Source of the DNA: a virus
IMG/VR virus record: IMGVR_UViG_3300042898_006838
Coordinates: 1-64,000 of that record
Reading direction: 5' to 3' (one strand)
DNA length: 64,000 nucleotides
A program made the position numbers and the translations under genes. The notes under the pieces were generated by a model that worked only from the letters and a program-made list of their open reading frames with translations, was not told the origin of the DNA and searched no databases. Positions 1 to 64,000 of the stretch are shown in pieces (the first letter of the stretch is position 1; every line of letters begins with the position of its first letter).

Positions 1-571
1 GGCGTCCGACGACGACGCCGCAGGACGTGGTGATGGAGATGTGAACGGAATACAGCCTGTCGGCGACGAGTCCCGGCGAGGTCCTCGTCATTCGAAACAT
101 GCCCTGGCCGTCTGGAGAAACGTCACTGGCCGTGAACAAGACACTGTCGTCTGCGTCGTAGACGCTGATGACCGCGGAGACCACCGTCGGCGGAGGCACG
201 GGCCGGCCGTTGCGGTTGAGGCTGACGTCGATGCGCAGGACAGAGGCCTGATGGTCGTACGCCACGCCCATGACCGGTGGGTCCCACTCGCCGACGCGGA
301 TCGCGTCAACAGAGCGCTCGTAGTCAGACTCCGTGGTCATGGCCATGTCAGTGAACAGCCGGTAGACGGCAAAGTAGCTGCCGGGACACGGAGGCAGCCA
401 CTCGGCGCTGTAGAATCCCAGGTTCACGTGGCTCAGGCTCAAGACGTCAATTGGGACACTTCCACCTGATTCGTTGAAGATGGAGGCGGTTGGAAACAAT
501 GTCCCGACGCCGTCAGTCAGCTGCAGACCCAGCTGCACCTGGTCCCCGGGCAAGGAGTTGATTACAGACAC
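1..571 (-). CDS. Hypothetical phage protein, probably virion-associated (3' end beyond the window)
   Basis: An open frame of 190 codons runs off the left edge of the window, so the C-terminus is missing. The only in-frame start is GTG at 571, seven bases after the stop codon of the preceding gene, which suggests coupled translation. The protein begins VSVINSLPGDQV and looks like a series of short beta-strand segments with no membrane helix or signal peptide. Segments such as FTDMAMTTESDYERS and RLYSVHISITTSCG resemble the beta-sandwich style of phage neck and tail accessory proteins, but I recognise no named family. Codon use matches the neighbouring genes. Function unknown. Confidence 0.7.
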   Translation of the reverse strand, partial: MSVINSLPGDQVQLGLQLTDGVGTLFPTASIFNESGGSVPIDVLSLSHVNLGFYSAEWLPPCPGSYFAVYRLFTDMAMTTESDYERSVDAIRVGEWDPPVMGVAYDHQASVLRIDVSLNRNGRPVPPPTVVSAVISVYDADDSVLFTASDVSPDGQGMFRMTRTSPGLVADRLYSVHISITTSCGVVVGR

Positions 572-577
572 GGCCTG

Positions 578-985
578 TCACCATCTTCCCGCAGCCAGGG
601 CCGCTGCTGTCGGGAAGAACAAGATCTTGCTGTTCTCGCCTCGCTCTCGACGCCTGGCCTTGACCGCGGAGATGGCGTTCTTCAGTTCCTGACTGCCGGC
701 TTCCACCTGGTCGATTTTCTCCTGCAGGACATCGAGCTCGGCGTGAATCTCGCGGCCACAGCGCATCTCGCCCTGGATCTTCATGGCCAGCAACAGGTCC
801 TTGTCGCTGATGTAGTCGAGATGGCGAAGGATCGAGCCCAGCAGCGCCTCGTTGAACTGAGACTGTTGCCCTATGGCCCTGTGAAGCTGTTCCCTGGTCA
901 GCCGACCAAGGCGCATGAGCACGTTGCCGATGCTGCTTGGGTCATCAATCGGATCCTGGCTCGGCTTTTGTTTATTCTTTATCAT
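578..985 (-). CDS. Small protein with a domain like the N-terminus of type II secretion ATPases (MshEN / T2SSE_N-like)
   Basis: This 135-residue protein starts at ATG 985, overlapping the previous stop as ATGA. Residues 19-67 (IGNVLMRLGRLTREQLHRAI, then LLGSILRHLDYISDKDLLLAM) follow the repeated LGxxLxxxGxIsxxxLxxAL pattern of the MshEN / T2SSE N-terminal domain, which in bacteria sits in front of GspE/PilB ATPases and can bind cyclic di-GMP. No ATPase domain follows. Residues 78-112 look like a coiled coil, and the tail is basic then hydrophobic. The assignment rests on motif pattern only. A role in sensing or in assembling a virion part is conjecture. Confidence 0.6.
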   Translation of the reverse strand: MIKNKQKPSQDPIDDPSSIGNVLMRLGRLTREQLHRAIGQQSQFNEALLGSILRHLDYISDKDLLLAMKIQGEMRCGREIHAELDVLQEKIDQVEAGSQELKNAISAVKARRRERGENSKILFFPTAAALAAGRW

Positions 986-1233
986 CAGCTCTCCAGTAAC
1001 TTCACGGCTGCCACCAGCTGTTTCTGGTTCTCGTTGACGACTGTAAGAACTTCGACCTGCTTGGCGGTCATGGCGATCAGGCGGTCGTTGAGGTCCTGCT
1101 TCTCTTTGGAGAAGTCGCGGTGCAGGCTCTGAACCTGTCGGTACAGATGCACGGACACGCCCATGCAGATGGCAACCATTGTCCATGGTCCACCCTTCTG
1201 CAGCACATCAACCAGGCGTTCGACAAATTCCAT
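985..1233 (-). CDS. Single-helix membrane protein, holin-like candidate
   Basis: The 82-residue product has a short amphipathic N-terminus, one hydrophobic segment at about residues 14-31 (GGPWTMVAICMGVSVHLY), and a long charged helix that looks like a coiled coil (QSLHRDFSKEKQDLNDRL onward). This layout resembles BhlA/XhlA-type phage holins. The start at 1233 has a GAGG ribosome binding site six bases upstream. The gene sits among small membrane-associated genes downstream of a terminator, a reasonable place for a lysis gene, but no endolysin gene is adjacent. An alternative is a virion or superinfection-exclusion membrane protein. Confidence 0.6.
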   Translation of the reverse strand: MEFVERLVDVLQKGGPWTMVAICMGVSVHLYRQVQSLHRDFSKEKQDLNDRLIAMTAKQVEVLTVVNENQKQLVAAVKLLES

Positions 1234-1241
1234 GTCCGACC

Positions 1242-1331
1242 TCAGACCGTCGGCGAGCCTGGTGAAATGTTCTCACCGGCCCAGACCTGGTCAATCATAG
1301 ACCCGTGCGAAGTCAATGCGCCAGTTCTCAC
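1242..1331 (-). CDS. Candidate 29-residue small protein
   Basis: A short frame fills most of the 94-base gap between the two flanking genes. It starts at GTG 1331, overlapping the preceding stop in the GTGA arrangement that recurs in this genome, and ends just before the ribosome binding site of the holin-like gene. The product includes MIDQVWAGENISPGSPTV; an internal ATG could give that 18-residue form. Evidence is the overlap geometry only, so it may simply be coupling sequence between neighbours. Confidence 0.35.
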   Translation of the reverse strand: MRTGALTSHGSMIDQVWAGENISPGSPTV

Positions 1332-1648
1332 TCTGAAGAGCTGGCCTTGGCGACCATGCTCTCAGCGGCCTGTGACGCGGCGTCGACCACGAAGCAGAAG
1401 GCTGCAGACGCGAACGCCCAGGCCAGGGCCGGGGCCAGGCTCGCGGCGGAGATCTCGACCCCGTAGTAGGATCGTGAGATCGCCCACGACAGCCAGCCGG
1501 CGTGAAAGCCTGTGCAGTACGAGCACGACAGCATGCGGTCGAAGAAAGCGCCGAGGCGCCACTTCGGAGAGCGCAGGAACTCGACTTTGTTCTGGAGGCC
1601 GAAACAGAGCCCGTAGGCGAAGAGCAGGTCCATAACGGTTGGCATCAC
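1328..1648 (-). CDS. Membrane protein with a CxxCTGF motif (resembles DUF1360)
   Basis: This 106-residue protein has an N-terminal hydrophobic stretch (VMDLLFAYGLCFGLQNKVEF), a central cysteine motif CSYCTGFHAGW at about residues 42-52, and a hydrophobic C-terminal segment rich in alanine (ASLAPALAWAFASAAF). The combination of a short membrane protein and CxxCTG[FW] resembles the small bacterial and phage membrane family DUF1360, whose function is unknown. It overlaps the upstream gene by ATGA. Together with the 82-residue protein downstream it forms a small membrane-protein cluster. Confidence 0.6.
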   Translation of the reverse strand: MMPTVMDLLFAYGLCFGLQNKVEFLRSPKWRLGAFFDRMLSCSYCTGFHAGWLSWAISRSYYGVEISAASLAPALAWAFASAAFCFVVDAASQAAESMVAKASSSE

Positions 1649-1962
1649 GTTTTCCTTCGTGGCGAGACGTACTGCTTGCGGACGCGGGATGAGTCAGTCG
1701 GCACGATGCGGCAGCACGACGTCTCAGCGGACTGCTTGAAAATGTCGACGGTGTCGGTGACGCCATCGGCGTTGCAGTCGAAGCCCAGGTCGAGTTGCTG
1801 CGTGTTGAGCGCGTCCACGATCATGTCCCGCTCGGCGGCGAGCTGCTCTGGGACCTTGGAGTAGCCGTTCTGGCGCATCAGCTCGACGCGCATGAGTCTC
1901 TGGATGGCTTCGCCGAAACCCATCTTCAGCGTCTTCTGTACGGTCTTGATGTCTTCGGACAT
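1645..1962 (-). CDS. Small protein with a dockerin/EF-hand-like calcium loop
   Basis: The product is 105 residues. Its N-terminal half is helical and charged (VQKTLKMGFGEAIQRLMRVE). The second half holds DCNADGVTDTVDIF at about residues 62-75, which fits the DxNxDGxxDxxD loop of dockerin and EF-hand calcium sites, followed by a CC pair. It starts at ATG 1962, just downstream of the terminator at 1994-2027, so it begins a new small-gene segment unless read-through occurs. Calcium binding is inferred from the motif and the function is unknown. Confidence 0.65.
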   Translation of the reverse strand: MSEDIKTVQKTLKMGFGEAIQRLMRVELMRQNGYSKVPEQLAAERDMIVDALNTQQLDLGFDCNADGVTDTVDIFKQSAETSCCRIVPTDSSRVRKQYVSPRRKT

Positions 1963-1993
1963 GGGCCTGGGTATGTCATCCCACGAACCAAAA

Positions 1994-2027
1994 GGAAACG
2001 CCCCCGGTTTCCCGAGGGCGTTTCTCC
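1994..2027 (-). terminator. Rho-independent terminator after the beta-helix gene
   Basis: On the minus strand a GC-rich inverted repeat (GAAACGCCC...GGGCGTTTC with an internal CGG/CCG pairing) is followed by TTTCCTTTT. It lies 14 bases past the stop codon at 2041 and separates the fibre genes from the small membrane-protein genes. Confidence 0.8.
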
Positions 2028-2040
2028 TGTCTCGCCGAGA

Positions 2041-3621
2041 TCAGACCTCAGCGAAGGTCAAGGCGTCCGTGCCGACGATGACCGGGCCGCTGTCGGAGCA
2101 GATCCACCTGGTTCCCGCGTAGACGGTGCCCTGGGTGACGCTGAAGAGGTCACCCGCGGCGTCGTGGCCCGCGGCCATGTCCGAACTGCGATACCAGGCG
2201 CCCGCGTTCGCCGAGTAGATGCCGCTCTCGACGGGGTCGCTGCTTACGACAAACACGCGGTAGCCGTCGACGATGAGAACGTCGTCGACCATGATCAGGC
2301 CCGCCAGCGCAGCCGCCGGGACGGGTGCGATCGGCGACGACACGGTGAAGTTGGTCGTGACAGCGCCGAGCAAGTTGTCAACCGTCGACCCTTCCGCGTA
2401 GGTGGTCGACGGCAAGACGCTGCCAAACGTGTTGGTGCCGCTGACGTAGAGGCCAGTCACTGGGGCGCCGATGCTGCGGCCTGTGCCGACGGAGCCGGCC
2501 ACCGCGAAGAAGCCCTTGGCGTCGCCCGTCGTGCGCGCTGCGCCGACGACGTTCTTGAAGTAGAGCGTGTCGAAGAACGACAACGGCGCGATCTGGCCCG
2601 TAGCCTCAATAACGCTGCACGGGTTGCCCGCGTAGGGATTGGAGAAGCTGGTGTTGTCGAACCACAAGCTGAACGAGCCGGGTGTCGCTGGGTTCGTGTA
2701 CGCGCCGCCTGAGACGTTCGCCAAGCCGGGTTCGTGCATGACGTCTTGCAGGTAGTAGGCGCTGTAGTTGCCCGCTCCGACTGTCGTGATGTTCTGCATG
2801 ACGAGGTTGCCCGCCTGACCGGGGCGGTACGGCTGCGCGTTGCCCGCGTAGTTGGTCGTCATGTAGAGGAACTGCGACCGGGGCGTGGCGTCCGTCGTCG
2901 GCGTGATCGCGCAGTTGGTGATGAAGCAGTCGCCCGTCTGTCCGTAGTGCCCGACGTGCCGGATGGTCGTGCTCGACGACGCGAGGCGGCAGGAGAACGC
3001 GCAGTCGTTGATGACCCAGCCCGAGCCCGAGATCGAGATACCGAACTTCCAGTGAACGAGGTTCAGTCGCTCAAAGCGCAGGCCCGTCGAGCCGTTGGGG
3101 AACAGGTTTGTCATCGTACCCGCGCCGATGTTCGACGAAATACCGCCGCCGTCCTGCGCCGCCGTGACGAGGTTCGTGATCGTGAGGTCGTGAATCCAGA
3201 CGTTGTTCACGCCAGCGGGGATGGTGAAGACGGACTGCCCGCCTGCCGTGCCAGCGGTGCCTGTGACTTGCGAAGTCGCACGGTTCTGCCCGCGAATCTC
3301 CAACGACTTGTTGACGTTGATCGTGGCGAGCGCCGTTTCCGTCGCGTTGTAGCCTGCGCGCACGGTGATGATGTCGCCGGGGTACGAGGCGTCAACGGCG
3401 AGTGACACTTTGGAAAAATCGCCGCCGTTGGGTCCGACGAACCTCTCTGTGCCAGTAAACGTCGGTGCAGCCGGGGCGGTTGGCACCGACGGCGCACCGC
3501 CGCCGCCGGGTGTGTAGTCGTACTTGACGTCGACTGGGAAGCAGAAGTTTTCTGGCGTGGCGGGCTCAGCGCCGTCGAAATTGGCTGACGGCGTGGTGAT
3601 TGAGAGGGCTTGGAAGCGCAT
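2041..3621 (-). CDS. Beta-helix tail spike or fibre-associated protein
   Basis: This 526-residue protein has a short N-terminal part, a proline/glycine-rich linker (YTPGGGGAPSVPTAPAAP), then a region typical of right-handed parallel beta-helix proteins (residues about 60-420). That region has short repeating strands such as VNKSLEIRG, VWIHDLTITNL, LRFERLNLVHW and GWVINDCAFSC, and opens with FVGPNGGDFSKVSLAVD, the layout of DUF1565/pectate-lyase-like folds. The last ~90 residues (VDDVLIVDGYRVFVVSSD, SGIYSANAGAWYRSSDM) match a C-terminal module common in phage tail proteins. Spikes of this fold bind or cut surface glycans; no catalytic residues can be named here. It is a single-gene unit between two terminators. 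Confidence 0.75.
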   Translation of the reverse strand: MRFQALSITTPSANFDGAEPATPENFCFPVDVKYDYTPGGGGAPSVPTAPAAPTFTGTERFVGPNGGDFSKVSLAVDASYPGDIITVRAGYNATETALATINVNKSLEIRGQNRATSQVTGTAGTAGGQSVFTIPAGVNNVWIHDLTITNLVTAAQDGGGISSNIGAGTMTNLFPNGSTGLRFERLNLVHWKFGISISGSGWVINDCAFSCRLASSSTTIRHVGHYGQTGDCFITNCAITPTTDATPRSQFLYMTTNYAGNAQPYRPGQAGNLVMQNITTVGAGNYSAYYLQDVMHEPGLANVSGGAYTNPATPGSFSLWFDNTSFSNPYAGNPCSVIEATGQIAPLSFFDTLYFKNVVGAARTTGDAKGFFAVAGSVGTGRSIGAPVTGLYVSGTNTFGSVLPSTTYAEGSTVDNLLGAVTTNFTVSSPIAPVPAAALAGLIMVDDVLIVDGYRVFVVSSDPVESGIYSANAGAWYRSSDMAAGHDAAGDLFSVTQGTVYAGTRWICSDSGPVIVGTDALTFAEV

Positions 3622-3669
3622 GGATACTCCGAGTCAGACGAGATGAGACGAGCGGGGGGGAGAAGAAAA

Positions 3670-3702
3670 GGGCAGGGTTCCTCGCGAAGAGAAACCCTGC
3701 CC
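3670..3702 (-). terminator. Rho-independent terminator after the 1052-residue fibre gene
   Basis: A 14-base stem with one mismatch (GGGCAGGGTT.CTC / GAG.AACCCTGCCC) is followed on the minus strand by CTTTTCTTCT. It lies 30 bases beyond the stop at 3732. Confidence 0.85.
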
Positions 3703-3731
3703 CCGGCGCGCGGCAGGACGCGCAGTCGCGA

Positions 3732-6700
3732 TCAGAGGACGACGATGGCCTTTGGCTGCCAGAGCACCGAGACCAAGCCGCTGCCGTCAGCTGCCGTGGC
3801 GATGCCCAGCTCAGCGACGACCTCGCCCGACCCCGACGGAGCCAAGTCCGTCACCTTGCCGGGCTCCGAGGCCGACAGGTAGACAGGCTCGCCCTGCGTG
3901 ATCAGGCCCGCGCGACCGGACTCGACGATGCAGGTCTGAGTGCCGAGCACCTTCACCGAGTCGGTCGCCTTGACGATGCCGGCAACGCGAGCCGTCCCGG
4001 CCGACGCCGTCGTCGCAATCGCCGCCGCGCCAGCCACGGTGACGGCGGTGTTTGCCGCCTCCGCCGTGACGATGGTGACGACGGAGTAGTCGATCGCAGC
4101 CGGAACGGCCTGTGACACCCACGCGCCGGCGACGACGGTGAGGACGTCGCCGTCGCTGCCGGGGGCGATCTCGTTGACGGCGTTGGCGTCGTCGCCGACG
4201 ACAAGTGATCCGGCCGTGATGGTCGCGACGCCCGTACCGCCGTTGGCGACGTCGATGACGCCGGTCAGGCTGATATCAGGGGTCGCGCCGCCCGAAGAGG
4301 CCAGAGGAGCCGCGGCGGTGACAGACGTGACGGCGTTGCTGCCGTCATACGACCACGACGCGACAATGTCCGACTGCGCGCTGCCGAAGCAGGCGATCGA
4401 CAGAATCACGGTCTTGCCGCCCTCGACGACTGCCGGAGCCGAGCCGCCGAGCCACTTCCAGCTCCCCGGAGACGACGTGATGTTACGGCTGACGGTGTCA
4501 CCAATGATCTTGATGGTGATGCCGCGTGCCGGTCCAAGGTCTGTCGCGTTGGAGAACGAAATATCGTCCGTCAGAGCACCGACCTGCTTGTAGGGGGTCA
4601 GTGACGGATCAAGGCTGAACGCGAGAGCTCCAGACGTGGCAAAGCCGGTCTGGACACTGCTTGGCGTGAGCAGGTAGGTTGCACCGCCCGTGATCGTGGC
4701 GGTGACGCTCGACGCGGCTTCAATGTCGAGGGTCGCGGCGTCCGTCGAGGCCGAGTCCTTCGACAGCGAAAGCGTCTCAGACCCGTCGGTGACGGCCACG
4801 GTGGACTGCACCGTGAGGGTCGATGCTGCGAAGGACAGGCTCGCGCTGCCCGCGAAGCCGCCCGCGCCGTCGTTGAGCTGGACGTTGTCGACCGCTCCAC
4901 CTGGAGGCGTGAGGACCGGAGCCGCCGCAGCCCACGCCCCGGCATTGAACGTGAGGACGTCGCCGCTCGACGCGCCAGCCGTGTCGATGCTGATGTCGGG
5001 AGTCGCGCCGCCAGACGAAAGCAGCGGAGCCGTCGCCGTGACGTCGGAAACGCCTGCCACGATCGCGTCAAGCTGGCTCTTGTTGACCGCGTCGTTCGGA
5101 TCGACGCCGTTGGCGAGGTTCACGATCTTGGTGCTGTTGGCGTCGATCTGACGACCGTCGAGGCTGATGACGCCACGAGTACCAGTACCCGAGACGGCTC
5201 CAGTCGTCAGCGTGACGCTGCCGCTGTTGCCGTTGACCGCCGTACCAGTCTCTGCCTCGATACCGCCGCTGTTTCCCGTGCCCGTAGCGTTGCTGCTGAA
5301 CAGCCCAACGCCGCCGCCGTTGATGTTCGCCGCCAGCCCTGCGGCGTCGGCGATGGCGTAGACGTTCTTACCGGCATCAGCCTCTGCCCCGAAGGCAGAC
5401 GGGTACGAAACGAGGTAGCAGTCCGTACCCGTCGAAGCGTGGAGATAGCCGAAGTTCCAGTACCATTGCTTGCCCCAATCACCGAAGTTGAGGGCATTGG
5501 TGGTCGCGGGCATGATCGGGTTGTTGACGGCAGTCGGGAACGCAAGATTCGACAGCGTCTTGTTCGCGCCGAAGTCGGCGCTGACGAGGTTGCCTCCGTT
5601 CAGAACGGTCGCACCAGCGGCAGGCAAGCTGCCCACGGTGTAGTCGAGATACGACGATGGACCGTCTACCGTGACCGTGCCGTCAAACTTCAAGCTGTGT
5701 GTGAACACGCTGCAACGTCTGGTGAAGTCGTTGACAGTTGTGGTGACCGTGAGGTCACCCGCAGCACCACCAGCGGCACTGAGGAGCGTCGGGCAGCCGC
5801 CGAAGTCGCCTTGATTCAGGACAATGTTGGAGAACAGGATGTTGTCGTTGAATACGCCGACGTTGATGCCCTTGAGCGTGAACACCGCGAACATTTGGCA
5901 GCCCGAAAGCTGTGCCTGCACGGTGGCGTTGTTGTAGCCCGTCAACGTAAGGGCGCTGTTGAACGACGTGTCACGGAAATACAGCTTGCCCGCCGTGCTC
6001 GTCACGGTCGTGAAGTTGAACGACGCCGTGCCGGTCACGATCGCGTTGCTGATTCCCGAGCGATTGTCCGCGCCGCCTGTGAACGATGCGTCAAGGCCGA
6101 AGGACGGAGCCGTGATTCGCACGGCGTCACGGCTGACACCGATGATGAACACGTTGGGCTTGAGATTCAGGGCCGAGGCTTCGGTGTACGCACCGGCAGC
6201 CACCGAGATTGCGTACCGCTTCGTGGGCAACGCATCGGTGATCGCAGCCATAGCGGCGCTGATGCTGGCGAACGGACGCAACGGAGCGCCCGTGGCGACG
6301 AGCGGGTCCGCGCCAGCAGCCACGAAAATCTGCTGGTCGTACTCAATCGCCGCGATGGCGTTGACCTGATCGACGTTGGCAGCGTCGGTCCCTGCGACAC
6401 CGGGCGTGAGGCCGGTGATGAGGTTTGACCCCATCGCAATCGGGCCGGACATGGTGCCGCCCGTGAGGGCCAGCTTGAGGTCGGCGTATGCCTTGGTCGC
6501 GCCGTCCTGGGCGGATGACGGGTCGAGCATGTTCGTGACGCGGTAGCCAGCGCCGTTGAACGCGATGTCGTTGATGACCGTCGTGGTCGACGCCATCGTC
6601 ATCGTGTCAGATGGGCCGTTGCCGATCGTGGTGTTGCCTTGGAACGTGACGTCATCGGTGAACGTCGTGCCACCGACGGTGTTGACGTTGCCCACAATGT

Positions 6701-6890
6701 CGACGTCGCCAGGGAACGTCGTCGTGACACCGATCTTACCGATCGTGATCTCGTCCGCCGTCGACGCGCCGATGGACAGCGGGCCGGCTGCCGAGGCGTC
6801 GATGCCCGAGCCGACGAGGAGGGAATCGGCAGAGGGGATCTGCTGATTCGTACCAGACTTGATGACAAGAGCGCGGACGTTGTCGGCCAT
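3732..6890 (-). CDS. Large fibre-like virion protein
   Basis: The 1052-residue product starts MADNVRALVIKSGTNQQIP, a segment shared in pattern with the start of the 932-residue fibre (xLxV..GT..QIP..D.L.VG.GID), so both may attach to the virion the same way. A central part (about 190-430) contains SAAMAAITDALPTKRYAISV followed by strands like those of beta-helix proteins. Further on are the repeated phrases APLLSSGGATPDIS and APLASSGGATPDIS. The C-terminal ~90 residues contain QGEPVYLSASEPGKV, resembling capsid or fibre decoration domains. No enzyme motif is visible. Adhesion or decoration is the likely role. Confidence 0.75.
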   Translation of the reverse strand: MADNVRALVIKSGTNQQIPSADSLLVGSGIDASAAGPLSIGASTADEITIGKIGVTTTFPGDVDIVGNVNTVGGTTFTDDVTFQGNTTIGNGPSDTMTMASTTTVINDIAFNGAGYRVTNMLDPSSAQDGATKAYADLKLALTGGTMSGPIAMGSNLITGLTPGVAGTDAANVDQVNAIAAIEYDQQIFVAAGADPLVATGAPLRPFASISAAMAAITDALPTKRYAISVAAGAYTEASALNLKPNVFIIGVSRDAVRITAPSFGLDASFTGGADNRSGISNAIVTGTASFNFTTVTSTAGKLYFRDTSFNSALTLTGYNNATVQAQLSGCQMFAVFTLKGINVGVFNDNILFSNIVLNQGDFGGCPTLLSAAGGAAGDLTVTTTVNDFTRRCSVFTHSLKFDGTVTVDGPSSYLDYTVGSLPAAGATVLNGGNLVSADFGANKTLSNLAFPTAVNNPIMPATTNALNFGDWGKQWYWNFGYLHASTGTDCYLVSYPSAFGAEADAGKNVYAIADAAGLAANINGGGVGLFSSNATGTGNSGGIEAETGTAVNGNSGSVTLTTGAVSGTGTRGVISLDGRQIDANSTKIVNLANGVDPNDAVNKSQLDAIVAGVSDVTATAPLLSSGGATPDISIDTAGASSGDVLTFNAGAWAAAAPVLTPPGGAVDNVQLNDGAGGFAGSASLSFAASTLTVQSTVAVTDGSETLSLSKDSASTDAATLDIEAASSVTATITGGATYLLTPSSVQTGFATSGALAFSLDPSLTPYKQVGALTDDISFSNATDLGPARGITIKIIGDTVSRNITSSPGSWKWLGGSAPAVVEGGKTVILSIACFGSAQSDIVASWSYDGSNAVTSVTAAAPLASSGGATPDISLTGVIDVANGGTGVATITAGSLVVGDDANAVNEIAPGSDGDVLTVVAGAWVSQAVPAAIDYSVVTIVTAEAANTAVTVAGAAAIATTASAGTARVAGIVKATDSVKVLGTQTCIVESGRAGLITQGEPVYLSASEPGKVTDLAPSGSGEVVAELGIATAADGSGLVSVLWQPKAIVVL

Positions 6891-6966
6891 TGGAAACTCC
6901 TGAAACGCTCACTTCGTCAGCAAGCGTGAATGACGCCAAAGAAGGGGTAGGGGCAAGGAATGGTTC

Positions 6967-7053
6967 TCAAGGGGTCGGCGGCGGCGGCGGCGGCGTGGGC
7001 GCCGGGGGTTGCGAGGAGGGAGGGGGAGGAGGCGTGGGGAGCGTGGGGCGCAT
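6967..7053 (-). CDS. Candidate 28-residue polyproline microprotein or leader peptide
   Basis: The 190-base gap between two genes holds a frame starting at ATG 7053 with AGAAGGA about nine bases upstream, one of the better ribosome binding sites nearby. It encodes MRPTLPTPPPPPSSQPPAPT then a run of six prolines and TP, about two-thirds proline. Such runs stall ribosomes unless EF-P helps. It lies directly upstream of the 1052-residue fibre gene, so it could act as a leader peptide or as a small structural linker. No other feature is seen in this gap. Confidence 0.4.
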   Translation of the reverse strand: MRPTLPTPPPPPSSQPPAPTPPPPPPTP

Positions 7054-7080
7054 TGTACGTATTCCTTCTGTTGTGACTGT

Positions 7081-7296
7081 TCAGACGACTTCTTGAAAAC
7101 GCGGGTCGGAGCGGAGGAACATGAGGCTGATCTGGTCGGTGAAGTCGTGAGGCAAGACGTCGCCGATCGGGAAGCCTGCCTGGTTCTCCAGGACGGTCTT
7201 GCTGCCGTCCTTCTTCGGGATGGCGATGTGCTTGGTTGGTCCGTAGGACGCCACGAAGCTGCGAGGCAATTCTCCGAGGTACTTAAACTGCGCCAT
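7081..7296 (-). CDS. Small phage protein of unknown function (71 aa)
   Basis: The protein reads MAQFKYLGELPRSFVASYGP and ends FLRSDPRFQEVV. It is compact, with mixed charge and no membrane segment. The ATG at 7296 follows GGAGAAGAAAAA, a good ribosome binding site. Short proteins of this style are common near phage head and fibre genes, but I recognise no family. It follows the 63-residue gene in the same direction and precedes the polyproline frame. Confidence 0.7.
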   Translation of the reverse strand: MAQFKYLGELPRSFVASYGPTKHIAIPKKDGSKTVLENQAGFPIGDVLPHDFTDQISLMFLRSDPRFQEVV

Positions 7297-7341
7297 TTTT
7301 TCTTCTCCGGAACCAGGCTCTGTCTTTGAAAATTTACCATG

Positions 7342-7533
7342 TCACGACATCGCCGGCCAGAGACCGGCATCGACGTTCGCCTGCGCCGTCTCTTCAGCCC
7401 AAGCCATGGCTTCGTCCTTCGACGACCAAAGCGCGCCGCTGTTTGGGTTGTACGGTTGCCACACGACAACGGTGCCGTTGACATAGATGTGGACGGAGAA
7501 TGGAGAGGCGTCTTCCACTTGGATGACTGTCAT
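7342..7533 (-). CDS. Small phage protein of unknown function (63 aa)
   Basis: The product (MTVIQVEDASPFSVHIYVNG onward) is an acidic protein with an N-terminal beta-rich half and a C-terminal helix (SSKDEAMAWAEETAQANVDAG). The pattern suggests a small alpha/beta fold. It starts three bases after the previous stop, so it is probably translated by coupling. Function unknown. Confidence 0.65.
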   Translation of the reverse strand: MTVIQVEDASPFSVHIYVNGTVVVWQPYNPNSGALWSSKDEAMAWAEETAQANVDAGLWPAMS

Positions 7534-7536
7534 TGT

Positions 7537-7878
7537 TCAACCCCAGAAAAATGAAAGCTGGTTGGCGGTACCGGGCGGCGTGACCGTGTCGGACTGCTGG
7601 ACCACGGCAAAGGCTTTGACTGGCAGGATGTTTCGGCCGACAAAGCATCCCCCCGAAACTGTCGAGTACGCTACGGCAGACTCAGGTGTCAAAACAAGGG
7701 GGACCGGCGTGTTGGAGAACGCGACTGCCACGGCAACAAGTCCCCACGACACCAACGCCGCCGCCGAAGCCGACCCCACGACGGGCGTCACTGGGTCGAC
7801 GACGTCGACGTAGGCGGTCGCAGTGACCGCCGACGTCTGCGTCAGGGCGGCGACGTAGGTGGTCACCGCCGCAGTCAC
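7537..7878 (-). CDS. Hypothetical virion-associated protein (113 aa)
   Basis: The start is GTG 7878, overlapping the stop of the 651-residue gene as GTGA. The protein is rich in Ala, Val, Thr and Ser with few charges, and contains a moderately hydrophobic middle (ASAAALVSWGLVAVAVAF) that could be either a membrane segment or buried beta strands. It ends NQLSFFWG. No known family. Its position in the fibre cluster suggests a minor adhesin or fibre assembly component. Confidence 0.6.
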   Translation of the reverse strand: MTAAVTTYVAALTQTSAVTATAYVDVVDPVTPVVGSASAAALVSWGLVAVAVAFSNTPVPLVLTPESAVAYSTVSGGCFVGRNILPVKAFAVVQQSDTVTPPGTANQLSFFWG

Positions 7879-9830
7879 GTGGGCACCGCGAGGACGGACA
7901 GGAGGCCGGTGCCGAAGACGCTGATCGGAACGATCGTGTCAGCGCTGGTGCTCGTCGTGATCACCGTCGACGGGCTGCCCGCGAAATCGAAGTTCGTCGT
8001 ATCCCGAGTCAACGTGACGCTGAGAGCGACGCGAGCCCCCGCCGTGTCGTAGGCGTTTACGACGATGCTCGATGCGATCGTGGCGCCGGTGTAGGTGTAC
8101 GCCGACTGCGCGAAACTGACGGTGATGTTCACCGCCGCGCCCGACGGCTCATAGACGTAGAGGCTCTGCGACAGGTACCCAGTGGGGGTGCCGGGGGCAT
8201 ACGAGCCGATGTCGGTCGCCCACACGCGGCCCTGAGAGTCGACGCCCACGTCCTGCGTCTGAAGCGACTGGTTGCTCTGGAAGGTCCAGTTTGTCGACGA
8301 GTTCCAAGCGTAGAACTTGATCCCGTCGTCGTAGACCACGGCGAGGCGCTTTTGCGTCGAGTCGATCGGCATGAACGAGCGCACGCGGCCTGCGACGCCG
8401 AGTTCCAGCTTCTGCAAGAAGGTAGCTGTCGTTTTGCTGTCAAGGCGCCAGAGGTACAGGTTGATGGCCGTCGTCGGTACTGTTGACGTCGCTCCCGGCT
8501 CGTACACACCGACGCAGAGGTAGTTCGTGGCACCGTCGACAAACGTCCACGCCCGCACGTTTCGGTTCACGGACGAAGGTGTTGCGACGCCAACGACTGC
8601 GCTGGTGTCGAGGTTCAGCGTCTGGTAGGCGGTCATCGTCTGCGTGCCAGCGCCAGTCGTCAACAGGTCTATGTAGATGCCCGCGACGGCGTTGGCATAT
8701 GACGTGGCGATGCGTGACGTCGAGGCCGTCAGGCGGATCGTCCAGTAGTTCGTGGCCAACGCGAGTGGCGAAGGCAGGGCGCTCGATGTCGTGAAGCGAA
8801 CACGCGAGAAGTTGGGAACGTCGGCTGACGTCGTCACCCAGTCGTTCGCGATGTCCACGCCTGCGGGGGACGTGATCGTGTAGGCGGTGGAGGATGCTCC
8901 GATGGTCGGAGTGCTGGCGAGGTTGCTCACCGAGCCGATCCACACGTTGAGCCCGGTCGTGGACAGCGACGGGTAGTAGAAATAGAAGGACGATCCCGGC
9001 GTCTCCACGATCGCGTTTGACGGGAAACAAAGGGCGTAGTTGAGGTAGCTGCTCTCAATCGCTGGCGGTGTTGATGACAAGATCCAGCTTGCGGACAACG
9101 TCGTCAGCGCTCCTGTGTTTCTGTTGCTTATGTAGGCAGACACGGAACTCGTCGAGTCGTTGGGGACGGCAGTGTCGTAGGGCGTGCCTGCCACCATGAC
9201 CCAGTCAGTGCCGATGTACGGCATCGTGGGGTATCGGAGGATGTTCCCGACTGCCGTCCACACGCCTGCTTCGGTAAGCGTGCCCCAGATGGCTGCCGCT
9301 GACGTCAGGCGCACCTGATATGACGCCGCGTTCATCGTGATCCATCGCGAGTTTTGCGAAGGCAGAAACAGGTAGCCCGGCATGGTGGCACTGGCGTTTA
9401 TCGCCGCCCCCGTGCTGACGGCGCCCGCGTCTATGACGCGAAAGTTGTTGTCAAAGGAAGACAGGAATCCCTGCGCGTTGTAGCCGGAAACACCGTAGTA
9501 GCGGGCCTGCGATGCCGAGTAGACGAAGCTTGTGCTCTCGATGTCTTGGCCGCACGAAATCTTCGTCGAGTCGAACTGGCCTCCTGCTCCGGCAGCAGGA
9601 TAGAGACCCGTGCTGGCCCGCACATAGGTTCGTGGCAGACAAAGCTGACCTACTGCCTGCAACCCGTAAGTACCGGTAGCGCCCGCAGATCCCCAAACCG
9701 TCGGGCCTTGCGAGAACGCAATCGGCGCGAGGTTCGTCGGCGTGAACTCGACGCCCTCGATGAACAGTTTTCCGCCCACCTCGATCACGTTGTTGGCAGA
9801 GCTGGAACGGATGTCGCAAAGGTAAGGCAT
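7875..9830 (-). CDS. Large virion protein, probable tail or adhesin component (651 aa)
   Basis: The 651-residue product is beta-strand rich throughout, dominated by Ser, Thr, Ala and Gly. A stretch at about residues 470-550 (INLYLWRLDSKTTATFLQKL, RLAVVYDDGIKFYAWN, VGVDSQGRVWATD) looks like propeller blades. The last ~90 residues (AVNITVSFAQSAYTYTGATI onward) look like an Ig-like domain. The start at 9830 overlaps the previous stop by one base (TAATG). No catalytic motif is visible. It lies between the long fibre gene and smaller fibre-cluster genes, which points to a distal tail role. Confidence 0.65.
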   Translation of the reverse strand: MPYLCDIRSSSANNVIEVGGKLFIEGVEFTPTNLAPIAFSQGPTVWGSAGATGTYGLQAVGQLCLPRTYVRASTGLYPAAGAGGQFDSTKISCGQDIESTSFVYSASQARYYGVSGYNAQGFLSSFDNNFRVIDAGAVSTGAAINASATMPGYLFLPSQNSRWITMNAASYQVRLTSAAAIWGTLTEAGVWTAVGNILRYPTMPYIGTDWVMVAGTPYDTAVPNDSTSSVSAYISNRNTGALTTLSASWILSSTPPAIESSYLNYALCFPSNAIVETPGSSFYFYYPSLSTTGLNVWIGSVSNLASTPTIGASSTAYTITSPAGVDIANDWVTTSADVPNFSRVRFTTSSALPSPLALATNYWTIRLTASTSRIATSYANAVAGIYIDLLTTGAGTQTMTAYQTLNLDTSAVVGVATPSSVNRNVRAWTFVDGATNYLCVGVYEPGATSTVPTTAINLYLWRLDSKTTATFLQKLELGVAGRVRSFMPIDSTQKRLAVVYDDGIKFYAWNSSTNWTFQSNQSLQTQDVGVDSQGRVWATDIGSYAPGTPTGYLSQSLYVYEPSGAAVNITVSFAQSAYTYTGATIASSIVVNAYDTAGARVALSVTLTRDTTNFDFAGSPSTVITTSTSADTIVPISVFGTGLLSVLAVPT

Positions 9831-12628
9831 TACTCGTACTCCACGAAGACGACGGCGTTGCTACCGCCGTTTGCGGTGATGAGGGAGATCGTGAGGTAGT
9901 CGGTGGTGAGGACGGTGACCGGAGAGATGGTGACGTCGAGGGAGCGGTAGTCTCCCGCGTCGATCGAGATAGGAGACGGCAGGATACTCACGCCGTTCTT
10001 GAGTACATCGAACTCTGTGACGCCACTGGCATGCTCACCGAGCGACGCCCAGGCCCGAGAGACCGTCGACGTGCTTGGCGGGTACCAGCGTGCGTTCGCG
10101 GCAAACGGGTCGTCCAAAGCTCCCACGAAGTTCCCAACGAGAGTCTTTGCGGCGCCTGCCGCAGCGGCGCCCACGATCGTCGCGCCGACTCGCTTGAGGT
10201 ACTGACCGATGGCGATGCTGCCGATGGTGAGGTCGGTGCTGTCGGTACGCAGGGCGTGGTTGTGATTGCTGCGGGCGAACGTCAGCGCGTCACCCTCGGC
10301 GTTGCCTGCACCGACACCTGCCGTCGGGGCTGCGGTTCCCAGGGCGTCAGGTCCTGTCGGTGCGTGTCGTGCGGCGTGTGCGGCGACGGTGACGCTGTTG
10401 TAGGTGCCGCCCGTGACGTTGCCGACGTTGAGCGTGCCGGTGGTGACGATGTTGCCCGAGCCGTCGACGGTGACGGTCGAGTTCTTGATCACCTTGCCGG
10501 TGACGCCGTTGTAGAGCGCAACGGCATTGGCTGTCGAAGACGCGGGACCGAGGACGTCGCCTCCCGCGGCTGACGGTGACCATGCCGTACCAGACCAGCG
10601 CAGCACGTCGTTGGTCGCTGGCGCGGTGCTGGCGACGCTGCGGTTTTGCAGCTTCGTGACGGTTGCCGACGTGATCGGGCCAGTGAGGTCGCCGCCGACG
10701 GTGACAGAGGCGTTGCCAATCGTGCCCGTGAGCTGACCACCGACGGCGTTAGCGCTGACGTTGATCGACTGGCTGCTGGCCGAGGTGATGCGGCCTTTGT
10801 TGTCGACCGTGATCTGCGGGATGGTCGTCGTCGAGCCGTAGGTGCTCGCCAAGACCCCGCTCGTCGCCAGTCCCAGGGTGACGTTGCCGCCCGCGCCGCC
10901 GTCGGTCTGCGTGAGTTCGCCCACGGCAGGGGTCAGCACGCGCTCCCCGGTGAGGGTCGGGTTCGTCGAGAGGACGACGTAGGCGGAGTCGACCGGGGCC
11001 GCGCTGCCGACAGACGACGGCGCCCAGGCCGTGCCGTTGTACGATAGCACCTGCCCGGTCGTCGGAGCGACCGCCGCGACCGACGTGCCGCGCAGGGCCA
11101 CCACGCTCGCTGCCGTGACGTTTCCGGTGACGTCACCTGAGAGGCCGACGGTGACGTTGCCGATGGTGCCCGACACCTGCCCGCCGACGGCGTTACCGCT
11201 GACGTCGAGTGCCGTCGTCGACACCCCCGTCGCGCGACCGTAATGGTCAAGCGTGATGACGGGGATCAGCGTTGACGAGCCGTAGGCGCCGGTTGGGTCT
11301 GGCACGAGCGGAGTGAGCGTCGCCAGCGTCGCGGGTGACCAGGAAGCACCGTCCCACTGGAGCACCTGCCCGCCGGCTGGGGCGGTGCTGGCGACAGAGT
11401 TTCCCTGCAGGGCCTCGACGGTGGCGCTGCCGACAGTGCCAGACAGGTCTCCACCGACGCTGTTGCCGCTGACGTCGAAGCTCGTCGTCGAGACGGCGGT
11501 GACGTAGCCCTTGTTGTTGACGGTGACGACCGGGATCGCCGTCGAGGAACCGTAGCTGCCTTGCGGGTCGGGAGACAGCGGCGGCGTCGTGACGGCCTGC
11601 GGCTGCCACTCGGACGCGGCTGCGTTCCAGATCAGGGCGAAGCCATCCGACGGCGCGGCGTCGTCGACAGCTCGTCCCTGCAGCGCCTCGACGGTGGCGT
11701 TGCCGACGGTGCCTGAGATGTCACCGCCGACGGCGTTGCTGCTGACGTTGACGGCGGCGGTCGTGACGCCCGTGGTACGCCCGTACAGGTCGACGGTGAC
11801 GACCGGGATCTCGGTTCCGCTGCCGTAGGCGCCCGTGGGGTTGGGCGTGAGCGGCACCAACTCGGCGACCGTGGTCGGCGCCCAGGCCGACCCGCTCCAG
11901 ACCAGGGCCTGGCCAGCCGTCGGGGCGGTGGCGGCTACTGCACGGGTCTGGATCCTGGCGACCGTGGCGCCGGTGATGGGACCGGTGAGGTCGCCGCCGA
12001 CCGTAACCGAGGCGTTGCCGACGGTGCCCGTGAGCTGCCCGCCGACGGCGTTGGCGCTGACGTTGACGGCAGCGGTCGACGCGAGGGTGAGCTGGCCCTT
12101 GGCGTTGACGGTGAACGTCGGGATCGCGGTGCCGCTGCCGTAGATGCCGGCGACGACGCCCGTGGAGTCCAGCTTCGCCGAAGTGACGGCGCCGTCGTCG
12201 ATGGCATTCGTGCCCACTGCGCTCGGCGCGATTGTCGGGTTCGGGTACGTGCCGGTGAGGCTCCCGCCCATCGCCGTCGCGAGACTGATGTTCGGCGTCG
12301 ATCCGCCGCTGGACGACAGCGGCGCAGTGGCCGTCACGTCGATAACGGCGCCGACGCCACCGCCGCCGCCCGCGATCTGCGACGTTACCCATGCCGCCGT
12401 GGCGGCATCCTGCGTGCTGGGACCGGTGGGGTTGAGGAGATTTGTGATCCTGTGACCGGCGCCGTCGAAGGCGATTCCGGCACCGACGACCACGGAAGTG
12501 GCATTGACTCCGCCGACGGTCAGGACGCCGGGCTCGGCTACGTCAATACCGGCGCCCACGATCAGGGTGTCGGTGTCGGGGATCTGTTTTGTTGTACCGT
12601 CATCGACGATAAGGGGACGGCGATCCAT
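9830..12628 (-). CDS. Long tail fibre-like protein with five shaft repeats
   Basis: The 932-residue protein begins like the 1052-residue fibre (DDGTTKQIPDTDTLIVGAG), then AGHRITNLLNP...STQDAATAAW, typical of phage fibre N-terminal regions. Residues 158-690 hold five repeats of about 80-95 residues with the shared plan YGSxTxIPxxTVdxxGrxT, NxVGGxxxGTxGnaxV and LxWxGxxWxP. The last ~100 residues (FAANARWYPPSTSTVSRAWA to VVFVEYE) look like a beta-sandwich tip used for receptor binding. Repeat-built shafts of this kind are usually trimeric. The gene ends 1 base into the start of the next gene, so both are probably made together. Confidence 0.8.
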   Translation of the reverse strand: MDRRPLIVDDGTTKQIPDTDTLIVGAGIDVAEPGVLTVGGVNATSVVVGAGIAFDGAGHRITNLLNPTGPSTQDAATAAWVTSQIAGGGGGVGAVIDVTATAPLSSSGGSTPNISLATAMGGSLTGTYPNPTIAPSAVGTNAIDDGAVTSAKLDSTGVVAGIYGSGTAIPTFTVNAKGQLTLASTAAVNVSANAVGGQLTGTVGNASVTVGGDLTGPITGATVARIQTRAVAATAPTAGQALVWSGSAWAPTTVAELVPLTPNPTGAYGSGTEIPVVTVDLYGRTTGVTTAAVNVSSNAVGGDISGTVGNATVEALQGRAVDDAAPSDGFALIWNAAASEWQPQAVTTPPLSPDPQGSYGSSTAIPVVTVNNKGYVTAVSTTSFDVSGNSVGGDLSGTVGSATVEALQGNSVASTAPAGGQVLQWDGASWSPATLATLTPLVPDPTGAYGSSTLIPVITLDHYGRATGVSTTALDVSGNAVGGQVSGTIGNVTVGLSGDVTGNVTAASVVALRGTSVAAVAPTTGQVLSYNGTAWAPSSVGSAAPVDSAYVVLSTNPTLTGERVLTPAVGELTQTDGGAGGNVTLGLATSGVLASTYGSTTTIPQITVDNKGRITSASSQSINVSANAVGGQLTGTIGNASVTVGGDLTGPITSATVTKLQNRSVASTAPATNDVLRWSGTAWSPSAAGGDVLGPASSTANAVALYNGVTGKVIKNSTVTVDGSGNIVTTGTLNVGNVTGGTYNSVTVAAHAARHAPTGPDALGTAAPTAGVGAGNAEGDALTFARSNHNHALRTDSTDLTIGSIAIGQYLKRVGATIVGAAAAGAAKTLVGNFVGALDDPFAANARWYPPSTSTVSRAWASLGEHASGVTEFDVLKNGVSILPSPISIDAGDYRSLDVTISPVTVLTTDYLTISLITANGGSNAVVFVEYE
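10559..12157 (-). repeat. Five in-frame shaft repeats in the long fibre gene
   Basis: The repeat units correspond to residues about 158-252, 262-345, 352-432, 443-540 and 592-690 of the 932-residue fibre. The first and last units are most alike: both contain NVSANAVGGQLTGT followed by GNASVTVGGDLTGPIT. The fourth is followed by a ~50-residue non-repeat insertion. This points to growth of the shaft by duplication within the gene. Confidence 0.75.
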
Positions 12629-12640
12629 CTAAACCTCCCT

Positions 12641-13072
12641 TCACAGGCGAATGTAGTCGCCGATTTGAATGACGACCTGAGGGCTTCCGCCTGCGCCTCC
12701 GTTCAGCGTGGCCAAGATGCCCAGGCGCTGTACCACGCTGCCTTCCAAGGAGGGAGCAGTCATCGTCACCATACCCGCGGCCGCCGTTGAAAGCCAAACC
12801 CTTTTCCCGATGTCGGCGAGAGTCGGGGCCGGGGTAAAGTTGGCAACGGGAACGTCGGAGACGCCGGTGATGCGTACGGAAAAAGAATCTCCGGCGCCGG
12901 CCCCGGAGACCGAGAAGCCGACAGGATCAAGTCGGCCGCTGCTCCAGACGCCACTGGCCTTCTGTGCCCCGCCCGCTGACAGCCGAATCGGCTCTCCGGC
13001 GAGAATGGCTTCCGCGGCAACAGACTGCATGTCCGTCTGAACTGAGCGGGTTCGTGGTCGTGAGACAGCCAT
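12641..13072 (-). CDS. Small decoration or fibre-base-like protein (143 aa)
   Basis: The product reads MAVSRPRTRSVQTDMQSVAA, then AILAGEPIRLSAGGAQKASG. The AGEPIRLS phrase resembles the GEPVYLS phrase in the C-terminus of the 1052-residue fibre and the AGepV.L pattern of phage head-decoration proteins (DUF2190 type). The rest is beta-rich and ends QVVIQIGDYIRL. It lies immediately upstream of the long fibre gene. Whether it caps a fibre or decorates the virion cannot be decided. Confidence 0.6.
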   Translation of the reverse strand: MAVSRPRTRSVQTDMQSVAAEAILAGEPIRLSAGGAQKASGVWSSGRLDPVGFSVSGAGAGDSFSVRITGVSDVPVANFTPAPTLADIGKRVWLSTAAAGMVTMTAPSLEGSVVQRLGILATLNGGAGGSPQVVIQIGDYIRL

Positions 13073-13075
13073 GGA

Positions 13076-13405
13076 TCAACCTCCGGCACGGAGCAGGTCC
13101 AGAGAGTATGTCATCGAGCCGACCGGCGCGACCGTGGTCGTGCTGCGCCCGGTGATTTCGTTGACATCCGTGACCACGACCATGTCCCCGATCAGGCCCA
13201 GGACCTGCCAGCCGCGCGACACCGTGCCGCCCGGGTTGGCGACCGTGTACCGTTGCCAGCCGTAGGACCGGTAGCCGCTGAACGACCAGCGAGGACCGAT
13301 GTCCAGGCGAGCGACTACCAGGCTCGTCGGCAGATCCGGCCACAGGCAGCCAGGGCCCTCGTCGAAGACCCGGCCGTCACTGGTCGTCAGACGCCAGGTG
13401 GTCAC
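13076..13405 (-). CDS. Hypothetical protein in the fibre cluster (109 aa)
   Basis: The start is taken as GTG 13405, which overlaps the preceding stop as GTGA; the longer in-frame extension is arginine-rich out-of-frame sequence of the neighbour. The protein reads VTTWRLTTSDGRVFDEGPGC and has aromatic- and arginine-rich beta segments (FSGYRSYGWQRYTV, ITGRSTTTVAPVGSM). No family recognised. Its tight packing between fibre genes suggests a small structural accessory protein. Confidence 0.65.
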   Translation of the reverse strand: MTTWRLTTSDGRVFDEGPGCLWPDLPTSLVVARLDIGPRWSFSGYRSYGWQRYTVANPGGTVSRGWQVLGLIGDMVVVTDVNEITGRSTTTVAPVGSMTYSLDLLRAGG

Positions 13406-14055
13406 AGGTTCGTGAGGACCCACTGTTCCTCCGCCCACTTCTCGCCGCTGCCTAGTTTGATGACCGGCGCGATAGACGTTGACGGGCTGGCTCCGCTGAC
13501 GCCTGTGGCGTGAATCGTGTTTCTCACGCCCATGGCCATGGACGTGCCCTTGACGCCGCTGGTCATCGCCGTCCACACCGGCACACCCTCGGTGCCGGCG
13601 TTGTAGCTGAACTGCGGCGTCGGCGGGGCGCCGGCGTAGAAGACCTTGACGCCCAGGACCGGCTGGTGACCGCTGGCGCCGGGGACGCTGTCGGACGCGC
13701 AGCCGAAGGCGAGCTGGAACCGGCGCTCCTCGTCCGCCGCCGGTGCCGTGGAGCCCAGGAAGCAGAAGCTGTCGTTGCCTCGGAGCCGGTTGGTCAGCGC
13801 GCCGCCGGGTGCCGCGGTGCCAGGGACCCAGTTCACGCCCGTGGCGCCGGCGCTGGTGCTTGCCGCCGCCACCAGGCTCTTGTTGCCGTTGGCGACTGTG
13901 CCAGCCAGGCTTTCGACCAACGTCGTGGTCATCAGGTGGTCATCCCAGGCCTGCAGCTGCGGCACATCGCTGCACGGCGCGCCGGCGAACCTGACCTTGT
14001 ACACGTTCTGGCCGGCGACGTCGCCGGCGTTGGCTACTCGTTCATAGGTTGGCAT
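13402..14055 (-). CDS. Hypothetical virion protein (217 aa)
   Basis: The ATG at 14055 is preferred over a TTG one codon upstream. The protein (MPTYERVANAGDVAGQNVYK onward) has a glycine/alanine-rich beta pattern with an aspartate-tryptophan motif (LQAWDDHLM), a phrase RFQLAFGCASDSVPGASGH, and a C-terminus EKWAEEQWVLTNL. It overlaps the stop of the upstream gene by 14 bases. It may be a fibre-associated or glycan-binding domain protein, but I recognise no family. Confidence 0.65.
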   Translation of the reverse strand: MPTYERVANAGDVAGQNVYKVRFAGAPCSDVPQLQAWDDHLMTTTLVESLAGTVANGNKSLVAAASTSAGATGVNWVPGTAAPGGALTNRLRGNDSFCFLGSTAPAADEERRFQLAFGCASDSVPGASGHQPVLGVKVFYAGAPPTPQFSYNAGTEGVPVWTAMTSGVKGTSMAMGVRNTIHATGVSGASPSTSIAPVIKLGSGEKWAEEQWVLTNL

Positions 14056-14338
14056 CAAGCAGCTCCTGCAGCGTCACCGACACCGCGTTTGGGATCAGGA
14101 GCTGCGCATGCAGTCCCAGGTCCGGGATTCGTAGCACGACACGCGCGCCTTGTTGCAGGGTCAGGGAGAAGACGCCGGCGGCATCGGTCTCCGTCCTCAC
14201 CTCCTCCCGACTCAGCGCTGAGCCGCTGATGAAGGACACGCCGCGCCCGGTCGTGTCGAGGCTCACGGCCACCAACGCCCCGGGCACAGGCGTGCCAGTG
14301 AGAGACTTCAGGACTCCGGTGAGGTTGCAGCTTGGCAT
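14042..14338 (-). CDS. Small carboxypeptidase-regulatory-like beta-sandwich protein (98 aa)
   Basis: The sequence NLTGVLKSLTGTPVPGALVA then TDAAGVFSLTLQQGARVVLR follows the pattern GxV.d..G.P..ga.V....t...G.y.l.l..G of carboxypeptidase-regulatory-like and other prealbumin-type beta-sandwich domains, common as accessory domains on phage surfaces. The ATG at 14338 overlaps the stop of the spike gene as ATGA. It was probably once, or still acts as, an accessory domain of the adjacent spike. Confidence 0.6.
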   Translation of the reverse strand: MPSCNLTGVLKSLTGTPVPGALVAVSLDTTGRGVSFISGSALSREEVRTETDAAGVFSLTLQQGARVVLRIPDLGLHAQLLIPNAVSVTLQELLDANL

Positions 14339-16641
14339 CAGAATCCAAAGACCACGAATGAGATGTCGATGGCGCTAGAAGATAGATTCCATGTGGAATT
14401 GAAAACACCACCATTTCCCTGAGCCAGGATTCTGAAGTGAGCGTTTGCATCCAGATCTGTGTTGATGTTGGTGACAACGAAATACGCCGTCGTCGCAGCC
14501 GCCGGTGTCGCCATAACGCACAGATGCGTCAGGTCTGCCTTCAGCCAGTCAAGGACAACTTTAACACTGGTTCCAGCCAAAAGAACGCTGTTGACGTTGT
14601 GGCTTGAAAGAATCACCGGAACAGCGCCAGTGCAGTCGATACGGCCCCAGGCCCTGACCATCCCAGGCCTGGTCAGGAGGCCGAGCTCACCTGGGTCTGA
14701 CCCGCTCGCCCCGAGGCGAATGTTGTTGGTGACGTGGAGATCGGTCAGCCTGTGTTCAACCGAGGTATCCGATCCGGCTTGAAGAGTGCCGCGTCCAACA
14801 CCTGCTGGGTTGAAGTACTCGCAGCCGATGCTGAGCATGTACGCGGGGATGGTGGTGACGCCGGCTGTGGACCGAAATCCCACGGCCAGGTGACAGCCCT
14901 CCATGTTGATGTTGCTGCCGGTCTGACAGTCGTAGACGCTGCAACGAGCACCGGCCGCGATGCTTCCGTTGTCCAGAATCTTGAAGCTGACACCCGTCGA
15001 GCCGAAGCGAATGTTCCTGATCGTCTTCGGAGACGTCGCGATCGTGGCCGAGGATTCCGTGTGACGGAAGAACGCGCTTCTGACGCCTCTGACGATACCA
15101 CCGTCGTGAACGATGCCGATCGTGCTGGCCGTGGCGCCAAGGTCCCAGATGTAATCAGGCCTGTCGTCTGGGTCTGCCTCGTCGCCGTGGATCTTACAGT
15201 TATTCAGCCTCGCAGATCCGGACAACACGTCTGACGTCTTGAAGATCGCTGATCCAATACCGGCTCCGGCTTTATGGAACACGCAGCGCTCGAAGAGCAT
15301 GCCGCTGTCGCCGTCCTCGCCGTCATCAGCGCCGACGCTCGTCGGCAGGTCCCAGGTGAAGATGTTCGTCATCTTCACTGTATTGCTGCCATTGTAGCCG
15401 TTACTGAAGTGACAGTTTTCGAAACGCCATCCCTCACGCACGTTTCTGAACAGGGCCTGCGTGTCGTCGGCGACGTTGCGCAGGCACACTCCTGAAAACA
15501 TCAGCCCCGAGAAATCCCAGTACTTCGGAGAGAATCCGGACTTGAAGTTGAATGGAGGGTCGATTTTAGTATCATCTCTTCCCCAGAGAAAATTCGGCCT
15601 TTCATACGCGTCGGTTGACGACTTTCCTCCAAGACCTGTGAACTTCATTCCTATGAGGTCGGTGAGAGTGCTGAACTCCTCTTTATCGGTGTCGATCGAG
15701 TAACCATTTGGCCCGATGTACGTGGCTCTCTCGACGCTGCCGCCGGTTACCGTTGCCGTTGCCCACGGCAGCGACAAAGTCATCGCCGCGTCACTGGCGA
15801 CGCTGGCTACTTCAACGGGCACATTTCCGCCGAGCAGCACGAAGTCACCGGATCTGAACTCACTCTTGAACTTCGTTCCAACTCCGACCACGGCCGTGGC
15901 CGTGTTGGCCACACTCGCCGTGCCGGTCATGGTCAGCGGACTGCTGAGGATAGACGACGTCAAAACCACGCGTCTCGGAGCAGCGCCGGCAGCAGAATTG
16001 GCGAAGGCGGAGCAGAACACGACGGCGGCGTGGAGGTTTGAAAAGTGAGCGTCATCTCCGACGAATACGCTGTCGTCAGACCAGAATCCGCGAGACGTTG
16101 GATGACATGGGACCACTTTCGTGATCACGCCACCGGCAGCGCGTACGAGGAAGAACAGCGGCACGTCACCCTGGTCAGCGCCACCCAGACCACTGGCTGT
16201 GGCTACGGCATCGGCGCTGGTGTCCCAGTAGATGAACCTATTGCCGGCCAGCACCGCGACATCTGAGTAACTCAGTGTCTTCTTCTGACCGTTTCCGTCA
16301 ATAAGATCACCCGACACGTCCAGGTTACTTCCTGATACTGACCATGTGACGCTGATCGATCCAATATTTACAGAGATTGGGCTGTTAAGAGGAATCCACG
16401 GTACAAAAGCTGACCCGTTCCACTGCATCTCGTGAACGAGCCCGCTGCCGCTGGTCTCACGCGCCAACACCACCATGTTCGTGGTGCGGCGAAGCGCTGG
16501 AACCAAGTCGTTCAGGGCTGAAGTGACACTGCCATATACACCGTCGTCCCACTCGATGACGCGGAGTCCGCCCTTGACGTCGGTGTCGGCGACGATGGGG
16601 AACGGGCCGTTGGGAACCCACTGGTCAGCAAAGTTTGCCAT
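14338..16641 (-). CDS. Tail spike-like protein with beta-helix-type region (767 aa)
   Basis: The N-terminal ~100 residues (MANFADQWVPNGPFPIVADT, GLRVIEWDDG) are a fibre-type base. Residues about 235-300 hold a small beta module (GTASVANTATAVVGVGTKFK...RSGDFVLLGG) that recurs in the 1638-residue protein. Residues about 330-620 contain short recurring strands such as FENCHFSNGYNG, LFERCVFHKAGAG and ARLNNCKIHGD, typical of parallel beta-helix spikes. The C-terminus (RAWGRIDCTGAVPVILSSHN to VFGF) looks like a compact beta-sandwich tip. Host surface recognition is the likely role; no depolymerase residues can be identified. Confidence 0.75.
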   Translation of the reverse strand: MANFADQWVPNGPFPIVADTDVKGGLRVIEWDDGVYGSVTSALNDLVPALRRTTNMVVLARETSGSGLVHEMQWNGSAFVPWIPLNSPISVNIGSISVTWSVSGSNLDVSGDLIDGNGQKKTLSYSDVAVLAGNRFIYWDTSADAVATASGLGGADQGDVPLFFLVRAAGGVITKVVPCHPTSRGFWSDDSVFVGDDAHFSNLHAAVVFCSAFANSAAGAAPRRVVLTSSILSSPLTMTGTASVANTATAVVGVGTKFKSEFRSGDFVLLGGNVPVEVASVASDAAMTLSLPWATATVTGGSVERATYIGPNGYSIDTDKEEFSTLTDLIGMKFTGLGGKSSTDAYERPNFLWGRDDTKIDPPFNFKSGFSPKYWDFSGLMFSGVCLRNVADDTQALFRNVREGWRFENCHFSNGYNGSNTVKMTNIFTWDLPTSVGADDGEDGDSGMLFERCVFHKAGAGIGSAIFKTSDVLSGSARLNNCKIHGDEADPDDRPDYIWDLGATASTIGIVHDGGIVRGVRSAFFRHTESSATIATSPKTIRNIRFGSTGVSFKILDNGSIAAGARCSVYDCQTGSNINMEGCHLAVGFRSTAGVTTIPAYMLSIGCEYFNPAGVGRGTLQAGSDTSVEHRLTDLHVTNNIRLGASGSDPGELGLLTRPGMVRAWGRIDCTGAVPVILSSHNVNSVLLAGTSVKVVLDWLKADLTHLCVMATPAAATTAYFVVTNINTDLDANAHFRILAQGNGGVFNSTWNLSSSAIDISFVVFGF

Positions 16642-16647
16642 GTCTGA

Positions 16648-18291
16648 TCACCTTGTCGTGAAGTTGATGCTGCCAGTTTGCGGGAACGTGGAGCGGTAGA
16701 CGCGGAACGGGACTGCGGCGCCGGCGCCGTTCTCCGTGGCCACGGACACGACCGTGCCCACGAGCACGAAGCCGATGTCGAAGCCGGCGACGTTGTCCCG
16801 GAGACCGACGAGAGCGCCGTGGCTGTCGGCGTAGGCGAAGTACACGTACTCGTTGACCATCCCGGTCATGGCGAAGGTGTGACCGCGTCCCGAGCGCAGG
16901 ACCTTGCCGCCGGGAGCCGTGTCCAGTCCCGGGTGTGGACCGGCTGCGGCGACGCGGATGAAGCTCTCGTCCAGGGCCGGCGCGGAGGCAGCGTCCTTGC
17001 CGAAGTAGAAGAAGCGTTGCCAGCTGATGTCCGTGTCCTCGGTGTCCGGCGTCGCCCCGGCATCGGCGGTCAGGCGGAAGCGCACGAGCTCATTGGTCGC
17101 CAGCTTCTGGTAGCTGCCGGGTGTGGCGGTGAAGGCCGTCGCTGGCATCGTCAAGGCCTGGACCACGGGCGTGCCCAGAAGGTCTTTGGTCAGCGAGGCA
17201 GCGGCAGCCGGGCCGTTGGCGTAGCTGGCTGTGAAGGCCGGTGTCGCGACGACGGTTCCGACTTCAACGGCGCCTGTCGAGGCTGAGAAGCTGGCAATGG
17301 AGAGGATGGCTTGGACCATGTCGCTGGTGATCACGCCCCAGAAGTGGGCGCCACCTGGCTCCATGCGCAGGAAGCGAGCCGGCGGCTCCGTCGTCGGCGT
17401 CGGCAGGCTGGCGATGCCGCCACGAAGCGTCAGTACCCCGGCGTTGAGCGCGCCCACGAAGATGATCTTGTCGCGGGACTCTGGGTCGAAGAACGCCGCG
17501 GCCTCGGTGGCATCCGGGGCGTCGAGGTTCAGGACGCGCAGGGTCAACGGCACGGGGCTGCCGTGAGCCACGGGAGCCCGTCGATCCATGACCGCGAAGA
17601 GCAGACTGTTGGGGCCGACGACGGTCGCTGGACCGAGGGTGGCGGCGGCGATGGTCGCGTGCACTGTCGCGGCCGTCATGTACCGCTCTCGGTGCGTGAT
17701 GGTCTGCGACACGATCTTGATCGGAGCCGACCAGGTCAGGGCGTCGGTGCCGTTGTAGGTGAAGCCACCGCCGCCGCTGACCAGGACGTTGGCGTTTGCG
17801 TTGATCAGGCGCTCAAGCAGGACCTCGCCGTCGGCGTTGCCGCGGGCCGGCAGCTTCGGCGCGTTGACGATCATGGCCGTGTTCAGGTTTGCCGCGCCGT
17901 TGGGCACGAAGATGTCGGCGATCTTGATGCTGTCGACTGGCAGCACAGGCGAAGCCGGGACGCCGACGGCGCTGGTGCGGATGGCGGTGATGGTCATGGC
18001 CGCGGGCGGGAATGTGTCCTGGTACGTGTAGGTCAGGTACACGAGCCAGTGGTCGTTGTTGGCTCCGGTCGGAGCCGTGATCATGCCGGCGATGGCCAGA
18101 CGAGTCTCGTCGTCGTGGATCGTCGTACCGTCGATCACCACCCTGCCGCTGGCGATGTTGATGTTGTAGGTGCCGGGGACGTGAGTGACCTCGAAGCCGT
18201 TCAGCAGGCCACTGCGCAGGCTCTGCAGCCAGGTCAGGACGCCGGGGCCAGACAGGTCGCTCTTCTTGTTCGGCTCGATGAACTGGGTCAT
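16648..18291 (-). CDS. Large virion protein, probable tail or fibre-network component (547 aa)
   Basis: The product begins MTQFIEPNKKSDLSGPGVLT, then FEVTHVPGTYNINIASGRVV, a start seen in phage baseplate-proximal fibre proteins. The remainder alternates beta-rich segments with Ala/Thr/Pro-rich linkers. The C-terminal ~60 residues (DIGFVLVGTVVSVATENGAG...PFRVYRSTFPQTG) look like a beta-sandwich. It lies between the spike gene and the 285-residue gene, six bases from the former. No catalytic motif is seen. Confidence 0.65.
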   Translation of the reverse strand: MTQFIEPNKKSDLSGPGVLTWLQSLRSGLLNGFEVTHVPGTYNINIASGRVVIDGTTIHDDETRLAIAGMITAPTGANNDHWLVYLTYTYQDTFPPAAMTITAIRTSAVGVPASPVLPVDSIKIADIFVPNGAANLNTAMIVNAPKLPARGNADGEVLLERLINANANVLVSGGGGFTYNGTDALTWSAPIKIVSQTITHRERYMTAATVHATIAAATLGPATVVGPNSLLFAVMDRRAPVAHGSPVPLTLRVLNLDAPDATEAAAFFDPESRDKIIFVGALNAGVLTLRGGIASLPTPTTEPPARFLRMEPGGAHFWGVITSDMVQAILSIASFSASTGAVEVGTVVATPAFTASYANGPAAAASLTKDLLGTPVVQALTMPATAFTATPGSYQKLATNELVRFRLTADAGATPDTEDTDISWQRFFYFGKDAASAPALDESFIRVAAAGPHPGLDTAPGGKVLRSGRGHTFAMTGMVNEYVYFAYADSHGALVGLRDNVAGFDIGFVLVGTVVSVATENGAGAAVPFRVYRSTFPQTGSINFTTR

Positions 18292-18301
18292 GCGCTGGGC
18301 C

Positions 18302-19159
18302 TCAGAAAGTGATCAGCCAGTCGAACTGCACGTCAATGCGCGTGCCGTCGATGTCTGTGGGTTGGAAGATGATGCCCAGGCTGTTGTCTTGCTGCTGGAA
18401 CGTGGTGCGGTTGAAGAGAGCGCCGTCGCTGAACAACAGACCAGCCTCGTGGACGATGGTAACGGGCCCGAACTCGCCGACCGGGAAGTTGTCGCCGTTG
18501 ACGAGCTTGCTGAACAGGACCTGGGTGCCAGGGGTCTGGACCGTGTAGGCCACGGCCGCGGCCAGCTGCGCCGGGTTGTCGAGCTCCAACTGCGTGCCGT
18601 TGACGACGTTCCTCACGCCCAGCGTGTAGCTCTCTCCGCTGATGACCACGGTCACGGTGTCGCTATCGCTGACGCCAGCGGCCACGAAGTCCTGACCCAC
18701 GTCGGTCAACAGGCTCACGGCCCCGGCCACGAGCGTGCCCGTGATGCCGAGGCTGTTGACCTTGACGATCTCGTCCGGGTAGGTCGTGGAGTCGAGGTCG
18801 AAGGTGGCCCCGGGGTTGCCGCTGAGGTTGCGGATCTCGTGGACCAGGGACACGTCGCTGAGGTCAGCCGGGTACAGGTCCTTGCGGACGAGGCCGGAGA
18901 CCAGCACGTCGCCGAGCTGGATGCGGTTGATACTCGACTGGCTGGCGCCGCCAAGCAGGCGAGCAAGGCGTCCGCGACCCACGTTCACGATCAGGTTCTT
19001 GAAGACCTTGTCGAGGTCGACGCCGGCGGAGCGCAGAGCCGCAGCTGCGGACGTGTCGCGTGCCGAGATCGGTTGACCGTGGCGACTGGCCACGTGTGTG
19101 ACCCTCAGCCGGCCGCTGGGAACGATGTTGTCGTGGATGGTCTTTTTCACCGATGACAT
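18302..19159 (-). CDS. Hypothetical tail/baseplate protein (285 aa)
   Basis: The ATG at 19159 is preferred because GAGG lies just upstream; an upstream TTG would add nine residues with no ribosome binding site. The protein starts MSSVKKTIHDNIVPSGRLRV, then has a helix with LDKVFKNLIVNVGRGRLARL, and a second half rich in beta strands (GDTVTVVISGESYTLGVRNV-type segments, ending DVQFDWLITF). It follows the 239-residue gene in the baseplate-distal part of the operon. The family is not recognised. Confidence 0.65.
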   Translation of the reverse strand: MSSVKKTIHDNIVPSGRLRVTHVASRHGQPISARDTSAAAALRSAGVDLDKVFKNLIVNVGRGRLARLLGGASQSSINRIQLGDVLVSGLVRKDLYPADLSDVSLVHEIRNLSGNPGATFDLDSTTYPDEIVKVNSLGITGTLVAGAVSLLTDVGQDFVAAGVSDSDTVTVVISGESYTLGVRNVVNGTQLELDNPAQLAAAVAYTVQTPGTQVLFSKLVNGDNFPVGEFGPVTIVHEAGLLFSDGALFNRTTFQQQDNSLGIIFQPTDIDGTRIDVQFDWLITF

Positions 19160-19182
19160 GATGACCTCGAAATGACCAAGGA

Positions 19183-19902
19183 TCAACGGCCCACGCGCCA
19201 GCGCACGACCAGGGGGGAGTTGAGGGCCTGCTGCCTGTGGCTGTCAATGACCTTGGAGCCAGATAGCAGACGCCGGTCCGCTGTCTCAGTGAAAACTGGG
19301 ACCGTGAAGCGTCTGCCCGTGGCCGCCGGCAGCACCGGGCCGTCGACGGTGACCTGGGTGGCGCTGATGAACGTGGCGATGGCGCGGGTGCCGATGCCGT
19401 CGATCGTCGTCCGCCGCCCCACGTGCTGGGCCGTGAACGGGCCGCTGGCGCTGGTGAGCGTGTTCGTACCCGTGGTCACGCCGTCAAGGAAGGCGTTGAT
19501 GCCCACGGGCCTCGTGAACTTGAGCCCCGCGGCCGCGGCGATGACCGGGCCGCTGAACGTGATCTGACTGGCGCTGACGACGTTCTCGATGACGCGCTGG
19601 CCCCGACCGTAGATCGTGAACGGCAAGCCGACCATGGCCGCAAGCCAAGGGGCGCTGGCGCTGGTGAGCGTGTTCGTGCCATTGGCCACGCCGTCGGCGT
19701 AGACGTTGATGCCTACGTCGATCTCGACCAGGCTCATTCCAACGCGCCGCGTCAATACCACACCCACGTCCGGTTGCCAGGTCTCGGCTCGACCCTCTTG
19801 TCGCTGCAGCGCCAGTAGCCGGTCGGCGGGATTGTTTACCCCCGCGTCCCAGCACCATGTCAGCCCTTGGTTTCCGCCAATCACTACCGCCATGGCCAGC
19901 AC
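19183..19902 (-). CDS. Tail protein with a tandem duplication (239 aa)
   Basis: Residues about 64-134 and 135-203 are near copies sharing GTNTLTSAS, VG...TI.G.G.R.I, (I/V)SA(T/S)Q(V/I)T and the ending FTxPV. The corresponding DNA also shares direct repeats near 19445 and 19658, so the duplication is recent or kept alike. The start is GTG 19902, with an alternative ATG at 19893; neither has a strong ribosome binding site, so coupling to the 982-residue gene four bases upstream is likely. The repeated unit belongs to the beta-module found in several other tail proteins here. Confidence 0.65.
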   Translation of the reverse strand: MLAMAVVIGGNQGLTWCWDAGVNNPADRLLALQRQEGRAETWQPDVGVVLTRRVGMSLVEIDVGINVYADGVANGTNTLTSASAPWLAAMVGLPFTIYGRGQRVIENVVSASQITFSGPVIAAAAGLKFTRPVGINAFLDGVTTGTNTLTSASGPFTAQHVGRRTTIDGIGTRAIATFISATQVTVDGPVLPAATGRRFTVPVFTETADRRLLSGSKVIDSHRQQALNSPLVVRWRVGR

Positions 19903-19906
19903 GTTA

Positions 19907-22855
19907 TCACGGCGGCATGGTCATGGTGACGATCTGTTCCAGTCCCAAGAACTCGGTCGGCACGTTGCCACCCGCTGGCAGGCACTGGAAAGACCGCGCC
20001 AGGCCCAGGGTCCATCCCTCTCCCAGGCTCAGGCGGTCGATCAGCTGCCAGCTCACGGACAGGGAGGCGCTGGTGAACAGGTGTTCGACCAAGACCTCGG
20101 TGGCGCTGATGACGGACAAGATCTTCCACTCCCCGGCATCGGCTCCGGAGCTGATTCGGATCAGACGGCCGACGTCCGCGGACGTGAAGACGTGACTGCC
20201 GGCGCTGGTGAACTTGCCATTGGAGACGAGGACAACAGGGGCTCCAGGATCGATATCCACGGTCACCGGCGCAGTCGTCCAGCTTCCGTCTCCTGGGTGC
20301 GAGCTCACCACCACGTACTCGCCCAGGCCCAGGAACTGCCAGTTGCCCTGGGGTCCGAGATGCTTTCCCTGCCCAAGCTTGTGCCCGTCTCCCAGACGCA
20401 GGGTCTCAGACGGGTCTTCTGGCGGCTCCCCCTCGTCGAAGCTGATATCGTCGCAGAGGTGTGGCCTGTGGATGGCGAAGACATCGTCATCTATCTCGTC
20501 GCTGATATCCTCGTAGCCACTGGTAGTCAGGACGAAGCGCATGACCAGCTTCGTGTACGTGGGTTTGATTCGCAGGGCAAAACGAACAGCCTCGCCGACG
20601 CTGCTCTCGGCCGTCAGCGCCTCAAGAGCCACGAAGACGCCGAAGGTGTTGAAGCGCTCTACCTCGTTCACTCCCGAGAAACGCTCGTGCCACAACGGGT
20701 CCGTTTGATAGTCTAGGACCTCGACACCCGTGGTCAGTGGCTGGAACCGGTTGACACGGGCGCCGGCCGCCACCGTCCAGTCGATGAACGGGATCTGTGG
20801 GCTGAGCTCGTGCTCAAACGACCCGTTCTCGTTGACGATCGTCAACACCCTCCTGATCACACGTCCCAGGTCGTCGCGGAACTCGCTTATCGAGTCGACA
20901 GTGCCGTCGACGCGGGCCACGGGCAGGCCCATGGCCATCTGCAGCCCGCTGTAGACGTTGCCGCGGCTGGGGCCGGACATCAGCGCGAACCAGGTGCCGC
21001 GGGCCTGCGTCAGGTACTGCAGCGTGGACTTGGTGTTGTCCAGGTCCAGGAGCACGCCGAAGTGAGATTGGACGTGGCGGTAGTCGACCTCGGCCGTCTC
21101 CGCCCACTGGCTCAGGCGCGTCGGCAGCTCACGGAAGCTGACGTGGCCCAGGCCGTCGAAGGCGTAGTCGCGGTCCTGAATCAGCTTCCTCGTCTCGCTG
21201 GTCAGCGCCGTGCCCGCGGTCAGCGGCAGGAAGTCTGGATCGATCTTGGTCCGGAGCTGGAATTCGAAGACGCCGGACCCGCGGCTCGTGACTCGGTCGT
21301 ATGCCGTCACCAGGTCGCCGATGCGCAGGGTTCCGGCTGCCACCGGCGTGATGACACCGCGGGCGCGGAGTGACGTCTGTTCGCTGTCGACGACATCGTC
21401 GACGAGCTCCAGGTCGTCAACGCGAAGCCTGGGCCTGTCTCCCAGGCCCGGGGCGCTGGAGATGACCTGGTCGCAGTCGTAGGTGAACGGCCTGGCCGTC
21501 GTGGCCGTGAAGAACTCCTCAAGCCTGACGTTGCCGACAACTGAGCCCTGACGCCTGATGACCTCGTCGAAGTTCATGCGCGTAGCCACGGACAAGCCCG
21601 TGTTCTCAGCCGACAGGGACAGATTTGCTGACTCACCGGTCACGGGCAGCGATGACAGCAGTCGCCAGTCGCTGTCGTCCTGGTCTCGGTAAAGGATCTC
21701 CAGCGTCGAGCCGATGCGCGAGAATCTGATCTCGGCAGCTTCCGGGACCACGGTCAAGGGCGTGAGTGTCGGCGCGCTTTCGAGTCCGGATACCAGGGCC
21801 TGGCTGTCGACGGACAGGAACCTCGTCGTCCGCAGGCCCGCGACGTAGCCGACGCCGCCGACGCCAAGCCTGGCCAGTGCCTGACGATGACCGTCGACAC
21901 CGGCTCCCGGAGTCCCCCAGGTCAACGGGCTTACGGAGACTCCGACGTCGAAGTCCGTGTTCGATGACAGCGGGAAGGCGTTGGCCATCGAGATTTCGCT
22001 GGCAAACCCCGACTCCAAGATCAACGTCGCAGCCCCACGGCTGGCGACGCGGCCGTTTCCGTTCTGAGACCAGCGAGTTGAGTCGTAGCGATGAATGGCT
22101 ACGAACTCGTCTTGTCCGTGACTGCTGCCGAGTGACTGACCGGGGGCGAGGGTAAAGACGTAGCGATCGGCGATGACGACGTAGCTCTGATACTCGACGA
22201 TATCCAAGTTCACGCCCGAGACGCCGAGCACCAGCACGCCTGTCTTGTTCGGTGACACTGGTTGCAGTGAGCTGACCAATACCGCGTCAACGACCGTGTC
22301 CCCTGGCACGTGGATGATCCTGGTCACCACGTTCTGCGGCTGTGGGTTGAAGTCGTCGCTGAACTCCGGATCGTCGGCATAGTCATGCGGCGGCTCGGAG
22401 CTGAGCGTGAAAACAGCCTCCTGAACAAATCCGTCGAAGACTCCACCTGACACAGCTGACAGGTTGACGCTGGTGTAGTCCAGGATGTCGACGCCGATAC
22501 GCAGCGTACCCTGGGCGGCAATGTCTTTGACCTTGAAGTCACGAAGGTCACGGGGCACGAATCCGCGCATGATCCAGGTGCCGTTCAGGTTCTTGACCAT
22601 GGACAGACGGAACCTGGCGTCTCGGGCCATGTTGAGGTTCGAGAGCTCGATACGCACGTCACGCCTGGCGATGGTCTCGCGTGTCGCGTACAGGCTCTTG
22701 GCCCTGTCGACTTGCACCGCCGCACCCCACAGGTCTCCGACGATGTCGCTGTACGCCTCCCAGAACGTCTGCCAGTAGACACGTTCCTCGACGGGGAACA
22801 GGTCGAAGAACGTGCCGAGGCTGCCCCAGATCAGGTCGCTGTCGATTTGGCTCAC
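19907..22855 (-). CDS. Large baseplate protein in the gpI position (982 aa)
   Basis: It directly follows the gpJ-like gene with an ATGA overlap, the place normally held by gpI-type baseplate wedge proteins. The N-terminal ~110 residues are helical (FDLFPVEERVYWQTFWEAYS, DLWGAAVQVDRAKSLY), as in gpI-like proteins. The rest is a long beta-rich region with a LamG-like segment (ESGFASEISMANAFPLSS...LEILYRDQDDSDWRLLSSLP) and near the C-terminus a copy of the recurring module (FTSADVGRLIRISSG...VISATEVLVE). It is much longer than classic gpI (about 180-200 residues), so it may combine wedge and fibre-attachment roles. Confidence 0.65.
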   Translation of the reverse strand: MSQIDSDLIWGSLGTFFDLFPVEERVYWQTFWEAYSDIVGDLWGAAVQVDRAKSLYATRETIARRDVRIELSNLNMARDARFRLSMVKNLNGTWIMRGFVPRDLRDFKVKDIAAQGTLRIGVDILDYTSVNLSAVSGGVFDGFVQEAVFTLSSEPPHDYADDPEFSDDFNPQPQNVVTRIIHVPGDTVVDAVLVSSLQPVSPNKTGVLVLGVSGVNLDIVEYQSYVVIADRYVFTLAPGQSLGSSHGQDEFVAIHRYDSTRWSQNGNGRVASRGAATLILESGFASEISMANAFPLSSNTDFDVGVSVSPLTWGTPGAGVDGHRQALARLGVGGVGYVAGLRTTRFLSVDSQALVSGLESAPTLTPLTVVPEAAEIRFSRIGSTLEILYRDQDDSDWRLLSSLPVTGESANLSLSAENTGLSVATRMNFDEVIRRQGSVVGNVRLEEFFTATTARPFTYDCDQVISSAPGLGDRPRLRVDDLELVDDVVDSEQTSLRARGVITPVAAGTLRIGDLVTAYDRVTSRGSGVFEFQLRTKIDPDFLPLTAGTALTSETRKLIQDRDYAFDGLGHVSFRELPTRLSQWAETAEVDYRHVQSHFGVLLDLDNTKSTLQYLTQARGTWFALMSGPSRGNVYSGLQMAMGLPVARVDGTVDSISEFRDDLGRVIRRVLTIVNENGSFEHELSPQIPFIDWTVAAGARVNRFQPLTTGVEVLDYQTDPLWHERFSGVNEVERFNTFGVFVALEALTAESSVGEAVRFALRIKPTYTKLVMRFVLTTSGYEDISDEIDDDVFAIHRPHLCDDISFDEGEPPEDPSETLRLGDGHKLGQGKHLGPQGNWQFLGLGEYVVVSSHPGDGSWTTAPVTVDIDPGAPVVLVSNGKFTSAGSHVFTSADVGRLIRISSGADAGEWKILSVISATEVLVEHLFTSASLSVSWQLIDRLSLGEGWTLGLARSFQCLPAGGNVPTEFLGLEQIVTMTMPP

Positions 22856-25410
22856 GACAATTTCTCCACGACCACGCTACCGAAGTACGGACGGTAGACG
22901 CGTTCGTCCGTGATCACGCCATCGGTGATGACCAGCGACGGGTCAAAGTCCAGTGTCGACACCTTCAACGGCTCGTTGACGTCGTGGGTGAAGCGCATGC
23001 CCTGCGACAACACGAACGTGTAGTTGAGGCCGGAGACGATGACGCTGTCGTAGGTTACCGACTCCTGGCCGCTGGTGAAGCCACCCAGGTACAGCCTTCC
23101 CTTTGTCGGCACGTTGAAAGCCGGGACTTGCGGCGGCCTCTTGGCCTCCAGGAAGAAGGACGTGAATGACCAGTCTCTGCCGGTGCCGGAGGCCGCGAAC
23201 ACGCGGTCGATGGTCACCGTCGAGCTATTGACGAAGGCGGTGATGACCGCCGGAGCACCGTCTACGAAGACTCGGCGACCGACGTCTGTGGGGTTGACGA
23301 AGACATGTCCTCCGGCGCTGACGATGTTCGAGCTGCCAAGCGTCCAGCTCAGATCCGCGGCGAAGAACTCGACGCCGGGCGCAAGACGCACTGCCAAGTC
23401 TCCGTAGACATCTGGTGTCGGGAACATGTACCTGGTCGTTGTCGTGCCGTCGAAGTTGAGGCGTCGCACACGAATCTGGAAAGGGGTCTGCACGTAGTTG
23501 GCTACGCCGTCGACATAGGCCGCTGACACCAGGTCACTGAAGTCGAACTTGGCACTCGACGACTCACCAAGAGCCTCGCCGGCACTCGACTTCAGCACCT
23601 CGTTCAGCGCATTTCTCACTTGCGTGATGTCTCCGTCTCCACGGTATCGGAAGACGAAGTCCAGGAACACGGGCATGAACGAGCGGGAGAGGATGTCGCC
23701 GCTGATGACGCGTTTACCATCCTGGTCGAAGGCATCCTGCGCCTCGGCGAGCTCGGTGTTCGTGTAGTAGCTGATGCGGACGGGGAACGAGATGAAGTCG
23801 CCACGGTAGTCGGCGATGGAGAAGTTCACTCCCAAGGCCACGGTGCCGAGAGCGACGCCGCTGACGATGACCTGTGTGGCGCTGACCACGTCCAGGATCG
23901 AGCGCGTGGTGGCGGCGACGGCGCCGCTCAAAGATATCTCGCGCCCCTGGTAGCCGGTGAAGTCCGCGCCGGTGCAGGTGTACTGGCTATAGCTGACACC
24001 GTCGATTACGACGTCGACAAGAGAGCCATTGACTCCGGACTTTGGAGCGTTGCCGTCCGTATCGCGCTTCTCATCCATCACCAGCGTCTTGTGCTCTAGG
24101 GCGCTGATGATGTCGAAGGAGTTGCTGTCGGCGATATACCACCCTGGCTCGCGGCTGTCGGCGCTGGACTCCGGGATCGGGCCGCCGACGACCTGAAAGG
24201 TGACGGGGTCGAGAAGACGGATCTCTTGGACCTTGAAGACTGGCAGCACCGTGATGTCGCCGTCAGGAGCGATGGTAAGGCGCCCATTGTTTACGGCCTT
24301 GACGACGGCATTTACGGCGTGTGTGTTTACGGCCGCGGAGTCGAGGGTGAAGGTGAATGTGACTCCGTCGCCAGTAGTCCTGGAGATGTAGCTCACGGTC
24401 TCTTCACTGGCCGTTCCCAGGTCGAGGATCAACTTGCCCTGGGCGGCTACGACACCGGTTGTGCCCACGGCCATCGAGGCCACAAGCGTCGTCGGCGGAC
24501 CGATGCTGACCAGGCGCATGTCGGCGAAGATGTCGACGTGCTGCTGGATGAAGTTGATGGTCTCGAATAGGCTGTAGACGTCGGTTCTCCCACCGACGTG
24601 CACGTTCATAGCCGTGCCACCCAGTGACTCGCGTCCGATCTGGAAGCGTGGGCTGGCAGACGGACCCATGTCGTAGAGCTCGTCACGCAACATCTCGTCG
24701 TCGCCGGCGCCGATGACCAGCAGGTTCCTGAGCTTGCTGCGGAACAGCTGTTGCATGAAGTAGACGGCGCCATCGCGACTCACGGGCACGCGCGTGCTGA
24801 CGCTGCGACTGGCTGTCGCCACGGCTTCGGTGTTGCTCTGCTTAGCCTTGCCGTTGGCGAAGACGCTGACGTTCGTCACCCGCAGCGCGCCGCTGGCGTC
24901 GTTGGTCAGCTTGGAGATCTCGCCGATGTCGACGTTGTACTCTTCACCAGCCTCTTCGCTGGTGAACGGCACGTTGAGAAAGAAATCTCCGCTGTCCTCG
25001 TCGACGAAATAGTCCTCGGTGCGGAAGGCGAGGTCGGCGATGGTCACGAAGTTGAGAGCGTTGTCCTCGGTCGTGGCCGTCAGGCCGCGTGAAAACGACC
25101 TGTCGATCCTGTCGTTGTAGAACAGGCGCACGAATCCAAATGACAGGTCTCCGCTATCACGCTCGACCAACAGGTTCGCGAGCAACAGGTTCAGGTCTCC
25201 GTCGGTCATCGACTCCGGGTCACTGAGGTCGCGGCTGGTCAGGAGGTGTTCAATCTCCTGGTGCAGGACGCTGCTGATGGCCGCGGCACCGCGCGCGAAT
25301 ACGGTGTTGATGGCACTGCCACCGTCGACGTTGGCGCCGGGGATCACCTGTTTCATCGTCTCGACGATGAATGTGCGAGCCTGCTCCTGGAATCGTGGGT
25401 CGATGGGCAT
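22852..25410 (-). CDS. Baseplate wedge protein, gpJ / gp47-like
   Basis: The 852-residue protein starts MPIDPRFQEQARTFIVETMK and has an N-terminal helical region (LHQEIEHLLTSRDLSDPESM) followed by RGLTATTEDNALNFVTIADL and GEEYNVDIGEIS, the order typical of Baseplate_J proteins. The C-terminal third (YRGDGDITQVRNALNEVLKS, then FDFSDLVSAAYVDGVANYVQ) also fits that family. Two copies of the recurring beta-module are inserted. It lies immediately downstream of the gp25-like gene, the usual W-J order. In contractile tails this protein joins the wedges around the hub and helps trigger sheath contraction. Confidence 0.8.
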   Translation of the reverse strand: MPIDPRFQEQARTFIVETMKQVIPGANVDGGSAINTVFARGAAAISSVLHQEIEHLLTSRDLSDPESMTDGDLNLLLANLLVERDSGDLSFGFVRLFYNDRIDRSFSRGLTATTEDNALNFVTIADLAFRTEDYFVDEDSGDFFLNVPFTSEEAGEEYNVDIGEISKLTNDASGALRVTNVSVFANGKAKQSNTEAVATASRSVSTRVPVSRDGAVYFMQQLFRSKLRNLLVIGAGDDEMLRDELYDMGPSASPRFQIGRESLGGTAMNVHVGGRTDVYSLFETINFIQQHVDIFADMRLVSIGPPTTLVASMAVGTTGVVAAQGKLILDLGTASEETVSYISRTTGDGVTFTFTLDSAAVNTHAVNAVVKAVNNGRLTIAPDGDITVLPVFKVQEIRLLDPVTFQVVGGPIPESSADSREPGWYIADSNSFDIISALEHKTLVMDEKRDTDGNAPKSGVNGSLVDVVIDGVSYSQYTCTGADFTGYQGREISLSGAVAATTRSILDVVSATQVIVSGVALGTVALGVNFSIADYRGDFISFPVRISYYTNTELAEAQDAFDQDGKRVISGDILSRSFMPVFLDFVFRYRGDGDITQVRNALNEVLKSSAGEALGESSSAKFDFSDLVSAAYVDGVANYVQTPFQIRVRRLNFDGTTTTRYMFPTPDVYGDLAVRLAPGVEFFAADLSWTLGSSNIVSAGGHVFVNPTDVGRRVFVDGAPAVITAFVNSSTVTIDRVFAASGTGRDWSFTSFFLEAKRPPQVPAFNVPTKGRLYLGGFTSGQESVTYDSVIVSGLNYTFVLSQGMRFTHDVNEPLKVSTLDFDPSLVITDGVITDERVYRPYFGSVVVEKLS

Positions 25411-25413
25411 GGT

Positions 25414-25821
25414 TTAGACCTCGAAGATGACGCTGAAACTATTGCCATCGAGAAGAGAGATGAGAACGCTGATTTCTACTTGGTCCAGGTTCTGAGACAC
25501 AGACAGTAGCCTCAAACCGGTGACCGTGGCGTCAGCGGCCTTGTCCCGACCCTGGCTCCTGCGGATACTGGCCATGGTACGGGCCACTCGGACCGCGGCG
25601 TCGGCCTTCAGGCTCTGCTCTCCCGTCAACGGCCCGCCGGCGATCTCGTTGATCCCACCGCCCTCGTCACGGTCGAAGGCGTTGGACCCCTGGCTGGTGA
25701 ACATGTGGTAGGCGACGACCTGCAGCGCCTCCTCGGGCCCGGAGACAAGCCGCTCACAGGCCTTGAAGCTGAACTTCACGACGCCTTTGGCGTCCAGGTT
25801 GTAGAGAGCGACATCTGTCAT
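25414..25821 (-). CDS. Baseplate wedge protein, gp25 / gpW-like
   Basis: This 135-residue protein has the short, mixed alpha/beta plan of gp25-like wedge proteins: VAYHMFTSQGSNAFDRDEGG, a helix with KADAAVRVARTMASIRRSQG, then LDQVEISVLISLLDGNSFSV. Its position directly upstream of the gpJ-like gene supports the call. In related phages it initiates sheath polymerisation and binds gpJ. The ATG at 25821 overlaps the preceding stop as ATGA. Confidence 0.75.
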   Translation of the reverse strand: MTDVALYNLDAKGVVKFSFKACERLVSGPEEALQVVAYHMFTSQGSNAFDRDEGGGINEIAGGPLTGEQSLKADAAVRVARTMASIRRSQGRDKAADATVTGLRLLSVSQNLDQVEISVLISLLDGNSFSVIFEV

Positions 25822-28800
25822 CTCGTGACTTCCTTGGCTTCCTGTTTCTGTCTCCTGGCCGCATCTCGACGCCTCTTTATGTCACTGGCAGCGGCCTTGT
25901 TGAAGCCCGCTCTCGTCTCCCCGAGCACGCGTGTGCTCGTCTCGTTGCCTCGCAGCTGGTCCGCAAGCCTCTCCGCCTTCAACGCCGGACCAAAGGTCGT
26001 GAGCTTCGAGCGGTAAGCGACGATGCGCTGCAACATCTGGCCGTTGGCTGTCGAGGCGCTGGCTTTCATTTGCGCCACCTCCTGGACGTCACCGCTTTTC
26101 AGCGCCAAAACCAACTTGTCCATACCTGCGCTCTTGGCGTTGTCTATGAGCTTATCCAGGGCCTCAAGCCCGCCCAGCCCCGTCAACAGCGCGTTGAGCG
26201 TGATCTGCAGGGCTCCAATAGCCAAAGCCACGGCCCCCGCGCTGGCCGACATAAGCGCCGCCACCTGCCCGATGTCTTCCGGACGGCCTTGAAGCACGCG
26301 GCAGAGACGGGCGTTGAAGAGCTTGAGGTGACGCTCCAGGTCCATGATCCATGTCTCGAAAGGCAGATCCCACGTCGTCTCCGGCACCAGGGACAGGATC
26401 AGGTCGGTGACAGCATCTGACGTCAGGACGCATACGTCCACGCCCGCGCTATAGGCCCTCGGCGTTCCCGGGGCCGCGATGGTGAAGGTGATGCCGGTAC
26501 CGCTGCTCACAGCCGAGGTGTAGAGCATTTCGTCTTTGCCGATGTACAGCTTGGCGCCGGGAGGAACGGGAGATAGTGGAATCAGAGGCACGAGCAGGGG
26601 AGGCTTGCTCGGGTCATCGAACTCAGCTCGTAGGATCGTGGATCCAGGTGGCACGACGTCAGGGTCCACCCGCGTCTTGACGCTGGTTGTCGGCGTCGGG
26701 AATGACGTAAGGGTTCCGGGAATGATCTGCAGTGTCGGAGACACGTCAAGCCTCTGCAGGCCATGGTTCTTGGTCGTCGCCGCCGACAAGTTGAACTGCC
26801 AGGTCTCGGCGTCGGCGAGCAGCTGAACGCTGACCACGTCCAAGATCTCCTGCGGCGCACGAGACAGCGAGAAGCGGCGCATCGTCGATGTCACGGGCTC
26901 GCTGACGGCCAGGCTGACGATGACGTGAACGGTGACGCCGTTGTCCACGGCCATGCCGGGCGTGAAGGACACGGACGAGGCTGAAACAGCCGTCACCGTC
27001 GCACGCTGACTGCCGATGGCGATGACGTCGCCGACGCCAATCTCGCTCGTGAACCTGGTCTTCGCCCCTACCCCGTCCCAGACGATGTCGGAGCCGGTGC
27101 AGTTGATGGCCCCGGCCATCGTGGTCGAGCTGTCGAAGTCGATGGTCCGCGCGTCGACGACGGCTGAGACCTGGCCGTAGACCTGGGTCCGCGGATATCG
27201 CCCCTGGACCTGGATCTGGAGCCCAACGTCGCCGGGCTCGAACATGGCCGCCGCCGTCTTCAGCCGCTGCCTGTTGCCTGGCGTCGTAACCTGGCCCCAG
27301 ACATTTCCGTCCAGGCGCGAGAGCCGGCGCGTGGACTCGCCGGTGTCGACCATGGCCCTGCAGACCAGAGGCAGGCTCGCTCCGCCGGGCGTCAGAGCCG
27401 AGATCCTCAGCTCCTCAACCTGCCTAGCCGCCAGCCTGGCGGTGAAGAACATCGAGGCTGGAGCCGTGGTCGCCGGAACCTTGACGAGAGTGACGTTGTC
27501 GACGGCGCCGTTGTGGTAGTCGGCGCTGAGCACGATATTCGTCGGTGATCCGATGTTGTCTACGGACACGACGGTTACGGGCGTGTCGTTCTCGTCGTCG
27601 CTGATGACCAGAAGGTCGCCTGGCCCTACCGAGGCCCCGAAGTTGAAGGCGGTGTTCGTCGCATGTCTGATCTCGGACAGGGACCCGGCGACGATCTTGA
27701 ATCGTTCCGCCGGAAGCCTGATGTCAGGCCGGTAGAGAGCGGTCTTGCGCTTGTCGGCGATGGTGCCTGTGACCTGAGGCTTGTGGTCCATGCCCGAGTA
27801 CGGCGACGACAGGCTGAAGACGTAGTCGCCGGTGACGGCGTCGAAGGTGCTGGAGCTGTAGTTCAGGCGGTGACGATGCTCGCCTTCGCCGCCGACATTC
27901 AGCGACCCGCTGCCGCCGCTGATCTCAGACCGCTGCTGGTACACGTCCGTGAACGTGTCGCGATGCTGACCGGTGACGGTGGCCGTCAGGCCGCTGCCAT
28001 GTGGAACCGCCGACGGCAGGTCGATGAGCGTGAAGACGTGTTCGGCTCCGTCGACGACGAACGAGGAGTAGCGCAGTGTCTCAGCCCACGGCGCCAGCGG
28101 CTCCAGGGTCAGGGAGCCGACGGGAGCGATAGGGTTTGACAGCGACACGGTGAGCCGGACTTCGCTGTCTCCCGGAGCCACGGACTGCGAGATCAGGGCC
28201 TGAACGGTTGGAGCCGGGGCCGTGATCACGCGCGTCACGTTCTGGCGCGGGAATCTCGCGGACACCTGGCTCTGCCCAGATGACAGCGGTGCGCTGAGGA
28301 TCAGCTGCGCCTCTCTATCAGGCCTCTGGATCTCTGGGGTCAACTCGGCGGCAGGATCAATGGCTGGCGGGAGAAGACTCAGGCAGACGCGACCGAATTT
28401 CTCGACCCGTGGCTTGATGGCTCCGAGGTTGGAATCCACGGCCAGAGACAACTCCAGCATCCCCTGTCCACCGCAGAAGTTGTCCATGCGCAGGCCGCAA
28501 GACGACAGCAGGCTGTTGGCCAGCACCAGGTCGTCGGGAACCTCGCCGATGATTCTCACCGTCGACTTCAGAGTCGGCAGCGGCGTCGTCACCTGCTTGA
28601 GGAACTTGTCCATGAGATTGAGACGACTCTGCACCTCTCGACCCAGGGCCTGCAGGGGACCGACAGCCAGGTCCTGGATGGCGCTCTGGATGTCGAGGAC
28701 GAAGCTCTCGCTCGTCGCCGCCGTCAGCACGGTGACGACGGCACTCAGACGCTCCAGGGCCCGAGCCGCTTTTTCCCTGGTCTTCTGGCTGACGTCCAGT

Positions 28801-29636
28801 GACGACATGGTCGTGCACAGAGCGATGTTGCCGATGCTGGCTAGGACGTCATCCTTCACCTTCTGGCTGCCGTCAGCCAGTCCAGACTGAGCTCGTCCCG
28901 AGCGCTGCCTGTCACTACCCGTGTTCAGGGACACGCGCGGGGCGGTCAGGGACAGGCCGACCTGGTCGTCTGGCGGCGGACCGCCTGCCCCCGACTCAAG
29001 GACACGGCCTGGGACCGGTCCGACCTGAGGCCTGACGGCTGACAGCCCGTCGGGGCTGTTGTCTTCCTCGCCGGCCTGACGGCGGGCGGCTCGTCGCCTG
29101 GCCTCTGATGACCGGAGCTCGGCAACGGCGGCGTCAATCTCGTCCTTGAAGGCTGAACTGCTGTCCCTGATGGCCTCAAGGTCTTCACGTTTCGGCGGAG
29201 TCAGCAGCCCGGCGGCGGCGGCGATTGAAATTTTAGCCGTCTCGCTGAGAATGGTCTGAGACAGGGCCTGAAGCTCGTCGAGGATCTCGATGGCCTCGCG
29301 AAGCGTAGCAGCCAAGGCAATATTGACGTCGCCGCTGATCATGGTCATGAACGCTGACTGGATGTCGGCGAAGATGTCGTCGAAGAGTGTTGACGACCCT
29401 GGGCTCGTGCTGGGGATGTTGACGGAGACAGCGTAGTCACCGGCGTCGATAGCCCCTGGCTCCACGGCATCTACGGCCTGATGACCTTGGGTGGCAAGCT
29501 GCTCCCCTGCCAGGCTCGTTTCCTGATCCACTCTCAACGCCAGAGCATCGGCCTCCGTGTCGGCAAGTATCCTGTCGGCGCTTTCATTGACCAGGACCCC
29601 GAGCTCGTCTCGGCTCATGTTGTCGACCGGCTTCAA
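25818..29636 (-). CDS. Very large baseplate/tail structural protein (1272 aa)
   Basis: The N-terminal ~380 residues are mostly helical, with possible coiled coils (LREAIEILDELQALSQTILS, RALERLSAVVTVLTAATSES) and a basic, proline-rich linker (EARRRAARRQAGEEDNSPDG). From about 400 on the protein is beta-rich with Ig- or module-like segments. These include a region of the recurring type (EIGVGDVIAIGSQRATVTAV) and the C-terminal helical part (KLIDNAKSAGMDKLVLALKS...RRRDAARRQKQEAKEVTR). It overlaps both neighbours by ATGA. It sits between the sigma-like gene and the gp25-like gene, so a central baseplate role is likely, but no family is recognised. Confidence 0.65.
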   Translation of the reverse strand: MKPVDNMSRDELGVLVNESADRILADTEADALALRVDQETSLAGEQLATQGHQAVDAVEPGAIDAGDYAVSVNIPSTSPGSSTLFDDIFADIQSAFMTMISGDVNIALAATLREAIEILDELQALSQTILSETAKISIAAAAGLLTPPKREDLEAIRDSSSAFKDEIDAAVAELRSSEARRRAARRQAGEEDNSPDGLSAVRPQVGPVPGRVLESGAGGPPPDDQVGLSLTAPRVSLNTGSDRQRSGRAQSGLADGSQKVKDDVLASIGNIALCTTMSSLDVSQKTREKAARALERLSAVVTVLTAATSESFVLDIQSAIQDLAVGPLQALGREVQSRLNLMDKFLKQVTTPLPTLKSTVRIIGEVPDDLVLANSLLSSCGLRMDNFCGGQGMLELSLAVDSNLGAIKPRVEKFGRVCLSLLPPAIDPAAELTPEIQRPDREAQLILSAPLSSGQSQVSARFPRQNVTRVITAPAPTVQALISQSVAPGDSEVRLTVSLSNPIAPVGSLTLEPLAPWAETLRYSSFVVDGAEHVFTLIDLPSAVPHGSGLTATVTGQHRDTFTDVYQQRSEISGGSGSLNVGGEGEHRHRLNYSSSTFDAVTGDYVFSLSSPYSGMDHKPQVTGTIADKRKTALYRPDIRLPAERFKIVAGSLSEIRHATNTAFNFGASVGPGDLLVISDDENDTPVTVVSVDNIGSPTNIVLSADYHNGAVDNVTLVKVPATTAPASMFFTARLAARQVEELRISALTPGGASLPLVCRAMVDTGESTRRLSRLDGNVWGQVTTPGNRQRLKTAAAMFEPGDVGLQIQVQGRYPRTQVYGQVSAVVDARTIDFDSSTTMAGAINCTGSDIVWDGVGAKTRFTSEIGVGDVIAIGSQRATVTAVSASSVSFTPGMAVDNGVTVHVIVSLAVSEPVTSTMRRFSLSRAPQEILDVVSVQLLADAETWQFNLSAATTKNHGLQRLDVSPTLQIIPGTLTSFPTPTTSVKTRVDPDVVPPGSTILRAEFDDPSKPPLLVPLIPLSPVPPGAKLYIGKDEMLYTSAVSSGTGITFTIAAPGTPRAYSAGVDVCVLTSDAVTDLILSLVPETTWDLPFETWIMDLERHLKLFNARLCRVLQGRPEDIGQVAALMSASAGAVALAIGALQITLNALLTGLGGLEALDKLIDNAKSAGMDKLVLALKSGDVQEVAQMKASASTANGQMLQRIVAYRSKLTTFGPALKAERLADQLRGNETSTRVLGETRAGFNKAAASDIKRRRDAARRQKQEAKEVTR

Positions 29637-30322
29637 AGGAAACGCTCCATCTTCGAGGCCACGGCGCTACGCAGCTGGCTGATCTTGCTCTGGCTGAAGC
29701 CTGTGAGCCTGGCCATGTCCTTGCCGCTGGAAACCTTCTTGCGTCCGTGGGTGCCGGTGGTGAACTCGTAGACGATCTTCTCCTCCGGCGTCAGCTCGTA
29801 CCATATGTCATCGAGGACGGCCTGCTGCCGGCCGCCGACCATGTCCTTGTCCTGCGGGTCCACGAAGCCGCTGCCCATGACGTCCATGCGCAGGCTGCGC
29901 TGCATCGTCAGCACGGCCTTTGGGTTCCAGGACAGGGCGTCGGCGAGCTCACTGGTCGTCGCCGGCCGGCCCTTGGCGCTGGACAGGTCGCCGCTCACGC
30001 GCGTGAACACGCCGATGGACTGGGCCCTGGCTTCCGGGATCGTGGCGATGTTGCTCCTGGCAATGGAGAAGCGGTTAAGGCGCCTGAGGTTGGTGAAGAC
30101 ATAGGTTCGGAAACTGGCACCGGCCGTTGACTTGAAGCCATCAGCGCTGGTCACCAGGATCTTGTCCGCCTCGCTCTCGATCAGGGCCGTGCTGACGCTG
30201 TTGCTGCGGTACTTGTTGACCTGGCTCTGGGTCAGAGGACGGAGCCTTCGACGCAGCTCGTTGAGAGCCGCTAGGTCCTTTTTCATCTTCCATCTGGCGA
30301 CCAGGGCCTCGTCACTGTCCAC
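29633..30322 (-). CDS. Sigma-70-family-like RNA polymerase sigma factor
   Basis: The 229-residue protein has the plan of a small sigma factor. Residues about 30-95 fit region 2, including GASFRTYVFTNLRRLNRF, where sigma factors contact the core enzyme and the -10 element. Residues 95-145 fit region 3 (ATIPEARAQSIGVFTRVSGD, then GRPATTSELADALSW). Residues 175-229 fit region 4, with a helix-turn-helix ARLTGFSQSKISQLRSAV. Sigma-like factors of this style occur in large phages and direct late transcription. It lies inside the baseplate operon with an ATGA overlap to the 1272-residue gene, so it would be made with late proteins. It may serve the phage's own RNA polymerase (beta gene at 61786) or redirect the host enzyme. 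Confidence 0.75.
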   Translation of the reverse strand: MDSDEALVARWKMKKDLAALNELRRRLRPLTQSQVNKYRSNSVSTALIESEADKILVTSADGFKSTAGASFRTYVFTNLRRLNRFSIARSNIATIPEARAQSIGVFTRVSGDLSSAKGRPATTSELADALSWNPKAVLTMQRSLRMDVMGSGFVDPQDKDMVGGRQQAVLDDIWYELTPEEKIVYEFTTGTHGRKKVSSGKDMARLTGFSQSKISQLRSAVASKMERFL

Positions 30323-30325
30323 TGG

Positions 30326-33199
30326 CTACCCCCGAAAAGGTGTGTTGCCGTTCATGAGTTTTGTCATGGCCTCTACCAGGCTCTGAATTTCCGGCCTAAA
30401 AGCGTTGCCAGTGTAGCTGGTTTTCGTAACGTCGCGGACCGTAGATTTGAGGACCTGCGTCATCAGCTGTCGCTCGGTGACCATACTTCGGTCCGTGAAC
30501 TGCTTCACAAACAGGTCAGCGGCATCCGGGCTTCGGTCCAGGAGACCTTGGTAGTGGCCGACGACAGTGCGCGGCAGAACGTCCTCGCTCCCGACCGGCG
30601 TGCCGATGGCCTTGTTGTAGTGCACGGTACTCCCGGTGGCCAGCGATGTGCGACTGCCGTACTCGTAGGGCATGGCGCCACAGCCAAGGATCAGGCGGTA
30701 GAGCTTGTCCACGGGCCTGTCGACGTCTCCATCCAGGCCCTTGCCGTTCTTGAACCTCTCGGGAACGTCGTAGTGCTCGGACTCGTGACTGTTCGTGGGA
30801 ACGAGAGAGGACATGTAGTAGGCAGGGAATGAACTCTTCTCCGGGTCCGGGACCTTGTGCGGCCTGCTCTCGCTTCCGTCTTCAGTACCACCGTCCTTGA
30901 ACGCCTCTTTGCCGCCGATCCAGGCATAAGGATCTCCCTCGTCCCAGAACCGTGGAGCGGTGACGGACACGGACGTCGAGGCGTTGCCGCCGCCTCCGCC
31001 GACGGAGATGGAGTGGGTGACGGAGGTGATGAGTCCGATGATGCTGCGGTTGCTGTCTACGACCAGGGTCGGAAATCCAGCTACGGGTCTGGGGTTGAAT
31101 GGCAACTCAAACCTTGGAAGTGACCTCGTCTGGTACCGGCGCCAGAGGAATTCTGTCTCCACGATCTTGGTCATGTACCGGCGGACAGCCGCTTCGTCAT
31201 CATTCCTGGCGATGATGCTGTGAGCCCTGGCCGTGTCGTCGTCGAAGTCGACGACGATTCCTGAAAGCTGTTCTTCCGGCGTCAGGTACGCCCAGTCCGT
31301 GAACGCGCCTGTACCACCTTTTTCTTCGACGATGCTCTGCTCTTCGCTTTCAGCCACCAAGCTCTGCCCAGAGTCGTCGCTGTTCGGCTCCACGGCCTCT
31401 GGAAGAAGGCCGACGAAGACGTGCTTGCCTTTGACCAACTTGCTCGTGCCCGTGGCGTTGAGGATCGCCAGCGGATTACTGGGTACGCCGTTCTTGATGT
31501 ACTCGAAGTGCAGGTGCTTGCCAGTGACGCGTCCGCTTTGACCCATGACACCGATGATCTGTCCGCTCTCTACGGTAGCACCGGTGACGACGTTGGCCGG
31601 GATGGATCCCGGTTTCAAGTGGAAGTAGTTCGTACGCACGCCGTTGGCGTGGTCGATGTTCACCTGGTAGCCGGCAAACGACGTCGGGCTGGCGATGCCG
31701 GCGAAGGATACGATGCCTTTGTCGATGGCTCTGATCTTCACATTCCCGGACGCCGAGAGATCAATGCCTTGGTGATTGGCAACCTTGCCAGTCGTTGGGT
31801 GTATTCGGCTTCCGAAGCCACTGGTCTCCTGGTACGCACCGATGATCGGAGAGCTCATGCCGGCACGTGCTACGGATGGCACGGCTCCGGCCGGGATCAC
31901 GGCGCTGGATCCGAAGTTGCCGGGCCCGAAGTACATGTCATAGACGCCCTCTTCCATGGCGATGGTGGTGATGAAGCGTGTGGGCTCCGCCATCAGGTCT
32001 CGCTGCATACCGAAGCTGGTGGTGTCGCGAGGGAAGATGACGTTACATCGAGGGATGGCTGCGAACCTGGTGTCTGGAAGGCACAGGTACTGGGCCAGCA
32101 GCGGCTTGGTCTCCAGACCCTCGTCGACGGTAGCAGCCTTGACTCCGCCGCTGACCGCGTCCAGGCGCACCAACTCGTCACGCAGCGACTGCAGCGTCTT
32201 GACCAGTGAGTCAAGATTCTGATCTTCGATGTCGACGGTGGCGTCGGCAAAGGCCTGTTTTACGTCAGCGTCTATCTCACCGTTGCTGGTCTCGGACGTG
32301 ATCGTGATCGACACCTGGTCCTCAACGCCGAGACCACCAGCCGACAGCACCTGCTTGATCTGGCTCTGGACCTCATCTGTAAACTTTCCTACCAGCTGAG
32401 GAGCCGTAGGAGTCCCGTCCTCGACGAGGCGTGGCTGTGGATTGCAGATTATCTGGTACCGAAACACGGCCAGTGTGTTCTCGATGATCTGCATCAGCGA
32501 CGTCTGACCGCTGACGCTGAGGACATCGTTTTTCATCACCGACAGCAGGTTTTCTCGACTCAGTAGCAGGTCAATGTTCTCATCTTTCGGCGACATCCAA
32601 CGCGCGTCGAGGAGCAGGTTGGCATTGGCTTTGTTGAAGAAGACGTTTCCGTTCGGCTCCTTCATCGACTCGTTCATGACGTTGACGGCCACGGACTGAT
32701 GGCTCTTGTCGCTGTTGGCGGCAAAGACTTGTTCGAGACGCGATGACAGGCTTGCACCTGACACGGGTGCGTCGATGCCCACGGACCCACTGTTGCCGAA
32801 GAAGGCGTTGATGCGGGTGGCGGCAATAGGGGCCGGGAATCCGCCGCGGCTGGTGTCGTAGTAGTAGAGCTTCATCTGCTCCCAGTACGTGGAGTAGCCA
32901 GCGCAATGGAATGACAGGTTCCTGCTCGACGGCGTCTTGGAGAAGCTGTCACCCACGATCTCGCCCTCGAAGAGCAGCGGCCAGTCGTCTTCGTCGTGGT
33001 TCTCGCGGATATCTAGGTCACTGTAGAAGACATGGACGCGCGCGCGCTTGAACCCCTCGTACTCGATTCCGGGCACAGGTGGGACGGTGAGGCTGGCCTC
33101 GGAGTTCTTGCTGTTGGATCCGCTGACGCTGACGGAGCTGACCTTGCTGACCAAGATACCTTCGATGAAGACGCGGAGCTGGATGTGGTCTGTTCTCAC
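30326..33199 (-). CDS. Tail hub (gpD-like) protein with an inserted M23 peptidase
   Basis: The 957-residue protein starts like tail hub proteins (HIQLRVFIEGILVSKVSSVS, then ARVHVFYSDLDIRENHDED and LLFEGEIVGDSFSK). Residues about 455-580 are an M23 zinc metallopeptidase domain: SGFGSRIHPTTGK, H476/D480 in HQGID, H527 in YFHL, and H562/H564 in HLHF, all the expected zinc and catalytic residues. M23 enzymes cut peptide cross-links in peptidoglycan, so this is the likely cell-wall-piercing enzyme of the tail. The hub fold resumes after about residue 640. It lies between the degenerate-M23 gene and the sigma-like gene. Confidence 0.85.
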   Translation of the reverse strand: MRTDHIQLRVFIEGILVSKVSSVSVSGSNSKNSEASLTVPPVPGIEYEGFKRARVHVFYSDLDIRENHDEDDWPLLFEGEIVGDSFSKTPSSRNLSFHCAGYSTYWEQMKLYYYDTSRGGFPAPIAATRINAFFGNSGSVGIDAPVSGASLSSRLEQVFAANSDKSHQSVAVNVMNESMKEPNGNVFFNKANANLLLDARWMSPKDENIDLLLSRENLLSVMKNDVLSVSGQTSLMQIIENTLAVFRYQIICNPQPRLVEDGTPTAPQLVGKFTDEVQSQIKQVLSAGGLGVEDQVSITITSETSNGEIDADVKQAFADATVDIEDQNLDSLVKTLQSLRDELVRLDAVSGGVKAATVDEGLETKPLLAQYLCLPDTRFAAIPRCNVIFPRDTTSFGMQRDLMAEPTRFITTIAMEEGVYDMYFGPGNFGSSAVIPAGAVPSVARAGMSSPIIGAYQETSGFGSRIHPTTGKVANHQGIDLSASGNVKIRAIDKGIVSFAGIASPTSFAGYQVNIDHANGVRTNYFHLKPGSIPANVVTGATVESGQIIGVMGQSGRVTGKHLHFEYIKNGVPSNPLAILNATGTSKLVKGKHVFVGLLPEAVEPNSDDSGQSLVAESEEQSIVEEKGGTGAFTDWAYLTPEEQLSGIVVDFDDDTARAHSIIARNDDEAAVRRYMTKIVETEFLWRRYQTRSLPRFELPFNPRPVAGFPTLVVDSNRSIIGLITSVTHSISVGGGGGNASTSVSVTAPRFWDEGDPYAWIGGKEAFKDGGTEDGSESRPHKVPDPEKSSFPAYYMSSLVPTNSHESEHYDVPERFKNGKGLDGDVDRPVDKLYRLILGCGAMPYEYGSRTSLATGSTVHYNKAIGTPVGSEDVLPRTVVGHYQGLLDRSPDAADLFVKQFTDRSMVTERQLMTQVLKSTVRDVTKTSYTGNAFRPEIQSLVEAMTKLMNGNTPFRG

Positions 33200-34656
33200 G
33201 AGCGTCGCTCCACGGTCAGGTAGAAGTATGATGGTCGAACAGTACGACGGCCGAACCCGGATGACGGCATCTTGGTGACGGAGAATGACACGTCTTCACC
33301 CGTCGAACGGCCAATCAACTGACCGGGTTCTATGACCAGACCCGAGACCAGCTCGTCTATCACGGACACGGGCTCCAGGCGCATGGCCATGCCCGTGTCC
33401 GTGGACACGACCACGAAACGGCCACGCGGCGTCCGGCCGGCCTCGGTCACGCGACCGCGAACGGGCGACAAGATCTCGCGTCCGGGCAGGCACGACATCA
33501 GGTCCGACCTGGATCCGTTTTGCCCCCAAACCGAGATGAGTCTGCCGTGTGGCACGGGCTGAACCGTCCGCGGACCAAAGTCACCTGGCACCGGGATGTA
33601 TTCAGGCTCCACCTCCGCAGACGCGATGACGGCCGCTGGCACCGCGCTGGCACTGGCTAGCGGGTCGTACGGCACGTACTGGGGAACAAGAGATATGACT
33701 TCCCTGACCACGAACAGGGTGTAGAAGTATTTCGTGCCGTTTTCGACTTCGACGTCGTTGTGCGACCTCGACAACCCCTGGTACACGAGTTCGCCATCCC
33801 CGGGAGTCAGCGGATATCCGGCTGTTGAACGTCTGAGTTCAAAGCGTTCGACCCTTAGCGACGGGTTCGTGGTCCAGTAGAGGCTGACCATGGTGTCGAG
33901 ACCGCTGATAGCGAAGAGTCTAGGCGTCTCTACAATTCCTTCGTCGGTGTTGAACTGCCAGCTGGAGCTGGCTGTGTTGCCACCGTTGTCCGCCACGGCT
34001 ACGGCCACGGTGTAGACCTCGAAGTAGAGCAGAGGCTGAAGGCCGAAGACATCTACATGCACGCCGTCGACGATGGACGTGATCGATCCCGTGTACCCGG
34101 TCTGAAAGACGCCGTTGACCACGGCCGCGCTGACGAAGTCATCGCCGTTGATGAAGACGTTGACGGTGGCCGGATTGATCCCGGAGCCGTTGACGTCCAT
34201 GGCGTCGAAAGAGACGTGCGAGGACACGGGGACGGAGAAGGAGCCGGGGACAGGGAGCTTGTTGACGATCGTCGGCGGCTTTAAGTCGCCGGTGGCAAAG
34301 TTCCACGATGAGCTGGCGCTGTTGGCGATGGCCGCGCTGTCCTGCACGAAGACTGAGACCGAGATCGAAGACAGACTCTGGAAGTCGGCGCTGGGGTTGA
34401 TCTCGACGTGAAAACCATCAACCACCGGCGTGATGGCCGCGAGGAAGCCGAGCTGCGTGACTCCGTTGACCAGGGCCGGGGTGCCGTCGACGTCGACTTC
34501 CAGGGTCGCGATGTTGATCCCAGATCCCTCGTCCATGACATCGAACGAGACGTTGACGGACTCGGGTACGTTGAGAGACGCGGGGGCCGGCGACCTGTTC
34601 ACGATCGTCGGCGCCACGATGTCGCTGTCGAACTCGCCGATGAAGACTTCTGGCAT
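33196..34656 (-). CDS. Ig-rich tail protein with a degenerate M23-like C-terminal domain
   Basis: The 486-residue protein has two similar bacterial Ig-like domains (residues about 13-122 and 126-236, each opening with APTIVNRSP or PPTIVNKLP), an FN3-like domain (about 244-325), and a C-terminal part (about 385-470) with the strand pattern of M23/LytM: REILSPVRGRVTEAGRTPRG, then VIEPGQLIGRSTG. The two M23 histidine sites are missing: the HxxxD region reads GSRSD, and the HxH site reads DVS. It is therefore probably non-catalytic and may bind cell wall or the adjacent hub peptidase. It overlaps the hub gene by ATGA. Confidence 0.7.
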   Translation of the reverse strand: MPEVFIGEFDSDIVAPTIVNRSPAPASLNVPESVNVSFDVMDEGSGINIATLEVDVDGTPALVNGVTQLGFLAAITPVVDGFHVEINPSADFQSLSSISVSVFVQDSAAIANSASSSWNFATGDLKPPTIVNKLPVPGSFSVPVSSHVSFDAMDVNGSGINPATVNVFINGDDFVSAAVVNGVFQTGYTGSITSIVDGVHVDVFGLQPLLYFEVYTVAVAVADNGGNTASSSWQFNTDEGIVETPRLFAISGLDTMVSLYWTTNPSLRVERFELRRSTAGYPLTPGDGELVYQGLSRSHNDVEVENGTKYFYTLFVVREVISLVPQYVPYDPLASASAVPAAVIASAEVEPEYIPVPGDFGPRTVQPVPHGRLISVWGQNGSRSDLMSCLPGREILSPVRGRVTEAGRTPRGRFVVVSTDTGMAMRLEPVSVIDELVSGLVIEPGQLIGRSTGEDVSFSVTKMPSSGFGRRTVRPSYFYLTVERRS

Positions 34657-34671
34657 CAGCGTCTCACTTTG

Positions 34672-36615
34672 TCACAGTCGACCGCGCAGGTATTCACGGA
34701 TCTGGGTGAGAGTCTTAGCGACATTGCTGACGCGCACAACGGCAAGCTGATCGCTCGTACCCAGGGACAGGGACGGGGCGCCAGCTGACAGCGAAGGCAC
34801 TTCGTTACCGCTGCCGCCGATCCAGCGCCCGGTGACGACACTTCCGTTGACGACCAGCAGCGTATCGCCGGCCGATCCGAAGGTGTGACTCACGGCCACG
34901 TGGTTGACGGAGTTGTAACGCAGACGCTCGCCGCTCTCCTGTCGGAATTCGACGGTCGCCGAGGCGGTGTCAAACCGGAACCTGAGGCTTCCGTCTGAAG
35001 CATACGCGAGCTCAACTCCGCCCTGATTCCGCACTCCACCGCTGGAATGGATGAGTTCGGCTCGGCTGCTGTAGACCAGGGCCTCAACGGATGTGAGCCG
35101 TGGGTACACGATTACTTCGACGGTAAAAGCCGAGGACTGGACTGGCAGCGTTCCCGCTGCCACGAGGATGCTGTCGCCATTGCCAACAGCCGTTCGACCC
35201 AGTGTCGAAGACAGGCTCTGAGCTGTGATGACGGCGTGACGCGCGTCTGGACTGGCGTCAAGGATTCTGGCGGCACTGCCTCCGCCGCTGACGTTGGCTT
35301 TGATGCCGCCAAAGCCCTTGGCGTAGAGCGCGGCCACGGACTGAGGGCTCCAGGCCTGGTTGGCGACTATGACCTCGTCCAGGCGACCGGAGAAGCGTGA
35401 GTTAGTCCAGGACGTGGCCTGACCCAGCTGCACACTCCCGGTGCTCACGGCCGCGGCTGAGCCCTGTGTGGGCTTCTGCAGCACCAGCTTGCCATCGATG
35501 TAGCATCGCACGATCTTGTTCACGAAGTCGCGCGTCCAGGCGACATGCGTCCAGACACTGACTTTGAATGTGCCGGCGGACAGGAGGTAGCCGAAGTACG
35601 GCGCGCCATGACCGTTGCCGCCAAACGTGCCGTAGTAGAAGTAGCCGCTGCCGTCGCTGTTGATGACCGTGGCGTACTCGCCGCCGTACCCCTTGCTGAT
35701 CGGGTGCTGGTTGCCCTGCAGCGTCGTCAGACGCATCCACCAGCTCAAGCTCAGCTGACCGGTGATGCGCAGGTTGGCGACGTTTCCGGCGTCGTAATAC
35801 CCGGTACCGGCGCCGCTCAGGAACTCACGGGCCTGACCGACTTGACCTGCGATGCTGACCGGCGCCGCGCCCACCAGTGAGGCGTTGTTTCCTCCGACGA
35901 TATCCACGGCGCTGCTGCCGATGAAGTCTCCGGTATCAAACGTCCAGTAGCTGACTACGCCGGGAGGAAGAGCCTCGGTCACGGACACGGTGTCAACTGC
36001 TCCGTCGTAGAGCAGGATGGTATTGGCGTCTGCTTTCATGGGCAGAGCCAGGTCACGATTGATTGACTGAGTACCGGCGTAGCGAGCGAAGAAGGTGTCG
36101 GCCTTTCTCACCACATCCTGATCTCCGGCCTCCGTTGCCGTTGGGTCGATGATGGTTATTTCAGAGCCGCCTCCGACCTTCACCTTCACGTCTCGATCTC
36201 TGACGTAGAACTGCCTGGGAACACTGTTGACCGTGAACTGGCTTGGAATATCTCCTATGGCCAGGAAAGTCACAGGTGCCACGATCAGGTTTGTGACTAC
36301 GTTCCATGTGAATGTAAACAGCGACGCTCCGTCGCTGAACATGAAGACGACCTCGTTATCAGCTACTTCCAGGCAGTGAAAATTCAAGACCCTGACGCGG
36401 TCGACAGGTACCACACGCTCGCTGAAGTCAGTGCCGTCCGTGCGCAGCCCGCCGATGACGGAGATCGAGCCCGTGCGCTCACGCACGACAAAGACATCAC
36501 CGCGTCCGTCGTCGTTCATCGTCCACACGGCCCATGACTTGTTGGCCGCACGCAGGTGCCTGACCTGCTGCGCGTCTCCGACCACGGACATGGCGACGGG
36601 CGATGTCAGCGTCAC
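34672..36615 (-). CDS. Large virion protein with LamG / concanavalin-type domains (647 aa)
   Basis: The start is GTG 36615, one base after the preceding stop; the longer in-frame extension is arginine-rich out-of-frame sequence. Residues about 215-430 contain a LamG-type jelly roll (VVSYWTFDTGDF, QLSLSWWMRLTTLQG, WTHVAWTRDFVNKIVRCYID, SGRLDEVIVANQAW). A second, looser copy follows at about 470-640 (QSSAFTVEVIVYPR, NHVAVSHTFGSAGDTLL). The first 190 residues are a beta-rich head. Such domains bind glycans or act as scaffolds on phage tails. Confidence 0.75.
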   Translation of the reverse strand: MTLTSPVAMSVVGDAQQVRHLRAANKSWAVWTMNDDGRGDVFVVRERTGSISVIGGLRTDGTDFSERVVPVDRVRVLNFHCLEVADNEVVFMFSDGASLFTFTWNVVTNLIVAPVTFLAIGDIPSQFTVNSVPRQFYVRDRDVKVKVGGGSEITIIDPTATEAGDQDVVRKADTFFARYAGTQSINRDLALPMKADANTILLYDGAVDTVSVTEALPPGVVSYWTFDTGDFIGSSAVDIVGGNNASLVGAAPVSIAGQVGQAREFLSGAGTGYYDAGNVANLRITGQLSLSWWMRLTTLQGNQHPISKGYGGEYATVINSDGSGYFYYGTFGGNGHGAPYFGYLLSAGTFKVSVWTHVAWTRDFVNKIVRCYIDGKLVLQKPTQGSAAAVSTGSVQLGQATSWTNSRFSGRLDEVIVANQAWSPQSVAALYAKGFGGIKANVSGGGSAARILDASPDARHAVITAQSLSSTLGRTAVGNGDSILVAAGTLPVQSSAFTVEVIVYPRLTSVEALVYSSRAELIHSSGGVRNQGGVELAYASDGSLRFRFDTASATVEFRQESGERLRYNSVNHVAVSHTFGSAGDTLLVVNGSVVTGRWIGGSGNEVPSLSAGAPSLSLGTSDQLAVVRVSNVAKTLTQIREYLRGRL

Positions 36616-36616
36616 G

Positions 36617-36907
36617 TCACAGCCCCAGCGGATTGGCGGAGTCGACTGTCGCACCAGGTGCCGGCGCCGGTGAGTGCGTCGACAGCGGAGCCGGTTCGAT
36701 GGCCACCACGATCTCGATGCCCGCGGCCTGGGCCCAGGCGACGACGGCGTTCTGGGCTTCGAAGCTCGACGTCGGCGGACTGAAGACGCAGTCGGCCCAG
36801 GCTTCTGGTTGCGCCTGCTCGTTGACCTGCTGGGCACCGGGCACGAGCGACGACAGAGGCACGTTGACCGTGACTGAGGACTTGTTTTGGACCCTGATCA
36901 CAAACAT
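36617..36907 (-). CDS. Small hypothetical tail-region protein (96 aa)
   Basis: The protein (MFVIRVQNKSSVTVNVPLSS onward) has a beta-rich N-terminus, a helix-like middle (EAQNAVVAWAQAAGIEIVVA) and a proline/alanine-rich tail (PAPLSTHSPAPAPGATVDS). It lies between the 1638- and 647-residue genes. The opening resembles short phage proteins that attach to a larger tail protein, but I recognise no family. Confidence 0.6.
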   Translation of the reverse strand: MFVIRVQNKSSVTVNVPLSSLVPGAQQVNEQAQPEAWADCVFSPPTSSFEAQNAVVAWAQAAGIEIVVAIEPAPLSTHSPAPAPGATVDSANPLGL

Positions 36908-36917
36908 CTCTGACTCC

Positions 36918-39900
36918 TCACGTCACAGGCGCGCCACTGCCGACGATGGTCACGCGCCGGACCTGTTGCTGCAAGTTTCGGCGCCGGCGGATGACCCACG
37001 TCAATCCGCTGGCAATGCCGGGAAGAATCTCGTCGTACTTGACCTTGATGACCTTGTTTGGGTCGCTGCCTGTGATCGACACGATTTCAAAAATGCGTCG
37101 ACCGTAGGTGACGTTCGAGATCTCTATGAAGTCGCCAGCCACCGGGCCGTCGACAGCCGTCAGCGCCTCGCCCAGGACCACGATGTCCGTGCAGCCGTCT
37201 CCGTCGTCATCAGCCGGCGTCGTGGCGCTGACCGTCGAGCTCTGCACGGTCACGAACTCCAGGTCGTAGCCGAAGTGTATCGTGCCTTCGATGTGTCCGA
37301 TGGTCACGCGGTTGTTGGTGTCCCAGTCCGTGTAAAACGAGTCGTGAGGGGCCACTGGCGGAGAAGAAGAAGGAGGTGACGACGACTGCGCCCGATTGAT
37401 CTCACGTCCCACATCCCAGGCCGCGGCGGTTATCGGGTGCGGAATTTCGGCCTGCAGAACCAGGATCTGCGTTGTCGACGGCACGTCGATGATCGTCCAG
37501 TAGCTGTCATCCAGCGGCTGGTCGCGCGTCGACACCTCGTCGGCGCTGTCGATGCGCAACTCGTCATTTGGTCCGAAGGAGCACGTGGCCCAGGTGAACG
37601 TGTTGGTCTCGTTGACAAAGGCCTTGCTCGTCTGCACCTCCGTCGCAGACACGAAGCCGGTGATCAGCGCCCAGCCGTTGTTGGCGCTGTTCGCGGCACC
37701 GCCGATGCGGATGTAGTTTCCGATGATCAGTCTCGTGAACAAGGCGCCTGGGTCAATGAAGCGACCGGCGCTGGTGACCTGGGCGTCGTTGACGCCCGTG
37801 TCCGTGTACAGCGGCCCGGTGACGTTGACGATGTTCGTCAAGCCATCGGCATTGCCATCGTCGACTGGCGTGGCACCCGTGCCGCTGGCGCGGATGACCT
37901 GGATCTTGTCGGTCTGTTGGCCATTGAACAAATCGTCGTCGGCGTCATCGAGCCGGTTCTCGATGGGCCTGCCGAGCGGCTTGAAGTTTTCGTCGTAGAG
38001 ATGAATGCCGGCGAAGTACGACGTCGCGTTGTAGATGTTGTCGGGCTCATACGTGCGCCAGCGCCAGTACTGTCGTCGCCGCACACTCTCTGGCAGGTCT
38101 CTGAGGTCGAAGATCACAGAGGCGCCGACAGCTGGTGAGGTGTTGCTGTTAAAGCTGATGCCTGGATTACCCTTGTAGCCGTTGTAGCCCGTGTACCAGG
38201 TCCCCGGGCTTGCGCTGTCCGGGCCGTTGGCGGGAACGGCGTTGGTTCCCTTTGGCGAAGACTTGACCAGCGACCAGTTGACGCCATGGTCATTGGACGA
38301 CCACATGTCGTGTTGCCAAAAGATCTTCATGCGATCTTGGTCCGTGAGATACGTGCCGATCTCGATGAATGAGACAACGGGGACGTTTCTCAACTTCCAA
38401 CGGCGGCCAGCGGCCGCGACGCGCGTTGTCGTGAACACCTTGTCGACTTGGACCTGGGTGGCGCTGAGTCGAGCCAAGATCACGGCCTGACCGTTGTCGT
38501 TGTCAGCCGACGATCCGTTGGCGCCTTCGATGAAGATGCTCTTGCCCACGTCTCCGGCGGAGAACACATATCCGCCGCCGGTGTTGAACAGGTCCGTTCC
38601 CGCGGTCCAGAAGCCGTCGGCATCGAGCTCCAGTTCATCGGCGATGCGAAGAACGGCCGTCGGTTGCATGGCCACGGTTGACGTAAGGTATAGGGCGTTG
38701 GTGCCCAGGTACCCTGGCGCCGAGCCGTATCCGAGTGGGTACTTGAAATAGTCGGCGACGCCACGCGAGAACGGCGGGCGGAAGGTCGGAGATCCGCTGG
38801 CTGAGCTGCTGAATCCTCCCTCCAGTCCGCCGTCGACGGTGTTCATGTTCTTGATTGTCTTCACGGCCTCGTCACATGTGCGCTGCACCGTGGGCTGAAC
38901 GAAGAACTGGTAGAACAGATTCGCGGTCTGCGTGTTGTCCTTGCCTGCGCCGATGTAGGTGATGAACGTGCTGTTCTCATCGGCCAGGAACTCGTCGGTC
39001 TGTGCCACGGCACCGCCGGCCTGCAGGAAGCTGATGTACATGCCGTCGTCGAGCGGCTGGCTCCACTCGTGGACGCGCCGCAGTCCGGCGCCGAGTACGG
39101 CGTTGGCTGTGCGCGAGTTGCTGCCGCCGCGGAAGTTGATGTCGCTCCAGCCATTGCCGGCCAACATGCCCTTGACCCAGGCGCTGCCGTTCCAGCGCCT
39201 GTCGATCCAGACCGCGGAGTGCATGGTCAGCGGCGGTTCAGTTTCAGGTCTGAAGGTGTTCGAGTTCTGGCCACTGACGACACAGCCCATGCCCATGCCC
39301 AGTTCATCGTAGGCCATGCGACGCCACGGCTCCACGGCGGCGGCAGCGCGCGCCCCGTGGCTGTAGATCATGGTCTGTTCGGCGCGCCAGTACTCGGTGC
39401 CGCTCTCGCTGCCTGTCATCCGCAGCCAGTGCAGACTCGGGGTGCCCTCTCCGTAGCTGGCGAACAGACCAATCGCGCCCGTCGTCGGCTCGACGACGAT
39501 GCTGGTGCTGCGTGGCAGATACTGGTAGGTGCCGTCCTTGGGCACCAGGACGATGCTGGGGAAGTTGGTGACGATGCTCGGATTCTGGTGGTAGCGCGTG
39601 AAGTTCGCGGCCGTGGGTGTCGCGGTCCACGCCACGTCCCCGCGTACACGCACCCATCCGTCACCTGTGTCGCTGCCGTTGTACGTGAAGCCGAGCCAGA
39701 CCTCGTTGTGAAAAGGATGCACGCCGCTGCCGGCGACGGCGGGCACGCGCACGACCTTGAGGAAGTTCACCGGCGCACCGGTGCCTACGACGGTCAGCGG
39801 GCTCACGGCCGGGATCGAGGCCTGCGCGAAGCTCACGCACGCGCCGTCACCGGGATTCCAGCGGCAGATGCGCGCTCCCTGGCTGATCCAGTAGACGTTG

Positions 39901-41834
39901 CCGTTCGTGTCCCAGTCGATGTTGTGCTGGCCGCTGTTGAAGCCCGTGGTGCTGTTGTCCACGGTGTAGCCCGTGAGCAGTACGGCCTCATTTGCCGCCA
40001 ATGCGCCCTTCTGGATCGCGACAGGCGCTCCGCCGGCGCCCAGGTAGCTGATGGCCAACACCAGGTTCAAGTTGTCGGTGATGGACGCGATCTCGTAGCT
40101 GCGAGTGTCGCTTCCAAACCTGATCCAGTCGCCGACGGCGAACTGCGTCGTGAACAGTGTTCCGACACCCAGCACGGCCGTGCCGCCGTTGGTGGCCGTG
40201 ACCGTCCCCGTGAGGGCGCTGAGCTGGTGCACGCGCTTCCACGTCACACCGTCGTCGTCGCTGTAGTTCAAGCCGCCGGTCGCCGGCTCGTTGTTCCCGC
40301 CGATGGCCCAGATACGCTGCGTCCCTGGCCCGCCGCTGTACACGCCGCTGAGGTCGTCGCAGAGCGCGACGATGGCTCGTGACGTCAGACCGCTGGCGTC
40401 AGCCGCGTTCTGCTGCTTGCGCCACTGCGCCTCGACGGCAGGGGCTGAGGCGTCTCCGCCCGGAGCCGGGTGCATGCGTGCCAGCACGTACCGGTCATCC
40501 TGGCCGCTGCTGGCACTGAACCAGAGCTTGCGGTTCTGGTCGACGATGATGTCGTCCCAGTTTCCTGCCGGCGCTGCGGCCGTGGCTCCCCAGGTCGCCT
40601 GACTGAGACCAGTGATGCTGCCGTCGTTGAGCACATCCTGGAACGGCTGTGGGCTCATGTGCAGGTGGCGCATGATACCGTAGGGCTTGTTGACGCGGTT
40701 TGGCGTCGTCCACCACCAGTGGCCGTAGCCGTCGTAGACCGTGCGCTGCGGGATCTGGTTCCACTCGGTTTTGTCGTAACAAAGGCGCTCGTCGACGGCG
40801 ACGAAGGACAGGAGGTTATTCTCGCCGTGGATGTAGTTCGTCCAGCTGTCGCCCTTGAAGTACGGCCGTCGGCGCCAGAAGTACTCGGCAACGGGACCCG
40901 TGCGCAGCGACCACGTCAACCCTTCGCCATCCGTGAAACCTTCGCCAATGGTTACAGCGTCGGTGTCGACGTTGCTCGCGTCGACGAAGGCCGTGATCAA
41001 ATAGATACCGCGCCCGTGGACGGCGATGTACTTGCCGACGTCGCCGGGTACGAAGCCGGCGAAAGTAGAGTCGTTGAACCGTGCCGGGGTTCCCGGGTCA
41101 GTGAAGCCTGTGTTCTTCACGGCGCCCTGAATGACGCCGGTGCCGCCGTTCTTGGCGTAGTAGACCTGAAAGCCGCTGTGGTGCAGCCGCTCTTCTGGCG
41201 GGTTGTAGGCGCCTGTGATCTGAATCTGTCCCTGGCTCAGGGGGATGATCAAGGTCTCATTGAACCAGGCCGTGCGCGCATACGGGTGCTTGAAGATGTT
41301 GCCGATGGTGTTGCGCGGGATGTCGACTTCACTCAGCGCCTGGTCGCCCCAGCTCCCGGTCTGTGAGTTTGGAGCGACTCCGAGCATATAGGCGTTCTCT
41401 CCATTGTAACTGACGACCATGCTGCCAATGGCGCACGACGAGTTACCAATGGTGTACGTGCGCCCGTAGGTGCGCGAGAAGTTTCCGTAGCCATCGGCTC
41501 GGTCCGTGAGGACAGCGCCTGCCGTGCCGTCTGGTCCCGAGCCCAGGCCGCCTTCGTAGTTGACTGCCAACTCCCAGCTGCGGGAAAAGGTCTCGGCGTA
41601 GTCCAGGAAGGCGCCGCGATGGCGCAGGTTCGGCACGTAGGGCCTGAGCGGGCTGTGTCGGCGAAAGGCGATGCGAGCCCCGAACCGCGCGTAGTTGGCC
41701 CAACGGCCAGTGCGCACGTAGGCCTCAAAGGGCTGTGTGTTGATGAGCGACGGATGCGTGCGATTGCTCGCGCCTACGACTTCGCCGTCGCCGATCTGGA
41801 GCTGAGAATAGCCGTGGTGAACGCTGCTGCCCAT
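36918..41834 (-). CDS. Giant virion protein (1638 aa)
   Basis: This is the longest gene in the window. The first ~500 residues are mixed, with aromatic- and glycine-rich segments. Residues about 400-900 include propeller-like phrases (WDDIIVDQNRKLWFSASSGQ, TQRIWAIGGNNEPATGGLNY, VYWISQGARICRWN). A module GTVTATNGGTAVLGVGTLFT (near 540) also occurs in the 767-residue spike, and three copies of the recurring SATxVxV beta-module are present (about 37575-37790, 38390-38590, 40890-41100). Two DxDxDG-type loops (DDDGDGCTD, DDGNADG) suggest calcium sites. No enzyme motif. Likely a large fibre or baseplate-peripheral protein. Confidence 0.65.
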   Translation of the reverse strand: MGSSVHHGYSQLQIGDGEVVGASNRTHPSLINTQPFEAYVRTGRWANYARFGARIAFRRHSPLRPYVPNLRHRGAFLDYAETFSRSWELAVNYEGGLGSGPDGTAGAVLTDRADGYGNFSRTYGRTYTIGNSSCAIGSMVVSYNGENAYMLGVAPNSQTGSWGDQALSEVDIPRNTIGNIFKHPYARTAWFNETLIIPLSQGQIQITGAYNPPEERLHHSGFQVYYAKNGGTGVIQGAVKNTGFTDPGTPARFNDSTFAGFVPGDVGKYIAVHGRGIYLITAFVDASNVDTDAVTIGEGFTDGEGLTWSLRTGPVAEYFWRRRPYFKGDSWTNYIHGENNLLSFVAVDERLCYDKTEWNQIPQRTVYDGYGHWWWTTPNRVNKPYGIMRHLHMSPQPFQDVLNDGSITGLSQATWGATAAAPAGNWDDIIVDQNRKLWFSASSGQDDRYVLARMHPAPGGDASAPAVEAQWRKQQNAADASGLTSRAIVALCDDLSGVYSGGPGTQRIWAIGGNNEPATGGLNYSDDDGVTWKRVHQLSALTGTVTATNGGTAVLGVGTLFTTQFAVGDWIRFGSDTRSYEIASITDNLNLVLAISYLGAGGAPVAIQKGALAANEAVLLTGYTVDNSTTGFNSGQHNIDWDTNGNVYWISQGARICRWNPGDGACVSFAQASIPAVSPLTVVGTGAPVNFLKVVRVPAVAGSGVHPFHNEVWLGFTYNGSDTGDGWVRVRGDVAWTATPTAANFTRYHQNPSIVTNFPSIVLVPKDGTYQYLPRSTSIVVEPTTGAIGLFASYGEGTPSLHWLRMTGSESGTEYWRAEQTMIYSHGARAAAAVEPWRRMAYDELGMGMGCVVSGQNSNTFRPETEPPLTMHSAVWIDRRWNGSAWVKGMLAGNGWSDINFRGGSNSRTANAVLGAGLRRVHEWSQPLDDGMYISFLQAGGAVAQTDEFLADENSTFITYIGAGKDNTQTANLFYQFFVQPTVQRTCDEAVKTIKNMNTVDGGLEGGFSSSASGSPTFRPPFSRGVADYFKYPLGYGSAPGYLGTNALYLTSTVAMQPTAVLRIADELELDADGFWTAGTDLFNTGGGYVFSAGDVGKSIFIEGANGSSADNDNGQAVILARLSATQVQVDKVFTTTRVAAAGRRWKLRNVPVVSFIEIGTYLTDQDRMKIFWQHDMWSSNDHGVNWSLVKSSPKGTNAVPANGPDSASPGTWYTGYNGYKGNPGISFNSNTSPAVGASVIFDLRDLPESVRRRQYWRWRTYEPDNIYNATSYFAGIHLYDENFKPLGRPIENRLDDADDDLFNGQQTDKIQVIRASGTGATPVDDGNADGLTNIVNVTGPLYTDTGVNDAQVTSAGRFIDPGALFTRLIIGNYIRIGGAANSANNGWALITGFVSATEVQTSKAFVNETNTFTWATCSFGPNDELRIDSADEVSTRDQPLDDSYWTIIDVPSTTQILVLQAEIPHPITAAAWDVGREINRAQSSSPPSSSPPVAPHDSFYTDWDTNNRVTIGHIEGTIHFGYDLEFVTVQSSTVSATTPADDDGDGCTDIVVLGEALTAVDGPVAGDFIEISNVTYGRRIFEIVSITGSDPNKVIKVKYDEILPGIASGLTWVIRRRRNLQQQVRRVTIVGSGAPVT

Positions 41835-41837
41835 GGA

Positions 41838-42353
41838 TCACGTCCTCTGAATGGCGAGACGGTAAGAGACTTCGAGTGTGGCCGACACGACCTGGACGAT
41901 GGGCGTGCTCAACAGCGTCGCCGCGCAGATGCCGCTGGGTCCGGACTTGAGGTTCGTGAAACCGTCCTGCGACGCGTTCCGGGTCAATCCGATCATACGT
42001 ATCGTCCGCTGAACCGGCGGTACGGCAAAGACGACCTGGTACGTCCAGATGCGATTGGGGCCGTCGATAGACGGGACGACGCCTATGAGCGAGACGCCAG
42101 GCATCGTCGTGCGCATGGAGCTGCGCTTGGGGTGCATGGCCTCCGTGGTCTCGTGGAGAAACACGCACATGTTCGCATGTGCAAGGTCGTTGGCCGCAAA
42201 GAGCAACCGATAGTACTCGGTGATCATGTTGTGCTGATGGACGTGCTGCAGGATGTTGCCATCGGCATCGCGCAGCACGGCATCGATCGTGCCTTCGACA
42301 TTTGGCAGCCCCGGCTGGCCAGTGAGCAGTTCCGCCAACGGCTTGCGTGTCAT
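41838..42353 (-). CDS. Hypothetical tail protein (171 aa)
   Basis: The protein reads MTRKPLAELLTGQPGLPNVE, then GTIDAVLRDADGNILQHVHQ and MITEYYRLLFAANDLAHANM. It has alternating strands and a central histidine-rich loop (HVHQH). The start overlaps the previous stop as ATGA and it is followed three bases later by the giant 1638-residue gene. Its order suggests a connector or chaperone for that protein, but I recognise no family. Confidence 0.65.
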   Translation of the reverse strand: MTRKPLAELLTGQPGLPNVEGTIDAVLRDADGNILQHVHQHNMITEYYRLLFAANDLAHANMCVFLHETTEAMHPKRSSMRTTMPGVSLIGVVPSIDGPNRIWTYQVVFAVPPVQRTIRMIGLTRNASQDGFTNLKSGPSGICAATLLSTPIVQVVSATLEVSYRLAIQRT

Positions 42354-43822
42354 GACCCGGCTCCGATGTTGACAGTGTTGCGTGCGACGAAACTGGCCGG
42401 GGCGACGCTGTCTGCGCCCGTCACACTCCAGACGAGAGCGCCGTTGTTAGCGTCGGCGCCGGGGGCCGTCAACGCGACGACGCGCACGCTCGTGGCACTG
42501 ATTATCTCCACGATCGTCCACGAGCCGTTGTTGGCGGCTGTCGCCGCGCCACTGACCGTGATCTGCCGATCCAGGTGCTGACGGCTCATCTGCACGAGGC
42601 CCGTGAACACAACATGCCCGCCGACGGCCGAGGCCATGGCCGCCGCCGTGCCCACGGCCGGGAACCAGGTGCGTGTGAAACCGGCTTCACCGCTGTGGCC
42701 CGTGTAGCCGCTGACCACCGGGCCGTCGGTGGGCACAGCCAGTTTCAGCGGCGCGAAGGTCACGGTGCTGTGCGTGTGCTGCGGGCTCTCGCCGGTGAAC
42801 CCGGCGCGCAAGAAGTCGCCGTTCGTAGCCCCGGCGTCGGCGCTGCGTGCCGTCAGCCTGCGCATGGCCGACGCGCCCTGATCGCCGTAGACGCTCTGGG
42901 TGTAGTAGCGGTCACCTTCGGCGTATGCCGGGTCCAGGAACACCTGAATCTCTGTCGAGTACGGGAGCTCGGCGACCTGGACGGCGGCGCCGGTGTTGAT
43001 CTTGAACAGACGCACGGAGGTGATGAGCGTGCTCGATACTGGCGGCACGATCGCGGCAGCCGGCGTGCCCAGGAACGCGACGGGCGCCGGCGAGTTCGGT
43101 GGCGAGCTGAACGTGATGAAGGGACTCTCTCCGGTGAACCCAGAGACCAGTGGTCCGTCTGTGGGCACAGCGAGCTTGATGGGTGTGAAGGTGACGACGT
43201 CGTGCCTGTGGTTCGGGCTTTCCCCCGTGACGCCGGACTTGATGTTCGACTTCAGGATGCTGGGCTGTGCCAGTGTGCTGGGTACCTCGTCGTCGGCGCC
43301 GCTGACGAGGAAGACCTTGCCGTTCTGAATGTAGACGATCTCGACCTCGTTGGTGAGCTCGTTGAATCCGACGTCGACCTTGTCCCCGGGCACGACTAAA
43401 ACTTCAGCGGTCAGGGGATCGTCTTTTCGAGCGTAGATGTTACCGGGCACGCGGGAGTACACGACCCAGGGCGCGGAGCTGGTCTCGGCGATACGCGGGA
43501 CGCTGGCGTCGTCAGTGAACGTGATCTGGCGCAGGCCGACTTGGAACATATAACTGAAAACTGGGGACAGAGAACCGGTGACGCTGACGTTTACGACCGA
43601 GCCACTGACCATCGTCGACGGCTGGTCGAGCACCAGGCGCAGGCCGCCTGTGACTGGGATAGACAACGCCATCCATCCGGCTAGGGCGCTGACTCCATTC
43701 CAGACCTGAACGGAGTCGACGGCCACGGACGTGATCGTCTCGCCGAGTGCGTCAAAGATCAGTGCCGTGTTAACGGGCACAAGTCTCTCGCCAGATCTTG
43801 GTGTCACGAGTGTGATCGTCAC
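42350..43822 (-). CDS. Tail protein with repeated His-rich loop segments (490 aa)
   Basis: The N-terminal ~110 residues are an Ig-like sandwich (PRSGERLVPVNTALIFDALG, VNVSVTGSLSPVFSYMF). Two segments share the plan TGESPxHxH..VTFxPxKLAVPTDGPxVSGxTG (near residues 202-235 and 348-380), so there is an internal repeat with HRH and HTH metal-like clusters. The C-terminal region has a copy of the recurring beta-module (RQITVSGAATAANNGSWTIV...ISATSVRV). Neighbouring genes overlap by ATGA on both sides. Likely a baseplate-peripheral protein. Confidence 0.65.
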   Translation of the reverse strand: MTITLVTPRSGERLVPVNTALIFDALGETITSVAVDSVQVWNGVSALAGWMALSIPVTGGLRLVLDQPSTMVSGSVVNVSVTGSLSPVFSYMFQVGLRQITFTDDASVPRIAETSSAPWVVYSRVPGNIYARKDDPLTAEVLVVPGDKVDVGFNELTNEVEIVYIQNGKVFLVSGADDEVPSTLAQPSILKSNIKSGVTGESPNHRHDVVTFTPIKLAVPTDGPLVSGFTGESPFITFSSPPNSPAPVAFLGTPAAAIVPPVSSTLITSVRLFKINTGAAVQVAELPYSTEIQVFLDPAYAEGDRYYTQSVYGDQGASAMRRLTARSADAGATNGDFLRAGFTGESPQHTHSTVTFAPLKLAVPTDGPVVSGYTGHSGEAGFTRTWFPAVGTAAAMASAVGGHVVFTGLVQMSRQHLDRQITVSGAATAANNGSWTIVEIISATSVRVVALTAPGADANNGALVWSVTGADSVAPASFVARNTVNIGAGS

Positions 43823-46293
43823 GGTGCGACGTCCATCTGCGTGCGCACATGCCGCTCGACAAGTCCCCAGACGGTCATGGCCGTGCGCACGTAGGCGCTG
43901 GAGTCAGATTCGGTGACACCGGCTGACGACAGACGTCTGACTCGTCTGGCGTCTGAGAGCACGGCAGCCGCCGCCGGCGCATGCACCTGGTACGCGACTA
44001 CCCGGCCCGGGGTGTCGGCTCCGGCGTAGAGACGGCCGCGGCTCAGTGTCGTACCAGACTCCAGGGCCACGGCGTTGACTGAACCGGCTCCTGTCAGCCC
44101 GAGTTGAGCCTGGGTGAACTCGACCTTGTCCGCTGTCGAGACGTTCAACAGCGCCACGTGGCCGGCTGTTGCCACTGCCAGAACATCGCCATCCAGAACC
44201 AGGTCCCTGACATCTGAGGCCTGAAGAGCCGGAACCGTGCCGTCGTCGGCGAAGAATTCTGAGGCCTGCAGGGCCAGGAAGCGACGCCAGTCCCAGACCT
44301 CGACGCTGCCGATGCCGGTGTCGTTGTAGGCCACAGCCAGGCGCCGGTCACTGAGTTCGACCCGGAACCCGGCGACGGGGATCGTTCGACTGACAACGGG
44401 GCCGGGAAGCCCGACCTCGTCAACGTCATGAGCCATGGTCACGACGCTCGTGCCCGTCAGCGCCAGGAGCCACTGCCTACTCCAGGCCCTGAAGGACATG
44501 GACGAGTAGGGGCCTGGCGCCAGGGCGTAATCGGCGTCGGGGATGTCACCTGCCTGGTTCATGTCTCGTGAGGTGATGTCTCCAGACCCGTCTTCCAGTC
44601 CCACTGTCGACAGACGACGAGATGTGTCGCTCACGAAGTCGATGGTGATGACCTCGCTGTCGCTGGCGACAGAGAACACGGCGTCGGGACCACCATCTCC
44701 GTCCAGCAGCGGCCTGGCGCTGTTGCCGGCCATGGACCAACCGCTTACGGCCTGCGTACAGCTCATCCACGGCGTGGTCGCCAGTGGCTGCAAGATCAGC
44801 CAGCCCCCTGGATAGGTCACGAACGTGCCGCTGACCGGAAAAGATCCGAGCTCCGTGAACCAGCTGGCGACGTCCGACGTCCGCGACCCGTTGTCGTAGC
44901 GCCAGCCGTCGGCGGCGAAGCCCGTGTGCCCGAGGGCCACGGGGTCGGCAAAGCTCTGGCCCTGGAAGTCGAAGGACAGGGCGTTGACGACGTCATCTGA
45001 CAGCAACTGTCCGCCGGCGACGTCGGCCGCCGCCGCCTCGACGCCGGAGCCAAACTGCACGCTCCAGACCCGGCGCTCACCGGCTCGTGCCGAGAGATCG
45101 GAGGCCCGGACGTCGACATGCACCAGCCGCCTGTCGGCGTAGGCGACGCTGTTCTTCAACACCACGTCAAAGCCGCCGGTGACGGGCGTGAGCGTGGACG
45201 CGGCATACGTTCCGACTCCGACGCCGGCGGTCACGGCTGGAGCGCCGTCGACGAGGACGGTGACGGATGCCAGGGTCACGTCGTGGACGCTGGTGACCGT
45301 GAAGGCCAGGTCGCTGGTCGGCGATGACAGGCGCGGGACGCCGCGGGACCCAGGGGCGGGTGAGATCAGGGACACGATCGGGCCCTCGGCCTGACCGACG
45401 TCGAAGTGGTAACGGGTGACGCCAGGGTTGCCTCGGGCGTCGGCGGCGCGGACCACGACCTCGACACGGGTTCCGACGGCGTAGGCGCTGGGCACGGTCA
45501 TGACCGTCGTGGCTCTGCCGCTGACCACGGACGTCACCGGCAGCCAGCCGCTGACGCCGGCGTCTCGACCGTTGACCACGATCTGCTGACCCTGGACCCA
45601 GATGTCCAGGCCCCAGTCCCTGAAGACGTTGACCGTCGCCGACGGGTTGAGGATCTGGGAGCCGTCGTAGGTCGCCAGGTTCGGACCCTGGACGCTGACG
45701 ATGGTCCTGAAGACTCCGGGGACGACCTCCAGGACCCGGCCCTCACAGCCCCTGAAGCTCAGGCCCGGGTTCAGGGACGGGTTGAACCAGACCTGGTTGG
45801 CGGGTGACCCGGGACCCAGCGGCAGGTTCGGGGCGTACTGCAGGTTCGCGGACACGATCGTGAAATCGACTGTCTCCGTGACCTCGTCGCTGACCACGAC
45901 CGTCAACGACGCCGGGCTGGCCGCGGCTCGCGAAAACGGCGCTGGCACAGTCAGTGTCGGCACGACGACCGGGCACTGACGATCTGCGATCTCGAATGTC
46001 CAGGACTCGTCGAGGGCGCCGGTGACGACCCGCAGGTGGCAGGTATCTCCGGCCGCCAGCGGCTCCACAGGACGTATTACGACGTCAAAACCGCTGCCAC
46101 CGTCAGCAGATATTTCCGTATCCATGGCCTGGCTCTCTGAACCAGAGACCACCAGGCGGCCGTTGAAGTAGACGCTGAGACCGTAGACTGGCGTCGTCGG
46201 GTCGTCGCTGGTCACCGACAGCGTCACGATCTGCCTGGGGCTGACGCCAGAGGCCAGGGGCTGCGGATCTCTCTTGCTCACGGCCAGTGTCAC
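43819..46293 (-). CDS. Large tail protein with Ig-like domains and a propeller-like region (824 aa)
   Basis: Residues about 1-420 form several Ig-like segments (VTLSVTSDDPTTPVYGLSVY, GPIVSLISPAPGSRGVPRLS, FDVVLKNSVAYADRRLVHVD). Residues about 520-790 have repeating blade-like phrases: WLLALTGTSVVTMAHDVDEV, RRLAVAYNDTGIGSVEVWDW, DLVLDGDVLAVATAGHVALL, GRLYAGADTPGRVVAYQV. No catalytic residues are obvious. It follows the 535-residue gene by an ATGA overlap. A structural or adhesive role in the tail is likely. Confidence 0.65.
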   Translation of the reverse strand: MTLAVSKRDPQPLASGVSPRQIVTLSVTSDDPTTPVYGLSVYFNGRLVVSGSESQAMDTEISADGGSGFDVVIRPVEPLAAGDTCHLRVVTGALDESWTFEIADRQCPVVVPTLTVPAPFSRAAASPASLTVVVSDEVTETVDFTIVSANLQYAPNLPLGPGSPANQVWFNPSLNPGLSFRGCEGRVLEVVPGVFRTIVSVQGPNLATYDGSQILNPSATVNVFRDWGLDIWVQGQQIVVNGRDAGVSGWLPVTSVVSGRATTVMTVPSAYAVGTRVEVVVRAADARGNPGVTRYHFDVGQAEGPIVSLISPAPGSRGVPRLSSPTSDLAFTVTSVHDVTLASVTVLVDGAPAVTAGVGVGTYAASTLTPVTGGFDVVLKNSVAYADRRLVHVDVRASDLSARAGERRVWSVQFGSGVEAAAADVAGGQLLSDDVVNALSFDFQGQSFADPVALGHTGFAADGWRYDNGSRTSDVASWFTELGSFPVSGTFVTYPGGWLILQPLATTPWMSCTQAVSGWSMAGNSARPLLDGDGGPDAVFSVASDSEVITIDFVSDTSRRLSTVGLEDGSGDITSRDMNQAGDIPDADYALAPGPYSSMSFRAWSRQWLLALTGTSVVTMAHDVDEVGLPGPVVSRTIPVAGFRVELSDRRLAVAYNDTGIGSVEVWDWRRFLALQASEFFADDGTVPALQASDVRDLVLDGDVLAVATAGHVALLNVSTADKVEFTQAQLGLTGAGSVNAVALESGTTLSRGRLYAGADTPGRVVAYQVHAPAAAAVLSDARRVRRLSSAGVTESDSSAYVRTAMTVWGLVERHVRTQMDVAP

Positions 46294-47897
46294 AACGGAT
46301 ACCCTTCGGTTACGACCGCAAAGTTCACGCGCGAAGCGCGCGATATATCGGCGTCGCTGATGGCGACGTTGTACCCTTCCTTCAATAGCTTTATGAACGT
46401 GAGTTTTAAGTCAACGTCGGACACTCCAATGTCAAAACTTTCGTCGACGACGATGTCTTTACTCTCTCCTGAACCAATGCCTCGCGCCCTGCTTGTTCTC
46501 AACTGTCCTGAGTTGGGACTGGCTGACGTCGAGATCCAGACTGATATGCTTGCAATGTATCCGCTGTCAGTGGTGTCAATGTATCCCTCAACGAGCACCT
46601 GGATGAGAGATACCTTATTAAGTTTATCGGGAGATGAGAACTTGGCTTTGCCTACGACAGTCGCTTCCTGCGTCTTGACCTTGGCGTCGGCCTGGTCCTG
46701 TGTCTTGGCGACAGCGGGCACCTCACCCGCAGCGCTGGCGGCGGCGGCGTCTGCGTCCTGGCTCTTGGCTTCCGCGGCCGCGATCTTGTCGTCGGCGGCT
46801 TTGACGGCAGCGGCGGCGGCATCGGCTGCAGCCTGATCTCCGGCAGCCAGAGCGGCGGCCTGAGCTCGTGACGCAACTGCTTTTTCTTCCTCGCCTGCAG
46901 CTTTGTCGAAGCTGGCTTCCAGGCTGGCGTCGATGGCGTCGACAGCCTGCTTCTCCAGGCTTGCGGCCTTCTTCTGTGCCGGGAGCTGCTCGTCGGTCTT
47001 GGTCTTCTCGGCCTCGTTGGCCACCTGCCTGGCACCCGGGCTCGGCGCCAGGATGTCCTCGACTTTGACCTTCTCCTGGTTCAGGCGCTTGCTGTTGGCG
47101 ACGAGGTCGCTGACGCTGCGTGGCGTCGACGTCGTGCCGTCAGGGTTTTTACGGTCAACTCCGCCGATGAACGCTCGCTCGGCCACGACCATGGTCAACG
47201 TCACGTTCACGGCCCCGGGGACCTGAGAGTTTCTGGCCGCGGTCATGGACAGCAGCGTCCCCTGCACGATCACGTCCTCGTAGAGGATGAAGGTCTTGGC
47301 CCGGAGTTCGATGCTCTTCGTGCCGCGGTAGTAGTCCTCGTAGTCCTGGAGTAGCTGCGTCGTGAAGTTCATGCCGTCGACGTCACGGCCGTTGAGGACG
47401 ATGCCCTGGAATGTCCAGATACGGGGGCGACGACCGAAGACGAATAGGACCTCGCTGGCGAAGGTCTCGTGCAGCTGGTAGCGCTCCTCGTCGGCCTCGG
47501 CGATGGCTTGCAGGCTGAACTTGTCGAAGGTCAGGTTCGGCACGTACTCGCTGCGGACGCTGCTCTTCCGACTCGGCTCGACCTTGATGATCATCTTCGC
47601 GCCGACCTTGAAGGCTCCGCTGGTGACCAGGTCCGCGGTCGGGATCTCCTGCCTCGTCCGGCTCTTGTTCTTCTCCTCGTTAGCGGTCGTGGCCGCCTCC
47701 TGCAGGCCGGTGACAACGCGTTGACTGTCGTCGCTGAACAGGTCCAGGAAGGAAGGAAGATAGCTGATGGCCACGGTCTGCGTCGGCACCTTCTCGATGA
47801 CCTCGGTAAAGCGCAGTTGGTTCATGACCGACGACAGAGCCAGGCTCACGATCGTGGGCTGGTCAGCTTTTGCCGAGACTTCACTATTCTTCGCCAT
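46290..47897 (-). CDS. Tail/baseplate protein following the tape measure (535 aa)
   Basis: The N-terminal ~270 residues are globular, with RRPRIWTFQGIVLNGRDVDG, LQDYEDYYRGTKSIELRAKT and ILYEDVIVQGTLLSMTAARN, a pattern seen in phage proteins encoded directly after the tape measure. Residues about 320-410 are an Ala/Lys/Glu/Asp-rich helix, probably a coiled coil (AAADAAAAAVKAADDKIAAA). The last ~110 residues form another domain (NKVSLIQVLVEGYIDTTDSG, DVDLKLTFIKLLKEGYNVAI). The start overlaps the tape-measure stop by one base. Likely a baseplate or tail-tip protein. Confidence 0.65.
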   Translation of the reverse strand: MAKNSEVSAKADQPTIVSLALSSVMNQLRFTEVIEKVPTQTVAISYLPSFLDLFSDDSQRVVTGLQEAATTANEEKNKSRTRQEIPTADLVTSGAFKVGAKMIIKVEPSRKSSVRSEYVPNLTFDKFSLQAIAEADEERYQLHETFASEVLFVFGRRPRIWTFQGIVLNGRDVDGMNFTTQLLQDYEDYYRGTKSIELRAKTFILYEDVIVQGTLLSMTAARNSQVPGAVNVTLTMVVAERAFIGGVDRKNPDGTTSTPRSVSDLVANSKRLNQEKVKVEDILAPSPGARQVANEAEKTKTDEQLPAQKKAASLEKQAVDAIDASLEASFDKAAGEEEKAVASRAQAAALAAGDQAAADAAAAAVKAADDKIAAAEAKSQDADAAAASAAGEVPAVAKTQDQADAKVKTQEATVVGKAKFSSPDKLNKVSLIQVLVEGYIDTTDSGYIASISVWISTSASPNSGQLRTSRARGIGSGESKDIVVDESFDIGVSDVDLKLTFIKLLKEGYNVAISDADISRASRVNFAVVTEGYPL

Positions 47898-50800
47898 CAG
47901 CTGAACCAGCCTCTCTGCTTCTCTTGCAGCTTCTGGACGACGTCGGCCAGTGCCAATGAGGACTTGGCGATACTTTCCATTTGCGTGGCCAGTTCGGATG
48001 CCGATTTGGACTCAGACGTCGTCAGCATGCCGCCGTTCTTGCTCATCGTCACACGGCCGCCAATGCCCTCGCCCATGAGTCCAGAGAGCCGAGCCGAGCC
48101 GAGCTCTTCAGCCGTCAGCCCGCCTTCCATCAGCTTCTTGGCCTCGTCCTTGCCGACGAGAGCCTCAAGGCCCTTGCCACTGGAGTCGGCATCGAGAGCC
48201 TTCATGATCGTTTCGCTGACACCCTTGGCCTTCAGAGCCGCGCGCTGCTCCTTGCTCAAGCTGATGTTGCCGAGACCGGCGAGGGTATCGGCTCCGACAT
48301 CGCCTTTGGCCAGGGCTCCGAGGGCCAACATCCCCTTGCCGTCGACGCCGCTGCCGGCGAGGACGCGCTCCAGGTCACTGCCGGCGACCATCGCCCGAGA
48401 AGATATGGCTTTGTCGCCTTCGAACCGGCCAACGGTATCAAGGCTCCCCTTGATCCCCTTCAGGCCAGAAACTCCAAGCTCCTTCCACAGATCCGCGGCT
48501 CCGCCCGTCAACTTCTCGGCCTGAGCGTTGATCTCGCTGGTAGTACCGCTGTCGAGCATGCCCAGGAGCTTCTTCATGTCTTCGCTGCCAGCCGCTGCCG
48601 CTATGTCATCTTTAGTAAGCGTCTTACCGGCGAAGAATAAGTTGTCTTTACCTGTGACACCTTGAGCAGCTAGTACATCGTTTATGTCAGAGACAGCCTT
48701 GTCGTTGGACGCACTGTCTTCAGCTGTTGGTTTAAATTTTCGTCCGGGACTGCCAAGAAGGATGCTGGGGATATTGATCCCGTAGTCCTTGCCGATTTTC
48801 TCCTCCAAAGCCTTGGCTACAGTTGGGCTCTTGGACAGGATACCGTCGTACTGGCCTCTGGTGGCCAGGTTCATGTACTCGCGCATGAGCTGACGCTTAC
48901 GCTCTGGGTCGGTAGCAGCCTTCAACTCCTCCATCTTGGCACTGGCCACGGCGCCAGATCCTCCGGAGCTTCCGATCTCACTATCCTTGAGGATTTTATC
49001 AGCGGCCAGGCGATGCTTCTGCTCGACCTTCTTGCCGTCGTTGTTCTTTATAAATGATCGGTACCTATTACGTTCACGTCGACTTTCGTTCTCATCGGTC
49101 ACGTCTGATTGGTTGCTCATCTTACCGACTTGACCGAGACGGTCGCCTAGCATTGTCTCGTCTTCCGTTTGCCCGAGTCCCTTGCCGCCACCTGAGACAC
49201 GCAAGATATCTGTGGCGTTGACTTTTCCTCCCATGTTCATGTCTTCGAGACCGTAGTAGCTGTTTCTGAGTCCACGCATGACGTTGCTGGCGCTGTTGGA
49301 CCATGAAGCCCCTGTGTAAGCCATGCCCTCAGCTGCTCCGGAGAATGCGCTTTGAACGTCGCGGCCAATCTTCGGCATGATCGCTGCCTGCTCCAGCGTC
49401 CGGCTCGTGATCTGGTTGCCGAGCTCACGCGCCTGGCTCCGCTGCTGGCCGCGGAGCGCCGTTGGCGACTCCTCGATCTGGCGCATGAGGCCTTCGAGCT
49501 GGGCGCCGCTGGCCCCGGTCTGCTGGCCTAGGAGGTTCATGAACAGCGTGCGCTTGTTGACGCCGGACCCTCGGCCCAGGCTCTCGGTCTGGCTCATGAT
49601 CTGCTGGGCCATGGCTGACAGCATAGCCGGCTGGTCCTTGAGCATCTTCGCCTGCAGCTCCTGCGGCCGCGTCGTCATCTCCAACAACATCTCAGGCGTG
49701 GCGTTGGCGCTCGCCCGACCCAGGGCCCCGGTAGTGCTGCGGCCGACGCCGGACATGCTGAAGCCGCCTCCACGCTGGTAGCCGGCGCCCATCATCGCCA
49801 TGGCCGTGCCGCTCTGCATGAAGTTGCCCATGGCGTTGCCCAGCGCGTCCTGGGCGCCTTCTCGTCCGCCGAGAGCCGCGACGTCACGAGCTCGCAAGCG
49901 TCCGCTGCCAATGGCACCCTGGGCGATGTTGGCGCTCATGGCCCCGAGGCCAAAGCCTTCTGCTCCCAGTCCCATGCTCGCCATCTTGTTGGCCTGACGC
50001 ATGCTTGCCGCCGCGCCCTCTCCGCTGGTCAAGCCCCTGATCGACGAGCCGATGACGGCCATGCGCGCGGCCTGGGATGGGTCGATGCCCACGGCCTGCA
50101 TGTCGCTCATGTTCGCCAGCGTCTCGCGGACGGTGGTGCCCATGGTCCGACCCATTTCCTTCACCGTCTTCGTGAGCTCACGCATGCGTCTGGCGACGTC
50201 GGTAGCGTTTCCCGCCCCACGCATCAGGTCCTGCTGCACGGCTCCGCCAAAGATCTCCTGGATGTCGCGCTCACTGAACGTGGCGTCGTTGATGGCCAGC
50301 TTGTTCATCTCCGAGCCAAAACCCACGCGCTGACCACGTGTTGACTGGCCGCCGCCCTGGAAGCGGAACGCGTTCTTGCGGTACTGGTCGCCGAACTGGT
50401 TGATGACACCCGACTGCCTGACGGTCTCGCCGATGGACATGGTCACCGGAGCCAACAGCGCCTGACCGGCGATGCCGCCAACCAGTCCCGCGGCCATGCC
50501 GCCGCGCGCGAGTCCCATCGCTGGGCCCAACACTGAGCTGCCAAAGGCGTCGCCGGCGATTGCCGTCAGTACCGAGGCACCGCCTGCCCCGGCTGCGGTC
50601 ATGGTGTTGCCGAAGCCTGTGGCTGCACGCTCCACACCCGCTTCCATGACCCGGCCGCCGTGCATCTGCCGCATCATCCCCGGAGTGACGCCCATGCCCA
50701 TGCCCACAGCCGCCGAGCGGAACATGCCGGCGTTGGGGTCGAGCTCGGCGCCGTAGCTCGTGCGCCTGACGCCCGTGCCCATGAACGGGCTGACGGCCCC

Positions 50801-51259
50801 AGCCCCGGCCCGGCCGAAGAAGGATCCGAAGCTGTTGGCCGCGCCCAGGCCGGCCATGCCGCCGCCGAAGGCCGCTCCGGCCATGGCCCCAATGGGAACC
50901 TGCGGCATGGCAAAGCCGCCGTACCCGCCGCCGTAGGACGGGGGTGGCTGGAGGTTCATGGGCATGACCGGCGACGCCGCCATCTGCATGCCGCCACCGA
51001 GCCTGGAGATCGAGGAGTTGAGGCTGTTGAGCTGCGTGGCCAGCATGTTCATCTGCACAGACAGGCCGCCGACGGCCTGCTGAGTCTGGCTGGCCAGCAT
51101 GTTCACGGCCATGGTCTGACCGGCGACGTTGCCCTGAACAGACTCCAGGCTCCGAGCGGCACGAGACAGGTCAGCCGAGCCCAGATTCACTGAGCTCGGC
51201 GCCTGTCGATCCTGATTCAGAAGGCCTGAAAGTCCGATTGCTGGGTCAGCGGCTGGCAC
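47897..51259 (-). CDS. Tape measure protein
   Basis: The 1120-residue protein has the hallmarks of tape measures: a helical N-terminus (TQQAVGGLSVQMNMLATQLN), long Ala/Gly/Met-rich hydrophobic stretches (residues about 100-290, for example MAGAAFGGGMAGLGAANSFG), then a long mostly helical, charged remainder. It directly follows the G / G-T chaperone pair, the conserved order in tailed phages. A length of 1120 residues predicts a tail of roughly 165 nm using the usual 0.15 nm per residue rule. It overlaps the G-T end by 14 bases. Confidence 0.85.
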   Translation of the reverse strand: MPAADPAIGLSGLLNQDRQAPSSVNLGSADLSRAARSLESVQGNVAGQTMAVNMLASQTQQAVGGLSVQMNMLATQLNSLNSSISRLGGGMQMAASPVMPMNLQPPPSYGGGYGGFAMPQVPIGAMAGAAFGGGMAGLGAANSFGSFFGRAGAGAVSPFMGTGVRRTSYGAELDPNAGMFRSAAVGMGMGVTPGMMRQMHGGRVMEAGVERAATGFGNTMTAAGAGGASVLTAIAGDAFGSSVLGPAMGLARGGMAAGLVGGIAGQALLAPVTMSIGETVRQSGVINQFGDQYRKNAFRFQGGGQSTRGQRVGFGSEMNKLAINDATFSERDIQEIFGGAVQQDLMRGAGNATDVARRMRELTKTVKEMGRTMGTTVRETLANMSDMQAVGIDPSQAARMAVIGSSIRGLTSGEGAAASMRQANKMASMGLGAEGFGLGAMSANIAQGAIGSGRLRARDVAALGGREGAQDALGNAMGNFMQSGTAMAMMGAGYQRGGGFSMSGVGRSTTGALGRASANATPEMLLEMTTRPQELQAKMLKDQPAMLSAMAQQIMSQTESLGRGSGVNKRTLFMNLLGQQTGASGAQLEGLMRQIEESPTALRGQQRSQARELGNQITSRTLEQAAIMPKIGRDVQSAFSGAAEGMAYTGASWSNSASNVMRGLRNSYYGLEDMNMGGKVNATDILRVSGGGKGLGQTEDETMLGDRLGQVGKMSNQSDVTDENESRRERNRYRSFIKNNDGKKVEQKHRLAADKILKDSEIGSSGGSGAVASAKMEELKAATDPERKRQLMREYMNLATRGQYDGILSKSPTVAKALEEKIGKDYGINIPSILLGSPGRKFKPTAEDSASNDKAVSDINDVLAAQGVTGKDNLFFAGKTLTKDDIAAAAGSEDMKKLLGMLDSGTTSEINAQAEKLTGGAADLWKELGVSGLKGIKGSLDTVGRFEGDKAISSRAMVAGSDLERVLAGSGVDGKGMLALGALAKGDVGADTLAGLGNISLSKEQRAALKAKGVSETIMKALDADSSGKGLEALVGKDEAKKLMEGGLTAEELGSARLSGLMGEGIGGRVTMSKNGGMLTTSESKSASELATQMESIAKSSLALADVVQKLQEKQRGWFS

Positions 51260-52189
51260 GTTTATCTCCCAGGTAGACTCTCCGGACTCTATACGACTTC
51301 GCGCCCTCTGACTTCAGGATCTGCTTCATCTCCTCTTTGGTCTTCTCCTCGGCCTTCCCATCGCCGGGAAACATCAGTTCCCGCAGCTTTTGCAGCTGCT
51401 TGACAACTGTCTCCGAGTTCTCGTGCCTCATGCACGCCACGGCCATGACGGCTACTTTCTGAAACTCGACCGCCATCCGCCGGTAGAAGACGCGGGACAT
51501 GCGCGCCTCGTGCAGAGGGCCCTGAACCCGTACGCCGTCGTAGTACAGGTTCGCCTCCGCCCAGCCGGAAGGAGTCGTATTCAGTTTCCCAGGACGTCGC
51601 CCGCCTTCTCGTCGTTGGCGACGGCGTCGACGGTGGTCTGCAACACCTGGTAGAACTCGATCAGACGCTGGACGATGGCTACAGGCAGGGCGCCCAGTGC
51701 CGCGTAGCGACGGCTCCTGACCTCGGACATCGACTCGGCCGCCAACTTCGGGTCAGTGCGCACGAGCTCGTGGTAGTCCTCGGGCATGGTTACGCCGCCG
51801 AAGTCCATGCCATTCATCGTCGTCAGAGAGTGCGTGAGCAGCAGCAGGTTCAGTTCGTTGCTGACACGCAGGTTGTTGGGGTCCTCGTCGCGCATGAACT
51901 TGTCCAGCTGCTTCTGGCTGTCCAGTGCCTGCGCCTCGTTGAGGCTGCGCATGCGGATACTCATGCCTGCCGAGATCCTGATCTCGTCGGTGACGTAGAA
52001 GAACGGAGCCGTGGTCAGCGCGGTCATGATCTCCAGTTCCTTGCCCGTGAGCAGCTTGGACATGACCTCACGCGCCTTGCGAGTCGATCTCTTCAGCCAG
52101 ATCTGCTGCGCCTGTCGAAGCTGTCCGTCGCTGAGCTTCTCCAGATCCTCTGTCGTCACGGCCCTTGGTGTCGTCGCTTCTTCCGCCAT
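51246..52189 (-). CDS. Tail assembly chaperone fusion G-T (by -1 frameshift)
   Basis: The reading frame of the G gene continues in the -1 frame from the slippery site at 51584-51590 to a stop at 51246, giving a 314-residue fusion (202 + 112). The T part has protein-like sequence from the first codon after the slip (LNTTPSGWAEANLYYDGVRV, then HEARMSRVFYRRMAVEFQKV), though there is no standard start codon there; the first ATG is at 51500. The arrangement of G, -1 slip, G-T, tape measure is conserved in tailed phages. The fusion and G protein wrap the tape measure during tail assembly. The 84-residue product from ATG 51500, with GAGG upstream, is a possible alternative. Confidence 0.75.
51581..52189 (-). 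CDS. Tail assembly chaperone G
   Basis: The 202-residue protein starts MAEEATTPRAVTTEDLEKLS after a strong AGGAGG ribosome binding site. It is mostly helical (LKRSTRKAREVMSKLLTGKE, LNEAQALDSQKQLDKFMRD), as expected for a chaperone. It ends ...AGDVLGN and stops with TGA directly after the slippery heptamer. The call rests on position just upstream of the tape measure, size and the frameshift signal rather than on family sequence similarity. Confidence 0.75.
   Translation of the reverse strand: MAEEATTPRAVTTEDLEKLSDGQLRQAQQIWLKRSTRKAREVMSKLLTGKELEIMTALTTAPFFYVTDEIRISAGMSIRMRSLNEAQALDSQKQLDKFMRDEDPNNLRVSNELNLLLLTHSLTTMNGMDFGGVTMPEDYHELVRTDPKLAAESMSEVRSRRYAALGALPVAIVQRLIEFYQVLQTTVDAVANDEKAGDVLGN
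51584..51590 (-). promoter_or_regulatory. -1 ribosomal frameshift slippery site G GGA AAC
   Basis: On the minus strand the codons CTG GGA AAC TGA contain the heptamer G GGA AAC, which matches the X XXY YYZ rule in the correct phase. It is directly followed by the stop codon of G. A Shine-Dalgarno-like AGAAGG lies about 13 bases upstream, at the distance known to stimulate -1 slips in bacteria. A weak stem (CTCC..GGAG) lies just downstream. The phage lambda G/G-T site is the close relative GGGAAAG. Confidence 0.8.
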
Positions 52190-52203
52190 CTTGCACCTCC
52201 TGT

Positions 52204-52231
52204 AAAAAAAACCGAGGCACGAGCCCTCGGT
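52204..52231 (-). terminator. Rho-independent terminator upstream of the tail chaperone genes
   Basis: The minus strand reads ACCGAGG-loop-CCTCGGT followed by eight T residues. It ends the small-gene segment and lies 14 bases before the G start codon, so the G ribosome binding site comes immediately after it. Read-through or a processed transcript must supply the tail genes unless a promoter is hidden in the terminator region. Confidence 0.85.
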
Positions 52232-52232
52232 C

Positions 52233-52248
52233 CACCGTCTCCGGTGGC
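52233..52248 (-). other. Second hairpin next to the terminator
   Basis: CCACCG-TCTC-CGGTGG forms a six-base stem two bases from the terminator, on the side of the upstream gene. It has no T tract of its own. It may strengthen termination or protect the 3' end of the upstream message. Confidence 0.5.
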
Positions 52249-52255
52249 CACGTCT

Positions 52256-52561
52256 TCAGAACCCGTTGGGAATGGTCATGAGCCGGAAGCGCGTGCGCTC
52301 GTAGGCGACGCTTTCGTCAGCTTTGACCACGAGACGGTGCTCGGGCTTCGACGTCGCCTGCTCGTAGCGGTACCGGCGGACGCAGCTCCCGGCTCGGTAC
52401 TCGAAGACGTCGACGAAGCTGACTTCATTGACCACAAGCTTTTCATCGGATCGGCAGGTGGCCTGGGCGATGTAGCCGTCGACGGCACTGTTGTTGGTGA
52501 CGACGTCAAAGACGTCAGGGGACACAAGTACGCCGTTGACGTAGATGAGGTAGTTGTTCAC
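52256..52561 (-). CDS. Small hypothetical protein before the tail block (101 aa)
   Basis: The start is GTG 52561, overlapping the previous stop as GTGA; the longer in-frame extension is arginine-rich out-of-frame sequence. The protein (VNNYLIYVNGVLVSPDVFDV onward) is beta-rich (DEKLVVNEVSFVDVFEYRAG, SYAYERTRFRLMTIP-type strands). Proteins of this size and style occur between head and tail genes in myoviruses, but I recognise no family. Confidence 0.65.
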   Translation of the reverse strand: MNNYLIYVNGVLVSPDVFDVVTNNSAVDGYIAQATCRSDEKLVVNEVSFVDVFEYRAGSCVRRYRYEQATSKPEHRLVVKADESVAYERTRFRLMTIPNGF

Positions 52562-52953
52562 GAAAAACTCCGCTGTTCGATGTACATGTTTCCGTCGCTT
52601 CCGAACGTGATCTTGGCCTTGGGATTGACCTCCGTGGCCGGCCAGAACTTCTCCCAATCCAGAGCCAGCTTGTAGACCACAACATCTCGACCATGGCTGC
52701 TCTTGCGCCTGGTCTTCTCGTAGCCGTGCTTCTCCAACACACCCCAGGTCTCCAGGCTCCTGAGTACGCCGCCAAACCACCGCTGGTCGCCAGCCACGTC
52801 CAGGCAGTCGCGGAGGTCGTCGACGCTGACATGCTGGTAGCGCATGGCGATGACGACGGCGGCAGCTCGCACCCCGTGCTTGCTGTCAGGCCTGGACCTG
52901 ACAACTGAGTCGATGATCTCTAGGAACTGTTCCGGGAATTTTTTATCTTGCAT
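52558..52953 (-). CDS. Winged-helix-like small protein (131 aa)
   Basis: The protein reads MQDKKFPEQFLEIIDSVVRS, then GVRAAAVVIAMRYQHVSVDD, LRDCLDVAGDQRWFGGVLRS and LETWGVLEKHGYEKTRRKSS. Three helices followed by a beta hairpin suit a winged helix-turn-helix fold, so it may bind DNA. A GGAGAAGGAG site precedes ATG 52953. The gene overlaps the upstream 74-residue gene by 34 bases in another frame, and the two look like separate proteins. A regulatory role is inferred from the fold pattern only. Confidence 0.55.
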   Translation of the reverse strand: MQDKKFPEQFLEIIDSVVRSRPDSKHGVRAAAVVIAMRYQHVSVDDLRDCLDVAGDQRWFGGVLRSLETWGVLEKHGYEKTRRKSSHGRDVVVYKLALDWEKFWPATEVNPKAKITFGSDGNMYIEQRSFS

Positions 52954-53144
52954 AACTTATCGTTCTCCTTCTCCTGCGCCTTGGAGCGCTCGAAGGCCAC
53001 GATCACGTGGCCTGTGCATGAACCGCAGGCCTCCGTGTGCTGCCCGTGCAGCTGAAGGCAGGCAGTGTGGGTTATGTGACTCAAGGCCTTGCGTGGGCAC
53101 ACGACCATGCCCTGCCAGTACCTGATCTCGTCCGCGTCACTCAC
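52920..53144 (-). CDS. Small Cys/His-rich protein (74 aa)
   Basis: The product contains VVCPRKALSHITHTACLQLH then TEACGSCTGHV: four cysteines and several histidines within about 32 residues, which could form a zinc site. The C-terminus is charged (FERSKAQEKENDKLCKIKNS). It overlaps both neighbours (ATGA at 53144, and a 34-base overlap with the 131-residue gene). Function unknown. Confidence 0.6.
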   Translation of the reverse strand: MSDADEIRYWQGMVVCPRKALSHITHTACLQLHGQHTEACGSCTGHVIVAFERSKAQEKENDKLCKIKNSRNSS

Positions 53145-53437
53145 GGACTTTTTACTGGAGCCGGGCCGGCGGCGGCGACGATGGCGGCCGTCGACAGTGA
53201 CGACGGGATGTTGGGCATCCGCGCTACGCGGTCAATCTGTTCGTCAGCCAGGCCCATAGCCTTGAGACGGTCTCGCTCTTCCTTTGCCTCCAGGAGCGCG
53301 TACACGGCCATTCCCGCCGACTCCTGGAGCTGATGCTGAACCTTCTGCAGTTCCGTCAGCGCCTGCTCGTATGTCTTGATCCAGTTCACGAGCCGGTGAA
53401 GGCTCAGGGCTTTTTTCTCTTCCTCGTTCACATTCAC
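53141..53437 (-). CDS. Helical small protein (98 aa)
   Basis: The start is GTG 53437, with GAGG about nine bases upstream; GTG 53431 is an alternative. The protein is mostly helical with a likely coiled coil (VNVNEEEKKALSLHRLVNWI, YEQALTELQKVQHQLQESAG, LEAKEERDRLKAMGLADEQI) and ends in an alanine/proline-rich tail. It shares 194 bases with the 191-residue frame, an overlap much longer than usual here. It may instead be joined to that frame by a +1 shift. Confidence 0.55.
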   Translation of the reverse strand: MNVNEEEKKALSLHRLVNWIKTYEQALTELQKVQHQLQESAGMAVYALLEAKEERDRLKAMGLADEQIDRVARMPNIPSSLSTAAIVAAAGPAPVKSP

Positions 53438-53819
53438 TCCACCACGCCTCAAGGGCGACTTTTGCTTGGTTGACGATTTCTTTCGCCTGATTTTTGACCC
53501 TGAGCTCATCAACACTCCGACATCCGCCAAGAGACAGTGACGCCGTCACCAACTGCTGCCTTCGGTCTCCACCGGACGTCGTTGCCAGCGCCAGGGCCCT
53601 GGCCACGGCCTCGGTGTCGATGACGCGAATGACTCTGTCCATGACCGTCAGCATCTGTTCTAGACTCGTGACCACGGGATCACCGGCCAGATGCTCGCTG
53701 ACGTAGTCCAGTACGGCTTTGACGTCTCGACAGTAGACCGTCGATACGCCGTCGACCTTGATCTCGAACCCTGGGATCAAGGGCGTGAGCAAGAATCGTC
53801 CCGCCGCATCGAGCTTCAC
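53244..53819 (-). CDS. Hypothetical protein with a doubtful C-terminal third (191 aa)
   Basis: Residues 1 to about 128 (MKLDAAGRFLLTPLIPGFEI, VLDYVSEHLAGDPVVTSLEQ, VKNQAKEIVNQAKVALEAWW) look like normal coding sequence with codon use like the neighbours. The last ~60 residues (ERGREKSPEPSPAREL onward, rich in G, R, P and A) look like an out-of-frame reading of the 98-residue gene that follows. Either the protein truly has this tail, a frameshift joins the two frames near the six-A run at 53411-53416, or the sequence has an error. The ATG at 53819 overlaps the upstream stop as ATGA. Confidence 0.55.
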   Translation of the reverse strand: MKLDAAGRFLLTPLIPGFEIKVDGVSTVYCRDVKAVLDYVSEHLAGDPVVTSLEQMLTVMDRVIRVIDTEAVARALALATTSGGDRRQQLVTASLSLGGCRSVDELRVKNQAKEIVNQAKVALEAWWSECERGREKSPEPSPARELDQDIRAGADGTAEGSASAPGVGGNGRVRAPGGKGRARPSQGYGPG

Positions 53820-54214
53820 GACGGCAGGACCTTGATGCCCGTCTTCGAGAACTTTACCCTGGCCTTGTCGCCGGGCTTCTTGCCCATGATGCCAAGTGGC
53901 AGCCCCACTCGTCCGTTGACGCCGACGATGTAGACGCGGGTCTCGCCTTCATCTGGTGGCGTCACCGGGCCACCGACGTGCCCTTGCCGCTTCTGGGCTG
54001 CGAGATCCAGCAGTGACTTGTCGATGTCTCGGTAGCCGTGCTCTTTCAACACAGCCACGATGCGGCTGGCGCGGATCGCGTCCAGTCGTTCACCGATCTC
54101 GGCCTTGACGGCATCAAAGCCCTCGCCCTGAATCCTCAGCGCCAACTGTCGGTTGTCCAGGTAGACTGCTCTGGATTTCTTGCGAGACCTTGACTCTGTC
54201 ATCAGTGACCCCAT
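53816..54214 (-). CDS. Hypothetical basic protein (132 aa)
   Basis: The protein has a basic N-terminus (SRSRKKSRAVYLDNRQLALR), a helix (FDAVKAEIGERLDAIRASRI), then a beta-rich C-terminal half (TRVYIVGVNGRVGLPLGIMG, KPGDKARVKFSKTGIKVLPS). ATG 54214 and ATG 54202 are both possible; the second is preceded by GGGG and may be the true start. It lies between the HU-like gene and the 191-residue gene. Nucleic acid binding is possible given the charge, but unproved. Confidence 0.6.
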   Translation of the reverse strand: MGSLMTESRSRKKSRAVYLDNRQLALRIQGEGFDAVKAEIGERLDAIRASRIVAVLKEHGYRDIDKSLLDLAAQKRQGHVGGPVTPPDEGETRVYIVGVNGRVGLPLGIMGKKPGDKARVKFSKTGIKVLPS

Positions 54215-54244
54215 TTGACTTAATCACTTGTGTCATAGCACAGT

Positions 54245-54664
54245 TCAGACATCAACATCAGAGTTGACGTCAAGGGTCCCGGCCTGAGAGAAGACACGGC
54301 GAGAGCTGTCGCTGGCTCGAAACGCGAGCTTTACCTTCTCCGGCGCTTCGTAGTTGGTTTGTGTCTGAGGGTTCCACCGCTGGCCGCTGGGAGTGACGTG
54401 AGGTTTGAAGGTTCCGATCTTGCCCATACGCACGCGTCCGCCAGCGAGTACGATGTACGAAATCTGATCGGCGATACCGAAGACGATGTCCTTCACGGCC
54501 TGGCGACTGAGCTCGGCACCCAGCACGGGCACGAACACGGTCTTGTTGAGATGGTCGTAGAACTCGTCCTGACGAACGACTCGATCGCGAATGCTGTCCC
54601 TGATCTTCTTGGCCAGGGTCGACTTGGAGATGGCTCGCTTGTCTACCGTCATCTCGTCTGTCAT
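54245..54664 (-). CDS. HU/IHF-like DNA-binding protein
   Basis: The 139-residue protein has an N-terminal helical part (ISKSTLAKKIRDSIRDRVVR, YDHLNKTVFVPVLGAELSRQ) and residues about 75-125 with the HU arm and core plan: GGRVRMGKIGTFKPHV, then QRWNPQTQTNYEAPEKVKLA, matching the bacterial gxxFxxxxRxxRxxxNPxTxxxxxIxAxxxxxFxxxxxL pattern. It is longer than HU (about 90 residues). It could compact or bend phage DNA. A promoter-like element lies directly upstream; the -10 is so close to ATG 54664 that the true start may be the second Met (54652) or the message may be leaderless. Confidence 0.7.
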   Translation of the reverse strand: MTDEMTVDKRAISKSTLAKKIRDSIRDRVVRQDEFYDHLNKTVFVPVLGAELSRQAVKDIVFGIADQISYIVLAGGRVRMGKIGTFKPHVTPSGQRWNPQTQTNYEAPEKVKLAFRASDSSRRVFSQAGTLDVNSDVDV

Positions 54665-54667
54665 TCC

Positions 54668-54696
54668 GTTATACCTCGCAAGACTCTGGTTTTCAC
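54668..54696 (-). promoter_or_regulatory. Promoter-like element for the HU-like gene
   Basis: Reading on the minus strand: GTGAAA (54696-54691), a 17-base spacer, then TATAAC (54673-54668). TATAAC matches the -10 consensus in five of six positions and GTGAAA matches the -35 consensus in four of six. A similar CGTGAAAA...ATAAC element lies before the gene at 61653. Confidence 0.55.
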
Positions 54697-54710
54697 GGCC
54701 TCAGAGCGCG

Positions 54711-54716
54711 TAGAAT
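54711..54716 (+). promoter_or_regulatory. Possible -10 element for the plus-strand head genes
   Basis: TAGAAT lies 22 bases before ATG 54739. A weak -35-like TTTTCA (54690-54695) is only 15 bases upstream, shorter than usual, and shares bases with the minus-strand -35. AAGGAG follows as a ribosome binding site. Support is modest. Confidence 0.3.
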
Positions 54717-54738
54717 CACTACGACCAAGGAGCAGACT

Positions 54739-55446
54739 ATGAACCCGTTGCTGAAGACACTGCGAACCAAGACGGCGGGGGTCTGGGCTCTTCCGGCCGA
54801 GCGCCGATTCCCCATCGACACAGTTGACCTCGTCAAGACCGCGGCTGTCGCCTTCGAGGGCCAGCTGGAGAACATGGATCCGGCCCAGCGCCTGGTCTGT
54901 GCGCGTCGCGTCTGTGATCGTGCCGCTGAGCTGGGTGTACACGTCGAATCGTCCCTCGCCTACAAGTACGCCAGCGCCAATCTCAGCCCCTTCTTCGCTC
55001 AGTTCCTGGCTCTACGCAAGGAGGCCAGCTGCCACCTTGCTGACCGTGAGTTGGACATGCTGGCCGCCACGGCGGAGAAGCTGTCCTCGATCAAGGACGT
55101 TAACGCTCGCGTCGTCGGCCTCGACAAGGTGGCTGTGGCCCTTGAGAACTTTGACCGCGGTCACGGCCTTGAGGGGCACTGGGACAACTTCTTCCCAGAC
55201 CCGGCGTACAGCGTCTACGGACAGACCTTGGACCGCGGCGAGCGGATGGTCTTGGCCGTGAAGGTTGCCGGCCACGAGATCGACGGACAGATGCTGGAGT
55301 CGGCGGACTGGGAGGGGCTGAGAGGTCGCCTCGATGACTCAGTCATCGACGGCCTGCGTGATGCCGGCGCTGACCAACTCGCGGTCTTCGACAGCCTCCC
55401 GGCTCCGCACAAGGACATCATCGTCCAGGCCCTGGTGTCGGCATGA
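54739..55446 (+). CDS. Hypothetical head-region protein (235 aa)
   Basis: The first plus-strand gene starts at ATG 54739 after AAGGAGCAGACT. The product reads MNPLLKTLRTKTAGVWALPA, then ERRFPIDTVDLVKTAAVAFE and AQRLVCARRVCDRAAELGVH, and is helical and acidic overall. Similar openings (RRFPIDT, then helical segments) occur in phage proteins near portal genes, but I recognise no named family. Its stop overlaps the next start as ATGA. A role in head assembly is inferred from context. Confidence 0.65.
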   Translation: MNPLLKTLRTKTAGVWALPAERRFPIDTVDLVKTAAVAFEGQLENMDPAQRLVCARRVCDRAAELGVHVESSLAYKYASANLSPFFAQFLALRKEASCHLADRELDMLAATAEKLSSIKDVNARVVGLDKVAVALENFDRGHGLEGHWDNFFPDPAYSVYGQTLDRGERMVLAVKVAGHEIDGQMLESADWEGLRGRLDDSVIDGLRDAGADQLAVFDSLPAPHKDIIVQALVSA

Positions 55447-56735
55447 GCGTGGTCAACGACGGTCACAAGGACAGCGGCGGCGGGTCAATGGCTGACGCCG
55501 TCTTCGAGGGAATGTGGAAGGGGGCCAGCCGGCCGTCACGAGCCGTCGTTGGCCCGCTTGCGGAGTGGGATGGCCAGGACCCGATCGTGACCAAAACTGC
55601 TCGTGTGCTCAGCGAGAACAGGAGCTTTGAGTCCACAGCCGGCCCCGGTGCCGCCCGCAATGCCAACAGCGGACCAGATCCGTCTGAGAGCTACAGCGCC
55701 ACGGTCGGAGCCACGGCTTCGGAGGCCAAGACTCCGCCGCCAGCGGACCAGAAGAAGCCTGTCGACAGCGGTCCGGCGAAGGGGGTCAAAGGCCCGGCTG
55801 CCTCTGGTCAGATTCAAGACGGCGGCCAGGGGCAGCGAAGCGATGTCTCGTCCAACGTCAAGTCGCGGCTGCAGTCGATGCTTCGCGTCAAGGAGACGGC
55901 ACCAATCCCCCGTGATCTCGTGCCCGCCGGGGCCATGGACAGCGACTACGAAAAGGTCGGATCAGCCCTGCCCGTGGAATGGCTTGAGCAGGCCGGAGAC
56001 GACGTCAGTGAACTGGCTGTCAACGAGCGATTGGCATATGCCGCTGTCCCAGGCGACGGTGGATGGCTGCGTGACGTCGCCGCCGATATCCTGGTCAAGG
56101 AGGCAAGCTCCGACGGCGAGTACCTGGTTCGCGATGACGTCCACCCGCTGAAGATCGTGGCCGTCCTCGACGACCTACTGGGCAGTGAGTGGCGGGAGTG
56201 GGAGCCGGAAACGATCAAGGCCTCACTGGCCAAGGAGGCGGGGACGGAGCCAGGCGACGGGGTTATGGACAAGATCATGGCCGTGAAGCTGGCGCTCTTC
56301 CGCCCCGAACTCTTCTACGGCCGGTGGCAAGCCTTCGAGAAGATGGCTGTGGCTTTCAACGACCGGCGCCCGGAGATGACGGACACCGAGCGGCTGAGTG
56401 CCGATGAGATGGCCAACGCCGTCGCCATCGCCCAGAAGCTGGCTGGCGAGGGGGACTTCACACCCGAGGTCGCCGCCTACGTCGCCACGCACCTCTTCGA
56501 CGAGGGCCTGGTCGTGGCGCCTCCGCAGCTGCTGTTTGCCGACGCCAAACTTGCAACCCTGGTCCGCGACCAGGGCCTGCGCCGCAAGGTCGTCCTGGCC
56601 TACGAGTCGGCGTTGAAGAACATGCCGTCGGACGAGAGCGAGGATCCAATTGAGATTCAGGCTCGCCGCATGGTGCGCACACACCTCTACGTCATGGACC
56701 GATTCGATCAGGGTCGAGAGCAGCTTGGATCATGA
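55443..56735 (+). CDS. Hypothetical head-region protein (430 aa)
   Basis: The N-terminal ~150 residues are low complexity and disordered-looking (TAGPGAARNANSGPDPSESY, TPPPADQKKPVDSGPAKGVK). The remainder is globular and mostly helical (LPVEWLEQAGDDVSELAVNE, FRPELFYGRWQAFEKMAVAF, DGVMDKIMAVKLALFRP). It overlaps both neighbours by ATGA. The mix of a disordered segment and a helical core just before a portal gene is compatible with a head scaffold or internal protein, but this is only a guess. Confidence 0.6.
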   Translation: MSVVNDGHKDSGGGSMADAVFEGMWKGASRPSRAVVGPLAEWDGQDPIVTKTARVLSENRSFESTAGPGAARNANSGPDPSESYSATVGATASEAKTPPPADQKKPVDSGPAKGVKGPAASGQIQDGGQGQRSDVSSNVKSRLQSMLRVKETAPIPRDLVPAGAMDSDYEKVGSALPVEWLEQAGDDVSELAVNERLAYAAVPGDGGWLRDVAADILVKEASSDGEYLVRDDVHPLKIVAVLDDLLGSEWREWEPETIKASLAKEAGTEPGDGVMDKIMAVKLALFRPELFYGRWQAFEKMAVAFNDRRPEMTDTERLSADEMANAVAIAQKLAGEGDFTPEVAAYVATHLFDEGLVVAPPQLLFADAKLATLVRDQGLRRKVVLAYESALKNMPSDESEDPIEIQARRMVRTHLYVMDRFDQGREQLGS

Positions 56736-56995
56736 ACAGGTACCCGGCGCGGCAAGAACAGTGTGACCGAGAAGGCTGCCGTCCCGCGAGGCTGAGACCG
56801 GGAGCGACGGTGCGCGTGCAAGGAGTTGTCAACGGAGTCATCGGCCCGTTGGTCGAGGGACGCGTGTTGATCTCCAAGGCCAGCGATCTGGCCCCGGAAG
56901 TTGATGCGGTACTTGTGGCAACAAGAGAGTACGGTCGGCGTTGGTTTCACACCCGAGGCCACCCATTCCGAGTCGTTGAGGAGATCTGCGCATGA
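56732..56995 (+). CDS. Small basic protein preceding the portal (87 aa)
   Basis: The protein starts MNRYPARQEQCDREGCRPAR and continues as a small beta-barrel-like domain: GATVRVQGVVNGVIGPLVEG, LISKASDLAPEVDAVLVATR, EYGRRWFHTRGHPFRVVEEI. It has two cysteines close together near the N-terminus. Both ends overlap neighbours as ATGA. A nucleic acid- or protein-binding role is possible but not shown. Confidence 0.6.
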   Translation: MNRYPARQEQCDREGCRPARLRPGATVRVQGVVNGVIGPLVEGRVLISKASDLAPEVDAVLVATREYGRRWFHTRGHPFRVVEEICA

Positions 56996-59178
56996 CCAGC
57001 GAGAACGTGGCGCTTGAACGCCATACTTACGACGACCCGTTCCTGGACATGGCCTCGACGAAGCTGCCGAAGAGCTTCAAGAAGCTCATGGAGCTCTGCC
57101 AGATCTTCGCGCTCACGCACCCGCAGATCAGCCCCATCATCCAGCGCCTGGCCGAGTATCCGATCACCAGCCTCGTCTACAAAGGCGACCGTGAGAGTGA
57201 GCGTGTCCACAAGGACATCTTCGAGGTCAAGCTCCGGATCATGGAGAAGATGATCGAGTGGGGCCTGGACTACCACGCCTACGGAAACTGCTTCATCAGC
57301 ATCAGCTTCCCGTTCCTGCGCATGTACCGATGCCAGACCTGCAAGACCATCTACCAGAGCCGTGAGGTCAACTACCAGTACATCGGCGGCCGATTCCAGG
57401 GTCGATGCCGAAGCTGCGGCGGAGACCGAGAGTTCGATGCCATGGACCAGTACGTCAAGGACGCCAGCGGCATCAACCTCTTCCGCTTCGAGCCGCAGCT
57501 GATGACGCCGAAGTTCAACCGTGTCACCGGCCGCTACTTCTACTACTACGACATGCCTCCGGACCTGGTACGCAGCGTCGAGATCGGTGACAAGGACATC
57601 ATCGACAGCACGCCCGTCGAGTACCTGCGGTGCGTGAAGCTCAAGCGCAAGATGAAGCTCAAGCGCGTCTTCCACTTCAAGCGCCCGACACTCAGCGGCC
57701 GCGACATGCAGTGGGGTTTTCCGCTGGTGCTGCCAGCGCTGAAGGATGCCTACCTCAACCAGATCTACAAGAAGGCCGACGAGGCTATTGCCCTCGAACA
57801 CAGCGTGCCCCTGCGCGTGATCTTCCCGCAGCCGCAGACCAAAGACCCAATGCAGATGCTGGCGCTGGGCAACTTCAAGAACTTCATGGCCAAGAACATC
57901 AGGTACTGGCGCCAGGACAAGAACGCGATCATCACCGCGCCCATGCCCATCGGCAGCATGAACATCGGCGGCGACGCCCAGGCCTACAGCACCATCCAGG
58001 CGCGGGTGAAGGTCGTCGACGAGATCATCGGCGCGTGCATGGTCACCCGTGGCTTCGTGCTCGGCGGTGAGAACTGGTCAAGCGCCAGCATCAGCCAGCG
58101 GGTCATGGAGAACAGCTTCATGAACTACCTGCGTCGCATGGACGCCTGTCTGCAGTGGGTTCGTGACGAGGTTGGCGCGTACATGGGCCTGCCGCCGTGC
58201 GCCGTGTCGATGAAGCCATTCAAGAAGGTCGACGACGTGCAGATGCTGCAGCTGATAGTCGGCCTGGCCCAGCAGAAGCGTGTCAGCTGGCAGGAGACGC
58301 TTGGGCGACTGGACCTGGATAGCCGGGACGAGCTCGACGTCATCGAGAAGGAGGCCGTGCGCTACACCGAGCTCATGGTCCAGGAACTCATCGGCCAGAA
58401 CGAGGCCAGCTCCAAGGCTCTCGTGGCCCAGACCGTGGCCCAGGACCAGGCGGCTGGCGTTCAGGAGGTCCTGCAGGCCCAGGCCATGCGAGGTCAGGCC
58501 GTTGGTGCCGATGCCGCTGGGCAGATGAGCAAGGCCCAGTTCGAGGCTCAGCAGGCGGAGGTGGCAGCCAACACGCCGCCAGACCCGGCGTCGGCGGCAG
58601 CATCGGCTGAGGCCGAGAAGGACCAGGCCGTGGCCGAGAACTTCCGCGTCCGCAGTCAGCAGATGAGCGGGCAGCAGCCGGAGCAGCCGCAGGAGCAGAT
58701 GGTGGACGTGAACATGCAGCGTCAGATCCAGATGTGGGCCGGCGAGCTGCTGTCGATGTCCGGCGACGAGAAGCGTAAGCAGCTGCAGTACATGCACGAG
58801 CAGAACCCGGAGATCGCCCAGGCCGTGGTGGAGGTGGCCAGGGAGATGGAGCAGAGCGGTGGCGGTCAGCAGACCGCCGGTCCCGGTCCAGCTATCAGCA
58901 GGAGCCAGGACGCCAAGTCCATGACCGACGCCATCATGTCCCAGGTCAAGAGCCCAGATGAACTCGCTCAGCGCCTGTCCATGATCGATGCCCGGCAACA
59001 GTCAGCCGTGCTCCAGGAGATCCAACGCCGAAACCCTCAGCTCTTCATCAAGGTCATGCAGTTGATGAACGCCGAACGAGCCAAGGGGATGGAGTCCGGA
59101 GCCGGCCGTGGTAACGTGCCAGACAGCAAACCGCTTCCAGAACAGAAACCGCCGCAGCGCGAGGAGTCACCGGTATGA
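56992..59178 (+). CDS. Portal protein with a zinc-ribbon insertion
   Basis: The 728-residue protein has a portal-like plan: N-terminal helices (FKKLMELCQIFALTHPQISP), a middle with FFLYYYDMP-type strands (RVTGRYFYYYDMPPDLV) and long helices (LVLPALKDAYLNQIYKKADE), then MQMLALGNFKNFMAKNIRYW, IGGDAQAYSTIQARVKVVDE and ENSFMNYLRRMDACLQWVRD, and a Gln/Ala-rich C-terminus. Cysteines C114/C117 (CQTC) and C139/C142 (CRSC) form a zinc-ribbon pattern inside the N-terminal half, an uncommon feature. The portal is the ring at the head vertex through which DNA is packaged. The call rests on overall pattern and context. Confidence 0.75.
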   Translation: MTSENVALERHTYDDPFLDMASTKLPKSFKKLMELCQIFALTHPQISPIIQRLAEYPITSLVYKGDRESERVHKDIFEVKLRIMEKMIEWGLDYHAYGNCFISISFPFLRMYRCQTCKTIYQSREVNYQYIGGRFQGRCRSCGGDREFDAMDQYVKDASGINLFRFEPQLMTPKFNRVTGRYFYYYDMPPDLVRSVEIGDKDIIDSTPVEYLRCVKLKRKMKLKRVFHFKRPTLSGRDMQWGFPLVLPALKDAYLNQIYKKADEAIALEHSVPLRVIFPQPQTKDPMQMLALGNFKNFMAKNIRYWRQDKNAIITAPMPIGSMNIGGDAQAYSTIQARVKVVDEIIGACMVTRGFVLGGENWSSASISQRVMENSFMNYLRRMDACLQWVRDEVGAYMGLPPCAVSMKPFKKVDDVQMLQLIVGLAQQKRVSWQETLGRLDLDSRDELDVIEKEAVRYTELMVQELIGQNEASSKALVAQTVAQDQAAGVQEVLQAQAMRGQAVGADAAGQMSKAQFEAQQAEVAANTPPDPASAAASAEAEKDQAVAENFRVRSQQMSGQQPEQPQEQMVDVNMQRQIQMWAGELLSMSGDEKRKQLQYMHEQNPEIAQAVVEVAREMEQSGGGQQTAGPGPAISRSQDAKSMTDAIMSQVKSPDELAQRLSMIDARQQSAVLQEIQRRNPQLFIKVMQLMNAERAKGMESGAGRGNVPDSKPLPEQKPPQREESPV

Positions 59179-60506
59179 GCCAGGAAATTGACGACATGTT
59201 TTCGTCGGATCTCAAGGATCTGGCCAACCCGAGCCGCGTGAAGCTTGCTGAGGCCGAGAAGACAGCGCTCGTCGGCCCGCTGCTGGAACTCGGAAACCTC
59301 GGCATTCCCAGCGGCATCGGCTACGCCGTCGGCGCCAACAAGACGCCGGTAAGCAAGGACGAGGCCCGTCGTCAGCTCGACAGCGGATACAGCGTTGGCA
59401 AAGGTCTCCTCGTACCCGGCTACACCGGCTACCGCGCCGGCAAGAACAGCGCGGCCCGCGAGATGCTGCGCGCGGCCGAGAGCAAGAAGAAGAAGGGCAA
59501 GAAGGAAGCGGCTCTGAGCCCGGAGATGGCCTTCAACGCCGGCCGCGTGAAGGGCGCTCAGGACCCGAGCCGACCAGGCGCCGAGATGCCCGAGAACCTC
59601 AAAGCCGTCGAGCGCATGCGCCCGAACAAGCAGTCGCCGCTGACGGACAAGATCGAAGCCGCGAAGAAGCAGGCGAGCTGGCAGCAGCCTGCTGGACGTC
59701 GTGACACCTTGGGACGAGGAAGCCGAACCGGCGACCTCGGCAAAACCATCGGCAAGCTGATGAAGACGACGAGGAGCAAGGAGGCTTCGGCCGACGATCT
59801 CTTTGCCGCCGAGCTCTGCCAGGCCGTGGGCCTGGACGTGCCTGAGGCCTACGTCGACTTCCAGCGCCCGCAGGTCAAGATCGCGGGCAGTGCCAGCGAT
59901 GCCATCGACAACCACTTCCGCGGCTGGATGGAGAAGAAGGCCGGCGAGGATGTGGTCAAGGTCGCCAGCGATGACGAGGACAAGGACGAAGAGTCCGAGT
60001 GCTCCATGGACCACAGCAAGCTCAAGACCGGCACCAAGTGCAAGAAGTGCGGCGAGATGTGCAAGGAATCCTCGGTCAAGGAGGCCTTGAGCAGAGGGTT
60101 TATTGAAGCCATGCTCAAAGGCAAGAAAATCGTCGGCAAGGGAGGACGAACAGCTTCCCAGCGCCTGATGCGTGCCTCCGACAGAGGTCAAAGCGCCTTC
60201 AGCCGCAGAGTCGGCGCCGACGCCCCCAAGCGAATGACGAATTCAGCCCTTGAGCTGCAAAGTCAGGCTGACGGACAGCTCAACAACATCGGACGCGACA
60301 TCGCCGCCGGCACGTCGAAGACCTCCAGCGTCAAGACGGCGATGTGTGGCGCCGAACACAAGAAGCTCAAGCCCGGCGCCAAGTGCGAGAAGTGCGGCGA
60401 GATGGCGAAAACCGCCGGCATCATCGAGCACGACGAGAACCTGGACCTGCTGGCCAAGATCAGGGCCCGGGCCGCGCAGGGCCTGGGGCTGAACGGCGAT
60501 GGCTGA
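59175..60506 (+). CDS. Head-region protein with two CCHC-type metal motifs
   Basis: The 443-residue protein follows the portal by an ATGA overlap. Residues about 30-90 hold two glycine-rich hydrophobic stretches (VGPLLELGNLGIPSGIGYAV, GYSVGKGLLVPGYTGYRAGK) that could be membrane or packing segments. A Lys-rich segment (SKKKKGKKEAAL) follows. Near residues 276-292 and 391-407 are two copies of CxxxHx8CxxC (CSMDH...TKCKKC; CGAEH...AKCEKC), each followed by GEM(C/A)K and an acidic helix. The metal sites are inferred. No protease or scaffold motif is clear. Confidence 0.65.
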   Translation: MSQEIDDMFSSDLKDLANPSRVKLAEAEKTALVGPLLELGNLGIPSGIGYAVGANKTPVSKDEARRQLDSGYSVGKGLLVPGYTGYRAGKNSAAREMLRAAESKKKKGKKEAALSPEMAFNAGRVKGAQDPSRPGAEMPENLKAVERMRPNKQSPLTDKIEAAKKQASWQQPAGRRDTLGRGSRTGDLGKTIGKLMKTTRSKEASADDLFAAELCQAVGLDVPEAYVDFQRPQVKIAGSASDAIDNHFRGWMEKKAGEDVVKVASDDEDKDEESECSMDHSKLKTGTKCKKCGEMCKESSVKEALSRGFIEAMLKGKKIVGKGGRTASQRLMRASDRGQSAFSRRVGADAPKRMTNSALELQSQADGQLNNIGRDIAAGTSKTSSVKTAMCGAEHKKLKPGAKCEKCGEMAKTAGIIEHDENLDLLAKIRARAAQGLGLNGDG

Positions 60507-60711
60507 CACCTTCCACGTCCGCGTCTTCTGCCTCACGCACCCCAGCGACAGGCAGGACTTCGAGGAGATCAGGCAGGACGTGGAGGTCGACGGCGGTCGC
60601 CGGTTTCGTGTGCTCAAGGAGACCAGCTCCTGGACCCGCGACGGCGACCTGATGATGGCCCTGGAGTACGTGGAGCTCGACGACAAGGCCGTAGCCGAAG
60701 AACGCTACTGA
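60499..60711 (+). CDS. Small hypothetical protein ending the head operon (70 aa)
   Basis: The protein reads MADTFHVRVFCLTHPSDRQD, then FEEIRQDVEVDGGRRFRVLK and LMMALEYVELDDKAVAEERY. It looks like a small alpha/beta protein. The ATG overlaps the previous gene by eight bases in another frame. It is the last plus-strand gene before a convergent terminator region. Confidence 0.6.
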   Translation: MADTFHVRVFCLTHPSDRQDFEEIRQDVEVDGGRRFRVLKETSSWTRDGDLMMALEYVELDDKAVAEERY

Positions 60712-60725
60712 CCTCGGCTAAAAAA

Positions 60726-60754
60726 AACGGGGACCCGGTGGTCGGGTCCCCGTT
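60726..60754 (-). terminator. Strong rho-independent terminator
   Basis: A 12-base perfect stem (AACGGGGACCCG / CGGGTCCCCGTT) is followed on the minus strand by a run of eight T in all, two of them overlapping the stem. The T tract is on the minus strand, so it mainly ends transcription of the gene at 60889-61653. Only a poor T tract exists on the plus strand, but the stem may slow plus-strand transcripts too. Confidence 0.85.
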
Positions 60755-60758
60755 GTCG

Positions 60759-60806
60759 TCAGCGCCCGCGGATGCCGGCGATGGCTTCGTCTTGTTGGCT
60801 GTTCAC
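60759..60806 (-). CDS. Candidate 15-residue micro-ORF
   Basis: A GTG start at 60806 has a strong AAGGAG ribosome binding site seven bases upstream and encodes MNSQQDEAIAGIRGR, ending five bases before the terminator stem. It lies on the minus strand, downstream of the 254-residue gene. It may be a real micropeptide, a stability element, or chance. Confidence 0.3.
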   Translation of the reverse strand: MNSQQDEAIAGIRGR

Positions 60807-60842
60807 GGTCACTCTCCTTCCCCTGTAAATCAAATGCCTCCG

Positions 60843-60876
60843 GCCTCCCCCACCCAGTGGCCCGGGTGGGGGAGGA
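60843..60876 (-). other. GC-rich hairpin after the 254-residue gene
   Basis: CTCCCCCACCC and GGGTGGGGGAG form an 11-base stem with a short loop, 13 bases beyond the stop at 60889. There is no T tract, so it may protect the 3' end or help separate the convergent genes. Confidence 0.5.
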
Positions 60877-60888
60877 GAGTCGTCGTCT

Positions 60889-61653
60889 TCAGCTCAGAGG
60901 CGGCGTCGCGCGCTTGGCCTGCTCGGACATGGCCTTGGCAATGGCCTCTGACATCATGCTGATCTGCTCCTCGCGGCTGTACTGGCCCTTGAGATCCTCA
61001 AGGGTTCCGACCACGCGGTCGACCATGAGGAGCTTGCTGCTGCCGCTGTCGTAGCCGCGCTTGCGCAGGTCGGCGAGGTCGCCGCGGGCGTGGAGCTCAC
61101 GCGACAGGTTCGCCTTCGCCTCCTTGCGCATGTCCTTCTCTGCTCGTCCGGCCAGGAACACGACCACAGCCTCGTAAGCCGCCAGGTACGCGCCAGCCGC
61201 CGTGGCCAACGCGTCCTTCTTGCCGCTGCCGACGATGTCCTCGGCGTCAGCGGTGGCCATGGCCGCGGTGATGAGCCCGGCCTCGCGCTGGGCCACGACC
61301 GACATCATCGCCGACCAGACGTCGTCAGGCAGCCCCTCGGGACCGGCGCGGCGCTTGCCGTCGACGATCTTGGCCTTGAAGTCGGCCGTCGCCCGGGCCA
61401 GCATCTCAGCGCCGTTCAGGTGGCGGTCGGCAAAGCTCAGGACCTCCTGCCGCATCTCCATCAGCTCCCCGGCGCGAGGGTGGCGGCCGACGAAGGTTTC
61501 GGGCTTGCTGGCCCGGACCTTGTCGACGGCGTCGACGCGGTACGACGGCATGGCGCCGTCGACGGCGCGGTCGAAACGGCGCTTGGCCTTGGACTTGGAA
61601 TCGGTACCGATGATTTTGGCGCCGACGTGCTTGATCTTCTTGAACATACCCAT
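60889..61653 (-). CDS. Hypothetical protein (254 aa)
   Basis: The ATG at 61653 is chosen because AAGGAG lies seven bases upstream; an upstream start would add an unlikely sequence. The protein reads MGMFKKIKHVGAKIIGTDSK, with a basic N-terminus and then mostly helical segments (ELMEMRQEVLSFADRHLNGA, LPDDVWSAMMSVVAQREAGL, MATADAEDIVGSGKKDALAT, LAAYEAVVVFLAGRAEKDMR). It is the only minus-strand gene among plus-strand genes here and has its own promoter-like element and terminator, so it is probably expressed on its own schedule. Function unknown. Confidence 0.65.
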   Translation of the reverse strand: MGMFKKIKHVGAKIIGTDSKSKAKRRFDRAVDGAMPSYRVDAVDKVRASKPETFVGRHPRAGELMEMRQEVLSFADRHLNGAEMLARATADFKAKIVDGKRRAGPEGLPDDVWSAMMSVVAQREAGLITAAMATADAEDIVGSGKKDALATAAGAYLAAYEAVVVFLAGRAEKDMRKEAKANLSRELHARGDLADLRKRGYDSGSSKLLMVDRVVGTLEDLKGQYSREEQISMMSEAIAKAMSEQAKRATPPLS

Positions 61654-61738
61654 GACTGACTCCTTGACAGGCCCTGGGGTGTTAACCCTGGGCGGTGGAT
61701 GAGAGTGAGAACAGACCACCTGTTTCTCTCTCACCTCT

Positions 61739-61768
61739 GTTATGCCCGTGTCCTGACGCGATTTTCAC
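61739..61768 (-). promoter_or_regulatory. Promoter-like element for the gene at 61653
   Basis: On the minus strand GTGAAA (61768-61763), an 18-base spacer, then CATAAC (61744-61739). The flanking CGTGAAAA is the same as in the element upstream of the HU-like gene. The leader to ATG 61653 would be about 80 bases. Confidence 0.45.
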
Positions 61769-61785
61769 GATAGGATGAGGTCGAC

Positions 61786-64000
61786 ATGTACCAGCACGCC
61801 GAACGCACCTTCTCCGACGTCAAGCGAAACCTGGAGACCTACGTCCGGGGTCTGTTCCCCATCGAGGGCAAGAAGCGGACGCTGGTGCTCCGTGACCTGG
61901 AGATCAGGGACAACGCCGACCCAGGTGACTACGCCAGTCAGCGTCAGGCGCGCATGGCCGGCGAGAGCTGGAGCATCCCAGTCATCGCCGTCATGGAGCT
62001 GTTGGAAGGTGGCAAGGTCATCGACCGGGCGAAGATGAAGATCATCGACCTGCCGCGGCTGACCAACCGCGGTAGCTACATCGTCAACGGCACGGAGTTC
62101 ATGTTCCCGACGCAGAAGCGCCTGCGATCAGGACCCTACGTGCGCCTGGGCGAGAACGAGGAGCTGCGCACGTTCTTCAACGTCGCCAAGGGCCGCAGCT
62201 TCCACCTGGGTCTTCACCCGACCAAGGGCCACTTCCAGTTCCAGATCGAGAGTAGCAAAAACATCCCCCTGTACCCGCTGCTGCAGGTCCTGGGCGTCAG
62301 CGACGACGATATGGTCAGGGCCTGGGGCCGAGAGGTCTGGAAGGCCAACGTCGTCACCGACCCTGGTCAGCGAACCAAGGCGCTGCAGACCATCTACGAG
62401 AAGATGTCGTACGCACGAGATGATGTACCGGCTCCCACCGTCGAGCAGCTGCCTGATGCCATCAAGGCCATATTCTCAGCCACGGTTATCGACGGCGAGA
62501 ACACCGAGCTGACCATCGGTGAGCGTCACGACACAGTCAGTGGCCGGGCGGTGATGTTGGCGGCGGCGAAGATGTTGGGCGTGGCCCGAGGCGAGCGCGA
62601 GGAAGATAACCGCGACAGCCTCATCCACAACGACATCGTGGATCTTGGCGACTTCATCGTCGAACGCTTCCGAGACCCGCAGTTCCGAGGCCGCATCGTC
62701 AGGGCCGTGAAGTTCAACGTCGACCGTCGCGACAAGGTCAGCCAGATCATCAGCCGCGACAGCTTTCAGCGCCCGGTCGACAGCATGCTCACTGAGAGCC
62801 AACTGGCTCAGACCCCGAACCAGAACAATCCGCTGGGTATGATCAGCGACTACACACAGCTCACGGTCCGGGGCGAGGGTGGCATCCAGAACGACAACGC
62901 CCTGACACGCAGTGTCCGGGCCCTGGATCCCAGCCACCTGGGATTCATCGACCCCAGCCACACGCCCGAGGGCCAGGGCGTGGGCACGACCCTGCACCTG
63001 ACGACGAACACGGAGAAGCGTGGTCGCGACCTCGTGGCCCGTGTCATCGACGTCAAGACCGGCAAGGCCGTGGACCTCACTCCGGTACAGATCTTCAAGG
63101 CCACAGTCGCCTTCCCCGAGTCCTGGGACGGGAAGAAGCTCACGGGCCCGAAGGTCAAGGTCAGCCGACGCGGCGAGATCTCGAACGTGCCGGTGTCCGA
63201 GGCCCAGTACGTGTTCTCGAAGCCAGAGCACCTGATCGACGTCAACAGCGCCAGCATCCCCTTCCTCAGCCACAACAACGGCACGCGCGTGATGACGGCC
63301 AGCAAAATGGGCGCCCAGGCCAAGCCGCTGGAGACGCCGGAAGCGCCGTTGGTGCAGGTGGACAGCGGCGAGGGCACGACCGTCGAGGCCGTGGTCGGAG
63401 CCGCATTCTCACCGAAGTCTCCGGTCACCGGTATCGTGGAGAAGGTAGAGGAAGACGCGGTCATCATCTCCGGTCAGCGCGTGTCCATTCCCCGCCACTT
63501 CCCGTTGAACAGCAACAACTTCCTGCACGCACAGCCGACGGTGAAGGTCGGTGACAAGGTCTCCAAGGGCCAGGTCATCGCCGACACCAACTACACGGAC
63601 AAGGGCGTCATGGCCCTGGGGAAGAATCTGCTCGTGGCTTACACGCCCTACAAGGGCATGAACGTCGAAGACGGTGTGGTCATCAGCGAGACCGGCGCCA
63701 AGAAGATGACCAGCGAGCACATGTACCAGCAGCCGTACATGTTTGACGTCGACACGGTCATGGACCTGAAGAAGTTCCAGGCCTACTTCCCGGCCAAGAT
63801 CAAGAGTGCAGATGCCGAGAAACTCGACAGTCAGGGCGTGATCAAGAAGGGCCAGGTCGTCGGCCCCGGGTCCATCCTCGTCGCGGCCATGCGCAGGCAC
63901 GCGCCGACCACTGAGAGCCAGCGCCTGGCCGCTGTCAGCCGCATCCTGGCCAAAGAGTTCCGTGACGACAGCCTACGCTGGGAGAAGGACGTCACGGGCG
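61786..64000 (+). CDS. rpoB-like: Phage-encoded DNA-directed RNA polymerase beta subunit (3' end beyond the window)
   Basis: The frame starts at ATG 61786 after GGATGAGG and is open for 738 codons to the window end. It shows the beta-subunit motifs in order: NGTEF at 101-105 (INGTE in bacteria), QNNPL at 346-350, TPEG at 393-396, SHNNGTRVMTASKMGAQ at 495-511 (EHDDANRALMGANMQRQ), and GKNLLVAYTPYKGMNVED at 612-629 (GQNMRVAFMPWNGYNFED). The bacterial beta is about 1,300 residues, so roughly half lies outside. Beta contributes the active centre together with beta'. Unlike phiKZ-type phage polymerases, in which beta is split, this gene is continuous over the range seen. A sigma-like factor is encoded at 29633. 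Confidence 0.9.
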   Translation, partial: MYQHAERTFSDVKRNLETYVRGLFPIEGKKRTLVLRDLEIRDNADPGDYASQRQARMAGESWSIPVIAVMELLEGGKVIDRAKMKIIDLPRLTNRGSYIVNGTEFMFPTQKRLRSGPYVRLGENEELRTFFNVAKGRSFHLGLHPTKGHFQFQIESSKNIPLYPLLQVLGVSDDDMVRAWGREVWKANVVTDPGQRTKALQTIYEKMSYARDDVPAPTVEQLPDAIKAIFSATVIDGENTELTIGERHDTVSGRAVMLAAAKMLGVARGEREEDNRDSLIHNDIVDLGDFIVERFRDPQFRGRIVRAVKFNVDRRDKVSQIISRDSFQRPVDSMLTESQLAQTPNQNNPLGMISDYTQLTVRGEGGIQNDNALTRSVRALDPSHLGFIDPSHTPEGQGVGTTLHLTTNTEKRGRDLVARVIDVKTGKAVDLTPVQIFKATVAFPESWDGKKLTGPKVKVSRRGEISNVPVSEAQYVFSKPEHLIDVNSASIPFLSHNNGTRVMTASKMGAQAKPLETPEAPLVQVDSGEGTTVEAVVGAAFSPKSPVTGIVEKVEEDAVIISGQRVSIPRHFPLNSNNFLHAQPTVKVGDKVSKGQVIADTNYTDKGVMALGKNLLVAYTPYKGMNVEDGVVISETGAKKMTSEHMYQQPYMFDVDTVMDLKKFQAYFPAKIKSADAEKLDSQGVIKKGQVVGPGSILVAAMRRHAPTTESQRLAAVSRILAKEFRDDSLRWEKDVTG

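Follow-up and report, generated by a model that had tools for sequence, protein, structure and literature searches.

Introduction

In phage lambda, the overlapping genes G and T lie upstream of the tape-measure gene, and a -1 frameshift on G GGA AAG near the end of G gives rise to gpGT, which carries an extra T domain, besides gpG. Neither gpG nor gpGT is found in mature virions, and the chaperone genes usually show low similarity from one phage to another (PMC5009743). Archaeal siphoviruses employ, among others, the heptamers GGGAAAC and AAAAAAC (PMC5009743). In Rous sarcoma virus and barley yellow dwarf virus, a stop codon directly follows the slippery sequence (PMC4373837).

Salmonella phage Arash is described as a myovirus with a tail of 140 nm. 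A separate genus has been proposed for it (PMC10585845). Its gp2 and gp3, like genes 2 and 3 of Vibrio phage D69, are annotated as two hypothetical proteins without a frameshift.

The DNA analyzed in this study is a stretch of 64,000 nucleotides (the window), which is part of a virus record of 155,932 bases. A first-pass annotation had proposed that two tail chaperone genes in this window are joined by a canonical -1 frameshift and that the locus encodes both G and G-T. G/G-T frameshifting is widespread in tailed phages; it would be new for the lineage to which the window phage and Arash belong.

Results

Relationship of the window phage to Arash

The portal gene of the window (56992-59178, plus strand) encodes a protein with 31% identity to its counterparts in the Vibrio phages D69, D181, and D148, and 26% identity to that of Arash. 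Furthermore, the window contains a gene for the beta subunit of a multisubunit RNA polymerase that is related to Arash gp206. The window phage is a large relative of Arash that encodes a multisubunit RNA polymerase of its own. Its closest relative is an 18.9-kb contig (L002); a 191-kb relative (G005) has a portal with 34% identity.

Two additional observations were made on these marker genes. The portal has a zinc-ribbon-like CxxC...CxxC insert at residues ~114-142, the cysteines of which are all retained in L002, D69, and Arash. The RNA polymerase beta region is situated inside one unbroken open reading frame of 2019 amino acids, extending from window position 61786 to record position 67845 (plus strand). 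As Arash gp206 has 1526 amino acids and the second subunit gene, gp216, is separate, the polymerase subunits may be fused or extended in the window phage.

Gene G, slip site, and T frame

Gene G, a candidate tail assembly chaperone gene, occupies positions 51581..52189 on the minus strand. Its 0-frame product comprises 202 amino acids and starts from ATG 52189, with AGGAGG located 5' of the start codon. The gene ends in CTG GGA AAC followed by UGA (51581..51583), and the slippery heptamer G GGA AAC (51584..51590, minus strand) is in phase and directly abuts this stop codon. Upstream, a terminator-like hairpin with a T run was detected at 52209-52233 (minus strand), between the preceding gene and the AGGAGG of G; gene G may hence begin a separate transcript or be attenuated.

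After the slip, the T part (51246..51584, minus strand) remains open for 112 sense codons plus the stop codon. No ATG, GTG, or TTG is present in this frame from a stop 57 codons upstream until ATG 51500, which is codon 29 of the T part. The heptamer in phase, the length of the open -1 frame, and the 28 leading codons lacking a start had all been reported in the first-pass annotation and were found as described. Translation through the slip predicts a G-T fusion of 314 amino acids (51246..52189, minus strand) with the junction ...DVLGN|LNTTPSGW.... The 0 frame beyond the UGA runs into further stops within ~45 codons. ATG 51500 is preceded by GAGG five bases 5', and both elements are conserved in L002, so that a short T protein alone would also be possible.

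In-phase X XXY YYZ heptamers with AAA or TTT as YYY are infrequent in the main open reading frames of the window (only five in 8,867 codons), so that such a heptamer is unlikely to make up the last codons of any particular gene. GGA accounts for 17% of the glycine codons in the window. At 63% GC, an open -1 frame is weak evidence by itself. The strong evidence beyond chance is conservation, with homology in the -1 frame that begins at the slip site.

Conservation of the slip site and of the T part

In L002, gene G also encodes 202 amino acids and ends in GGGAAAC UGA, with phase and offset (599) identical to those of the window. Both fusions comprise 314 amino acids and align without gaps, with an identity of 58% overall (53% in G and 66% in T). 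Across the 28 codons preceding ATG 51500, 19 residues are identical between the two. Position-specific substitution counts for these 28 codons in the window and L002 gave no proof of the frame by themselves; it is the wider homologues that establish it.

When G005 was searched with a profile built from the fusions of the window and of L002, the match was confined to the T part and started from model residue 201, which corresponds to the slip. The T part of G005 is 30% identical to that of the window, and the alignment extends from the first residue. Its G gene ends in CUA AAA AAC UUC UAG, with A AAA AAC in phase and one sense codon before the stop.

Arash gp2 emerged from a blind search of gene ends for heptamers; it ends in A AAU UUC UAA and has a -1 extension of 120 codons. 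The same A AAU UUC UAA is present at the junction of Arash gp2/gp3 and of D69 genes 2/3, and the homologues in D181 and D148 carry the same heptamer flush on UAA. As in the window, Arash and D69 have homologous G, T, and following genes in the same order, with a canonical heptamer abutting the stop; they differ from the window in the heptamer and in the stop codon. Profiles of the Arash and D69 proteins were then run on 48 IMG/VR records and revealed G and T in 17 further records. In all 17, the UAA or UAG stop is immediately preceded by A AAU UUC or A AAU UUU, and the independent matches of G and T either overlap by one base or are separated by a short gap. As two near-duplicate pairs are among them, ~15 are distinct. 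No T match was obtained in 31 of the 48 records searched, which says little because many of them are fragments. AAU makes up 10-22% of the asparagine codons in the GC-rich members and 14% in Arash, yet every member with A AAU UUY retains it at the site.

Altogether, ~20 distinct homologous gene pairs with three heptamers have a canonical site at the end of G or one codon before it, with the slip as the starting point of the T homology. The first-pass annotation had named an alignment of relatives for a conserved heptamer as a check; this conservation agrees with it and, together with the -1 frame homology, supports the predicted coding of both G and G-T. Its further suggestion that annotating T from ATG 51500 would lose 28 residues is likewise in line with the alignments to L002 and G005. 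The stretch of the T frame that extends from the upstream stop to the slip is free of start codons in 22 of the 23 loci. After the slip, the first start codon is codon 48 in L155 and codon 42 in L156. The conserved N-terminus of T in these two loci, which lack an early start, is best explained by a fusion.

One exception to the canonical site was found. G028 (L158:1420-2052) has G GAU UUU UAA, in which the first half of the heptamer is degenerate, and a T homologue still follows in the -1 frame. Clean re-pairing would be possible at the second codon only. The locus offers a natural experiment on whether a half-heptamer is enough beside a stop. G004, with C CCA AAA UCC UAA and one sense codon between heptamer and stop, is a candidate whose T homology lacks statistical support.

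Only profile comparison connects the clade of the window with that of Arash. In this comparison, G of the window matched G of the Arash clade with a probability of 90 (P 1.5e-6) and T of the window matched T of the Arash clade with a probability of 84 (P 7.7e-6). When G, T, and the neighboring structural genes were scanned against PHROG and Pfam, nothing significant was found. Given the low similarity that is usual between phages, recognizable homology to known chaperone families is not a defining feature of G/G-T chaperones. The window G, the window tape-measure candidate, and the G005 G had no match among the proteins of the phage collection, and no relative was found in a single-sequence search of IMG/VR with the window G. 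Similarly, a scan of the genome contigs with the window fusion gave no match. In G002, which has a close portal, no G-T was present in the fragment examined, and a weak match to the tape-measure profile was the open reading frame adjoining the portal. AlphaFold models built from three sequences were of low confidence, insufficient for confirming a chaperone fold, with a mean pLDDT of 59.5 for T and 51.0 for G.

A separate observation concerns D69 VPHD69_0271 (L124:6013-6822; also in L003), a protein of 269 amino acids. Its gene ends in G GGA AAG before UAA, and the -1 frame is open for 159 codons. In Arash, this -1 stretch seems to correspond to gp224, a distinct gene that has an ATG of its own. 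VPHD69_0271 is possibly the site of a second frameshift in D69.

Genes downstream of G-T

The gene next to T is a tape-measure candidate (47897..51259, minus strand) of 1120 amino acids, which starts from GTG 51259 and shares its first 14 nt with the 3' end of T. In profile comparison, it matched the gene following G-T in Arash (gp4), in D69, and in IMG/VR relatives (probability 96, P 2.3e-9). It is followed by a structural gene (46290..47897, minus strand) of 535 amino acids with a profile match to Arash gp6 and D69 gene 7 (P 5e-5); this open reading frame showed no match to the other Arash gene profiles tried. Taken together, the profile matches of these four products indicate that the order G, T, tape-measure candidate, and structural protein is common to the window and Arash.

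Tape-measure proteins span about 0.15 nm per residue, and the length of Arash gp4 (1097 amino acids) suits a tail of 140 nm. By spectral count, gp4 ranks second among the proteins of the Arash virion, and gp4 and gp6-8 are listed among the virion proteins (PMC10585845). Genes of the gp4 type are candidate tape measures based on size, position, and virion abundance, and not on a domain match. Gp2 and gp3 are not among the 116 virion proteins listed for Arash (PMC10585845). Their absence is expected for chaperones, as the lambda chaperones are also absent from virions.

In G005, the G-T pair is located ~12 kb from the tape-measure candidate, with small genes between them. A gene for a GroES-like co-chaperonin (L094:12867-13208; phrog_3188, E 3.5e-7) was found in this interval.

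Putative stimulators

The first-pass annotation had pointed out AGAAGG upstream of the slip site. The hexamer is present at 51604..51609 (minus strand), 13 nt 5' of the heptamer, and is weakly Shine-Dalgarno-like; this position is within the spacing of 9-14 nt given in the literature for -1 shifts (PMC5009743). Its position was thus correctly described. A role as stimulator is unsupported, because AGAAGG is not conserved in L002 and its anti-Shine-Dalgarno pairing is no better than that of shuffled sequence. Among the relatives, GAGGAGGG occurs ~9-10 nt upstream of the site in L157, L159, and L161.

Downstream folding was analyzed for stem-loops. Strong stem-loops were predicted a few bases downstream of the site in L151 (z -5.7), L152 (z -5.1), and G004 (z -3.8). 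RNA folding 3' of the window site revealed no significant structure (z -0.56 for 101 nt and 0.14 for 47 nt), and the fold differs in L002. The putative stimulators differ between relatives.

Discussion

The signals at the junction, their conservation, the homology in both frames, and the gene order are observations; that ribosomes slip here, how often they would do so, and the chaperone function are inferred. The best reading of the locus, which we consider very probable, is a -1 frameshift in the tail-chaperone genes of a large Arash-related phage, with G-T as the minority product and the tape measure encoded next door. Most ribosomes would stop at UGA 51583 and release G with 202 amino acids. 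On G GGA AAC, a minority would move back by one base in a tandem -1 slip and add 112 codons, giving G-T with 314 amino acids and the junction VLGN-LNTTPSG. By analogy to lambda, many copies of G and few of G-T would coat the tape-measure protein encoded by the adjacent gene, and the T part would recruit tail-tube subunits. As in lambda, two overlapping genes lie directly upstream of the tape-measure candidate, the predicted -1 shift is close to the 3' end of G, and the fusion would carry an extra T domain. In contrast to lambda, the heptamer is GGGAAAC and is abutted by the stop, and no sequence similarity was detectable by Pfam or PHROG match. The archaeal siphoviruses were compared by heptamer, and two of theirs are identical to those of the window (GGGAAAC) and of G005 (AAAAAAC).

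That T is an independent gene, translated by coupling from ATG 51500 (85 codons with the stop, 84 amino acids) next to an incidental heptamer, would fit the retention of this ATG and the preceding GAGG in L002, as well as the annotation of Arash gp3 from an internal ATG. We regard it as improbable, as the 28 codons before the ATG are themselves conserved with L002 and align from residue 1 in G005, the T homologues of L155 and L156 cannot initiate internally before codons 48 and 42, and heptamers are kept at the junctions. The single stop between G and the downstream coding sequence might instead suggest readthrough or recoding of the UGA without any change of frame. The T-family homology sits in the -1 frame, the 0 frame soon meets more stops, and relatives have UAA or UAG at the same place; readthrough was rejected because it is contradicted by the frame of the T homology, and we give it practically no credence. 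Slippage can also occur during transcription, which usually requires long homopolymer runs. A phage that encodes its own multisubunit polymerase could in principle alter the message by a base and so fuse the frames, mimicking a frameshift. Neither GGGAAAC nor AAAUUUC contains a long run, and the conserved X XXY YYZ phase is a requirement of ribosomal slippage. This explanation was rejected on both grounds, its chance of being correct being very slight.

A different question is the moment of the slip, which leaves the protein the same and concerns the role of the stop and the release factor. The -1 shift might occur mainly after translocation, with the stop in the A site and slow release allowing the P-site tRNA (with the E-site tRNA) to slip. 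Such a slip would account for the stop abutting the heptamer in the window, L002, Arash, D69, and the 17 IMG/VR records, and for G028, where the first codon is no longer slippery and UUU UAA is retained. In addition, for a stop placed after the HIV-1 heptamer, work cited in PMC4373837 reports that bacterial RF2 competes with the shift. On the other hand, XXX is conserved except in G028, including the rare AAU in GC-rich phages, although a single-tRNA slip would not need it, and in G005 and G004 one sense codon separates the heptamer from the stop. On balance, a mainly post-translocation slip seems doubtful, though worth serious consideration; the probable frameshift on the tandem heptamer would yield the same G-T.

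A flush 0-frame stop across the lineage is unusual against the mean distance of 26 nt in the actinophage training set of PRFect (PMC10885494). Rous sarcoma virus and barley yellow dwarf virus have a similar layout; they are eukaryotic viruses in which other genes are concerned, and the resemblance is convergent at most. Within the lineage, it is kept while the heptamer differs, with A AAU UUY in one clade and G GGA AAC in the other. As bacterial RF2 can compete with the shift at such a stop (PMC4373837), the speed of termination may tune the ratio of G to G-T. The stop might then be part of the signal, the flush heptamer coupling this ratio to termination speed through the supply of release factor; we put this forward as a speculative and rather unlikely idea.

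The results assign a putative tail-chaperone function to a gene pair in a nearly unannotated phage lineage and correct the gene model of Arash gp2/gp3. Furthermore, the lineage provides a natural set of slip sites in which the layout is constant and the heptamer, stop codon, and stimulators vary. Such a set would be useful for testing the effects of stop codons on bacterial -1 frameshifting.
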